Source: Candidatus Poribacteria bacterium | GTDB lineage: Bacteria > Poribacteria > WGA-4E > WGA-3G | Assembly (NCBI GenBank): GCA_026706025.1 | Contig: JAPOZO010000069.1 | Span: 1 to 44,232, forward strand | Length of the DNA stretch: 44,232 bases | Direction: 5' to 3' | Shown: piece by piece, positions 1-44,232 of the stretch | Layout of the letters: each line of letters opens with the position of its first letter | Position numbering within the stretch: position 1 is the first letter of the stretch | The notes under the pieces: generated by a model | What the model saw: only the letters and a program-made list of their open reading frames with translations | The model's database searches: none | What the model was told of the DNA's origin: nothing | Translations under genes and position numbers: made by a program

Positions 1-170
1 TAGATAAGACACAACAAATCTTCAAGATCGATATCAACAGTCGTGCGGTCAAACAACTGACACATCACGGGAATAATCACGCAAGCGATTGGTTTGACCC
101 TGCAGCGTTGCCTGTCCAACCTAACACAGCATTACTCACAACGATGTGGAGCAAATTGAAACAGGAGTAG
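1..170 (+). CDS. TolB-type beta-propeller protein, C-terminal part only
   Basis: The reading frame is open from base 3 to the TAG at 168-170 and gives the last 55 residues of a protein whose start lies left of the window. The segment reads like the last blade of the neighbouring propeller proteins (IFKIDINSRAVKQLTHHG, then DWFDPAALPVQP) and closes with the tail LLTTMWSKLKQE. It is nearly identical in layout to the end of the protein at 4879-5868, so it is a paralogue of that exported propeller. The following gene begins 9 bases after this stop, and its ribosome binding site overlaps this gene's last codons, so the two are probably cotranscribed. Binding partner unknown. Confidence 0.8.
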   Translation, partial: DKTQQIFKIDINSRAVKQLTHHGNNHASDWFDPAALPVQPNTALLTTMWSKLKQE

Positions 171-179
171 GATACTTTT

Positions 180-1208
180 ATGAAAAATATGAATTTGTTC
201 ATTTTATGTGGTTTGGTTTTGAATTTGTTATGTATAAGTGCCTGCCTCGTCTTCGCTCAGGCACCCGGAGTCTCTAAAATTGCATTCTCATCCAACCGAG
301 ATGGTAATAGGGAAATCCATCTGATGAACCCCGATGGCAGCCGACAAATCAATTTAACGCACCACCCCAGCCAGGATTATATGCCCGCCTTCTCACCCAC
401 AGGCACACAAATTCTTTTTGTCTCCAGTCGTGATGGAGAAGCCGACCTCTATCTCATGGACGCCGATGGAACAGATGTGCGACGCGTCTTTGACGAGGCG
501 ACGCATAGAAGTGCTCCCACGTGGTCGCCCGACGGAAAATGGATTGCTTATCAGAAAGGACGTTGGCACGACAATCGGGAACTCCACATTGCATCGATAG
601 ATAACCGAGTTGAACAGCGAATCACTTGGGTGGGTCACGCGGTGGCAGATCCGAGCTGGTCCCCTGATGGAACCGAGATAGCCTTTGTTGTGAACGTTCC
701 GTTTATAGATGGGATCGGACCGCTGGTGAATACCAAAATTGTTTTTTTTAACGTACAGACGCGTGTTGAAGAGTCATTTTTGCCCGAAGAACTACCCTTA
801 ATGGAAACACCTGCGTGGTCTCCAATAGGGGACCTAATCGCCTTTTCTTGGGGAAAGTTGGGACTTGGACAAGATAGCGCGCTTTTCATTGCCGATCGTC
901 ACGGACAAAAAGTGAAGCGGATTCTGGCACCGATTGGGGACCCTGCGCTTTCGGAAGTCAATCCGGTGTGGTCTCCGGATGGCAACGAACTTATCTACGA
1001 ACATATTGTTGAAAAACCGCCAAGAGAGGGCAGAAATGTTTCGGACACACAACTTTACAAAACCGATTTAAACGGTGGTGATCTAAAACAACTGACACGG
1101 CATGGGACAAATAAAGAGGCAGATTGGTTTGATCCAGCGTTTGCCTTGTCTGTCCGGCCGCAACCGCAACTGCTCACAACGATCTGGGCTAAATTGAAAC
1201 AGAAATAG
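180..1208 (+). CDS. exported TolB/PD40-type beta-propeller protein
   Basis: 342 residues. An N-terminal signal peptide (about residues 1-26, hydrophobic core then FAQ-APG) is followed by repeated PD40 blades, each with a W-S-P-D/T-G turn and the SSNRDGNREIHLMNPDGS type of strand pair; about six blades are visible. Such propellers resemble the C-terminal half of TolB and bind other proteins or ligands; no catalytic motif is visible. The start is the ATG at 180 with AGGAG about 12 bases upstream, inside the end of the preceding gene. The protein ends LLTTIWAKLKQK, the short tail shared by several exported proteins here. Its blades are more diverged from the 2954 and 4879 genes than those two are from each other. 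The specific role is unknown. Confidence 0.85.
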   Translation: MKNMNLFILCGLVLNLLCISACLVFAQAPGVSKIAFSSNRDGNREIHLMNPDGSRQINLTHHPSQDYMPAFSPTGTQILFVSSRDGEADLYLMDADGTDVRRVFDEATHRSAPTWSPDGKWIAYQKGRWHDNRELHIASIDNRVEQRITWVGHAVADPSWSPDGTEIAFVVNVPFIDGIGPLVNTKIVFFNVQTRVEESFLPEELPLMETPAWSPIGDLIAFSWGKLGLGQDSALFIADRHGQKVKRILAPIGDPALSEVNPVWSPDGNELIYEHIVEKPPREGRNVSDTQLYKTDLNGGDLKQLTRHGTNKEADWFDPAFALSVRPQPQLLTTIWAKLKQK

Positions 1209-1238
1209 TCCGCTTTTAGAGACAAATATGACCCTGAA

Positions 1239-2660
1239 CTAATTTCTGTTTCTTCTTGACAACCAATCACCTGTGACTTCTTCAAACGGCGCAACAGGTT
1301 CAAACGCCTCACCATAATCACCACCCTTATGACTCACCTCACATGACTGGAGCCATTGACGCAGGGACTCGCGGGTTTGCCCTAACCGCTCGCGTTGTCC
1401 GTCTGCCAAGTTGATGGTTTCCGCGCGGTCTTCAATCATATCAAAACACAAATCTTCGCTGCCATCACTTGATAGATTGGTCAAGCATTTATATCGGTTA
1501 TCCATCATAGCGAGGGTCGGTGCGTGAAACATCGACTCTTTTCCACTATTGAACCGATACGGAATCGGGGTCGGACGTTCTGTCATGTCTCCTTCAATGG
1601 TCGGTAGCAGACTGATACCGTCAATAGGACGATGATCGGGCATTTCAAATTGCATAGTTTCGGCGATTGTTGGGAAATAATCCAAGGTGCTGCACGGCAT
1701 TTCGACCACACGTCCGGGGTCTGCATGACCCGGCCAGTGCAAGAGGGCAGGCACGCCGACACCACCGTCAAACAAAGAACGTTTGCGTCCGCGCAAGCCG
1801 CCTGTTGAGCCACGGTTACGACCCTCTTGACCTGTGCGCCCTTCGGGTCCGTTGTCCGAACAGAACCAGATCATCGTGTTTTGGGATGCGCCCCATGCTG
1901 CCAAAGTGTGATACAACCGTCCCACCTGATCGTCTATTGCAGTAATACAGCCGTAATAGTGTTGCTCATTTTCGCTGTATTCGGCGTACATTTTGCGGTA
2001 TTCCGGTCCGGCAAAGACCGGGGTATGCGGCGCGTGAAACCAGATTGTCGTAAAGAACGGTTCACCCTTTTCAAGCGTTTGTTCAATAAATGCGATTGCG
2101 CGATCCATCAACACTCGTGAATCGCATCCTTTTAGATTCTCCGTAGCCAGTTCTCCATTCTCGTAGTAAGGCGACGCCCACGGACGGTCCGAACGCCTAC
2201 CGCCACCCTGGACACCTACTGCGGGGTCCCAAGTTGGCACTGCATACTCCGTGGCAAAAGATGCATCGTAATCCCGCTCCCACGGCGGCGCGTAATTACG
2301 TGCCGGATTACGATTAGGCTTCCCCGAATAATTCGGGTCCAGCGTTCCAAGATGCCATTTTCCAAAATGTCCGGTTGCATAGCCAAACGATTTTAGCATG
2401 CGCGCGAGTGTCATTTCCTGTGCGGGTAAGTGCCCACGATTGGCATGTGTTATGCCGTACCGAAAATAATGTCGCCCGGTCAAACACGTCCCGCGCGTCG
2501 GGGAACAGACCGGTCCGCCCGCATAAAACCGCGTAAATCGGATCCCATCACTCGCTAGTCTGTCCAAATTCGGAGTTTTGATAATTTCATTTCCGTTAAA
2601 TCCGACATCGCCATATCCAAGGTCGTCGCACATCATTAAAATTATATTCGGTGAACGCAT
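1239..2660 (-). CDS. sulfatase (type I, formylglycine-dependent)
   Basis: 473 residues from the ATG at 2660, preceded by GGAGG five bases upstream; a start 4 codons earlier is possible but has no such site. The N-terminus reads NIILMMCDDLGYGDVG, the metal-binding Asp pair of alkaline-phosphatase-fold sulfatases. C52-S-P-T-R-G-T-C-L-T-G-R is the full C-x-P-x-R signature in which Cys is converted to formylglycine. GKWHLG and the CSDNGPE stretch are further family marks. The enzyme would hydrolyse sulfate esters, perhaps from sulfated polysaccharides; the substrate cannot be told. No signal peptide is visible, unlike most neighbours, so it may act in the cytoplasm. No convincing maturase is nearby (see the SUMF1-fold protein at 10953). 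Confidence 0.9.
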   Translation of the reverse strand: MRSPNIILMMCDDLGYGDVGFNGNEIIKTPNLDRLASDGIRFTRFYAGGPVCSPTRGTCLTGRHYFRYGITHANRGHLPAQEMTLARMLKSFGYATGHFGKWHLGTLDPNYSGKPNRNPARNYAPPWERDYDASFATEYAVPTWDPAVGVQGGGRRSDRPWASPYYENGELATENLKGCDSRVLMDRAIAFIEQTLEKGEPFFTTIWFHAPHTPVFAGPEYRKMYAEYSENEQHYYGCITAIDDQVGRLYHTLAAWGASQNTMIWFCSDNGPEGRTGQEGRNRGSTGGLRGRKRSLFDGGVGVPALLHWPGHADPGRVVEMPCSTLDYFPTIAETMQFEMPDHRPIDGISLLPTIEGDMTERPTPIPYRFNSGKESMFHAPTLAMMDNRYKCLTNLSSDGSEDLCFDMIEDRAETINLADGQRERLGQTRESLRQWLQSCEVSHKGGDYGEAFEPVAPFEEVTGDWLSRRNRN

Positions 2661-2953
2661 TTTTGCCTCCATTTCGTTCGACTGTTCTATTTCCTAAAAT
2701 TATCAAATCTGCTATTTTATTTCAACATATACTTTAAGCGACTTTTTGAAAACAAAACGCATTTTCATAACACGACACGCTCTTAGGCAACGCCTTTAGT
2801 CGTGTGAACATAACTTCGATAAATGTCAGAATTTTTAGTTTTCTATAAATTTCTTTCGCTTTTTTCGGAATTATGCATCTATTTTAGCGGTAAGTCGCGT
2901 CACTATATGTCTGATTGCGAAATTATGAAATTATCCCTTTCTGGAGATGACCG
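2661..2953. other. divergent intergenic region with a hairpin
   Basis: AT-rich spacer between the divergently transcribed sulfatase and sigma-factor fusion genes; it must hold both promoters. A dyad with 7-bp arms (2770-2776 ACACGAC and 2799-2805 GTCGTGT) encloses a smaller one (AGGC/GCCT). I could not pick a convincing -35/-10 pair for either gene. Confidence 0.4.
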
Positions 2954-4618
2954 ATGAAAAACGACGATGTCGAACTGATCCAACGCGTCCTTGCAGGCGA
3001 TGAGAACGCGTTCTCTGTGATTGTGAGAAAATACCAGAAGCCGGTTCACGCACTTGTGTGGCGGAAAGTCGGAGATTTCCACATCGCTGAAGAGATTACG
3101 CAGGACGCTTTCCTGAAAGCATATAAGGAGTTGGCAACGTTGAAGAAACCGCACCGCTTTGCCCGTTGGCTGTCTGTAATCGCGACACGGGGCTGTATTG
3201 CATGGCTGCGTAAAAAGCGTTTGTCCACACAGTCGCTGGAACACACAAGCCATGCGCAATTGGAACAAGCAACGTATTCGGGGTACGTGATTCAGGAGAA
3301 CGAGCAAATGACAGCAGAAGCGCAGCGCGAGGTCGTTGAAAAATTGCTTTCCAAATTACGGGAGAATGAACGGACCGTTATCACGCTCCATTACTTTGCA
3401 GAAATGACGCATGAAGAGATCAGTGAGTTTTTAGGGACATCGGTGGGCACGATTAAAAGTCGGCTCCGTCGTGCGCAGCAGCGTTTGAAGAGAGAAGAAC
3501 CGATGGTTCGAGAGGCTTTAAGCGGTTTCCAAATCGCGCCGAATTTCACTGAGAATATCATGAGGGAGGTTTCGCGTATCACGCCTACGCCGTCTACCGG
3601 TGGAAGTCAAAGGTTTGCACCGTGGGCAATCACTGCATCTATTCTGGTTGCAGCATTATTGGTGTTAGGCATCGGGTATCACTACTTCAAACGTTTCGGG
3701 TTGTCCTCTGACTCCGCAGATTCTCTCGCAGCGACAGCACCGAAAACCGGAAAAGTCGTTTTTGCCTCTAACCGAGATGGCAATTGGGATATCTGGACGA
3801 TGAATCCAGACGGAAGTGATCCTGTGAATCTTACAGGAGATGTGGCAAGTGACTTTAAGCCAACTTGGTCTCCAACAGGCGAACAGATTCTGTTCGTCTC
3901 CTTCCGAGAAGGCGGTGAAAGTCTATATCTCATGGATGCCGATGGAAGCAATATACGGCGTGTGTTTGATAATTGGCACAGTAGATCTGACGCGACGTGG
4001 GCACCTGACGGAAAACGAATTGCATCTGTGAGCGATAGCGTGCTCTATATTATAACAATAGATAGCAAATCAGTTGCGCCAGTGGCACAGACGGGCTTTG
4101 GAAGTGTTGGTGATCCCGCTTGGTCCCCGGATGGAAAGGAAATCGCCTTCATCCATTATAAGCCCAAACAGGGCTATGAACTCCGCCTTCTCAACGTTGA
4201 AACGCTCAAACAAACTGTCCTTCTCGGCGAATTAGAGAAGTATCCAGTTAAGCTTGATCCAGCGTGGTCTCCCAACGGAAAACAAATTGCCTTCGTTCTA
4301 CACAAATTCAGACCGATATTAAGTCACACAGACGCATTCGCTTGGCAGGATGAAGAAACGATTTACATTATTAACCGCGATGGGAGTAACTTACAACAAC
4401 TCGTTTCAGAGAAGGGACCCGACGCACTCCATCCGACGTGGTCCCCAGATGGCGATGAAATTATTTATCAGCAGGGAATCCATCTACCAGAAGTCGGAGA
4501 TATCCGGCAGTTTTTCAAGATTGATGTGAATAGCCGTGCCAAGACCCAACTTACACACGAGGGAGCCAATAGGGACCCAGATTGGTTTGTGTCTCCGACA
4601 TCGCCGGACGAACCTTAA
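2954..4618 (+). CDS. ECF sigma factor fused to a membrane helix and a TolB-type propeller
   Basis: 554 residues. Residues 1-90 are an ECF sigma region 2 (DFHIAEEITQDAFLKAY and the following basic RWLSVIATRGCIAWLR). Residues 120-180 are region 4, with a clear helix-turn-helix (LRENERTVITLHYFAEMTHE, then EISEFLGTSVGTIKSRLRRA). A hydrophobic segment at about 222-243 should be a single transmembrane helix. Residues 265-550 are a six-blade PD40 propeller almost identical to the exported protein at 4879. The expected topology is sigma inside, propeller outside, so signal sensing and promoter selection sit in one chain; no separate anti-sigma gene is adjacent. The C-terminus is DWFVSPTSPDEP and lacks the LLTTxWxKLKQ tail of its exported paralogues. 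The start at 2954 has GGAGATGACCG upstream. Target genes unknown. Confidence 0.88.
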   Translation: MKNDDVELIQRVLAGDENAFSVIVRKYQKPVHALVWRKVGDFHIAEEITQDAFLKAYKELATLKKPHRFARWLSVIATRGCIAWLRKKRLSTQSLEHTSHAQLEQATYSGYVIQENEQMTAEAQREVVEKLLSKLRENERTVITLHYFAEMTHEEISEFLGTSVGTIKSRLRRAQQRLKREEPMVREALSGFQIAPNFTENIMREVSRITPTPSTGGSQRFAPWAITASILVAALLVLGIGYHYFKRFGLSSDSADSLAATAPKTGKVVFASNRDGNWDIWTMNPDGSDPVNLTGDVASDFKPTWSPTGEQILFVSFREGGESLYLMDADGSNIRRVFDNWHSRSDATWAPDGKRIASVSDSVLYIITIDSKSVAPVAQTGFGSVGDPAWSPDGKEIAFIHYKPKQGYELRLLNVETLKQTVLLGELEKYPVKLDPAWSPNGKQIAFVLHKFRPILSHTDAFAWQDEETIYIINRDGSNLQQLVSEKGPDALHPTWSPDGDEIIYQQGIHLPEVGDIRQFFKIDVNSRAKTQLTHEGANRDPDWFVSPTSPDEP

Positions 4619-4685
4619 GTAAGTTTGCGGGCACTCACAAGACGGTTTCCGCTACAAGATGTTTATTCATTTTTTTACTTCATTA

Positions 4686-4809
4686 TAAGCAAGTTTGAAT
4701 ATTAAATATGCACATTTTACATCAATGACGGGCGGGGAAACCCCGCCCCTACGAGCTCGGCATCGGCACCTACCGAAAAAACTGAGAGATTATTATTTAA
4801 TATTGCTTA
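4686..4809. repeat. MITE-like repeat, copy 1
   Basis: A 124-bp unit bounded by imperfect inverted termini (left TAAGCAAGTTTGAATATTAA, right ATTTAATATTGCTTA). The centre has a perfect hairpin GGGCGGGG-AAA-CCCCGCCC (4730-4748). A second copy with the same termini and the same centre start lies at 39930-40076. No coding capacity. It separates the sigma fusion from its paralogue. Confidence 0.65.
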
Positions 4810-4878
4810 GTTACAAATACTGAGTCAAGAAATCGAGCGAAACCAATGAAGAATTCCAAATCCGAAAGGAGAAAAACT

Positions 4879-5868
4879 ATGAGCATCAGATTTTTTGTCC
4901 TACTTTGTTGTATTAGTTTTTTACTGTTCAACAATGGAACACCCGTATGGGCGAAAGCACCATCGACCGCTAAAATCGTATTTTCATCCAACCGAGATGG
5001 GAATTGGGATATCTGGACCATGAACCCTGACGGCAGTGATGCTGTAAACCTTACACAAGATGCAGCAGCAGATTTTTCGCCAGTCTGGTCTCCAACAGGC
5101 GAACAAATTCTCTTTGTCTCCTTCCGAGAAGGCGGTGAAAGTCTGTATCTCATGGATGCAGATGGAAATAAGATAAGAAAAGTTCTTGACAATTGGCGCA
5201 GTAGATCCAGTGCAACGTGGTCTCCTGATGGAAAGCGAATTGCGTCCGTGAGCGATGCCGTCCTTTACATTGCAACGGTAGATGGTAAATCAATTGAACC
5301 TGTAGCACAGACTGGCTTTGGAAGTGTTGGGGATCCCGCTTGGTCTCTGGATGGAAATCAAATTGCCTTTATCTACTATAAACGCAAGCAAGGTCATGAA
5401 CTTCGCCTTCTTAACGTCCAAACGCGCAAACAAAAAGTCCTTCTTGGCGAACTTGAGAAGTATCCATATAAGAGCCATCCGGCTTGGTCTCCGGATGGAA
5501 AGCAAATTGCTTTTGTTCTACATAAATTTAGGGCAATACAAAATCAGGCAGACGCAATCGCTTGGCAGGATGAAGAAACAATTTATCTTATCAACCGTGA
5601 TGGAAGCCAATTGCGAAAACTTGTTTCAGAAAAGGGACCGGACGCACTCCGACCGACTTGGTCCCCGGACGGAGACGAAATCATCTATCAACAGGAAGTC
5701 AGAGGTTCTACACAACTCTTTAAGATTGATGTGAGAAGTCGTGCAAAGACGCAACTCACACATAAGGGACATAACAGTAGAGCAGATTGGTTTGATCCTG
5801 CAGCGTTGCCTGTTCAACCTAATGTAGAATTATTAACCACAACGTGGGGGAAATTGAAGCAGAAATAG
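4879..5868 (+). CDS. exported TolB/PD40-type beta-propeller protein (paralogue of the sigma fusion)
   Basis: 329 residues from the ATG at 4879, chosen because AAAGGAG sits about 7 bases upstream and a signal peptide follows at once (MSIRFFVLLCCISFLLFNN..., cleavage near VWA-KAP). A start 11 codons earlier would bury the signal peptide. Six PD40 blades follow, nearly identical residue by residue to residues 265-550 of the sigma-fusion protein just upstream (FSSNRDGNWDIWTMNPDGS, FVSFREGGESLYLMDADG). The two therefore arose by a recent duplication in which the sigma and membrane parts were gained or lost. The last 20 or so residues (FDPAALPVQPN and LLTTTWGKLKQK) are absent from the sigma fusion. 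It could compete with or feed the membrane sensor's ligand; that is inference. Confidence 0.87.
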   Translation: MSIRFFVLLCCISFLLFNNGTPVWAKAPSTAKIVFSSNRDGNWDIWTMNPDGSDAVNLTQDAAADFSPVWSPTGEQILFVSFREGGESLYLMDADGNKIRKVLDNWRSRSSATWSPDGKRIASVSDAVLYIATVDGKSIEPVAQTGFGSVGDPAWSLDGNQIAFIYYKRKQGHELRLLNVQTRKQKVLLGELEKYPYKSHPAWSPDGKQIAFVLHKFRAIQNQADAIAWQDEETIYLINRDGSQLRKLVSEKGPDALRPTWSPDGDEIIYQQEVRGSTQLFKIDVRSRAKTQLTHKGHNSRADWFDPAALPVQPNVELLTTTWGKLKQK

Positions 5869-5895
5869 TGTGCTTTTGGAGAAACGAAAGTAGCA

Positions 5896-6018
5896 GTCCG
5901 GTGCGGTTGGGAATGCAGATCGTAAATGTAAAGCATTCTCGCTGCGAAGCAAAATTTGGTCTCCGCGTGTGGGAAACCAAATTTCGGTGAGTACACCGCA
6001 AAACCGCACCTACCGGAC
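5896..6018. repeat. palindromic intergenic repeat between convergent genes
   Basis: Lies between the ends of the 4879 and 6049 genes. The outer arms are GTCCGGTGCGGTT (5896-5908) and AACCGCACCTACCGGAC (6002-6018), pairing with a short interruption. Inside is a second perfect dyad AAATTTGGT (5952-5960) / ACCAAATTT (5976-5984). The outer arms belong to the same GGTGCGGTT/AACCGCACC family seen at 30803-30831 and 43028-43074. It could act as a bidirectional terminator, but no T-run follows. Confidence 0.5.
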
Positions 6019-6048
6019 CTTGGGGAAACTGCACCTATGTTCCCGTTC

Positions 6049-7287
6049 TCAGTCAACAGTGAACTGGATCGCATCAAAACGACGTGCGACTTTTGCGACT
6101 TTTGGTTTGAGTTCTTCAGGGGTACCGCCAGAGAGTGCAGAGACAATACACTCTGCGATGTCTGGTGCGTCTTCTGGTGTCATGCCCCATCGGGTGACCT
6201 CCTGAACACCGATACGCAATCCGGATGTTCCGACTTCCGGCGATAATCCCGCCGCCCCCGTAATAATATGGCACGCTTCGAGATGGTTTGCGAGCGCGCT
6301 GCCTTCCCCATACTTATCTACAATCAGTATCAAGGTATGCGATTCTGTGAAGCCGAGATCGGCACCGAGCATTGGAACACCGCGTTCGGCTAACGCTTGA
6401 CCGAGTGCTTTTGCGTTCGCTACAATCGCGTCTGCCTGTGCTTCACCGCATTCCATCCACTCTATAAACGTTCCTGCTAACGCCGGTAACCGATTCAGAT
6501 GGTGATTGCTCATCAACAACGGATAGACACCCCGCGCAACCCGCTCAGCAATAGATTCATCGTTCATCAAAACCATCCCACCCTGCGGTCCCGCAAGCGT
6601 CTTATGCGTGCTGGAAATAATCACATCCGCGCTTTCTTCAAACGGCGATTGAAACCGCTTACCCGCGATGAGTCCAATGACGTGTGAAGCATCGTAGATG
6701 AGGTAGGAATCAGGATTCGCTTGGCGCATTGCTTCTTTCAACTCACGCACGGGTTGCGGGAAGAGAAACACACCAGAGCCGACGTTGACGATTCTCGGTT
6801 TGTGTTTCGCAATTAGTTCAAGCGTTGCATCCAGATCAATGTTTGAACGCTGTCCGTCCCAGGGAATCGGAATGGATTGGAGTCCTATCTTGAGCGGTGA
6901 GGAGAGTAGTTTCTCGGCATAGTGGTGTCCATTATGGACCTCTAATGCTGTATCGCCCGGCTTTGCTAACGCGAACGTCGTTGCAATCCCTGCGATGTTC
7001 CCTGATAATGGGCGGAAATCGACATGTGCTGCGCCGAAAAGCTCCTTAGCTAACGCCTGTGTGTATCCCTCTATTTCGGCAATATAGCGGTTGCCCTTGT
7101 AATTCCGTTGATAAATGTCAACTCCAGAATAATTCCCATACCGCCGTGCCAACCGTTCGTCAAAAAGTTCTTCAACCAACGGTGAAGGTGTGTTCTCCGA
7201 AGCGATGAGATTGAGACAGGTGTCCCGATATGTTTGATGTTTATCGAGAAGTGAAGTGAGTTTTTGGACTTTCGCGTTATGTGTCAT
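6049..7287 (-). CDS. serine hydroxymethyltransferase-like PLP enzyme
   Basis: 412 residues from the ATG at 7287, which has GGAGG about 10 bases upstream; a longer frame starting 18 codons earlier adds an unlikely N-terminus. Fold type I PLP enzyme of the SHMT family: NLIASENTPSP near the N-terminus, GNYSGVDIYQRNYKGNRYI, and the PLP lysine K229 in SSTHKTLAGPQGG. Canonical SHMT interconverts serine and glycine with tetrahydrofolate. Here the usual SHGGHLTHG segment is replaced by HNGHHYAEK (118-126) and the family's THKTLRGPRGG is THKTLAGPQGG. It may therefore be a divergent SHMT or a related aldolase/transaldolase, so no gene symbol is given. It is divergent from the enolase-superfamily gene at 7415 and shares a 127-bp promoter region with it. 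Confidence 0.8.
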   Translation of the reverse strand: MTHNAKVQKLTSLLDKHQTYRDTCLNLIASENTPSPLVEELFDERLARRYGNYSGVDIYQRNYKGNRYIAEIEGYTQALAKELFGAAHVDFRPLSGNIAGIATTFALAKPGDTALEVHNGHHYAEKLLSSPLKIGLQSIPIPWDGQRSNIDLDATLELIAKHKPRIVNVGSGVFLFPQPVRELKEAMRQANPDSYLIYDASHVIGLIAGKRFQSPFEESADVIISSTHKTLAGPQGGMVLMNDESIAERVARGVYPLLMSNHHLNRLPALAGTFIEWMECGEAQADAIVANAKALGQALAERGVPMLGADLGFTESHTLILIVDKYGEGSALANHLEACHIITGAAGLSPEVGTSGLRIGVQEVTRWGMTPEDAPDIAECIVSALSGGTPEELKPKVAKVARRFDAIQFTVD

Positions 7288-7316
7288 AGGAAGAAACCTC
7301 CGTTGACAAAGTAGTA

Positions 7317-7383
7317 GGCACACACCGTGTGCCGTCCACAAAAAGATAAATTGCTTGACGTGGGGTCAAAAATCGGTTACGAT
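7317..7383 (+). promoter_or_regulatory. dyad and predicted promoter between divergent genes
   Basis: A perfect dyad GGCACAC-ACC-GTGTGCC (7317-7333) could be an operator. Just downstream, TTGACG (7355-7360) and TACGAT (7378-7383) stand 17 bases apart, a good housekeeping-type promoter. It would start transcription near 7390 and give a short leader with TGAGGA before the ATG at 7415. The dyad lies between the two divergent genes and could control both. This is prediction from sequence only. Confidence 0.4.
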
Positions 7384-7414
7384 GAAAGAAAATATACACT
7401 GCAATGAGGACATT

Positions 7415-8767
7415 ATGCCAAAACCGACAGATATCCGTATCCTTGACGTTCATTACGACTTTGAAGAACACCAATACCGCACCCCATTGAAGTTCGGCGG
7501 CGTGCCGACAGATCACTGCGTCCTCTTTAACGTCCGCATGCAAGTCCAGACGCGCGATGGAAAAGAGGCAGAAGGGAAAGGTTCCATGCCGCTTGGAAAC
7601 GTCTGGGCATTCCCGCCGCGCTACGCGCCTTTTGACCAGAGCCTCACAGCGATGAAAAAACTCGCCGAATTGGCGGTAGCAGCAACACAAGATTGCGAAT
7701 TATGCGCGCATCCACTGGAACTCTCTGAAGTGCTTGAACCCGAATTCTTACGTATTGCCGATGAATTGTCAGAGGCTATGCAGCTCGCATCGCCGATGCC
7801 GAAACTCTGCACCGTCGTTACAACAAGCCCTATTGATGCCGCTATCCACGATGCATTCGGAAAAGCAAACGGTATCAATAGTTACAATGGTTTAGGTAAA
7901 GCCTTCATTCAGGCGGATTTATCTCACTTTTTGAATGAACGGTTCACTGGAAAATATCTCGACCAATATACCGCGCGCCAACCGAAGTCTAATATGCCGC
8001 TCTACCATCTCATTGGTGCCCTGGATCCTCTTACGGACGCGGATATCGCAGAACGTCTCAATGACGGTCTACCGGAGACGCTTCCCGAATGGATTGTCAC
8101 TGACGGATTGACGCACCTGAAAATTAAATTGAACGGCGACGATCTCGATTGGGATGTCGCGCGCGTCCTCGCGATTGATAAAGTCACCGCGGAAACACAG
8201 GCGAAACATGGTGTTGACACTTGGCACTACTCCGCTGATTTTAACGAAACCTGTCAAAACGTCGAATACCTACTGGAATTCCTTAGTCAGATCCAAGAAA
8301 CAGAACCGAACGCCTTTCAACGCCTCGCCTACATCGAACAACCGACCGATCGGGACCTGAAAGCACATCCCGAAAACAAGATGCAAAAAGCCGCCGAGAT
8401 CAAACCGGTGGTGATAGACGAATCACTGACTGATTTTGAAACTTTCTTACTGGCACGTGAGCAAGGGTATTCCGGTGTCGCGCTCAAGGCATGCAAAGGA
8501 CAGTCTCAGGCATTGCTAATGGGTGCTGCCGCCGCAGAATATAATATGTTCCTCGCCGTACAGGACCTGACATGCCCCGGAGCATCGTTTTTACACTCCG
8601 CCGGACTCGCCGCGCGTATCCCCGGTGTGACAGCGATTGAAGGCAACTCACGCCAATTCTGTCCGAGTGCCAACGACGGTTGGCGAGATGAATTCCCCTC
8701 AATCTTCAATATTACCGATGGCACCGTCGGAACGCAAATCCTTACTGCACCTGGACTTGGTCACTAA
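7415..8767 (+). CDS. enolase-superfamily enzyme (mandelate racemase/muconate lactonizing type)
   Basis: 450 residues from the ATG at 7415 (TGAGGA five bases upstream). The barrel residues of the superfamily are all visible: the K-x-K pair K236/K238 in HLKIKLNG, metal ligands D275 (SADFNE), E308 (YIEQP) and D335 (VIDESL), and a second lysine K358 (ALKACKG) on the other side of the barrel. This places it with muconate lactonizing/dipeptide epimerase-like members, which abstract a proton alpha to a carboxylate and bind Mg2+. The N-terminal capping domain and the C-terminal part are somewhat longer than usual. The substrate cannot be read from sequence. Its last 26 bases overlap a small reverse-strand gene. 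Confidence 0.87.
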   Translation: MPKPTDIRILDVHYDFEEHQYRTPLKFGGVPTDHCVLFNVRMQVQTRDGKEAEGKGSMPLGNVWAFPPRYAPFDQSLTAMKKLAELAVAATQDCELCAHPLELSEVLEPEFLRIADELSEAMQLASPMPKLCTVVTTSPIDAAIHDAFGKANGINSYNGLGKAFIQADLSHFLNERFTGKYLDQYTARQPKSNMPLYHLIGALDPLTDADIAERLNDGLPETLPEWIVTDGLTHLKIKLNGDDLDWDVARVLAIDKVTAETQAKHGVDTWHYSADFNETCQNVEYLLEFLSQIQETEPNAFQRLAYIEQPTDRDLKAHPENKMQKAAEIKPVVIDESLTDFETFLLAREQGYSGVALKACKGQSQALLMGAAAAEYNMFLAVQDLTCPGASFLHSAGLAARIPGVTAIEGNSRQFCPSANDGWRDEFPSIFNITDGTVGTQILTAPGLGH

Positions 8768-9098
8768 CATCCGTCCCTGCTGTTTCCTGATCCGAGACAG
8801 TAATATTGGTAACAACATTTCGCTGTTCAGGAAGTCGGACGGGGAAATCTTTAATCGCGGCATCAATCAATTCTTTTACAACCACTTTGACCGAATCAAA
8901 CGGTATACATTCAAGAACGATGATAGCGCGATGTTTTGATGGCGCGATGTTATACGTCAACCCATATTGGATCCCCAATTGCATCAGTTCCGGTTCAACG
9001 CTAATAGAAATTTGCTGACACTCCTGCACCGTGATGAAAAAACTATCAACGATAAAATGCGTGTGAATCCACGCCTCTCTCTCTTCAACGATCTTCAT
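8742..9098 (-). CDS. small hypothetical protein
   Basis: 118 residues, soluble, with alternating beta-rich stretches (THFIVDSFFITVQECQQISI, RAIIVLECIPFDSVKVVVKE) and a charged, Val/Asp-rich C-terminus. No family recognised. The 3' end overlaps the end of the enolase-superfamily gene by 26 bases on the opposite strand. A weak AAGGTA lies about 12 bases before the ATG at 9098. I judge it real because the residue composition is protein-like and no better frame covers the interval, but a chance frame is possible. Confidence 0.5.
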   Translation of the reverse strand: MKIVEEREAWIHTHFIVDSFFITVQECQQISISVEPELMQLGIQYGLTYNIAPSKHRAIIVLECIPFDSVKVVVKELIDAAIKDFPVRLPEQRNVVTNITVSDQETAGTDVSDQVQVQ

Positions 9099-9283
9099 AT
9101 TTTTAATTTACCTTGCGGTTCGGTCAAGTAGGTTAGAAATTTCACGTTCCTTTCCGTATATCTGAAGAAACCCCCAAGCAAAACCCGTCCACTACGTTAC
9201 GGGCTACACACCTTGGCTCTTAAAAAAATAGCCATCTCTTAATGCCACCTTATCGTCCATTGTAGTATTAACAGCGAAAAGTG

Positions 9284-10939
9284 TCAATGCTGTGAAAATA
9301 TTATAAATTGCCGCACTGGTGTGCCATCTAATTGCTGAACGCTCCCATTGTGCCAACGAATCTTGAAACTATCTATGCCTGAGGCATCGCCTAACCCGAA
9401 TGAGAGGCGGAGATCATTGCCTGACAGATAACTTGCCCCACAGATGACTTCTCTCAGGAATGTCATACCTTGCGTCTCCAGTTGAACCTGCGCACCGATT
9501 GCATCCGTGTTCCCATCTGTACCGACCAATTTCACCGTTAGCCACGCGTTCGCATTGCCGATCTCGTTACGCAAGATGACCGCCGGACGGTTGGACTGAC
9601 ACAGCACGACATCCACATCGCCATCCATATCTATATCCCCGAACAGCATGCCGCGCACCACATAAAGCGTTTCATCCAAACCCGCTTCAGCAGTAATTTC
9701 AGTGAAGACTACATCGTTCTCTGAGGTACCGCCTCGGTTATGAAACAGTTGCACAGGTTGCGCGTAACGCATCTTCGCGTCAATCTGTTTTACGTTGTCC
9801 CAGATGTGTCCATTTCCCACGAGTATATCTAACCAACCGTCGTTATCGAAATCAATGAAACGGGTGCCGAAGCCGAGGGAATAGAAGGACGGGTCAGCGA
9901 GGTTTGTGTCAAATGTTACATCCTCAAAATAGCCGTCGCCATCGTTTTGCATGAGGCAGTTCGCTTCCAACGAAAAATTTGATACCCAGAGATCAATGTC
10001 GCCGTCGTTATCATAGTCTGCTGCGTCTATTCCCATTGACCCGTTTGCCAAACCGTCGCCGTTGTAGGCAACGCCGCGGAGGACACCTTCTTCGCGAAAA
10101 GTCCCGTCACCTTGATTCATAAAAAGCGTATTCGGAGACATATCGTTTGCGACATAGATGTCCAACCAGCCATCGCTGTCCACATCTGTAAAGACAACAC
10201 CTAACCCACGCGTCGTCGGTTCATAGACCCCGGCGGCTTCGGTAATATCTGTAAACGTGCCATCACCATTATTACGGTAAAGCACATCGGCGATGCCGTG
10301 ATATTCGTTGGGGCCACAGTAGATACGCAAGATGTTCTTGTAATAGCACGGGATGTCGGTTTCGAGTGCGTATTCAACGTAGTTGCAAACATAGAGATCC
10401 AAATCCCCATCCCTATCAATATCAGCGAACGCGGCACTCGCACTCAGTAGCGGACAACCGACTTGCGCCTGCTCGGTTACGTCGGTAAACGTGCCATCAC
10501 CATTGTTGCGATAAAGCACATTTTCTCCCAAGTTCGTTACGTATAGGTCGCGGTCCCCATCAGAATCGTAATCCGCAGCGACAGCACCGAGTCCGTAACC
10601 TGTATCTGCAACGTTTGCAGATACTGTGACATCAACGAAAACACCAGCGTCGTTTCGATATAGACGGTTTGTGGGCAGAGATGCTGTTGATGAAGAAAGC
10701 GCATTGCCTTGAACGAGGTAAAGATCCAGGTCTTCATCGTTATCGAAGTCAAAGAGTGCGCCGCCGCTGCCCATCGTTTCAACGAGTCGGCGCTCGGCAG
10801 AAAAGCCATTGATATGCTTGAAGTCAAGCCCCATGGCATCGGTCAGGTCGCGGAAATAAGGTTCAGCCCTACCAAGCAGTGGAAGCATGAGAAGGAAAAG
10901 GGTCAACAAGTAAGACCGGTAGTGTTTGAGTTGGAACAT
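9284..10939 (-). CDS. exported FG-GAP/UnbV (CRTAC1-type) propeller protein
   Basis: 551 residues from the ATG at 10939; this start yields a clean signal peptide (hydrophobic LLTLFLLMLPLLG, then RAEPYF). A longer frame begins inside the preceding gene. At least seven FG-GAP/VCBS-type calcium loops are spaced along residues 45-450 (DFDNDEDLD, DYDSDGDRD, DIDRDGDLD, DVDSDGWLD, DYDNDGDID, DFDNDGWLD, DIDMDGDVD). The last 110 residues are an ASPIC/UnbV domain (VQLETQGMTFLREV, then SGNDLRLSFGLG). Such proteins are secreted calcium-stabilised seven-blade propellers, often linked with surface binding. It starts 13 bases after the SUMF1-fold gene and is the last gene of a reverse-strand run that begins at 14167. 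Confidence 0.87.
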   Translation of the reverse strand: MFQLKHYRSYLLTLFLLMLPLLGRAEPYFRDLTDAMGLDFKHINGFSAERRLVETMGSGGALFDFDNDEDLDLYLVQGNALSSSTASLPTNRLYRNDAGVFVDVTVSANVADTGYGLGAVAADYDSDGDRDLYVTNLGENVLYRNNGDGTFTDVTEQAQVGCPLLSASAAFADIDRDGDLDLYVCNYVEYALETDIPCYYKNILRIYCGPNEYHGIADVLYRNNGDGTFTDITEAAGVYEPTTRGLGVVFTDVDSDGWLDIYVANDMSPNTLFMNQGDGTFREEGVLRGVAYNGDGLANGSMGIDAADYDNDGDIDLWVSNFSLEANCLMQNDGDGYFEDVTFDTNLADPSFYSLGFGTRFIDFDNDGWLDILVGNGHIWDNVKQIDAKMRYAQPVQLFHNRGGTSENDVVFTEITAEAGLDETLYVVRGMLFGDIDMDGDVDVVLCQSNRPAVILRNEIGNANAWLTVKLVGTDGNTDAIGAQVQLETQGMTFLREVICGASYLSGNDLRLSFGLGDASGIDSFKIRWHNGSVQQLDGTPVRQFIIFSQH

Positions 10940-10952
10940 AGCGATAGGCGGA

Positions 10953-11834
10953 TTAGTTTTTGATTTCTGGGCGCGGACGGACGACTCGAAACCCGATAGT
11001 ATGTGTTGAATCCAGCGGATAAAATTTGAAGCGCAAACTTGAACGGAGGAACGCCCTGCCGACATCCCACGCACCGCCTCGAATAACTCTTGCGCGAAGT
11101 ACGTCGCGAAAACGGAGATTGAGCGGATTTCGGGATACATCTTCTCCGTTTCGCTGATAGGTTGTCAGACTGTATTCATCGAGGCACCACTCCCACACGT
11201 TCCCAGCGAGATCCGCGATACCGTCCGGGGACTCGCCTTTCGGAAATTGACCCACCGGCATCGGACGATTGTAGCGGCGTGCGAAGTTAGCATGCTGACG
11301 CGCTTTCGGGGGTGTATCGCCCCAAGGGTATACGCGCGCCTTTGTGCCGCGTGCTGCGCGCTCCCATTGCGCTTCAGTCGGGAGGCTTCCGCCAATCCAT
11401 TCTGCAAACGCTTGGGCATCAAACCACGTTACACCGACAATGGGTTGCGTGTCGCCGTTGAGGGTTTCATCTTCCCACGTTTTTTCGCCGTTGTGTCCGC
11501 GGGGTGTAGGGCGGTTCGTTGCTTCAATAAAAGCACGATACTGTGCGTTCGTAATTTCATACCGCGAGATTTCGTAGGCATTCAGGTAGACTTGATGTTG
11601 TGGCAGTTCGGCATCAAAAGTGTGCTGCTCAAGCATGGAACTCCGCAATTTTGCGTCCTGATAAGCGGCGTTTGCTTCTTCAGGGGTTGAACCCATCAGG
11701 AACGCACCTTTAGGAATAGCGACCCATTCTATAGTCTCAAGAATTCGCCGAGCTGCTTCATTAACTTCAGCAACAGCAAAATCACCACAGATCACAAGAA
11801 TGAGAACAAGCATCGAAAAATAGGCACATTTCAT
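10953..11834 (-). CDS. exported SUMF1-fold (FGE-like) protein lacking the catalytic cysteines
   Basis: 293 residues with a signal peptide (ending FAVA-EVNE). It shows the whole formylglycine-generating-enzyme fold: WVAIPKGAFLMGS, the YEISRYEITNAQYRAFIEAT strand-helix, VTWFDAQAFAEWIGGSLPTEAQ, YPWGDTPP, DLAGNVWEWCLDEY and RGGAWDVGRAFLRSSLRF up to TIGFRVVR. True FGE has two Cys in the RGGS-x-C-x4-C position; here that stretch is RGGAWDVGRAFLRS with no Cys, so it should not mature sulfatases. Related SUMF1-fold proteins bind carbohydrates or act in other oxidations. Its ATG overlaps the stop of the upstream gene by four bases (translational coupling). Confidence 0.85.
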   Translation of the reverse strand: MKCAYFSMLVLILVICGDFAVAEVNEAARRILETIEWVAIPKGAFLMGSTPEEANAAYQDAKLRSSMLEQHTFDAELPQHQVYLNAYEISRYEITNAQYRAFIEATNRPTPRGHNGEKTWEDETLNGDTQPIVGVTWFDAQAFAEWIGGSLPTEAQWERAARGTKARVYPWGDTPPKARQHANFARRYNRPMPVGQFPKGESPDGIADLAGNVWEWCLDEYSLTTYQRNGEDVSRNPLNLRFRDVLRARVIRGGAWDVGRAFLRSSLRFKFYPLDSTHTIGFRVVRPRPEIKN

Positions 11835-12487
11835 TTCGACTTAGCTTCTTGAAAATCAAATCTCCTTAAAGAAAATCTGGTCCAGACTTCATCAAGATTA
11901 TCGCCAGTGCTAGAGGATCCGCCGTATGCTACTATATAATTCTCGCCGGTGGCGATGCGGAATCTATTGGCTATTTCAAAAATATCTTCTACATCCCGTG
12001 GACTTTTGGGCTTGGTAACACGGCACTTCAAAACATCAGGCGGTTTAGAAAAGGATTTATCATATTCCAGATAAGGGTAATCTTCTAAGATATTCTCAAG
12101 AATGCTTTCAGAAATTTCGCCCAATTCCCCCACAGAACAGTCTTCATCATGTCCTATATAATCATCATTAAGCAAAAACTCCTTCCTACTTAGGGCTTTC
12201 CGAACAATATCAATAATCTCTCCCGATGCCTTTTGCAAAGTTTTTTCCAATTTCTCGCGCGGAATGTCTCCTAATTGGTCATCCCTAAGAGTCGCAATGA
12301 AAATTCCTTTGCTCAGATCCATGGGCAATCCTTCTTTTTGTTCAACACCATTGAGAGCGTACCGAACCCGTCCGAAAAAGGTAGGTCCATATCCATGCAC
12401 ATTAAGTATTTCCATACGCAAGAATTCAATGAAATTACTGACCGACAGCTCCTTCAAATCAATGACGCGCATTTCATACATGCTCAT
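11831..12487 (-). CDS. hypothetical protein in the secreted-protein operon
   Basis: 218 residues, no signal peptide, no membrane segment, rich in Asp/Glu/Lys. No family recognised. Visible stretches include VHGYGPTFFGRVRYALNGVE near residues 30-50, an acidic middle (HDEDCSVGELGEISESILEN) and ENYIVAYGGSSSTGDNLDEV near the end. A weak AAGAGAAG precedes the ATG. It overlaps the SUMF1-fold gene by four bases and follows the concanavalin-like gene by 21 bases, so it is very likely made from the same message, but as an apparently cytoplasmic member. Confidence 0.6.
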   Translation of the reverse strand: MSMYEMRVIDLKELSVSNFIEFLRMEILNVHGYGPTFFGRVRYALNGVEQKEGLPMDLSKGIFIATLRDDQLGDIPREKLEKTLQKASGEIIDIVRKALSRKEFLLNDDYIGHDEDCSVGELGEISESILENILEDYPYLEYDKSFSKPPDVLKCRVTKPKSPRDVEDIFEIANRFRIATGENYIVAYGGSSSTGDNLDEVWTRFSLRRFDFQEAKSK

Positions 12488-12508
12488 GATAGCTTCTCTT
12501 AAGTAACG

Positions 12509-13312
12509 CTAACGACCACGTGGCACGCTATGCCGGCGTTTTAGGTCGCCCCAAGCGATTGGCAATTTCGCACGCGGCGAAACATCAAACGGCACGAGAA
12601 GGTCTTCAAAGTACTCATACTGCGCAATCTGCTTGCCTTTGCTGTCACAGATACCGACGTAAATGCCGACCTCAAGCGGTTCATCAAATTCCTGTTCGGT
12701 TTCGCCGATGTCAATCCATTTGTCGTTGGTTTTCCGTTTCCACCACGCTGTGAAGGCATCACCCTCACGGCGGAGTCGCATGTAAATATCCATTTCGCCT
12801 GCAGGGTCTTGGAAATTGGGAACTGTACCAGCAAGCCCTTCGCCACCATCAAACTGCCGTTTTTGGTACTGGATAACGGCATTATTTCCGTTTGCGGGTC
12901 CGCGTCCCCAGAGTTTGATCGTCACCCATTCGCCGTCACGGCCTTGACGGTCCTTCGTTGTTGGCGAGTAGGCAGCGATACCTGCAACCACGCAAGCATC
13001 TTCATAATCCATGTAGAGATGCGTTTCTACATCAAAATCACCTTCATGTTCCTGATAGAGGCGGTTCGTTGTGTCCGAGGGCCAGAGATTGCGATTCAGT
13101 TCACCGGTGACATGAAGCCATCCGGCTTTCGTTTTGCCCATATCCCATTTTTTTGGTTCAACGCCCTCTTCGTCGGAAGTTTTCCATTTCCAATTTGGAT
13201 TTTTTAGAGCGTTTCCATCAAACGGATCACCGAGAGAAGGTGCCGCTTCAGCAGGGAGTGTGCCAAAAAGCATCGTAAAACCTATAAACGATAGAATAAT
13301 TGCTATTTTCAT
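12509..13312 (-). CDS. exported concanavalin-like (laminin-G/DUF1080-type) protein
   Basis: 267 residues from the ATG at 13312 (GGAGACAAAAT upstream). Signal peptide ends near AEA-APSLGD. The remainder is a single jelly-roll-like domain of about 220 residues beginning DPFDGNALKNPNWKWK, with WLHVTGELNRNLW, VAGIAAYSPTTKDRQGRDGE and PLEVGIYVGICDS; such folds bind or cleave glycans, but no catalytic acid pair is evident. It is about half identical to its downstream-promoter neighbour at 13388. It ends KLPIAWGDLKRRHSVPRGR, so the W-G-x-L-K tail is followed by nine extra residues. Confidence 0.8.
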   Translation of the reverse strand: MKIAIILSFIGFTMLFGTLPAEAAPSLGDPFDGNALKNPNWKWKTSDEEGVEPKKWDMGKTKAGWLHVTGELNRNLWPSDTTNRLYQEHEGDFDVETHLYMDYEDACVVAGIAAYSPTTKDRQGRDGEWVTIKLWGRGPANGNNAVIQYQKRQFDGGEGLAGTVPNFQDPAGEMDIYMRLRREGDAFTAWWKRKTNDKWIDIGETEQEFDEPLEVGIYVGICDSKGKQIAQYEYFEDLLVPFDVSPRAKLPIAWGDLKRRHSVPRGR

Positions 13313-13387
13313 ATTTTGTCTCCATAAAAATGCTGGCGGTATTTGGAACCGCCAGCGATTGAAAAAAGCCGCGAACATTGATCGCTG

Positions 13388-14167
13388 CTACTGTCTTTTC
13401 AATTCACCCCACGTGACGGCGAGTCGATCGCGTGGATCAACAGGCGTTGCGGGGCTTGAGGCTTCCCGGAAATAGTCAAATGTGACCGTCATCCTGCCAG
13501 CATCGCTTGCGCCTTCACAAATACCGACATAGATGCCAACCTCAAGCGGTTCAGCGAGTTCGTTGGTCACCTTACCGACGGAGACCCAGTCCCCTTCCGC
13601 GTTCGGTTTGAACCAAGACTCATAGTCGTCGCCGTCACGCTTGACGCGCAATTCAACAGGAATGACCCCTTGACTTGGGTTGTAGTCGGGTTGTGTACCG
13701 ACATATCCCAAATCAGCAGAATCATTTTGACGACGTTGGTATTGGAGCACCGCATTGTTGCCTTGCGCAGCACCGCGCCCCCACAACTTCAACGTCACCC
13801 ACTGACCATCACGGTCTTGGTGATCCTTCGTCGTTGCTGAATACACAATAATGCCAGCAACCGTGCAAGCATCCCCATAATCAACAGTCATTGCCGTTTC
13901 GATGTCAAACTGGTCCTGATCCGTGACCTGATAGAAACGTGTGCTGGTATCATCCGTCCACACATTTTGATCGAAACCTGCTTCAGCCATGAGCATGCCA
14001 CCCTTCAACTCCCAGGGGCTTTTGTCGCCATCCTTGACTTGCCAGAAAGATTGAAGATCTTGACCGGCTCCAGTGAATTCATCGCTCATCAATGTTTGTG
14101 CGAAAACACCGGGAATGACGTATGCAGATAGAAGCAAAATTGCAACTATACAAGTAATCTGTTTCAT
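13388..14167 (-). CDS. exported concanavalin-like protein, paralogue of 12509
   Basis: 259 residues with a signal peptide ending VFA-QTLM. The single domain repeats the motifs of the neighbour: DEFTGAGQDLQSFWQV, VAGIIVYSATTKDHQDRDGQ, WVTLKLWGRGAAQGNNAVLQ and PLEVGIYVGICEGA, so the two arose by tandem duplication. The last residues are RLAVTWGELKRQ, the short tail shared with the propeller proteins although the domain fold is unrelated. It is the first gene of the reverse-strand run; the 250-bp region upstream of 14167 should hold the promoter. Confidence 0.82.
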   Translation of the reverse strand: MKQITCIVAILLLSAYVIPGVFAQTLMSDEFTGAGQDLQSFWQVKDGDKSPWELKGGMLMAEAGFDQNVWTDDTSTRFYQVTDQDQFDIETAMTVDYGDACTVAGIIVYSATTKDHQDRDGQWVTLKLWGRGAAQGNNAVLQYQRRQNDSADLGYVGTQPDYNPSQGVIPVELRVKRDGDDYESWFKPNAEGDWVSVGKVTNELAEPLEVGIYVGICEGASDAGRMTVTFDYFREASSPATPVDPRDRLAVTWGELKRQ

Positions 14168-14221
14168 TACATATCCTCTCTATTTTTTCGTACAGAACAG
14201 CACCGATCCGTTTTGGTACCG

Positions 14222-14231
14222 CCTGTACAGG
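14222..14231. promoter_or_regulatory. 10-bp perfect palindrome upstream of the reverse-strand run
   Basis: CCTGTACAGG, a perfect palindrome 55 bases before the first codon of the gene at 14167, in the divergent region shared with 14418. It is a possible operator; length alone does not exclude chance. Confidence 0.25.
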
Positions 14232-14330
14232 TGATTAATCTTGTATATATTACCACACCAATTAGAAAAATTCAACTTTTTTCTTACTATTTCGTATTTA
14301 AAATTAGCCGAAAAAAGATTGCAGATCTCC

Positions 14331-14360
14331 TTGCAATTCGCGTTAAGACTATGTTAAAAT
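14331..14360 (+). promoter_or_regulatory. predicted promoter for the isomerase-like gene
   Basis: TTGCAA (14331-14336) and TAAAAT (14355-14360) with an 18-base spacer, about 58 bases before the ATG at 14418. Fits a housekeeping promoter; prediction only. Confidence 0.3.
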
Positions 14361-14417
14361 TCAGAATTGACCGAGATTCACGCTCAATTACATGTTATTT
14401 CCTTTAGGAGGCAGATT

Positions 14418-15182
14418 ATGAAGGTAGGTATTCGGGATGGAATGCTGCCCGTTTCCTTTGAAGAATCGTTTCAGAAAGCAAAAGATATTGGGTTTGATGG
14501 TATCGAACTTTGTATGGGAGCCAATTACCGTGAACATGCCCTCTGGCAGGATGGTGGGATTGATACGGTGAACAGTTTGGCAGAAGCCGCAGGCATTGAG
14601 GTGTCCTCACTGTCGCCGGGCGGTTTCACTGCTTTTTCGTTTATGCATCCGACCGACAGCACACGCAGCGAAGGGATTGCGAAGTTGCAATATCTCGCAG
14701 AAACTGCCCCACAACTTGGCGCGAAAGTGATTCTGGTGCCCTTTTTTGGAGGCGGACAAATCCAAGACGAGCATATCAGGGCGCCGCGGTTTATTGATGG
14801 ACTCAAAGCCGCCGCGGAAACCGCCGAAAAACACGGGGTCTTTCTCGCAATTGAATCGACATTAAGCGCGGAACAACACCAGCAAATTATTGATAACGTC
14901 GGTTCATCAGCTGTTGGGGTCTATTACGATATGGGGAACGCCACGGGATTAGGCTACGATTCGCCATCTGAAATTCGGAGCTTGGGCAGCGCAATCACAC
15001 AGATGCACATCAAGGACACTGGTGGCAATCACGCTGGCGAAGGTGATGTCGATTTTCCGGCAGTCTTTGACGCTGCGCACGCTGTAGGATATGATAGTTG
15101 GTTTGTACTCGAAACGCCCGGTAAGGACGATCCGGTTGCGTCTGCTGCAAAGAATCTCAATTTCGTGAGGAACAATTTTTGA
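14418..15182 (+). CDS. sugar phosphate isomerase/epimerase-like TIM barrel
   Basis: 254 residues from the ATG at 14418, which has TAGGAGG 5-12 bases upstream. Xylose-isomerase-like barrel: MKVGIRDGMLPVSFEESFQK at the start, IGFDGIELCMG, AIESTLSAEQHQ, VGVYYDMGNATG, TQMHIKDTGGNHAGEGDVDF and FVLETPG. The metal-binding Glu/Asp/His set of the family (E in LAIEST, D in YYDMGN, H in QMHIKD, E in VLETPG) is in place. These enzymes isomerise or epimerise sugars or sugar acids; the substrate is not determinable. No signal peptide, so cytoplasmic. It is followed by the DUF6178-like pair after 76 bases. Confidence 0.85.
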   Translation: MKVGIRDGMLPVSFEESFQKAKDIGFDGIELCMGANYREHALWQDGGIDTVNSLAEAAGIEVSSLSPGGFTAFSFMHPTDSTRSEGIAKLQYLAETAPQLGAKVILVPFFGGGQIQDEHIRAPRFIDGLKAAAETAEKHGVFLAIESTLSAEQHQQIIDNVGSSAVGVYYDMGNATGLGYDSPSEIRSLGSAITQMHIKDTGGNHAGEGDVDFPAVFDAAHAVGYDSWFVLETPGKDDPVASAAKNLNFVRNNF

Positions 15183-15258
15183 GGCAACCGCAAAAGTGCC
15201 ATCTGTTATCGAAGATTCGTAGTTTCAACATCGGAACGTCTTACATGGAGGAGTTGGC

Positions 15259-16062
15259 ATGAACAGCCCAAAAACGATAATCCCACGCTCCGAAAGCAAG
15301 AAGCTGCTGTCCTTACCGACGCGCGAAGCAGAGCAACTCTTTCAAAGCTACGGAAAGCAACAGCAATTGGAGATTCTCAGTGCAACCCGCAACCCAAGAG
15401 CACGCGAGCAACTCTACTATCTCGTCCCGGATTGTACGGAACTCATTCAGGAAAGTCCGACTGAAGATGTACTCCAAGTTTTGGACACCATGCTCGGCTC
15501 AGGACTCGCCTCGGCACTGCTGCCGTGTCTGTCAAACGATCAATTTGAGGAACTATTAGATATTGCCGTCTGGCGCGAGGGCAAACTTGATGAAGCGTCA
15601 TTGGACCTCTGGCTCTTTGAACTCTCTGAGTGTGATCGGGACGAACTGGGGCGGTTTCTCAGAGAATTAGATATCCGTCTACTCGCAGCACTCCTCCACG
15701 GACGTATCAAACTTCAAGACCAACACGCTGGATTGCTTCTTGAAAGTGGACTTCTGGATCCAACTTCTCACGCGATTGATTACGCCGACGAACGCGCCCG
15801 GGCAATTTCCGACGCTATCTGGGAAGCGGATCATGAGGTATTTGAGATGCTCATCACCGAACTCTTTGCAATTGATACTGAGGGTGATGTTGAGGCAGAA
15901 CTTGCCGCTATTTTCGATGCCGCACAGGCAGACAGAGCCGAGCGTGTCGTCGAACGCGATAAGGCAGCAGGCGTTGATGTCACGGAAGCCGACCTCATGG
16001 AAAAAGTTGACTTAGATTCGATTTCATTTGATGAAGACGGAGAAGACGATGACAACGAATAA
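15259..16062 (+). CDS. DUF6178-like protein, N-terminal type
   Basis: 267 residues preceded by GGAGGAG. All-helical, with SKKLLSLPTREAEQLFQSYG at the start and LLDIAVWREGKLDEASLDLW in the middle, which I associate with the N-terminal half of DUF6178; this is recall and moderately sure. It ends in a strongly acidic stretch (DSISFDEDGEDDDNE). The next gene overlaps it by 14 bases in another frame, so the two are translated together. Function unknown. Confidence 0.7.
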   Translation: MNSPKTIIPRSESKKLLSLPTREAEQLFQSYGKQQQLEILSATRNPRAREQLYYLVPDCTELIQESPTEDVLQVLDTMLGSGLASALLPCLSNDQFEELLDIAVWREGKLDEASLDLWLFELSECDRDELGRFLRELDIRLLAALLHGRIKLQDQHAGLLLESGLLDPTSHAIDYADERARAISDAIWEADHEVFEMLITELFAIDTEGDVEAELAAIFDAAQADRAERVVERDKAAGVDVTEADLMEKVDLDSISFDEDGEDDDNE

Positions 16063-17008
16063 GTTTTCTCTCGTCGCTGAGGCAAGTCTTGACGGACGGC
16101 TATTCCTCGCGCGAGCATTGGCGCACGGCGATACCCTCGGTCATACTTCGCGCGAGCAGGCAGATGCACTTTACCAAAATATCGCCGCCATTGCGCATAA
16201 ACTCATCACAATGAAGACGGCAGACCTCTCTGACGAATCAGCACTTCGGACGCATATCCAAACTGCCTTTACGCTCACCAGTCTCGGATTGGAATACGGC
16301 AGCAAAGGTGATCTGGACAAAGCGGCGCAACTCCTTCATAAAACCCGGACTGTTAAGTTTTTCCAAATCGGTAATACGTTAATGGAGAAATTGCTCGACA
16401 GGGCGCGCCACCTTTTAGAACATGCCGTGATTCTGCCACCCAGTAGAGATGAAGAGCGGCTTCTCGGCACCAATTATACCGACTTGGAGATCGAAGGCAT
16501 CCAAATCTATACACAAGCAGAACTCGAATTTCTAAAGGCGTTGCTGATATATCGGACCTCCATCCGGACACTTCAGGTGACAATCAGGGATACCGAGACC
16601 CCACGTCCGCTCCTCCACTTGGCTGAAGTCGAAATGCTTGACCGACAACTGGCATGCATCGAGCATCGATGCGATTACGTGAAAGCCTTGCCGTTAGATA
16701 ATCTATTCGTGTTAGATCCGCCGCTCAGTATCTTTCCGAATCCGATTGAATACCTCACGCTCGGATTGATAGCTAACCTTGTACTTTACCGTCAAGTTGA
16801 CTTCCAGTTGGACGAGGACGCTCGGCAGGATTTTCACCAATTGGCTTATGTTGACGGTGAGATCCGAGACTCCTTCCGGCAGCAGCTGCTCGACTGGATT
16901 GCAAAGTATCTCGAACAGGCACAGCAACCTGAACCTGTAAAAAACTACGCTGTCGCCTATTGGGACGATTGCCTCCGCATTGAGGGACAGGCGGCTCCGT
17001 CTCAATAA
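16049..17008 (+). CDS. DUF6178-like protein, C-terminal type
   Basis: 319 residues from the ATG at 16049; GGAG stands six bases upstream, and ATG or TTG codons at 16031 and 16028 are less well placed. Helical, no signal peptide. KTRTVKFFQIGNTLMEKLLD resembles the C-terminal half of DUF6178 proteins, which are usually one long chain of more than 500 residues; together with the upstream gene the sum is 586. The pair therefore looks like a naturally split or freshly broken DUF6178 protein. Function unknown. The stop is two bases from the end of the convergent HEAT-repeat gene. Confidence 0.65.
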   Translation: MTTNKFSLVAEASLDGRLFLARALAHGDTLGHTSREQADALYQNIAAIAHKLITMKTADLSDESALRTHIQTAFTLTSLGLEYGSKGDLDKAAQLLHKTRTVKFFQIGNTLMEKLLDRARHLLEHAVILPPSRDEERLLGTNYTDLEIEGIQIYTQAELEFLKALLIYRTSIRTLQVTIRDTETPRPLLHLAEVEMLDRQLACIEHRCDYVKALPLDNLFVLDPPLSIFPNPIEYLTLGLIANLVLYRQVDFQLDEDARQDFHQLAYVDGEIRDSFRQQLLDWIAKYLEQAQQPEPVKNYAVAYWDDCLRIEGQAAPSQ

Positions 17009-17010
17009 CC

Positions 17011-17685
17011 TTAGCGGTCAGAGGGAAATTGTCGCTTCGCGTCAGCGATTGCTCGACGTGCTTCTGGAGTCCCGATGTCGCTTAAAGCGCGTTCTGCCAT
17101 ACGGCGAAGGTCAGGATCATCCGAATTGAGTGCTTGGATTAACGATTCAACTGCGGGGGATCCAATCGTAACCAAGGCGCGCACGACAAGGCGGCGGACG
17201 TTCCATTCCGGGTCTGTAAGTGTGCTAATAAGTGCGGGGAGAATTGTATCCAGCGGTGTGCTGATCTCGCCTAACGCGTAAGCCGCATTCAATCGAATCT
17301 CCATTGATTCGGCTTTTAAGGCATCAATAAGATACGGCACAGCAGGTTCACCCAAATTCTGTAGCGCGACAGAACCGACAACACGGATGTTTTCGTCCGG
17401 ATCGGCGAGGATTGAAATAAGGGCAGGTGCAATGCGGGCAGCTGGGACCCCGATTTCGCTGAGCGTCCACGCCGACATCTCACGAATCTGCGAATTTTCA
17501 TTGGATAATCCGCGAATGAGGGCATCAATCGCCTCGGATCCCATTGCGACTAAGGCTTTGGACGCTTCGGTACGGCGGATTGCCTCCGTTGCACTAAACT
17601 CGGCAACAAGCGTTTCTGCCTGCTGTTCCTGCGATTGACACGCTATCAGGCAGAGAAGTATGGGGATTAAAAGAAGACGTTGCAT
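17011..17685 (-). CDS. HEAT-repeat lipoprotein
   Basis: 224 residues from the ATG at 17685 (AGGTG three bases upstream). The N-terminus is a lipoprotein signal with lipobox L-I-A-C, the lipidated residue being C16. Then follow about five HEAT/PBS-type helical repeats of 30-38 residues, each with the A-x-x-A-L-x-x-I/L-G pattern (RTEASKALVAMGSEAIDAL, EMSAWTLSEIG, GSVALQNLGEPAVPYL, NAAYALGEI, LVVRALVTIGSPAVESL). These form a curved scaffold for protein binding; no enzyme motif. Membrane-anchored on the outer face of the inner membrane or on the outer membrane. Confidence 0.85.
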   Translation of the reverse strand: MQRLLLIPILLCLIACQSQEQQAETLVAEFSATEAIRRTEASKALVAMGSEAIDALIRGLSNENSQIREMSAWTLSEIGVPAARIAPALISILADPDENIRVVGSVALQNLGEPAVPYLIDALKAESMEIRLNAAYALGEISTPLDTILPALISTLTDPEWNVRRLVVRALVTIGSPAVESLIQALNSDDPDLRRMAERALSDIGTPEARRAIADAKRQFPSDR

Positions 17686-17860
17686 AGCACCTAATATACC
17701 ACAGCTGCTTGCTTTTTGCAAGTTACAGCACCTGGGGGTGAAGATTCGATCAGAAAATGGAGAATCAAACGTCTCTGCCCTTTCAAGTCATACAAGGTTG
17801 CGAAGCGAAGAAAGGCGAGATCAGAAACCTCGCCAGCAAATCCACGTTACAAAACACAAA

Positions 17861-17905
17861 AGGAGAAGTACGGGGTTCGCCACGGTGCGAAAACCGTGAT
17901 AAAAA
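17861..17905 (+). promoter_or_regulatory. msrA leader: distant AGGAG and hairpin
   Basis: The msrA start is fixed because an in-frame TAA lies two codons before it, yet no Shine-Dalgarno stands close by. AGGAG occurs at 17861-17865, and a perfect hairpin CACGGT-GCGAAA-ACCGTG (17881-17898) lies between it and the ATG at 17906. Folding would bring the AGGAG nearer. A functional role is only a suggestion. Confidence 0.3.
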
Positions 17906-18448
17906 ATGAAATTAGAGACAGCGACATTCGGTGCGGGCTGTTTTTGGTGTGTTGAGGCAGTCTTTCAGCAATTGGAAGGCGTTCACGAGGTCGTCTCAGG
18001 ATACACAGGTGGCACCACCGTCAACCCGACTTATCAAGCCGTGTGTATGGGGATGACGGGACACGCTGAAGTGATCCAGATCCAATTCGATCCGACAGCC
18101 ATCTCTTACGAGGAACTCTTGGAAGTGCTTTGGCACACGCACGACGCAACAACGTTAAATCGGCAGGGGGCTGATGTCGGCACGCAGTACCGTTCCGCGA
18201 TTTTCTATCACTCAGAGGAACAACAGCGCATCGCCGAACAATCTAAAGCAGAGATGGATAAATCTAATATGTGGGACGATCCGATTGTCACAGAGATCAC
18301 ACCTATTGACACCTTCTATCCTGCCGAAGATTATCACCAGAACTATTTTCTTTTAAATTCAAGGCAGCCGTACTGCCAATTTGTAATCCACCCGAAGATG
18401 CGAAAATTCACAAAGGATTTTAAGGACAAACTCAAAAATGAGCAGTAA
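17906..18448 (+). CDS. msrA: peptide-methionine (S)-S-oxide reductase MsrA
   Basis: 180 residues. The catalytic motif GCFWC is at residues 11-15 with nucleophile C12; the family's YTGGTTVNPTYQ, THDATTLNRQGADVGTQYRS and YPAEDYHQNYF all follow in order. C162 near the C-terminus (QPYC) may be the resolving Cys. It reduces methionine-S-sulfoxide in oxidised proteins, using thioredoxin. No signal peptide, so cytoplasmic. Its end overlaps the start of the HlyD-type adaptor by 11 bases, suggesting one message. Normal length for the family. Confidence 0.95.
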   Translation: MKLETATFGAGCFWCVEAVFQQLEGVHEVVSGYTGGTTVNPTYQAVCMGMTGHAEVIQIQFDPTAISYEELLEVLWHTHDATTLNRQGADVGTQYRSAIFYHSEEQQRIAEQSKAEMDKSNMWDDPIVTEITPIDTFYPAEDYHQNYFLLNSRQPYCQFVIHPKMRKFTKDFKDKLKNEQ

Positions 18449-19994
18449 ACATGTTTTAAAAAGGCAGTTACTATGGCTTTTCGTCATCTGTTGCTTCAGT
18501 GTTAGCACCGTGGTGGCGCAAAATACTGCATCACCGGTAACTGTATCTGTTACAACGCCAAGGCGCGGGACATTTGTCTCGGCGAAGGATTACACCGGAC
18601 ATCTACAACCCAAGGCTGAAGTTAAAGTATTTGCCAATGTTTCGGGTAAACTTGTTTCACTCGCCGGAAAAGTAGGGCAAAGTGTAGCGAAAGGCGATGT
18701 GCTTGCACAGAGCAGCTCAAAAGAAGCTGCGCTCGCCGTCATACGTGCCGAATCCGCATTAAGCAGTGCACAATCGCGACTTATAACGACGCAAGCCAGT
18801 GCACAAGCACGTGTTGAATCGCAATTAGCGGTTGCACAGGAGACATTGATGGCAGCACAAGCAACACTTGTCGAGACAAAATCTCTCGCCGAAATGCGCA
18901 TCCGTAATCAACTCACACAGGCAGAGATCACATATCAAGCAGCGAAAGAAACAATTGAAAAATCTAAAACAAATGCAGAACAAGCGTTGGAACGCGCGCG
19001 CGTGGAGCGCGATGATGCGAAAGCGAATTTTGATCGCAACAAGTCACTTCACGAAAAACAACTCATCAGTGATAGCAATTTTGAATCCGTAGACAAACGT
19101 TTGAAATTGGCGGAAACCCGTTTAGAAGAAGCTAAGGTTACAGCAGGGCAGTTTGAGGAAGGCGCGACACATCCTTCCGTGGAGAAGGCGAAAGCAGAAT
19201 TAGCGGTCGCTCAGAAGATTGTGGAGAGCCGCGGTTGGGAACGCGAGATCGCCTCAGCGGAATCGAAGGTCACCCAAGCGCAAGCCAGCCTCAACACAGC
19301 CCAGAAACTCATCGAAGCAAAGTCCTGGGAAGGCGAGATCGACATCGCTAAAGCGGCAGTAACACAAGCCTCGGAACAACTGAAGTTGGCACAGGAGCAG
19401 TTAAGTGATGCAACGATCAAATCCCCGATTGATGGTGTTATCGCAACGCAACACCTGAACGTCAGCGATTATGCCCAACCTGCCTCATCGCCTACAGCAA
19501 AACCGACATTTACCGTGGTCGCAGTAGATATTCTTAAAGCAGTTTGGAACATGCCTGCCGGAGCCGCGCGCCGCATTAATAACGGCGATCTCGTCTTGAT
19601 TTCTACGGATTCTGGTATTCGGAATATTGTCGGCACGGTTGCTTTCATCAGTCCGACTGTTAACCCTGACAACAACACCGTGCTTGTTCACGCGACAGTA
19701 CCGAATTCCGAAAACAGCCTCAAACCCGGGACGGCTATCACGGTTTCCATCAAAACGGGTGAACGAAAGAACGTCCAACTGCTTCCGTTGCGCTCAGTCT
19801 TGAATATCCAGAACGGTAGCGGTACTATTTTTGTTGTTGAGGGAAACGTGGCACGTACGAAACAGGTGAACGTTGGCGGCGTTTATAGTGGTGAAATTGA
19901 GGTTGCCTCACAACTCGCCAGAGGCACACGGGTAATTAGTGATGAACAACACCGCTTACAAGACGGGGCAAAGGTGTCCATTGCATCCGATTAG
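18438..19994 (+). CDS. HlyD/RND-type membrane fusion protein (efflux adaptor)
   Basis: 518 residues with a signal peptide (LLWLFVICCFSVSTVVAQ). A first half of the lipoyl/barrel-sandwich domain (DYTGHLQPKAEVKVFANVSG) is followed by KVGQSVAKGDVLAQSS. A very long coiled-coil hairpin (about residues 90-325), rich in Ala, Gln, Glu and Lys, then returns to the second half (QLSDATIKSPIDGVIATQHL) and a beta-barrel with LKPGTAITVSIKTGERKNVQ. It would bridge an inner-membrane pump to an outer-membrane channel, but no pump or TolC-like gene is next to it in this window, so its partner is elsewhere. Overlaps msrA by 11 bases. Confidence 0.85.
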   Translation: MSSKHVLKRQLLWLFVICCFSVSTVVAQNTASPVTVSVTTPRRGTFVSAKDYTGHLQPKAEVKVFANVSGKLVSLAGKVGQSVAKGDVLAQSSSKEAALAVIRAESALSSAQSRLITTQASAQARVESQLAVAQETLMAAQATLVETKSLAEMRIRNQLTQAEITYQAAKETIEKSKTNAEQALERARVERDDAKANFDRNKSLHEKQLISDSNFESVDKRLKLAETRLEEAKVTAGQFEEGATHPSVEKAKAELAVAQKIVESRGWEREIASAESKVTQAQASLNTAQKLIEAKSWEGEIDIAKAAVTQASEQLKLAQEQLSDATIKSPIDGVIATQHLNVSDYAQPASSPTAKPTFTVVAVDILKAVWNMPAGAARRINNGDLVLISTDSGIRNIVGTVAFISPTVNPDNNTVLVHATVPNSENSLKPGTAITVSIKTGERKNVQLLPLRSVLNIQNGSGTIFVVEGNVARTKQVNVGGVYSGEIEVASQLARGTRVISDEQHRLQDGAKVSIASD

Positions 19995-20028
19995 ATGGAT
20001 AGCGGCGTGTAAACCCGATTTAGGAATG

Positions 20029-20055
20029 GTAAGCGCGATTTCAAACCGCGCTTAC
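20029..20055. terminator. hairpin between convergent genes
   Basis: Perfect 9-bp arms GTAAGCGCG (20029-20037) and CGCGCTTAC (20047-20055) with a 9-base loop, between the stop of the adaptor gene and the stop of the sigma54 activator. Position suits a bidirectional terminator; there is no clear T-run on either side. Confidence 0.35.
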
Positions 20056-20073
20056 AAAATTAAGGCTACATTC

Positions 20074-22185
20074 CTATTCCCTAAAAAGCGTGTGATGACT
20101 TGGGAAGGGTTTGTTCTCAGGCCAGTACCTCCTAAAGGTTCTGATATCTACGTCTAATGCCGTAGCCGCTTCAGCATGGTCCGTGTATAGGTAGGGTGCC
20201 CGGCGATAGACATTCCATTCAATTTGCGAAAAAGTCATGCCGCCGAAATAGATACAGCCATGATCTTTATCCAAACGCTTAGATAGCACTTTTAAAGCGA
20301 GGTGAACAGCCTGCTTCTGACCATTCAGACTTTTGTTTCGCCATGCTGGACGTGAGAAATTCTCCAAAATGAAAAGGTTGATAGGTTCTGTCAGAAGTTT
20401 TCTGATCTCGTCAGAAGGAAACTGTCCGATCCGGCGCGAAGCCTCTATAGATGTGAAAAGTGAATCATCATCTTCTGTCCGATACGACAACCACCTTTCA
20501 AGCTGCACGCGGGAAATACGCAATTCTCTTGCGGCTTTTCTTCTGTCTCCGCCGTAACCCTTTACGACTTCGTGTAGCACTGCAGTCAGGCTGCCTTTGC
20601 GGGTTCTTCCTTTTATACTGACAGGCTCCGCTTCTTCTATGGGTTCGGAACTATACCGAAGATTCGATAACTGAGAAATGGCATCGTCAATCACCCGTTT
20701 AATCCAGTCGTCCGAGAAGATTGGAATCTCCAAGTCAGTCGTATTAAATTCGAGTCGCCAGTCATAAATTTCGCGTTCCGCTCCATTGGCACGGGCACGT
20801 CCATCAGTAGAGAACGCTTCCCACCACTCGTCGATTTGGCGATCCGTGATACCTGACGCTCCATCAGCGAGAAACCGACAGAACTGTCCCTGAGAGAAAA
20901 ACTGACAGAACACCATGACCGGCAAATCAATCAGGTTTCGATATATCGGTGTTTCTGGCGTTTCCGAAGATCGGGTTTCTGGTTCGCTCCCCTCTGAACC
21001 TTCATCTCCACTATACATCCGGATTTCTTGCGGGAGGTCCCTCGGCATAATTACCTCGCCTTGGGAAGTGACCGTCGCGCTTTCGAGGCATCTTTCTAAC
21101 TCGCGAACATTGCCCGGCCAGTTATACGTTTGGAGCAATCCCATCGCTTCTTCAGAAATATCGGACCTCGCCCTCTCATTTTCTTCCTCAATACGCTGCA
21201 GAAAGTACGTGACCAATAATGGAATATCCTCTGTCCGTTCCCGTAAGGGCGGCAGAGATATCTGATGTCCACAGAGACGGTAGTACAAATCCTCTCGGAA
21301 TGTTCCTTGCGCGACCATTTCCCGCAATTTCTGATGCGTAGCACTGATGACGCGCACATCCACGGTGTGTGTCTCTGTTCCGCCCACGCGTTGGACCTCT
21401 CTTTCTTGCAAGACATTGAGGAGTGTTTCTTGTAGTGATAGACTCATATTGCTGACTTCATCGAGGAACAGCGTGCCACCATCAGCCTGTTCAAATGCGC
21501 CGGGACGCGCCGATTCCGCCCCTGTGAATGCCCCTCTTTCATGACCGAGTAGTTCAGCTTCACGGAGTTCATGCGGCACCGCGCCACAATCAACTGAAAT
21601 AAACGGCGCGTCTGCGCGTTCACTTTCTGTGTGAATGAGGCGCGCAACCAGCCCTTTCCCAGTGCCTGTTTCACCCTCAAGCAGCACTGAAATGTTAAAG
21701 CAGGCTGCACCTCCAATTTCGCTATTCAGCTCAAACATTGCTTCACTCTCCCCAACGAGAGCGTACTGTTCCTCAGACATGTCTTCTTCAATTTCCTCTT
21801 CAGGAAATGAGAATGTGCTGCTTCGGCTATCTATCCGGCCAAACGCCCGATCAACTGCCCTACGGATATTTTCTATATCAGTGCGTTTAGACAGAACTTC
21901 TATGGCTCCCAGCGGGCGGGCTTTTCTCGCTGTTTGTACCCCCGCTCCGATCACAATTACAATAACCTGTGGGTGTTCATGCTTAATTCTCCGTAACGCA
22001 TCCAAACCTCTTCTCGCTGACAATTCCACATTCAGTAAGACGACTTTCAAATTTTCGGATGCGGTAATTTTTTCCAAGCCCTCATCAACGCCCCCAACGA
22101 TGATAGGAGAATAGCCCTCGGTCCTTAGGAAATACTCCAAGGCATGAGAACTCTGATTGTCATCAATAATTAATATTTTTTTCAT
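20074..22185 (-). CDS. sigma54 enhancer-binding protein with degenerate receiver domain and two HTH motifs
   Basis: 703 residues from the ATG at 22185 (GAGG seven bases upstream; the GTG seven codons earlier is poorer). Residues 1-115 are a receiver domain retaining D8/D9 and K100, but the phosphoacceptor site reads VVLLN52VEL, with Asn in place of Asp. Residues 140-370 are the AAA+ module: Walker A GETGTGKG (171-178), the sigma54 contact loop GAFTGA (218-223), Walker B LFLDEV (239-244), and PLRERTEDIP. It is thus able to drive sigma54 promoters. The C-terminal 300 residues are unusual: a Fis-like HTH (545-566) and, after a spacer, a second HTH-like stretch at the end (668-687). No histidine kinase is near. 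A tandem-iteron sigma54 promoter lies about 190 bp beyond its start. Confidence 0.88.
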   Translation of the reverse strand: MKKILIIDDNQSSHALEYFLRTEGYSPIIVGGVDEGLEKITASENLKVVLLNVELSARRGLDALRRIKHEHPQVIVIVIGAGVQTARKARPLGAIEVLSKRTDIENIRRAVDRAFGRIDSRSSTFSFPEEEIEEDMSEEQYALVGESEAMFELNSEIGGAACFNISVLLEGETGTGKGLVARLIHTESERADAPFISVDCGAVPHELREAELLGHERGAFTGAESARPGAFEQADGGTLFLDEVSNMSLSLQETLLNVLQEREVQRVGGTETHTVDVRVISATHQKLREMVAQGTFREDLYYRLCGHQISLPPLRERTEDIPLLVTYFLQRIEEENERARSDISEEAMGLLQTYNWPGNVRELERCLESATVTSQGEVIMPRDLPQEIRMYSGDEGSEGSEPETRSSETPETPIYRNLIDLPVMVFCQFFSQGQFCRFLADGASGITDRQIDEWWEAFSTDGRARANGAEREIYDWRLEFNTTDLEIPIFSDDWIKRVIDDAISQLSNLRYSSEPIEEAEPVSIKGRTRKGSLTAVLHEVVKGYGGDRRKAARELRISRVQLERWLSYRTEDDDSLFTSIEASRRIGQFPSDEIRKLLTEPINLFILENFSRPAWRNKSLNGQKQAVHLALKVLSKRLDKDHGCIYFGGMTFSQIEWNVYRRAPYLYTDHAEAATALDVDIRTFRRYWPENKPFPSHHTLFRE

Positions 22186-22248
22186 TAGCTTGCCTCGTGT
22201 GTTCACTATTATAGTAAAATCGGAAAATATGTTTACACTTTTCCCCTT

Positions 22249-22277
22249 CGTAGGGGCTGGGTGACCCAGCCCCTACG
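22249..22277. repeat. perfect palindrome
   Basis: Arms CGTAGGGGCTGGGT (22249-22262) and ACCCAGCCCCTACG (22264-22277) around a single G. 14-bp perfect arms, 64 bases upstream of the activator gene's start. Resembles the other GGGG/CCCCTACG short repeats of the window (for example at 4730-4755). Confidence 0.6.
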
Positions 22278-22370
22278 AGTTACCGTGTGTGGAAATAATT
22301 ATGGGATTTACTATAATAAGCATTCAACTTAAGATTTCAGGATATAAAATGTCTTACATCCAATCTTATC

Positions 22371-22483
22371 TACAAAACCTATGCAGATTTTTACAAAACT
22401 TGTGCAGATTTTCACAAAACCTGTGCTGGAATCGCCACTTTCATGCCCAATATTTGACAAAATTTGCTTGGCATGAGTCTTGC
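22371..22483 (+). promoter_or_regulatory. sigma54 promoter with three 21-bp iterons, copy A
   Basis: Iterons begin at 22371, 22392 and 22413 (TACAAAACCTATGCAGATTT and close variants), exactly 21 bp apart, two helical turns. After 57 bp comes TTGGCATGAGTCTTGC, whose GG (22470-22471) and GC (22482-22483) are exactly ten bases apart, the -24/-12 signature of sigma54 promoters. The intervening segment (GGAATCGCC, CCCAATATTTG) is also conserved in copies B and C. The layout fits an upstream activator array for an enhancer-binding protein, whose gene starts 185 bases away on the other strand. Transcription would begin near 22495, heading right into a gene-poor stretch that holds an RNA candidate. 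Confidence 0.7.
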
Positions 22484-22623
22484 TATTATATTTCTCGGCG
22501 CGAGCTCGATAACAAAAATGCAAGACGGCATGCAGAAAGTGCATGGAAAATATTCATGAACCCTCAAAATCTGCAGGATGATGACCGAAATTTGCATAAA
22601 AATTGGGCTGATAGGAAAAAATG

Positions 22624-22745
22624 TTGTATTTTATTTTCCTTTTTGCTATAATGTCTCTTGGCATCCGTAAAATCCTTTACAGGTGGTTCGGCGAGAGGGC
22701 TAGTCTCCCGAACCGCGGCACTGCCAAGCGTAGATTGTCAGTGCG
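22624..22745 (+). ncRNA. candidate structured small RNA with its own promoter
   Basis: TTGTAT (22624-22629), a 17-base spacer and a perfect TATAAT (22647-22652) give a strong promoter starting transcription near 22659. The transcript would fold a hairpin GGTTCGG(C)GAGA / TCTCCCGAACC (22685-22714) and a second one GCACTG (22718-22723) / CAGTGC (22739-22744). No open frame fits it. It does not match SRP, 6S, tmRNA or any riboswitch consensus I know, and no T-run terminator follows. Confidence 0.4.
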
Positions 22746-23088
22746 GGTTTAATTATATCATAGATCATAATTGATTTGTCTGATATTTTAAACAAGCGTC
22801 GTAATTTTACTCGGTTTTCTTTGGAAAATCCTGTATCCTTACGAATGGACGTTGGAGACGGATGAACGGGGTAGGCCCTCTACCTCCCGTCTCCACCCAA
22901 CTGGCAATTGTTGGGTATGCATCTGAAAATACAACGTCCAAACACCCCAATTTTTTTGATTTACTGATGAGGGGTATCTGTACTTTTCACAGTTGATTAT
23001 TCCTTTTTTCGACTCACGCCCTTTCCCGGTAGATTCGGTTTGTAATCGCACGATATGTGTCAATTTAAGAAGAAACTGATCATAGCAT

Positions 23089-23327
23089 CGTAGGTTGGGT
23101 TGAACGTACACCAACAAAACCCTGAAAAGCAATAGAAAAAAAGCGGTTTTCTCCATATATACTACATCCAACGCAGACTGAGTGAAACCCAACGCTTTTG
23201 CGGTTCCGAGATATTGACGGTATGAAGTTGGGTTTCGCTGCGTTCTTGCGTGCACACGACAGGGCGAACTTCAGGGTATTTGAAGCACTCACATCTCTGT
23301 CTTCAGCTCCGCTCTACCCAACCTACG
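23089..23327. repeat. repeat family bounded by GTAGGTTGGGT inverted arms
   Basis: 12-bp perfect inverted arms CGTAGGTTGGGT (23089-23100) and ACCCAACCTACG (23316-23327), 239 bp overall. Inside, a segment around 23185-23230 (AACCCAACG ... AAGTTGGGTTTC) recurs inverted at 42626-42680. No coding capacity. Probably a non-autonomous mobile or REP-like element. The interval 22746-23088 before it shows no gene. Confidence 0.5.
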
Positions 23328-23414
23328 GAAACCCTATATTTAGAGGGCGAGGAAACCACTTTAAAATTCCGCTAAAAAATGTGAATAAAAAGTAAACGGA
23401 ATTGCTACTTTCTT

Positions 23415-23527
23415 TGCAAAACCTTTGCTGGTTTTTACAAAATGGATGTTGATTTTTACAAAACTTATGCGGGAATCGCCGTTTTTCTGCCCAATACTTA
23501 GTGAAATTGGCTTGGCACGAATCTTGC
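23415..23527 (+). promoter_or_regulatory. sigma54 promoter with three 21-bp iterons, copy B
   Basis: Iterons begin at 23415, 23436 and 23457, again 21 bp apart (the middle one, TACAAAATGGATGTTGATTT, is the most diverged). 57 bp after the last comes TTGGCACGAATCTTGC with GG at 23514-23515 and GC at 23526-23527, an excellent -24/-12 element. Transcription would begin near 23539; the first sizeable gene downstream is the GNAT at 23849. Confidence 0.7.
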
Positions 23528-23661
23528 AACTTATTTTCCGATAATGGAAATACGGGTTGTAGAGGTTGAAGTCACAAGTGATGCGCCGTTGAACGATGCG
23601 TCCGACTTTTAGCGATATTGGTGCACGTTGTAAGCGCACCATAGGTGTCAATTTAGCGGGC

Positions 23662-23745
23662 CCCAGGCCCGGTAGGTTCGGTTTCTAACCGAAACGGATA
23701 TTACCCAGGCCCGGTAGGTTCGGTTTCTAACCGAAACGGATATTA
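23662..23745. repeat. 42-bp direct tandem repeat, two copies
   Basis: Units 23662-23703 and 23704-23745 are identical and each contains a hairpin TTCGGTT-TCT-AACCGAA. They lie in the 5' region between promoter copy B and the GNAT gene. The hairpin core resembles GGTGCGGTT-TCT-AACCGCACC at 30803-30831. Confidence 0.75.
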
Positions 23746-23848
23746 CGCGAAAACCTTTAGATGCAGCTCTCGCGAAACAGCAGTTCCGCGAAACAAGAAA
23801 CCGAGAATCCTATTAGGATAAATCCAATAATGAAAGAGAAATTAAAAA

Positions 23849-24409
23849 ATGAAAACCGCTCCGACGCTTCACACAGAAAGACTGCTCCTACGCTCCTTTA
23901 CGCTTCAGGACGCACCAGATGTGCAACGTTCCGCGGGTGACCCTGATGTTTCATCAACCTTAACTTCTGTGCCTTATCCTTATGAAGACGGCATGGCTGA
24001 AGAATGGATCCGTTTCTGTTACGACGCGTTTGAAAAAGGAAAAGGTGTGCACTTCGCAATTGCACGAATAACTGACAAGCGCTTCATCGGCACCATAGGA
24101 CTTGAACAACTTGACCAAAAGCATGAGAAAGGCGAGCTCGGTTATTGGCTCGGAAAACCTTATTGGGGCCAGGGGTATGCCACCGAGGCGGCACGTGCTG
24201 TGGTTGCTTATGGTTTTGAAGTGCTGAAACTGAATCGCATCTATGCTTACTACTACACACGGAACCCTGCTTCGGCACGCGTCCTTGAGAAAATCGGGAT
24301 GCACACTGAGGGGTGTCTCCGGCAACATGTTAAAAAAGATGGAAACTTTGAGGATGTCGTCGCATGCGGGATACTAAAATCGGACTTCGATTTCGGACAA
24401 CCGCTCTAA
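23849..24409 (+). CDS. GNAT N-acetyltransferase (RimJ/RimL type)
   Basis: 186 residues. Begins LHTERLLLRSFTLQDAPDVQ as RimJ/L-type acetyltransferases do; then FAIARITDKRFIGTIGLEQL, GELGYWLGKPYWGQGYATEA (the acetyl-CoA P-loop Q/R-x-x-G-x-A is GQGYATEA) and LNRIYAYYYTRNPASARVLE, EKIGMHTEG. It transfers an acetyl group from acetyl-CoA to an amine of a protein terminus or small molecule; the target is unknown. GAAAGAG lies about 12 bases before the ATG. A small membrane protein gene follows after 38 bases. Confidence 0.88.
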   Translation: MKTAPTLHTERLLLRSFTLQDAPDVQRSAGDPDVSSTLTSVPYPYEDGMAEEWIRFCYDAFEKGKGVHFAIARITDKRFIGTIGLEQLDQKHEKGELGYWLGKPYWGQGYATEAARAVVAYGFEVLKLNRIYAYYYTRNPASARVLEKIGMHTEGCLRQHVKKDGNFEDVVACGILKSDFDFGQPL

Positions 24410-24447
24410 TCCCGTACGGCTTCATGCAAATCTCAGGAGTGAGATCA

Positions 24448-24636
24448 ATGTTCATAAATTGGAGAAAAGGATTTTCCAGGCTCATGGGTGTTTTATGGAT
24501 TCCACTGGGTACTATGCTCCTGTTTATGAAAGTTCCCGAGCGTGGGTGGAAGGAAGCGTTAATCGTGTTAGCATTATTTATCCTTTTTTATGCCCTCACT
24601 GTCTATGTTCTAAAAGGTTTTACGTGGCAAGATTGA
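24448..24636 (+). CDS. small two-helix membrane protein
   Basis: 62 residues from the ATG at 24448, picked because AGGAG stands nine bases upstream. Two hydrophobic stretches (LMGVLWIPLGTMLLFM and ALIVLALFILFYALTVYVL) are joined by a charged loop (KVPERGWKE); the start is basic (INWRKGFSR). No known family. Probably cotranscribed with the GNAT gene 38 bases upstream. Confidence 0.65.
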   Translation: MFINWRKGFSRLMGVLWIPLGTMLLFMKVPERGWKEALIVLALFILFYALTVYVLKGFTWQD

Positions 24637-24673
24637 TACGAAAGTCGACCCAGTTTGCGATTTAACCGATTCC

Positions 24674-24829
24674 AAAAAGGAGAACTGAACAATGAAACGC
24701 AACAGATTTCTAACAACAACAATTTTCTGTCTCATAACGCACTTTCTAACGAAAAAGGAGAATTGGACAATGAAACGCAACAGATTTCTATCAACAACGA
24801 TTTTCTGTCTCATAACGCTTTTGCTAATA
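24674..24829 (+). repeat. in-frame tandem duplication of RBS plus signal-peptide start
   Basis: Two 78-bp units (24674-24751 and 24752-24829) each hold AAAAAGGAG, an ATG (24692 and 24770) and the first codons of a signal peptide (MKRNRFL-T/S-TTIFCLIT). The length is a multiple of three, so the frame is open through both. The first copy lacks the rest of the hydrophobic core. The second is taken as the real start. Confidence 0.8.
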
Positions 24830-27205
24830 GTCCAGGTTGCGAACGCTGAGACTATTATACCGCTTTTTGACAATAGATTAGATCCTCCGCCGTGGAGTAT
24901 AATGATGGTACCTAATAGAGCAGGAGACCATATCAACAATATAAACGTAGATTTACTATACTTTTCAACAGGTAGAACACTCAGAGAATTAGCGTTCTTG
25001 GAAGAACCTACGCTGCCAGAAATAAACGGAAATCAGTGGGCAGTTGGGCCACTTGCCGCGTCACCTGGTGAGTTAGTAGGGGCCACCTCGGACATCACAA
25101 CTAGCCTCTATAACATGGATTTTAGTGCCGATGCATTGGAATTCGGGAACACCAACAAAATCTTAAATGATCTCGGTTTTGCGGAAGAGGACGAGGATAT
25201 AGATCACCATACGGTTTATGCGCGGATGAACATCAAAAATCATCACACTGAGGATATAGGTGCTAATTTACATGTAGTCGTACACGGTAATACCAGTGCT
25301 AAAGTCTGGCTAAATGATAGTGAGATTTTGAACTATATAGCCGCGACAGGTAATGACATTAGCGGTACGGCGGCGGGCATTACACTTGTGCCTGGTGATA
25401 ATGATCTGTTGTTCAAAAGTAGTCACGCTTTAGGCGAATGGAATGTCTTACCTTTCTTACTGGTTGGTGATGATGGGTTGGCTGCTGAGATAGAACCTGT
25501 TGCTATACAGGGGGGTAGCACGACACAGACAGCGGAAGACACAGAAACACCGGCAGGAGGCGATATTGTCTTAAACGTCCGTAGGCCGGTTGCCTTACAG
25601 AGTGGCATAACTCTCAATGATACAAATAATAATGTGGTCAAGAAATGGACACTTGACGATCAATTCACGGATATCGCTGTGACGCAAAATGCAACCTATT
25701 TCGTCTGGAAACCAGATGTGCCCGAAGTTCTGCGAGGCATGAACGATATTCCGTATCAAAGCAACATCGCGTTGGATATAAGTCGCCACGACGACGACCG
25801 TGCCTTAGAAGGCATCGAAGATATTGATGAACTCGAGGCGGCAGGAAAACTTCCCTCAGAATATCCGTATTTTATAGTACCGCTCGCCGAAAACCCTATG
25901 AAGGAATATAAGGCGGCGGGAGAGATATTCACATGGTGGAAGGTGGCAAAAAATCTTGTTACAGAGCTAACAAAACAAGCAATAGAGGACGCGGTAGACT
26001 TTGTGATAGATCTAATTCCGCAACCGTGGAGTTTAGTCGTGGACGCAGTGATCTCGCGGAGCAAGGTATACTACTCCGTATTTGTGGATGCTCGTGATTT
26101 AATCGCCGAGGAAAATGTTGCCAAAAATGTGATTCTCGATGCATTAAAGGACCCGTCCGAAGTAATAGAAGATTATTCCGTTTTTGGTTTTGAGAGCAGT
26201 GATTCGGATCACAGAAAGCCACGGTATCTAGTCATGATCCCTGAAAAATTAGACGCAATAACGATACGGACGAAAACACATTACTTTACGCAGGATGTCG
26301 ATGTAAGCCCCACGACACTCACAATCATGAAAAACGAAGGTGCTCGTGGATTCTTCAAGGGTAATCTGGATCTATTTTGGGATGCGGGTGAACGACATAT
26401 AAGACTCCACCTACCGGACGATGCGGAAGTAGACGGTGAGGAAGTAGGAAAGAGTGTAGAGACGCTTTTTGAATACTGGAAATCCACCGGGACGCGCTGG
26501 TTTCAATGGCCAGGCGAATGGAATGCCAATGATGCGTCGCAGCTTGATAACTCTACGAAAGCAGATATAAAAACTCAGTTTACCTATTTCCTCACACTGT
26601 GGGATCAGCTCTTCTTTCCTATATCTCAGACAGAAATCAACAGTTTTACGACATGGGATCAGGAGAGCGAAGTCCACCCTATTCTTAAATTGGAATTACC
26701 GTATCTTAAATCGATACATGAAGGGGTTGAGGCGAATTATACACTTCAGCTTCGGTCGGCAGCCGCGGCAGCACCATACGCCCGCGATATGTCACTTGCC
26801 GATTATCCACCGTTCCAAGAACTCGCCCCCGAAGTCCAAGCGTTACTGCTGGATCACTTCGGAGACCAAAAACACCGGGAGCTCGATGCATCCGAACGGC
26901 ACCCGCTCCCCGAAGAGACGGCACTGCTACCCAACTACCCGAACCCGTTCAATCCGGAGACGTGGATACCCTATCAGTTAGCACAGCCTGCGGATGTGGC
27001 ACTAAAAATATACGACATCCAAGGGCACGTCGTGCGGGATTTGGATTTAGGGCATCAACGCGCAGGGATGTACCACAGTCAGGCGCGTGCCGCGTATTGG
27101 GACGGTAAGAATGCTGTCGGTGAACCCGTCGCAAGCGGCGTGTATTTCTATACCTTCACCGCAGGCGACTTCACCGCCACGCGGAAGATGTTAATACGAA
27201 AATAG
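24770..27205 (+). CDS. large exported protein with type-9-like C-terminal sorting domain
   Basis: 811 residues. Signal peptide of about 26 residues (ends VANA-ETII). The middle (30-680) is not recognised; it contains DDQFTDIAVTQNATYFVWKP and a hydrophobic helical part (FVIDLIPQPWSLVVDAVI). Residues about 690-715 hold MSLADYPPFQELAPEVQALL, also found in the LRR protein at 30865. Residues 718-811 are the FlgD-Ig-like sorting domain: LLPNYPNPFNPETWIPYQLA, IYDIQGHVVRDLDLGHQRAG, YWDGKNAVGEPVASGVYFYT and finally TATRKMLIRK. That domain marks secretion to the cell surface by a type-9-like route in related phyla. An alternative start at 24692 exists through the duplicated leader. Function unknown. 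Confidence 0.8.
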   Translation: MKRNRFLSTTIFCLITLLLIVQVANAETIIPLFDNRLDPPPWSIMMVPNRAGDHINNINVDLLYFSTGRTLRELAFLEEPTLPEINGNQWAVGPLAASPGELVGATSDITTSLYNMDFSADALEFGNTNKILNDLGFAEEDEDIDHHTVYARMNIKNHHTEDIGANLHVVVHGNTSAKVWLNDSEILNYIAATGNDISGTAAGITLVPGDNDLLFKSSHALGEWNVLPFLLVGDDGLAAEIEPVAIQGGSTTQTAEDTETPAGGDIVLNVRRPVALQSGITLNDTNNNVVKKWTLDDQFTDIAVTQNATYFVWKPDVPEVLRGMNDIPYQSNIALDISRHDDDRALEGIEDIDELEAAGKLPSEYPYFIVPLAENPMKEYKAAGEIFTWWKVAKNLVTELTKQAIEDAVDFVIDLIPQPWSLVVDAVISRSKVYYSVFVDARDLIAEENVAKNVILDALKDPSEVIEDYSVFGFESSDSDHRKPRYLVMIPEKLDAITIRTKTHYFTQDVDVSPTTLTIMKNEGARGFFKGNLDLFWDAGERHIRLHLPDDAEVDGEEVGKSVETLFEYWKSTGTRWFQWPGEWNANDASQLDNSTKADIKTQFTYFLTLWDQLFFPISQTEINSFTTWDQESEVHPILKLELPYLKSIHEGVEANYTLQLRSAAAAAPYARDMSLADYPPFQELAPEVQALLLDHFGDQKHRELDASERHPLPEETALLPNYPNPFNPETWIPYQLAQPADVALKIYDIQGHVVRDLDLGHQRAGMYHSQARAAYWDGKNAVGEPVASGVYFYTFTAGDFTATRKMLIRK

Positions 27206-27263
27206 TACCATAAGACCACAAGATTGCAAGAGAATTTTTGTCTTAACGACAAAGGAGTTTTTT

Positions 27264-28879
27264 ATGAAGATTTTGATGAGACCCTTGATCGCTTCGCTGA
27301 TTGTTTTCTTTTTCGCATCAACGATACACATAACCAGAAGTTTCGCCGCAGACGCACCGCAGTGGCACTTACCGGTCGGTGCGATTGCGCATCTGGGCGG
27401 AGAAGCAATAAATGATATCGCGTATTCTCCGGATGGAGAACTTCTTGCAGCGGCAAGTGCCAACGGTATTTGGCTCTACGATACCGTAACGCATCAAGAG
27501 GTCACGCGCCTCGTGGAACACACCGATTCGGTCGTTAGTATCTCCTTTAGTCCGGATGGTAAAATGTTGGCAAGTGGGGATTCGAGCGGGAACGTTTATC
27601 TATGGGATGTTGCGACTGGCACGCGCCTATGGAGCTGGCACGTGCACTCTGGGCGCGTAAGTATCTCGTTTCGTCCAGATGGTAAGAAGTTGGCAAGCGC
27701 GGGTCGCCATGAAATATTTCTATGGGATGTTGCGACTGGGCGCAATCATTCATTTGAGTATGATTGGTACGGTGGCTTCCAAAGTGTCCTGTTTAGTCCG
27801 GATGCTCGGATGCTTGCCGGCGGGGTTTCTAACGGGGAGGTGTACCTATGGGATGCTGCGACGGGCAGGATCCGACATACCTTTAAAGGACACACCGATT
27901 CGGTCTTAAGTGTTGCCTTTAATCCGAGTGGTCTGATTGTGGCAAGCGCGGGTTTGGACCAGACAGTGCGTCTATGGAATGTTATAACAGGTGAACTCCG
28001 ACATACCCTTGAAGGACACACCTTTGATGTCAATCGTGTCTCGTTTCGTCCGGATGGTCGGATTCTGGCAAGCGCGGTGATCAGACAGTGCGTCTATGGA
28101 GTGTTATCACTGGCGAGCCCCTACGGACACTTCAGGCACACACCGGTTTCGTCAATAGTGTCTCTTTTAGTCCGGATGGTAAGACGTTGGCAAGCGCGGG
28201 TTCGGACGGGAAAATCCTTCTCTGGTCGGTCGGATGGCCCGCTGCCGATGTGAATCGCGATGACAAAGTCAACATTCAAGACTTGGTCATCGTCGCAGGC
28301 GCACTTGGACAAATCGGCGAAAACGAGGCGGATGTCAACGGTGATGGCATCGTCAACATTCAAGACCTCGTTGTCGTTGCAGGTGCATTCGGAGAAGTCG
28401 CAGCGGCACCTGCTGTCCTGCGGCAACAAGGCGCAGCGCACCTCACACAGGCAGAAGTGCAGCATTGGCTCACACAGGCACAACAAGCAAACCTCACAGA
28501 TGCAACCTCCGTAAGAGGGATCCGTTTCTTGGAGCAGCTGCTCGCAGCTTTCACACCGAAAGAGACGGCACTGCTACCGAACTACCCGAATCCGTTCAAC
28601 CCGGAGACGTGGATACCCTATCAGTTAGCAACGCCTGCGGATGTGACGCTAAAAATATACGACATCCAAGGGCGCGTCGTGCGGGATTTGGATTTAGGGC
28701 ATCAGCGTGCGGGGATGTATCACACTCGGAGCCGTGCCGCGTATTGGGATGGAAAGAACGCTGTCGGTGAACCCGTCGCAAGCGGCATCTATTTCTATAC
28801 ATTGTCCACGGAGTCCACACGCGACTCCGTTACCGCCGGCGAATTCACCGCCACGCGGAAGATGCTAATACGAAAGTGA
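27264..28879 (+). pseudogene. WD40-dockerin-sorting domain protein broken by a frameshift
   Basis: The start at 27264 (AGGAG six bases upstream) gives a signal peptide and WPLPVGAIAHLGG-type entry blade, then WD40 blades with FSPDG and LWDVATG motifs. At 28076-28079 the frame breaks: the expected LASAGxDQTVRLW reads GCGGTGATCAG where a blade above has nine bases between GCG and CAG, a net loss of four. Reading resumes in another frame at 28079 (DQTVRLWSVITGEPLRTLQA), and continues through two dockerin-like repeats (DVNRDDKVNIQDL, DVNGDGIVNIQDL; 28245-28395) to the sorting domain, ending RKMLIRK at 28876. Either a true recent mutation or a sequencing error; the two halves are otherwise undamaged. 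The sorting domain has a nine-residue insertion coded by a small palindrome (28809-28829). Confidence 0.82.
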
Positions 28880-28895
28880 CTTTCTCTATTGCCAT

Positions 28896-28921
28896 AGGGG
28901 TAGGTCTTCGTGCCTGCCCCT
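28896..28921 (+). terminator. hairpin after the broken WD40 gene
   Basis: Arms AGGGGTAGG (28896-28904) and CCTGCCCCT (28913-28921) pair over nine positions with one G-T. It lies 17 bases after the stop at 28879. Followed by GTTTCACC rather than a T-run, so a weak terminator at best. Confidence 0.4.
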
Positions 28922-28997
28922 GTTTCACCCCATATTTTTTCTCGTATTTGGAGGTTAGACAGACGGTTCAATAAAATATCTTACATCCAACTTTCTC

Positions 28998-29109
28998 TAC
29001 AAAACCGATGCTAATTCCTACAAAACTTTTGTAAATTTTTACAAAAGTTATGCTGGAATCGTCGTCTTTCCACCTAATATTGGCAAAATTGGCCCGGCAT
29101 GAATCTTGC
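28998..29109 (+). promoter_or_regulatory. sigma54 promoter with three 21-bp iterons, copy C
   Basis: Iterons begin at 28998, 29019 and 29040 (TACAAAACCGATGCTAATTC and variants), 21 bp apart. After 56 bp comes CCGGCATGAATCTTGC with GG 29096-29097 and GC 29108-29109, ten bases between. Upstream of the iterons, TCTTACATCCAA also matches copy A. Transcription would begin near 29121 and read straight into the WD40 gene at 29262, so this copy has a clear target. Confidence 0.72.
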
Positions 29110-29261
29110 TAAATAAATATTAAGAAGCAAATTTTAGGTTTTTCGGAAGGATGGAAGAAACAACGTGTCCACTATCTTCCAATCCTCCAACTTATCTGAA
29201 GAGAAAAAACATAAGACCTTATGATCGCCGGAAGGAGACCGATGAAAAAGGAGAATTTACG

Positions 29262-30401
29262 ATGAAAACGAAAACAACATTGACGTTTTTTGTACTGTTC
29301 AGCTTTCTTTCCCTAAACGCTTTTGCTCAAGTCCGATTGAAAGAGACTCCAGAAGTCTTAAGACTTTCATTAAACCTTTTCGCATTAAGTCCAGATGGTG
29401 AAACATTGGCAGGTTCTAATTTCAAGGGAGATATACATTTGTGGGATACCGCTACCGGCTCAAAAAAAGATGTTTTCATAAGCGAGTTCCGCATAGGTGC
29501 CGGTGCCGTTCTTACTTTTAGTCCTGATGGCACACTACTTGCCAGTGGTTCTGAACAGAGTCGGGTAACTTTGTGGGATGTCGCTACCGGAAACGCAAAA
29601 TTCGTACTCGAACATGTTGGAGCAAACACGATCTCAAGTATATCTTTCAGTCCAGATGGAACCACGTTGGTGAGTTGTGCTGCTGGAAGATGGGGAACAT
29701 CTTCTGCGTTTATATATTTATGGGATGTTAAAACGGGAAAGAAGAAATCTGAAATCGAAGTACCTGATTTCCCTACGTGTAGTACATTTAGTCCAGATGG
29801 AACTACCTTGGCGATTGGGACTGCAGGATTTAGAGAAAAAGCCGTTAATTTATTTTTATGGGATATCCACGAAAACCTCGAAATAGCTAAACTCGAAATA
29901 GTTACACCTACGCCTCCTTGGGGTGTTGACTATCTAAAGTTCAGTCCAGATGGAACTGCTTTGGCAGCTGGCATTGGAGACAGCCTTCTAATAACGTTAT
30001 GGGATGTTGTTACAAGAAAAGAAACAGGTCGTCTATTCGGGTATTATGGTCGGGCGTGGAATGCCCCTTTTGCGTTTAGCCCAGACGGTATGATACTGGC
30101 AGGTACTGGTGCTACTACTGGCACTAATGCTGTTGGTCATACTTTTGTTAATGTGGATGGACTTTATTTATGGAATGTTTTCAACGAGAAAAGTAAAAAA
30201 ATCTCTGAACCCTCTATGTTTGCCGGGGTGAGTCCAGACGGCACATTCTATGCTGTTGAAGATCAAAGAGAGATAATAGATGGAGATTGGGTGGATAGTC
30301 AATACTTCCTATGGACTATATCGCCTGAAGGCGTTTCTATGGAAGTCACTGCCCACGGCAAGTTGACGACAAGTTGGGGGCAAATCAAGCAGGAACAATA
30401 G
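29262..30401 (+). CDS. exported WD40 propeller protein with short W-G-x-I-K tail
   Basis: 379 residues from the ATG at 29262: AAAAAGGAG stands about nine bases upstream and a signal peptide follows (MKTKTTLTFFVLFSFLSLNA, cleavage near AFA-QVR). A start at 29151 with GGAAGG is possible but would bury the signal. About seven blades with SPDG turns and LWD(V/I) strands fill the protein (LSPDGETLAGS, FSPDGTLLASGSEQSRVTLW, FSPDGTTLVSC and so on). It ends GKLTTSWGQIKQEQ, the short tail shared with TolB-type proteins, and has neither dockerin nor sorting domain. It stands behind sigma54 promoter copy C, so its expression probably needs an enhancer-binding protein. Function unknown. Confidence 0.83.
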   Translation: MKTKTTLTFFVLFSFLSLNAFAQVRLKETPEVLRLSLNLFALSPDGETLAGSNFKGDIHLWDTATGSKKDVFISEFRIGAGAVLTFSPDGTLLASGSEQSRVTLWDVATGNAKFVLEHVGANTISSISFSPDGTTLVSCAAGRWGTSSAFIYLWDVKTGKKKSEIEVPDFPTCSTFSPDGTTLAIGTAGFREKAVNLFLWDIHENLEIAKLEIVTPTPPWGVDYLKFSPDGTALAAGIGDSLLITLWDVVTRKETGRLFGYYGRAWNAPFAFSPDGMILAGTGATTGTNAVGHTFVNVDGLYLWNVFNEKSKKISEPSMFAGVSPDGTFYAVEDQREIIDGDWVDSQYFLWTISPEGVSMEVTAHGKLTTSWGQIKQEQ

Positions 30402-30406
30402 TCTGA

Positions 30407-30628
30407 TACAGGACAGACACAATTCCTTTGCAAGGGGTTGGCACAACGAGTGAACGGAACACTTACACGTGGACAGATACCACCGCTACACCGAATACCG
30501 TCTACTATTATCGGATAGAAGATATATCGTATGCCGGTGCGCGTAAACAGTTAGCAACCGTCCGCTTGAGAGGATTGGTGTCGGCAACTGGTAAACTGCT
30601 AACAGGTTGGGCGGATCTGAAAAGGTAG
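30407..30628 (+). pseudogene. C-terminal remnant of an FN3-type exported protein
   Basis: The frame is open from 30407 to the TAG at 30626-30628 without a credible start. It codes SERNTYTWTDTTATPNTVYY, YRIEDISYAGARKQ and finally GKLLTGWADLKR. The first part looks like the last strands of a fibronectin-III-like domain; the last residues are again the short W-x-x-L-K tail. It directly follows the WD40 gene in another frame and has no start of its own, so I take it as the tail end of a lost or recombined gene. Confidence 0.6.
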
Positions 30629-30686
30629 ACGAGTTTAATTATGAGATAACGCGAGTTGCCACCTTTTTATCCACATAGCACTCCGC

Positions 30687-30831
30687 ATGAAGATTAAGAA
30701 TTTAATCGGGTAATTCTCGGTTTTCTTGTCGGGCCCGGTGCGGTTAGGAAAACGCACCATAAGTGTCAATTTTAGAAAAACAACCCTCGTGGCCCCAGGA
30801 CCGGTAGGTGCGGTTTCTAACCGCACCTACC
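30687..30831. repeat. intergenic repeats before the LRR gene
   Basis: 30687-30717 is a 31-bp sequence present in perfect inverted form at 40171-40201. 30803-30831 is a perfect hairpin (13-bp arms GGTAGGTGCGGTT and AACCGCACCTACC, loop TCT), 34 bases before the gene start at 30865. Confidence 0.65.
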
Positions 30832-30864
30832 AATGAAGTATAAAAATGAAAGGAGTTGGAAACA

Positions 30865-33405
30865 ATGAAACGATTTTATAGACTTTTTGTTTTCTTGAGT
30901 GTTCTCAGCTGTTGGATGAACGGCGCCTCTGCGCAGGTCGTAAATATTCCGGATCCGGTTTTAGCGAGTGTTCTGCGAGATGCTTTGGATTTAGCACCTA
31001 ACGCGCCAATCACGAAATCGAAGATGCAGACATTATACCGGCTAAACGTTTCTAATTGGGACATAAAAGATTTAACAGGTGACATACAGCAGAAGATAAC
31101 AGATTTGACCGGTTTGGAGCATGCAACACAACTCAGTTGGTTGGTACTTCATGCTGCCCACCGCACTGAAGATCTGCGCCCGCTGTCAGGATTAGAGTAT
31201 CTCACATACTTGGAACTTTCCTTCGGTAGTATTAGCGATCTACGTCCGCTATCAGGATTAACACGACTCACACACTTGGATCTCATAGGCAACGAGGTTC
31301 GCGATCTCGCCCCCGTCAAAGGATTCACACAACTGAAAGCCTTAGAGGTTCAGTATAACCCAATCAGCGATTTCAGTCCGCTGTCAGGATTAACGCAACT
31401 CGCCCAGTTAGAGGTATCTGTGACGAGCGTGGCGTTAATGGAGAATCTTCGCCGCAATGTAGATTTAACGCAATTGCGGCGTCTCAGTATTATCGGAGAA
31501 GGGAATCAGATTGGAGACCTTCGCCCTTTCGCAAATTTGACACAGTTAGATTACTTCGTCGTCTATAATGCTCAGATACGTGATCTTACACCCCTTGCAG
31601 GCTTAACAAACTTAACGTATTTGGGACTGGGTGTTAATCAGATACGTGATCTTACACCCCTTGCAGGCTTGACACAGTTGGAGTACTTGCATCTCAATGG
31701 TAATCAGATTGATAATGTCTCACCGCTGTCGGGTTTAACAAACCTACGGACTTTGGGGCTCCGGAACAATCAGATACGTGATATTACACCGATCAAAGAC
31801 TTGGGGGCAACTTTATGGCTTGAGGGTAATCCAATCGGTGAGCCGTCTGAGGATGAACCGAATTTAGTGGAGGATGAACCGAATTTAGTGATTGAATCCC
31901 TTACGGTATCTCAATCGGATGGTAAAAGTAAAGATAAAGGCATCACCGTAAACCCCGGAGATAAGTTTAAACTCTATGTTTCCTTCAAAAATATGGGAGC
32001 TGCGACATCTGACCAAACACGGGTCCTGTACTATCGCGCCCCCAATTCCAATCCTGTTTCCAAAAAACTGATCCGAGAGGGCAACAAAGTATCACTATCT
32101 GGTAATGAAGCGGTTCAAATGGAACTAATGGTCACTGCACCCGACATCGAGGGTTTCTACTATTACAGTGCTTGCGTAGACAGTGTGTCGAATGAAATCC
32201 AGACCGCGGATAACTGCTCCTCTGAAGATGAAGCTGTCCTGGTCCATGTCAAAGCGGGCCTTCCGCGATGGTTAATAGAAAACGTAGCACACAGTGCAGA
32301 CGGTTATACCTACTTTGTCGTGAATCCGCCTGCCAGTATAGCCCTGCCTCTTGAACGCTACTCATCCGAAACTCTAACGAAGCATTCGCTAAAAGATATT
32401 TCGGGCTCTGGAGCACTACGTCATGTCACAAAATGCTCTGTTACGCTGCATACCCCAGATAGCGGTTATTTTATGTTCCCCCTTGAATCACCGCAAGGAG
32501 AGAAAACGGGGGCAGAGGAGACAGCTGAAAAAGCTGAAAAAGCTCTAAAATTTGGTTTAAATGTAGTCGGTATGGTGCCTGATGGGTTAACCGAAAAAGG
32601 TGGATGGTTCGACAAATTGAAGAATGGGGTACTCAAACTTGCCAGCAAGGTGTTAGGTTTACTTAATATTGCCGGAGTTGTTATAGATTTAGTTATTGAT
32701 TTTGTTGCCCCTGATGATCCTACAGCTCCTCCCACACTAACGGTAGAGCCGCCAAGCAATATTTTTGAAGCCTTGGGAAAATTAGCTTTTGAGAGCCTGT
32801 TAGGATTAGAAAATTACCAATACGAACCGTTTCTACCGCCTATGCTCTTTGTGATCAGAGAGGACTTATCAAGCATAGATATCACGGTGGTTCAAAATTA
32901 CAACGTTGATGGTGTGTCGTCGCGTTATAAGTGGGAAGCAACATGGAATCTAAAAGATAATATCGGTGCAGCACCCAGTGCTCACCCGATGTCGCTTGCG
33001 GATTATCCACCATTTCAATCGTTCTCACCGGAAGTTCAGGAATATCTCCTCCAATACTTCGGTGAGTTTTCAAGCACCGCAGCTGGAAACTCTGAAGCGT
33101 GGCAGATGCCAGAAGAAACGTCGTTGTTACCAAACTATCCGAACCCGTTCAACCCAGAGACATGGATACCGTATCAACTATCAGAGCCCGCAGATGTGAA
33201 ACTGACGATCTACGACATCCAAGGGCGCGTCGCGCGGGATTTGGATTTAGGGCATCAACGTGCGGGGATGTATCACAATCGGAGCCGCTCCGCGTATTGG
33301 GACGGCAGAAACGCTGTCGGTGAACCCGTCGCAAGCGGTATCTACTTCTATACGTTGACAGCAGGTGAATTTTCTGCGACGCGGAAACTCCTGATACGGA
33401 AGTAG
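30865..33405 (+). CDS. exported leucine-rich-repeat protein with CARDB-like and sorting domains
   Basis: 846 residues from the ATG at 30865 (AGGAG nine bases upstream). Signal peptide ends near ASA-QVV. Residues 70-322 carry about ten 22-residue SDS22/internalin-like leucine-rich repeats (LRPLSGLTRLTHLDLIGNEV, ISDFSPLSGLTQLAQLEV, IRDLTPLAGLTNLTYLGLGV). A tandem pair DEPNLV follows, then at 338-462 a CARDB-like Ig domain (VNPGDKFKLYVSFKNMGAAT). Residues 470-700 are unrecognised with one hydrophobic stretch (VLGLLNIAGVVIDLVIDFV). MSLADYPPFQ at about 707 and the sorting domain at 755-846 match the 24770 protein. Expected to sit on the cell surface and bind protein or sugar. Two LRR units are almost identical at DNA level (31580-31675), a recent internal duplication. 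Confidence 0.86.
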   Translation: MKRFYRLFVFLSVLSCWMNGASAQVVNIPDPVLASVLRDALDLAPNAPITKSKMQTLYRLNVSNWDIKDLTGDIQQKITDLTGLEHATQLSWLVLHAAHRTEDLRPLSGLEYLTYLELSFGSISDLRPLSGLTRLTHLDLIGNEVRDLAPVKGFTQLKALEVQYNPISDFSPLSGLTQLAQLEVSVTSVALMENLRRNVDLTQLRRLSIIGEGNQIGDLRPFANLTQLDYFVVYNAQIRDLTPLAGLTNLTYLGLGVNQIRDLTPLAGLTQLEYLHLNGNQIDNVSPLSGLTNLRTLGLRNNQIRDITPIKDLGATLWLEGNPIGEPSEDEPNLVEDEPNLVIESLTVSQSDGKSKDKGITVNPGDKFKLYVSFKNMGAATSDQTRVLYYRAPNSNPVSKKLIREGNKVSLSGNEAVQMELMVTAPDIEGFYYYSACVDSVSNEIQTADNCSSEDEAVLVHVKAGLPRWLIENVAHSADGYTYFVVNPPASIALPLERYSSETLTKHSLKDISGSGALRHVTKCSVTLHTPDSGYFMFPLESPQGEKTGAEETAEKAEKALKFGLNVVGMVPDGLTEKGGWFDKLKNGVLKLASKVLGLLNIAGVVIDLVIDFVAPDDPTAPPTLTVEPPSNIFEALGKLAFESLLGLENYQYEPFLPPMLFVIREDLSSIDITVVQNYNVDGVSSRYKWEATWNLKDNIGAAPSAHPMSLADYPPFQSFSPEVQEYLLQYFGEFSSTAAGNSEAWQMPEETSLLPNYPNPFNPETWIPYQLSEPADVKLTIYDIQGRVARDLDLGHQRAGMYHNRSRSAYWDGRNAVGEPVASGIYFYTLTAGEFSATRKLLIRK

Positions 33406-33445
33406 GATATACTCTGTTCAGTCCAAAATTGCAAGTAACTCGGCT

Positions 33446-33509
33446 CGTAGTAGGGCAATTCATTGCCCGTTCTGACCGCTGGACGTGCGATAAATCGCAC
33501 TACTACGAA
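33446..33509. repeat. hairpin repeat CGTAGTAG ... CTACTACG
   Basis: Arms CGTAGTAG and CTACTACG bracket a 64-bp unit with an inner dyad GTGCGAT-AA-ATCGCAC (33486-33501). The same inner dyad and right arm recur at 40118-40141. Confidence 0.5.
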
Positions 33510-33536
33510 CGAATCCACCTACAACTTAAGGGTGGA

Positions 33537-33621
33537 CAGACGAATAGCCGATTGAAAGCGCGCACTATAAGTTGGGCGGTTTCCGAACCGCCTAACCCAT
33601 TACAAAAAGGAGTATTTTATC
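33537..33621 (+). promoter_or_regulatory. duplicated leader with stem-loop, copy 1
   Basis: ATAGCCGATTGAAAGCGCGC followed by a stem-loop (GGCGGTT 33575-33581, loop TCCG, AACCGCC 33586-33592, extended by three to four outer pairs) and AAAAAGGAG before the ATG at 33622. Nearly the same sequence stands before the gene at 37229. The two genes therefore share their 5' control region. Confidence 0.6.
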
Positions 33622-36600
33622 ATGAGAACGACTTTAGTTTGGACACTGATATTATTTACATTATCACTTCTCATATTGTTACCGCACGTTGCTTTGGCAC
33701 AGACCGAACAAGGTGAGAGACCTATCGTCCACCTCGTTTATCTGAGTGGCGGTAACCCACAGCCAAATATTGATGCGAAATTGGATACATTGATAAAGGA
33801 CACACAGCAGTTCTTTGCAGACCAAATGGAAGCACACGGGTTCGAGAGAAAAACATTCTTGTATGAAACCGACGCGCATGGAAAAGCAGTCGTGCATCAT
33901 GAGCCAAAAAACTTTCCGCGACCTCATTACCTACTCTTGTTGTATGAGAGCAATGAGTTGCTGTCGTTCGCCGGGTTACACACTTGTGGTGTCGCCTGGG
34001 TACCCGGAGACGCGATTGGTGGAAGCGCAAACATTCCGAGTCGTTGTTTTGATGTTTACACATTTGGGCATGAGCTCGGGCACCTTTTTGGATTGGGACA
34101 CAATTTTCGCAATGATGGCTACCTGATGGCTTACGGAACACAAAACCAATTATCCTATAGTAGTGCAGAATGGTTGGACGTCCATCCGGCTTTTAACACC
34201 GGTGGATACTTCACCAATAGGAACACAACGATTAAAATGCTGCCCCCCAGCCTTGTATCCCCCAGCAATGCGATCCGCCTCCGCTTTGAAGTAACCGATC
34301 CGGAGGGTCTGCATCAAGCACAATTAACATCAAGGGCAATTAATAGATTCCCTAGATTTCCTGCACTGATCGATTATGAGGGATTAAATGGAAGCACAGA
34401 CAGCACACTTGAATTTATCATCCCAGATCCGACAATTTTCACTGGAAATGCGTTTGACGTAAACCTTGATGTTATTGATATGCAGGGAAACATTTTCCTG
34501 GGTTCTACGTATGCTACGTATCGGGTTAACACGACTCTTCTGTTGCCACCCTCCGAGGTTCCGTCAAGTTTGGACTCACATTCGGAAGTACACGTGCAAC
34601 ATAGAATTGGTCAGATACGTCCGCAGTACACAACATGGAATTTACCCGAAGGTGCCATAGCGCGTCTGGGTAAAGGTGGCATTAATCAAGTCGCGTATTC
34701 ACCGGACGGTAGACGTTTGGCAGTTGCGAATTCTGCCGGTATTTTGCTCTATGATACACAAACTTATCAAGAAGTCTCTTTTTTCACTGACACTGGCCAC
34801 GGGACCGTGGGCTATAGTGTCTCGTTTAGTCCGGATGGGAAGACCCTCGCAAGCGCGGACTATAACTCCATCAGTCTATGGCATGTTGAGACGGGACAAC
34901 GCCTTCGGACCCTCACCGTGCCTGACCTAATAGCCACTTATGTCGCTTTTAGTCCGGGTGGGAAGACCCTCGCAAGCATCGGAAGTGATATCTATCTGTG
35001 GGATGTAGACACTGGAAATCTCCTCCATACCCTCGTGCTGAAGGACATGGTTCATTTGAATCTTATCCAAGGTGCTGTGCCTGCTCATGTTGTATTTAGT
35101 CCGGATGGGCAGACACTTGCAAGTACAAGTATTGGCAAGATTCTCCAGTTATGGGATGTTGAAACAGGGGATCTCCTTCACACGCTTGAACATGAAAGTT
35201 ATTTTACGGATGTCGCCTTCAGCCCGGATGGAAAGACGATCGCAAGCGCGATTGCAGGTCGGCATAGTGATATCTTATATTTTTGGGATGTTGAAACCGG
35301 ACAACGCCTCCGCCCCTTCACCGAACATGGATATGATATCAACAGTATCGCCTTCAGCCCGGATGGAAAGACACTCGCCATTGGAAGCCGTTATACTATA
35401 CGTGGAAATGATGGTGGGGATCTCACTTTATGGGATCTTGACACCGGAACGCTCCTTCACACACTTGTCGGGCATAGTTATTATATCCTGGATGTTGCCT
35501 TCAGTCCGGATGGACAGACGCTCACAAGCGCGAGTGGAGAGGGCACCTTACGTTTTTGGAATGTTGAGACCGGACAACTCCTCCACACCTTAGACGACCA
35601 TACAAATAATATCAATGATGTCGCCTTCAGCCCGGATGGACAGATGTTAGCAACCGCGAGTGGAGACAGCGACGGTCACGCCGGCACTGCCCCCACCATC
35701 CGTTTATGGGATCTTAGTACACGCAGCATCCTCTATACGATGACAGGCCATCCTTTTCATTCTGTCGCTTTCAGTCCGGATGGACAGATGTTAGCAAGTG
35801 GCAGTCACGACGGGGCTATCGGTTTATGGGACGTCAACACAGGCAGACTGCTCCGCACTCTCACAGGACATGCCCACACTGTCGCCAAAACATTGTTTTC
35901 TCCGGACGGACAGATACTCGCAAGTGGCAGTCACGACGGGGCTATCGGTTTATGGGACATCAACACAGGCAGACTGCTCCGCGCACTCCAACATACGCTT
36001 CCTGTAGTTGATATAAGTTTTAACCGTGATGGGTCGATGCTCGCAAGCCTGAGTTCTCAAACCCACTCCAACGTTGACAACATCATTTTATGGGATGTTG
36101 ACACGGGCAACCGTCTGGATCCTGCCATGGGTATAGGTTCGTCCTTTCAGATGGACCTCAGTCCCGATGGCAAAACACTCGCTGCCTCCGGATTCTCTCG
36201 AATTCACTTGTGGGATGTTGAGACGCGCAGCATCCGCCACACCTTCAGGGACAGGGAGCTGACCTTCATGGATGTAGCCTTTAGTCCCGATGGCAAAACA
36301 CTCGCTGCCCTGGTATCTCCTGACCCGTTCAAGGGAGGGTTGCCTTACATCCAGTTCTGGGATGTTGAGACGCGCAGCAGCCTCCGCACACTCACAGGAC
36401 ATAACTTCGGTCACGGATTTCACGGGGGTGCGTCCATTGCTTTCAGTCCGGATGGACAGACGCTTGCCAGCGCAAGTCGTGATAACACCGTCCTGCTGTG
36501 GGACCTTGCTCCCACGCCACCAGAACCAGCGCGCGTCACGGCAGATGTCAATGGGGATGGTGAAGTCAACATCCAAGACCTCGTCGCCGTCGCCGCAGCA

Positions 36601-37149
36601 ATCGGAGAAACTGACGAAAATGATGCCGATGTTAATGGGGATGGTGAAGTCAACATCCAAGACCTCGTCGCCGTCGCTGCAGCATTGGGTGAAGTCGCAG
36701 CGGCACCTGCTGCCCTGCGGCAAGAAGGCGCATCGCACCTAACACAAGAAGACGTGCAGCACTGGATCACTCAAGCACGGCAGTTAAATTTGACAGATGC
36801 GAGGACACAACTGGGCATTCTCTTCTTGGAGCAGCTGCTATCTGCAATGATACCGAAAGAGACGGCACTTTTGCCGAACTACCCGAACCCGTTCAACCCA
36901 GAGACGTGGATTCCGTATCAATTGGCAACCCCTGCGGATGTGAAACTGACGATATACGACATCCAAGGACGCGTCGTGCGAGATTTGGACTTAGGACATC
37001 AGCGTGCTGGGATGTATCAGAGCAAAAGCCGTGCGGCGTATTGGGATGGTAAGAATGCTGTCGGTGAACCCGTCGCAAGCGGTGTCTATTTCTATACGCT
37101 CACCGCTGGCGATTTCACTGCCACGCGGAAACTCCTGATACGGAAATAG
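33622..37149 (+). CDS. exported metzincin-type metalloprotease fused to WD40, dockerin and sorting domains
   Basis: 1175 residues. Signal peptide ends near ALA-QTEQ. Residues 30-200 are a metalloprotease domain with the full zinc motif H150-E-L-G-H-L-F-G-L-G-H160 and a downstream Met-turn (GYLM169AYG), so a metzincin. Residues about 205-300 are beta-rich linker. From 338 (WNLPEGAIARLGKGGINQVA) about 14 WD40 blades with SPDG and LWDV motifs run to 970. Two dockerin-like calcium repeats (DVNGDGEVNIQDL twice, 973-1026) and the sorting domain (1086-1175, LLPNYPNPFNPETW ... RKLLIRK) follow. Probably a surface-anchored protease with a large binding platform. Two blades at 35765-35990 are 126-bp near-identical copies. 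The ATG has AAAAAGGAG upstream. Confidence 0.87.
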   Translation: MRTTLVWTLILFTLSLLILLPHVALAQTEQGERPIVHLVYLSGGNPQPNIDAKLDTLIKDTQQFFADQMEAHGFERKTFLYETDAHGKAVVHHEPKNFPRPHYLLLLYESNELLSFAGLHTCGVAWVPGDAIGGSANIPSRCFDVYTFGHELGHLFGLGHNFRNDGYLMAYGTQNQLSYSSAEWLDVHPAFNTGGYFTNRNTTIKMLPPSLVSPSNAIRLRFEVTDPEGLHQAQLTSRAINRFPRFPALIDYEGLNGSTDSTLEFIIPDPTIFTGNAFDVNLDVIDMQGNIFLGSTYATYRVNTTLLLPPSEVPSSLDSHSEVHVQHRIGQIRPQYTTWNLPEGAIARLGKGGINQVAYSPDGRRLAVANSAGILLYDTQTYQEVSFFTDTGHGTVGYSVSFSPDGKTLASADYNSISLWHVETGQRLRTLTVPDLIATYVAFSPGGKTLASIGSDIYLWDVDTGNLLHTLVLKDMVHLNLIQGAVPAHVVFSPDGQTLASTSIGKILQLWDVETGDLLHTLEHESYFTDVAFSPDGKTIASAIAGRHSDILYFWDVETGQRLRPFTEHGYDINSIAFSPDGKTLAIGSRYTIRGNDGGDLTLWDLDTGTLLHTLVGHSYYILDVAFSPDGQTLTSASGEGTLRFWNVETGQLLHTLDDHTNNINDVAFSPDGQMLATASGDSDGHAGTAPTIRLWDLSTRSILYTMTGHPFHSVAFSPDGQMLASGSHDGAIGLWDVNTGRLLRTLTGHAHTVAKTLFSPDGQILASGSHDGAIGLWDINTGRLLRALQHTLPVVDISFNRDGSMLASLSSQTHSNVDNIILWDVDTGNRLDPAMGIGSSFQMDLSPDGKTLAASGFSRIHLWDVETRSIRHTFRDRELTFMDVAFSPDGKTLAALVSPDPFKGGLPYIQFWDVETRSSLRTLTGHNFGHGFHGGASIAFSPDGQTLASASRDNTVLLWDLAPTPPEPARVTADVNGDGEVNIQDLVAVAAAIGETDENDADVNGDGEVNIQDLVAVAAALGEVAAAPAALRQEGASHLTQEDVQHWITQARQLNLTDARTQLGILFLEQLLSAMIPKETALLPNYPNPFNPETWIPYQLATPADVKLTIYDIQGRVVRDLDLGHQRAGMYQSKSRAAYWDGKNAVGEPVASGVYFYTLTAGDFTATRKLLIRK

Positions 37150-37150
37150 G

Positions 37151-37228
37151 ATAGCCGATTGAAAGCGCGCACGATAGGTTGGGCGGTTTCCGAACCGCCT
37201 AACCCATGCCAAAAAGGAGTATTTTATC
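37151..37228 (+). promoter_or_regulatory. duplicated leader with stem-loop, copy 2
   Basis: Same leader as at 33537-33621, including the stem-loop (left arm at 37182-37188) and AAAAAGGAGTATTTTATC before the ATG at 37229. It begins two bases after the stop of the previous gene, so a separate promoter would have to lie within that gene or here. Confidence 0.6.
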
Positions 37229-39916
37229 ATGAAAACGACTTGGGTTTGGACACTGATACTGTTCGCATTTTCACTTTTCATATTATTACCGCACACCGCT
37301 GCGGTAGATACAACGAAATGGGGGCTACCCGAAGGTGCGAAACTCCGTATCGGCAAGGGCTATATTTATGGCATGGCCTATTCTGCTGATGGTACAAAGT
37401 TAGCCGTCCGGAGCAGTGTCGGTGTTCGGCTTTACGACGCGGAGACAGGTGAAGCACTTGACCTACTCACCCCGGATGAGCAGGTGCCCAGTAGCGTAGC
37501 GTTCAGCCCAAATGCCTCCATTCTTGCATTGGGGATTGGGCGAGAAATCCGTCTACTGGATGTCGAGACGGGTAGCCTTCTGCGAACCCTCACTGGGCAT
37601 ACGGAGCAGGTTGATGATAGCATAGCGTTCAGTCCCGATGGAACCACGCTTGCATCGGGAAGTTATGATAGGACGATCCGTGTGTGGGATGTGAACACAG
37701 GCAAAGAACTTGCCCAGCTCAGCGGGTATATCCCTCTGGTCCCTAGCATCCATGGCGGCCGGTTAGCGTTCAGTGCCGATGGAGTTATGATCGCATCGGG
37801 AATTGGTCATGGAACCATCCGTGTGTGGGATGCCGAGACGGGGAGCCTGCTGCGAACCCTCACTGGGCATACAAGCGCGGTTGGGAGCGTAGCGTTCAGT
37901 CCCCATGGAACCACTCTTGCCTCGGGGAGTTATGATGATACTGTCCGTGTATGGGATGCCGAGACGGGGAGCCTGCTGCGAACCCTCACTGGGCACATGA
38001 GTTCGGTCACGGGCGTAGCGTTTAGTCCCGATGGCAATATCATCGCATCCGCGAGTGATAATGCTGCTGTTCGTCTATGGGATGCTGAGACGGGGGAAGT
38101 CGTCTGGCCGCCATACCCCACAGGGGGTTATGTGAACTTTTTCAACGTTCCTGAAGGGTATGCGTATGGTGTAACGTTCAGTCCGGATGGAGGGACGCTC
38201 GCAATCCGAGGGTGGTACAGCACTATCCATCTGTGGGATTTGGATACGGGGAGTCTGGTAACCAGTTCCACCGATATCTCTGGTGGGCGTTTCATCAGAA
38301 TCATACCGGATGCGGATAGTAGCCCGCGAACGCTCATAGACCATAGCCCACTGGGGGGGGAAAAAATAGTATTCAGTCCGGATGGAACCCTTCTGGCAGA
38401 ATTGGGGACAAAAAAAATAATATTCAGTCCGGATGGAACCCTTCTGGAAGAATCAGGAGCGGGGAGAGGAACGGTCGTTCTGCGAGACGCTAAGACCGGT
38501 AACTACCTACGAAGCTTTACACCACCCACCAATGTCGAGGCCATAGCATTCAGTCCGGATGGAACTCTTCTGGCATTAGGGAGTAGAGGTGCTGGTACCC
38601 TCTATCTGTGGGACCTAAGAACAGATGAACTGCAAGTCTTAGGAAAACATGAACATTACATCAATAGCGTAGCATTCAGTCCGGACGGAACTCTGATCGC
38701 TTCAGCGGGTTATCATGATCACTCCGTCCATCTGTGGGATGTGGAGACAGGAAGCCTCCGGCACACCCTCAGAGTGGATTACCTTCTAGGCTCTGAGAGC
38801 GTAGCGTTCAGTCCAGATAGCACTATGATCGCTTTGACGGATGGTAAAGATGCCGTTCTGTGGGATGTGAAGACGGGCCAATCTCTAAGAAGATTCACGG
38901 GGCATAGTCATTTTGTTAAGAGTGTTGCGTTCAGGCCGGATGGCAACACACTCGCTACAGGAAGTGTAGATAGTACCGCCCGTGTATGGGATGTACAAAC
39001 AGGAAAAGAACTTGCTCTGCTCACAGGCACAGGAAATACGTGGGCTGGATTCGGCGTATTGGTAGCGTTCAGTCCGGATGGCGACTTTCTCGCTACGGGA
39101 GGGGAACACGATGATAGCGTCCATCTGTGGTATGTCGGGATGTGGAATAAGTTCAAAACTTTCAAAGGTGCGGGGCACGTCAGAGATATAGCATTCAGTC
39201 CGGATGGTAGCACCCTCGCTACGATCAGAGATGCGGATTCCGTTATTATTTTCTGGGAGGTTGTACCTACACCGACTCCGGATGCTGATGAGTTCCCTCA
39301 ATTATCAGCGGATGTTAACGGTGATGGTGAAGTCAATATCCAAGACCTTGTCGCCGTCGCTGCAGCATTAGGTGAAGTCGGTGAAAACGCTGCGGATGTC
39401 AATGGCGATGGTGAAGTCAACATACAAGACCTCGTCGCCGTCGCTGCAGCAATCGGAGAAGTCGCAGCGGCACCTGCTGTTCTGCGTCAACAAGGCGCAG
39501 CGCACCTCACACAGGAAGACGTGCAGCACTGGATTACACAGGCACAGCAGGCAAACCTCACGGATGCAACTTCTGTCCGAGGGATCCGCTTCCTGGCGCA
39601 GCTACTCGCAGCATTCACGCCAAAAGAGACGGCATTGTTAGCAAACTATCCGAACCCATTCAACCCAGAGACGTGGATTCCGTATCAATTGGCAACCCCT
39701 GCGGATGTGACACTAACAATATACGACATCCAAGGACGCGTCGTGCGAGATTTGGATTTAGGGCATCAACGCGCGGGGATGTATCAGAGCAAAAGCCGTG
39801 CGGCGTATTGGGATGGCAGGAACGCACAAGGTGAGTCGGTCGTAAGTGGCGTGTATTTCTACACCCTCACCGCAGGCGAATTTACTGCGACGCGTAAGAT
39901 GTTGATAGCGAAGTAA
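37229..39916 (+). CDS. exported WD40-dockerin-sorting domain protein
   Basis: 895 residues; signal peptide ends near TAA-VDTT. The protein enters with WGLPEGAKLRIGKGYIYGMA, then about 14 WD40 blades to residue 680 (FSPDGTTLASGSYDRTIRVW, FSPHGTTLASGSYDDTVRVW). Dockerin-like repeats (DVNGDGEVNIQDL twice) lie at 694-744 and the sorting domain at 804-895, ending RKMLIAK. It is the metzincin gene's neighbour without the protease part, with the same leader and closely matching 3' end. Two blades around 37820-38010 are 126-bp near-identical units, and 38371-38450 shows a 51-bp partial blade duplication (FSPDGTLLAE, FSPDGTLLEE). Expected to be a surface-exposed binding platform; the ligand is unknown. 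Confidence 0.86.
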   Translation: MKTTWVWTLILFAFSLFILLPHTAAVDTTKWGLPEGAKLRIGKGYIYGMAYSADGTKLAVRSSVGVRLYDAETGEALDLLTPDEQVPSSVAFSPNASILALGIGREIRLLDVETGSLLRTLTGHTEQVDDSIAFSPDGTTLASGSYDRTIRVWDVNTGKELAQLSGYIPLVPSIHGGRLAFSADGVMIASGIGHGTIRVWDAETGSLLRTLTGHTSAVGSVAFSPHGTTLASGSYDDTVRVWDAETGSLLRTLTGHMSSVTGVAFSPDGNIIASASDNAAVRLWDAETGEVVWPPYPTGGYVNFFNVPEGYAYGVTFSPDGGTLAIRGWYSTIHLWDLDTGSLVTSSTDISGGRFIRIIPDADSSPRTLIDHSPLGGEKIVFSPDGTLLAELGTKKIIFSPDGTLLEESGAGRGTVVLRDAKTGNYLRSFTPPTNVEAIAFSPDGTLLALGSRGAGTLYLWDLRTDELQVLGKHEHYINSVAFSPDGTLIASAGYHDHSVHLWDVETGSLRHTLRVDYLLGSESVAFSPDSTMIALTDGKDAVLWDVKTGQSLRRFTGHSHFVKSVAFRPDGNTLATGSVDSTARVWDVQTGKELALLTGTGNTWAGFGVLVAFSPDGDFLATGGEHDDSVHLWYVGMWNKFKTFKGAGHVRDIAFSPDGSTLATIRDADSVIIFWEVVPTPTPDADEFPQLSADVNGDGEVNIQDLVAVAAALGEVGENAADVNGDGEVNIQDLVAVAAAIGEVAAAPAVLRQQGAAHLTQEDVQHWITQAQQANLTDATSVRGIRFLAQLLAAFTPKETALLANYPNPFNPETWIPYQLATPADVTLTIYDIQGRVVRDLDLGHQRAGMYQSKSRAAYWDGRNAQGESVVSGVYFYTLTAGEFTATRKMLIAK

Positions 39917-39929
39917 TATTTTCTATAGT

Positions 39930-40076
39930 TAAGCAAGTTTCAATATTAAATTTGCACATTTCCGATCAATGTCGGGCGGGGAAACCCTGGGGGAAACACC
40001 CAAGCAAAAACACCCTACGGGGTTTGTGCCTGCGGAAAAACCGAAAAATTGATACTCTATTATTTAATATTGCTTA
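39930..40076. repeat. MITE-like repeat, copy 2
   Basis: 147 bp, bounded by TAAGCAAGTTTCAATATTAA on the left and ATTTAATATTGCTTA on the right, as in 4686-4809. Shares the left 50 bases including GTCGGGCGGGGAAACCC, then a different, longer centre (CCCTGGGGGAAACACCCAAG...). Confidence 0.65.
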
Positions 40077-40802
40077 ATGAGGTTTAACAAATAAATTGGA
40101 TAGTCGCAGCTACGCAACGTGCGATGAATCGCACTACTACGAACCGATCCACTTGTTAATCATACGTCTTAGAATTACCCGATTAAATTCTTAATCTTCA
40201 TATACTATACTAACGTGAGTTTGATAAATATTTAGGGCGGAAGCATTCGTCTTAAAGTCCCCCTGATAAGGGGGATTTAGGGGGTTAAATCCCTAAAAAT
40301 TACCTCTTTTGGGGTGAATATATTGCTTTTTTGCTTAATTTGCGTCCGCTTCGGTTTCTAATACCTTTTTTCAAACTGGCGTTATACTAAACTTTGGACA
40401 ATTTTTGAGAATTCCTATGGGATTTATGTGATTACAAGATAACCTCCATGTCCGCTGAAGCGTTTGTGAGAATGCTTCCTCCAAGTTCTGAACCGTGATT
40501 GATCGGATTTATATGATTTACGAGATAAAGACAACGCAATACCTAAAGCGTTTATCACAACGAATACCTCTTTTATCATAGTAATCAGAAAAATCAGAAA
40601 AATCACAGTTCAAACACCAAGCAATATCTGAACTCTGATTGATGGGAATTTAAATGCCACTCAAACTGTCCAAACTTTAGTATACTATAGTAGATTTTGA
40701 AAGGACTTGCACACTCTTTCAGACGGGCGAGGGGACCTCACCCCTACGGTTTGCCTTCTGTAGAGCGATTTGTGTAAGTCCTATTATTAAGGAGAGAAAC
40801 CG
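40077..40802. other. long repeat-rich intergenic region
   Basis: No convincing gene. It holds the GTGCGAT/ATCGCAC dyad (from 40118), the 31-bp inverted partner of 30687-30717 (40171-40201), and a hairpin TCCCCCT-GATA-AGGGGGA (40258-40275). It also has inverted copies of a GAACxGTGATT / AATCACAGTTC repeat (around 40481-40612 and again at 40631). GGAGAG before 40803 is the ribosome binding site of the next gene. Confidence 0.6.
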
Positions 40803-41957
40803 ATGAGAAAATTGATCTGTTCATTGCTAACACTCAGTTTAACACTATCCGTTTTCGCAGCAAGTTACGCCGAAGAAGAGACGGATATTGACATCTTGAG
40901 GGCAGCTGATGTCAATGCTGATGGAACGATAAACATCCTTGATCTGGTACAGATTGCCGCGGACTTGGGCGCGACATCCACCGCAGATCAGCCTCTGAAC
41001 TCAGATGTCAACGCGGATGGTACTGTCAATATTCTTGACTTGGTGTTTGTCGCGAACCATCTTGGTGAAACTGTCAGGCCGCCTGCGGTGTTCGTCAGTG
41101 CGGACCCAGAACCTGAATCGGAGCTGGAGATTGACGATACAATCGTCCTCACTTTCGATAATACGCCAGAAGCCTTTACCACCAGCACGGGAGTCGCAAC
41201 GGTCGTTGATAACACAGTGACACTATCAGGTCCTTTTGACCCAGGGACGCTTGTCCTGGTCGTCACTTGGGCAGATGGCACACAAACACTCCGGTATACC
41301 GTTCGCGAACCTGATACTGAGCCGCCTCAGATTACGAATGTAATCGCCATGGATAGCGACGGCAACATTGAGCCGCAACCGACGCAAAACACGACACGGT
41401 TTGAAATTACGTTCAACGAACCGGTAATTGGTCAGGCTATACTCTTCACAGCAGCGGGGACTAATGTCGGTTGGTCGAGTGAAATTGAGGGCAATAAAGG
41501 GATCGTTGAACGCCGCTACGCGAAAGCACTGGAGAGTGGGTTTACCTATATTATTGAGGTGTATGCCATCGACACTGCGGGTAATGAGATCGGTTACACG
41601 ATTACGTTCCCACCTGTCGATGAGCCCCCAGAGATCCCCATTCTCGTCGACGATGAGACATTCGATACAGTTGTCCTCGAATCGGAACTCCCTGTCGTGG
41701 TTGAGTTTTATGCGGAATGGTGACCCTTCTGCCGTATGATGGAGCCAGTTGTCTCCGAAGTCGGATTAGAGAACCAAGACACCTTCACGATTGCCAGGAT
41801 CGACATTGATGAAAGTAATGAAATACCACAAAGGTATCAAATCCGAGCCACCCCAACTTATATCGTATTTCGAGATGGAGAGGTTATCGGACGTTTCACA
41901 GGAGCTATGCCGAAAGATAGGTTCCTGGAGAATATTCTTAATGCTATAGACAATTGA
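40803..41957 (+). CDS. exported dockerin-thioredoxin protein, probable selenoprotein (in-frame TGA)
   Basis: Read with TGA at 41721-41723 as residue 307, the frame gives 384 residues. Signal peptide ends near SYA-EEE. Two dockerin-like calcium repeats (DVNADGTINILDL, DVNADGTVNILDL) lie at 36-85, beta-sandwich linkers follow to about 275, then a thioredoxin domain: VVVEFYAEW-[TGA]-PFCRMMEPVVSE. In thioredoxins the W is followed by C-x-x-C; here the first Cys codon is TGA, giving U-P-F-C, while C310 is intact. The frame stays open 77 codons beyond it with the cis-Pro motif RATPTYIVFRDGEVIGRF. So either selenocysteine or a single-base nonsense mutation from TGC/TGT. GGAGAG lies seven bases before the ATG. 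It would act in the cell envelope as a thiol/selenol oxidoreductase. Confidence 0.78.
41741..41756 (+). promoter_or_regulatory. candidate SECIS-like stem-loop after the TGA
   Basis: GGAG (41741-41744), loop CCAGTTGT, CTCC (41753-41756); the loop begins 21 bases after the TGA, inside the distance known for bacterial SECIS elements. CTTC (41726-41729) and GAAG (41757-41760) could extend it with a large one-sided bulge. The loop's G is later than the usual first or second position, so the match is only partial. Confidence 0.3.
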
Positions 41958-41987
41958 TGGAAACGGTTCTCTTTTTTCAAAAGTGGT

Positions 41988-42407
41988 TTACTTGAGAAAA
42001 TCCTCTATATTGTCAATCCCAGTTAGGCTACCGAGTTTGCCGTTATACTCCCAACCACCATCTTGGGCTTTGAGAGTCTTAATCCGAGCGATAACGGCAT
42101 CTCTGTAGCCCTTTGACAACCTAATAACCTTATGGAACTGGTCGTTCTTGAGACCGAACTGCTCGCGGATATCTTTCCACGCGATGGGTCTGGAACCCGC
42201 TGCGTTTATACGCATTTCCGCGATCTGTACCGCAAGTGTGTTACGTTCTTCCTCGGTTGTCTCCCTAACATAGTGCTCTGCTATTGAAGACCTAGGCTTC
42301 GCCGCTGCATCTTCGTTATCCACTGTATTGTCATCTTCAACCGCATCTGTGGATAGCTCAGATTGTGTTCGGAAATCCTTGAGAGCATCCCCGAAAGCAC
42401 CGAGCAT
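41988..42407 (-). CDS. hypothetical protein, probably 5'-truncated
   Basis: 139 residues from the first ATG (GGAAG about 12 bases upstream). No signal peptide; charged, helical, with TEEERNTLAVQIAEMRINAA and AWKDIREQFGLKNDQFHKVI, the latter resembling a helix-turn-helix stretch. The frame remains open on the other side of this ATG to about 42591, coding protein-like text (PFNLTEIRRNTQKHPIKDPY, then DYDFTEDEIDML) but with no ATG, GTG or TTG. This suggests the true start was cut off where a repeat element begins near 42600. No family recognised. Confidence 0.55.
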   Translation of the reverse strand: MLGAFGDALKDFRTQSELSTDAVEDDNTVDNEDAAAKPRSSIAEHYVRETTEEERNTLAVQIAEMRINAAGSRPIAWKDIREQFGLKNDQFHKVIRLSKGYRDAVIARIKTLKAQDGGWEYNGKLGSLTGIDNIEDFLK

Positions 42408-42591
42408 GTCTATTTCATCTTCCGTGAAATCGTAATCTGGATCGTCTTGGTCTTTGATTAGTCCCGTAGGTGTTTTTGCTTGGGGTCTTTGATAGGGGTC
42501 TTTGATAGGGTGTTTCTGCGTATTTCTGCGGATTTCCGTTAGGTTGAATGGTGTTAAGAAAGTAGATGTTGGTCTGCCAATACCCCTAAAT

Positions 42592-43107
42592 CCAACTTGT
42601 CGTCATATACATCCAAAAACGTAGTGAAACCCAACTTGAAACCCTCAGGTGCCCGGAAACCGACAAAGCGTTGGGTTTCTCTCGGTTTTCGGTTTGGCGT
42701 GCCCCCTCTGGTGTAGGTTGAGTCTTGTATTAGTTTTCAGCGTTTTGGGGTATCCGTTCAACCCAACCTACGGGACTGTGATTTCTCTGATTGCTATGAT
42801 TCCCATGATAAGAGAACCCATCACAAGCAACTGAAAACTGAAAACCGAGTCCTGACGACTCAGCAGTTCCGTAGGAACGCCATCTCTGTAGAAACTTCAA
42901 CACCACAATCAGCATCTTATTTTCCATCAGAGATCTTATCACAAAAATCAGAAAAATCACAGAAATCACAGTTCAGGCTTAATAGGACGAGAATGGCACG
43001 AAAAATCCCTAAATTGACACCTATGGTGCGGTTAGGAGAGAAACACCCCAGCAAAAACACCGCACCTACCGGATTTAGGGTAAAAATTAGAGAAAAATTT
43101 GATGCCT
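42592..43107. other. repeat-rich intergenic region
   Basis: Holds a copy of the AACCCAACTT ... GCGTTGGGTTT segment (42626-42680) also inside 23089-23327, a GTAGGTTG / CAACCCAACCTAC dyad (42713-42771), and inverted copies of GACTGTGATTTCTCTGATT / AAATCACAGTT (42774-42792 and 42950-42972). A GTGCGGTT / ACCGCACCTACCGG pair (43027-43073) is also present. No convincing gene. Confidence 0.55.
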
Positions 43108-44232
43108 CTATTTCCGACGTAAAACGGACACCCGAATCTGCTCCCACTTCCGTTTCGACCGATGCGTTGCGACTCGTCTCTTAAAGCAGGCATCCTCCCT
43201 AAAACCAGCCGCCGTAATGATTGCCTCCAGATTCTCAATCGCCTTCGGACCGGAAGCGTCTGCATACCCCAACACAACAGCACCATCAGGTTTCAGGAAA
43301 TTTGAGACGTGTGCAAAAAACCGTTTCACTGTTTGCTGTTTTTCATCGTGAATAGCAAGTTCAGCGCGGTTGCGTACACGGGCGACAACCCACGGGGCAT
43401 TGAAGATAATCACATCAAACTGATAGGAAGCAAAAGGATCAAACAGATCACCGACAGGCATAACCGCTATAGCGTCTGAATTTGGGAGGAGGCGTTGGAT
43501 GTTCAACTTCGTCGTCGCGATTGCTTCTGGGAGCAGGTCGGATGCATACACTTCAGTCTGCTTACCTAATTCCTGTCGTGCTAACAGGGTCAAACACCCA
43601 CTGCCACACCCGATGTCAGCAACTTTATTAGTAGGGGCGTGTGAACGGATATACTGTAGTGCCTCCTGAAAGCATTCAACCGTCTCTTGTGAACGCGGCG
43701 CGAGAACGTTTTCGGAAGCAACGAGCGAGACATCAAGTGCCCGGATAGGGTAGGTCTCCGCGAGCGCGTCTTGAATCTGTTGAATTTTTATGAGCGGCAG
43801 GAGAAAAGGTTTGCCTTCATTCACTTCTGCTGGCTCACCGGCAAACTCCAATAGATAAGGAAGGGCGGGCGTAGGTTCAACTTGTAAGATTCCGTCAGCA
43901 TCTGCCCAACACATGAGTCGCGCTAAGGCTTCTTTCAGCGCGCCACTCGCAGATCTCTGATGCGAATCTCTCCGATTCCGTCGTTTAGTGTTACGATCAG
44001 GTTGCTGGATCAAATCCTGTTTGTGGCGTTGGATATAGTCCATAACAGTGGTAATTTGTTCCCACTGTCCCTCCACGACCGCAACGCCACCGTGCCGAAT
44101 GTGTGTGAAAATCCGGTTGAGATGTCTCAATTCCTGATGCGCGAACAACTTGACGCGTGCGCGCGCGAAAACCGCATCCCGACATTCAACAGGGACATAG
44201 AGCTCACCAATGTTACTAACGGCGTAGAAAGT
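43108..44232 (-). CDS. HemK-like SAM-dependent methyltransferase, N-terminus beyond the window
   Basis: At least 374 residues: the frame is open to the right edge (readable as YAVSNIGELYVPVECRD just inside it), so the start lies outside. A TTG at 44148 could be read as a start but nothing supports it. The N-terminal 180 residues are unrecognised. The C-terminal part is a class I methyltransferase: SAM motif I VADIGCGSGCLTLLARQ, the acidic loop VYASDLLPEAIATTKLNIQ, and IIFNAPWVVAR in the place of the NPPY motif of HemK/PrmC-type enzymes (NAPW here). It transfers a methyl group from SAM to a substrate that cannot be read from sequence; NPPY-type enzymes methylate planar nitrogens of glutamine or nucleic-acid bases. 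Confidence 0.82.
   Translation of the reverse strand, partial: TFYAVSNIGELYVPVECRDAVFARARVKLFAHQELRHLNRIFTHIRHGGVAVVEGQWEQITTVMDYIQRHKQDLIQQPDRNTKRRNRRDSHQRSASGALKEALARLMCWADADGILQVEPTPALPYLLEFAGEPAEVNEGKPFLLPLIKIQQIQDALAETYPIRALDVSLVASENVLAPRSQETVECFQEALQYIRSHAPTNKVADIGCGSGCLTLLARQELGKQTEVYASDLLPEAIATTKLNIQRLLPNSDAIAVMPVGDLFDPFASYQFDVIIFNAPWVVARVRNRAELAIHDEKQQTVKRFFAHVSNFLKPDGAVVLGYADASGPKAIENLEAIITAAGFREDACFKRRVATHRSKRKWEQIRVSVLRRK

Follow-up and report, generated by a model that had tools for sequence, protein, structure and literature searches.

A thioredoxin with selenocysteine (Sec) in a UxxC motif (Trx, PF00085) is among the experimentally verified prokaryotic selenoproteins (PMC13188914, Table 1), and its occurrences include Treponema denticola and Geobacter (PMC1794560). 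U-x-x-C thioredoxin-like selenoproteins are thus established, as the preliminary description of the present locus had stated. Other selenoproteins with a thioredoxin fold are a thiol:disulfide interchange protein (PF13098, UxxC), DsbA/DsbG-like proteins and a TlpA-like protein with a UGC motif (PMC13188914, Table 1).

The window analysed here, a stretch of 44,232 nucleotides, is a single contig of a 6.27 Mb metagenome-assembled genome (MAG) of Candidatus Poribacteria, a sponge-symbiont lineage. It carries a gene whose predicted product resembles the known Sec-thioredoxin in its PF00085 domain, its in-frame UGA, the position of Sec as the first residue of the motif and the resolving Cys three residues further on. 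Thioredoxins are described as small (PMC13188914), whereas the window protein is predicted to be exported and carries, besides its thioredoxin, a dockerin, a CopC-like and an Ig-like domain, and its family has expanded to several paralogue clades within one lineage. The PF13098, DsbA/DsbG-like and TlpA-like selenoproteins are likewise Sec-based thioredoxin-fold oxidoreductases, several kinds of which are usually extracytoplasmic, but they belong to different domain families, the top match of the window protein being PF00085. As in cellulosome dockerins of type I (PF00404), two calcium-binding repeats score above the Pfam cut-off and cohesin domains occur in the genome; unlike in cellulosomes, the dockerin is joined to a redox domain rather than to a glycoside hydrolase.

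The only paper found to combine the terms selenoprotein and dockerin appears to concern carbohydrate-active enzymes. The literature search returned no paper linking Poribacteria with selenoproteins, although papers beyond its reach could exist, and a 2026 inventory of selenoproteins includes the UxxC thioredoxin and mentions neither dockerin nor Poribacteria (PMC13188914). The literature searches therefore agree with the preliminary description, which had called the domain set undescribed: the UxxC thioredoxin itself is known, but its exported fusion to a dockerin, its expansion into paralogues and the different registers of the SECIS elements appear to be undescribed.

The gene and the domains of its read-through protein

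The features of the gene are as follows.

40790-40796, plus strand: Shine-Dalgarno sequence AGGAGAG, read from the sequence, 6 nt before the start codon; the motif is also found upstream of the G060 orthologue
40803-41957, plus strand: putative Sec-thioredoxin gene; of its 384 codons, number 307 is the Sec codon, and the frame closes with TGA at 41955-41957
40803-40871, plus strand: Sec-type signal peptide (predicted) spanning residues 1-23, with cleavage close to AASYA/EEE; read from the sequence, and the AlphaFold model has a helix at the N-terminus
40905-41063, plus strand: dockerin type I, residues 35-87, repeats DVNADGTINILDL and DVNADGTVNILDL (PF00404 Dockerin_1, 2e-10, 41.1 bits against a cut-off of 22.9)
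41088-41324, plus strand: CopC-like beta-sandwich, residues 96-174 (PF04234, 4e-4, below cut-off; strands in the AlphaFold model)
41325-41612, plus strand: Ig-like beta-sandwich (Big_5-like), residues 175-270 (Big_5 matches of a paralogue and a homologue; strands in the AlphaFold model)
41646-41936, plus strand: thioredoxin domain, residues 282-378, spanning the TGA (PF00085, 9.5e-25, 87 bits against a cut-off of 23.5)
41721-41723, plus strand: UGA at the first position of U-x-x-C, taken as the codon of selenocysteine 307 (from the frame and homologue comparison)
41730-41732, plus strand: codon of the resolving Cys310, the sole Cys of the mature protein
41853-41855, plus strand: codon of cis-Pro351 of the thioredoxin fold (ATP-TY), invariant in 20 homologues

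The open reading frame from the ATG at 40803 ends at the TGA at 41721-41723, in the context FYAEW-TGA-PFCRMMEP, and past this codon the frame extends for 77 codons to the stop at 41955-41957. The preliminary description had placed the TGA at the first Cys of a C-x-x-C motif, counted 77 further codons and noted a conserved cis-Pro region, and each of these observations was reproduced. Outside the signal peptide the protein has no Cys other than Cys310, so that its mature form has just two redox residues, this one and Sec307.

The frame is conserved on both sides of the TGA. Between the window and G029 (51% overall), dN was 0.40 before the TGA, with a dS of 1.10, and 0.22 after it, where dS was saturated. 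The G060 orthologue (record JAAXHI010000494), from a separate assembly, keeps the TGA, is 94% identical over the thioredoxin domain and shows few changes before or after the TGA. As judged from the comparison with G029, the reading frame after the TGA is under protein-level constraint. The final TGA at 41955-41957 was considered as a second Sec codon and rejected; since the sequence that follows it is unconserved between the window and G060, it was taken as the true stop.

The N-terminus, MRKLICSLLTLSLTLSVFAASYA, resembles a Sec signal peptide when read by eye, as do the N-termini of many group A members (groups are defined below). The dockerin repeats that had been noticed from the letters were recovered by profile, with two repeats of the DxNxDGxxNxxDL type and a score above the Pfam cut-off. 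The PF04234 score of the window protein lies under the Pfam cut-off (21.7 against 23.3), and the domain is therefore called CopC-like only; in paralogue L050, PF04234 matches several copies at 1.8e-10. Big_5 (PF13205) gave no Pfam match in the window protein itself and was found at the matching position in paralogue L050 (7.6e-14) and homologue L113 (2.1e-6).

The thioredoxin domain is supported by both profile and fold. In the AlphaFold model its pLDDT is about 84-96 by block, and the dockerin region is of low confidence. Foldseek matched the domain to ordinary thioredoxins, including Trx1 (6esx; TM score by target, 0.92). The active site reads W-U-P-F-C, with Sec in place of Cys, and the cis-Pro is retained. 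The score for TIGR01068, the canonical thioredoxin equivalog, was 90.7 bits against a cut-off of 96.8, so the window protein was not filed as such, and none of the NCBIfam selenoprotein and Dsb models reached its cut-off on this protein.

Homologues, SECIS hairpins and the decoding machinery

Among the thioredoxin-domain matches in 85 genomes of the phylum, many contained exactly one TGA, and 89 distinct sequences were extracted from the loci. Both codon types that the preliminary description had envisaged at the site occur, TGA in 81 sequences and TGT or TGC in 8 at the same column. All 81 TGA-bearing homologues have U-x-x-C with Sec at the same column, where it is aligned with the redox Cys of group D and of L174 and L175. 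By a reading of the search results, at least one TGA-bearing thioredoxin is present in each of the 38 genomes of the genus, and further members occur in G029, G036, G039 and G047, of the same family as the genus. In the protein search, the close named relatives were MAGs of Candidatus Poribacteria, among them the orthologue of 94% identity in the thioredoxin domain; matches from other phyla are more distant, share no more than 38% identity across most of the domain and are thioredoxin relatives of a general kind.

Because the source is a metagenome assembly, an error that replaced TGC or TGT was considered. The TGA recurs in many separately assembled MAGs, including the single-contig genomes G080, G082, G083 and G084, and its presence in separate assemblies and in 81 distinct homologues indicates that it is due neither to chance nor to sequencing error; the probability of such an error is negligible.

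A tree of 112 columns recovered four groups, the deep forks being uncertain because of this small number of columns. Lipoprotein assignments were read from lipobox-like sequences.

Group A (window type): signal peptide, dockerin, beta domains, Trx
Group B: signal peptide, dockerin, Trx; FKSEF-U-IYC or FKDDT-U
Group C: short, lipoprotein-like, W-U-G-F-C
Group D: lipoprotein-like, Cys instead of Sec

Besides the window copy, the window's genome has a tandem of B and A genes on contig C59, and a C gene and a Cys-bearing D gene on C65. At L050 (3886-6738), two tandem Sec-thioredoxin genes lie behind URO-D and beta-lactamase-like genes; the first is a short signal-peptide/dockerin/Trx gene with its TGA at 4390, and the second encodes 691 residues with several CopC-like repeats and has its TGA at 6496. 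Short lipoprotein-like Sec-thioredoxins with W-U-G-F-C were seen at L091 (3248-3250), L100 (2914-2916) and L103 (4306-4308), near an RtcB-like gene as judged by eye; the distance between their UGA and SECIS exceeds that of the window family by 12 nt.

Two SECIS features were assigned downstream of the UGA.

41741-41756, plus strand: SECIS core hairpin GGAGCC-AGUU-GUCUCC, apical loop at 41747-41750, 23 nt from the UGA (comparative)
41731-41766, plus strand: extended SECIS fold with a lower helix, -9.4 kcal/mol

The core alone folds at -4.7 kcal/mol and falls within 41724-41765, the interval in which a search for a SECIS had been proposed. In 34 group A sequences, aligned by gapless codons after the UGA, columns 21-26 pair with columns 31-36, and the AGUU-loop hairpin is kept in all 34. 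Four of the six pairs are invariant, the fifth is mostly C x U, and the third covaries (C-G in 21 sequences, U-G in 7, U-A in 3, A-U in 2 and one mismatch). RNAalifold recovered the stem independently. At the fourfold codons +7 to +11 the third-base entropy is zero, and it is 0.8-1.55 bits at the other downstream fourfold codons; this freeze at five codons indicates a constraint on the RNA and not on the protein.

In the published model of the bacterial SECIS, the loop has 3-9 nt with a G in its first two positions, the stem has 4-16 bp, the distance from the UGA is 16-37 nt and the minimum free energy is at most -7.5 kcal/mol (PMC13188914). The window hairpin agrees with the model on all four counts, with its AGUU loop, its stem with one mismatch, its distance of 23 nt and the -9.4 kcal/mol reached with the lower helix; not every group A member attains -7.5 kcal/mol. 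A single-sequence fold of 61 nt was no more stable than shuffles (z -0.74) and Rfam gave no SECIS match, so the element rests on the comparison of homologues.

Group B has a GGU-loop hairpin at nearly the same place, with an alternative pairing in some members. The hairpin of group C, GAUGC-AGUU-GCAUC, lies 12 nt farther downstream and includes one compensated change of U-A to G-C. The distance from apical loop to UGA is accordingly 23 nt in group A and most of group B, and 35 nt in group C. The group C stem is broken in its sister, the Cys clade D, and the Cys members related to group B have no hairpins.

Standard gene calling yields exactly a 306-residue and a 73-residue open reading frame, as would be expected if the TGA were an ordinary stop after a dockerin/Ig protein, followed by a relic or a separate gene from the ATG at 41736. 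The 73-residue product would, however, have no active site, and its thioredoxin fold would start only after the N-terminal third. The TGA at the catalytic column of 81 distinct homologues, the protein-level constraint downstream of it, the conserved SECIS and the existence of Cys versions of the same thioredoxin domain also argue against termination, which is very improbable.

The machinery for Sec insertion, which the preliminary description had named among the checks to be made, is fully encoded in the window's genome: a tRNA-Sec with anticodon TCA (78.1 bits), an adjoining selB (352.8 bits), selA (604 bits, above cut-off) and selD (359.8 bits). The selD gene (G000, contig C56, 238667-239590, minus strand) has its own in-frame TGA in KCAGUASKLAPGEL (CAGU), at the catalytic position, which is the known site of Sec in SelD. 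To judge by this motif, the SelD of this genome is itself a selenoprotein, and as a second, textbook case it supports Sec decoding there. Across the phylum, selA is present in 72 of the 85 genomes. In the drafts G061 and G062, both with the Sec-thioredoxin family, no match to selA or tRNA-Sec was found; selB is above cut-off in G062. In a 2017 metagenome study, SelA and SelB co-occurred in most sponge-symbiont bins and were absent from most references (PMC5649159).

Reassignment of UGA throughout the genome, or its reading as Trp or Cys by another tRNA, is extremely improbable. No evidence for genome-wide reassignment was found, and the Sec-thioredoxin gene itself terminates at TGA. The tRNA-Sec carries the TCA anticodon with selB alongside, and the UGA sites studied stand at redox-active positions, those of the thioredoxins being followed by SECIS hairpins. 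The original suggestion of a likely selenoprotein is thus supported by machinery, homologues and SECIS together.

Proposed function and evolution of the family

That the gene is a genuine selenoprotein gene and that its product is an exported oxidoreductase are, taken jointly, highly probable from the sequences. In the proposed mechanism, the UGA at 41721-41723 would be decoded as Sec by SelB and tRNA-Sec, directed by the hairpin 23 nt downstream, and the protein would leave the cytoplasm. Sec307 would attack, and Cys310 would resolve, and the substrate would be an extracytoplasmic disulfide or another oxidised thiol. The protein would thus be an extracytoplasmic thiol-disulfide oxidoreductase, most likely a reductase or isomerase.

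The window's genome encodes a complete DsbD and has 25 cohesin-domain matches, of which one falls slightly short of the curated cut-off. Judging from this gene content, the most likely electron donor would be the membrane protein DsbD, and the dockerin would most likely clip the protein onto cohesin-bearing surface proteins, the cohesin-domain proteins of this genome being possible candidates for its partners. Docking and DsbD coupling, considered by themselves, have about an even chance of being correct.

The x-x residues of U-x-x-C, which tune the redox potential of the active site, differ widely among the paralogues (PF, PS, IY, GF and GA). This variation would suit a protein that contains Sec but acts as a peroxidase-type scavenger of oxidants or as an oxidase of exported proteins, with the dockerin serving calcium-dependent folding or binding a partner other than cohesin. 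Reducing thioredoxins make up most of the best matches by fold and by sequence, and both DsbD and the cohesin-domain matches are present, which makes this alternative unlikely, if still a serious one, beside the reductase or isomerase reading.

Group A and B genes share a recurring neighbourhood of beta-lactamase-like, URO-D, Sec-Trx and BatA-like genes, and it does not point to a substrate. The window copy is located outside this neighbourhood and follows a WD40-dockerin gene. Upstream of the Sec-thioredoxin gene, 33622-37149 and 37229-39916 each encode a large WD40-repeat protein that also has dockerin repeats and, at its C-terminus, a region resembling the sorting domain of type 9 secretion (YPNPFNPETWIPYQL...).

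In the tree with Cys outgroups, groups C and D were placed apart from A and B, with support of 92/87, which is not strong, and the Cys genes of genus g2 were placed beside group B. The latter, L174 and L175, are TGC versions of the dockerin-type B family, and tRNA-Sec is present in the genomes concerned, G027 and G028; on their sequences, they are a Sec/Cys exchange inside a Sec-decoding lineage. Separate origins of Sec are hinted at because the SECIS registers differ, group C has a Cys clade as its sister, and Cys members stand beside group B. The tree and the registers suggest that the family switched between Cys and Sec more than once, in one direction or the other.

A wider picture can be offered tentatively, and it is somewhat more doubtful than probable: Poribacterial sponge symbionts may possess an extracytoplasmic redox system based on selenium and made up of several paralogous Sec-thioredoxins. 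Some of these would be held by their dockerins on surface proteins with cohesins and others anchored by lipid, and Sec would have had more than one origin among them.

When the TGA is read as a stop, as in standard annotation, the genes of this family are truncated at the active site and the catalytic domain is hidden; at least four genes in the window's genome and at least one in each genome of the genus are affected. The family provides a natural series of Sec and Cys paralogues with different SECIS types in one group of organisms, in which it can be tested directly how SECIS elements are gained, lost and relocated. It would also widen the range of selenoproteins, which in uncultured sponge symbionts would include a form that is exported and may be attached to a scaffold.
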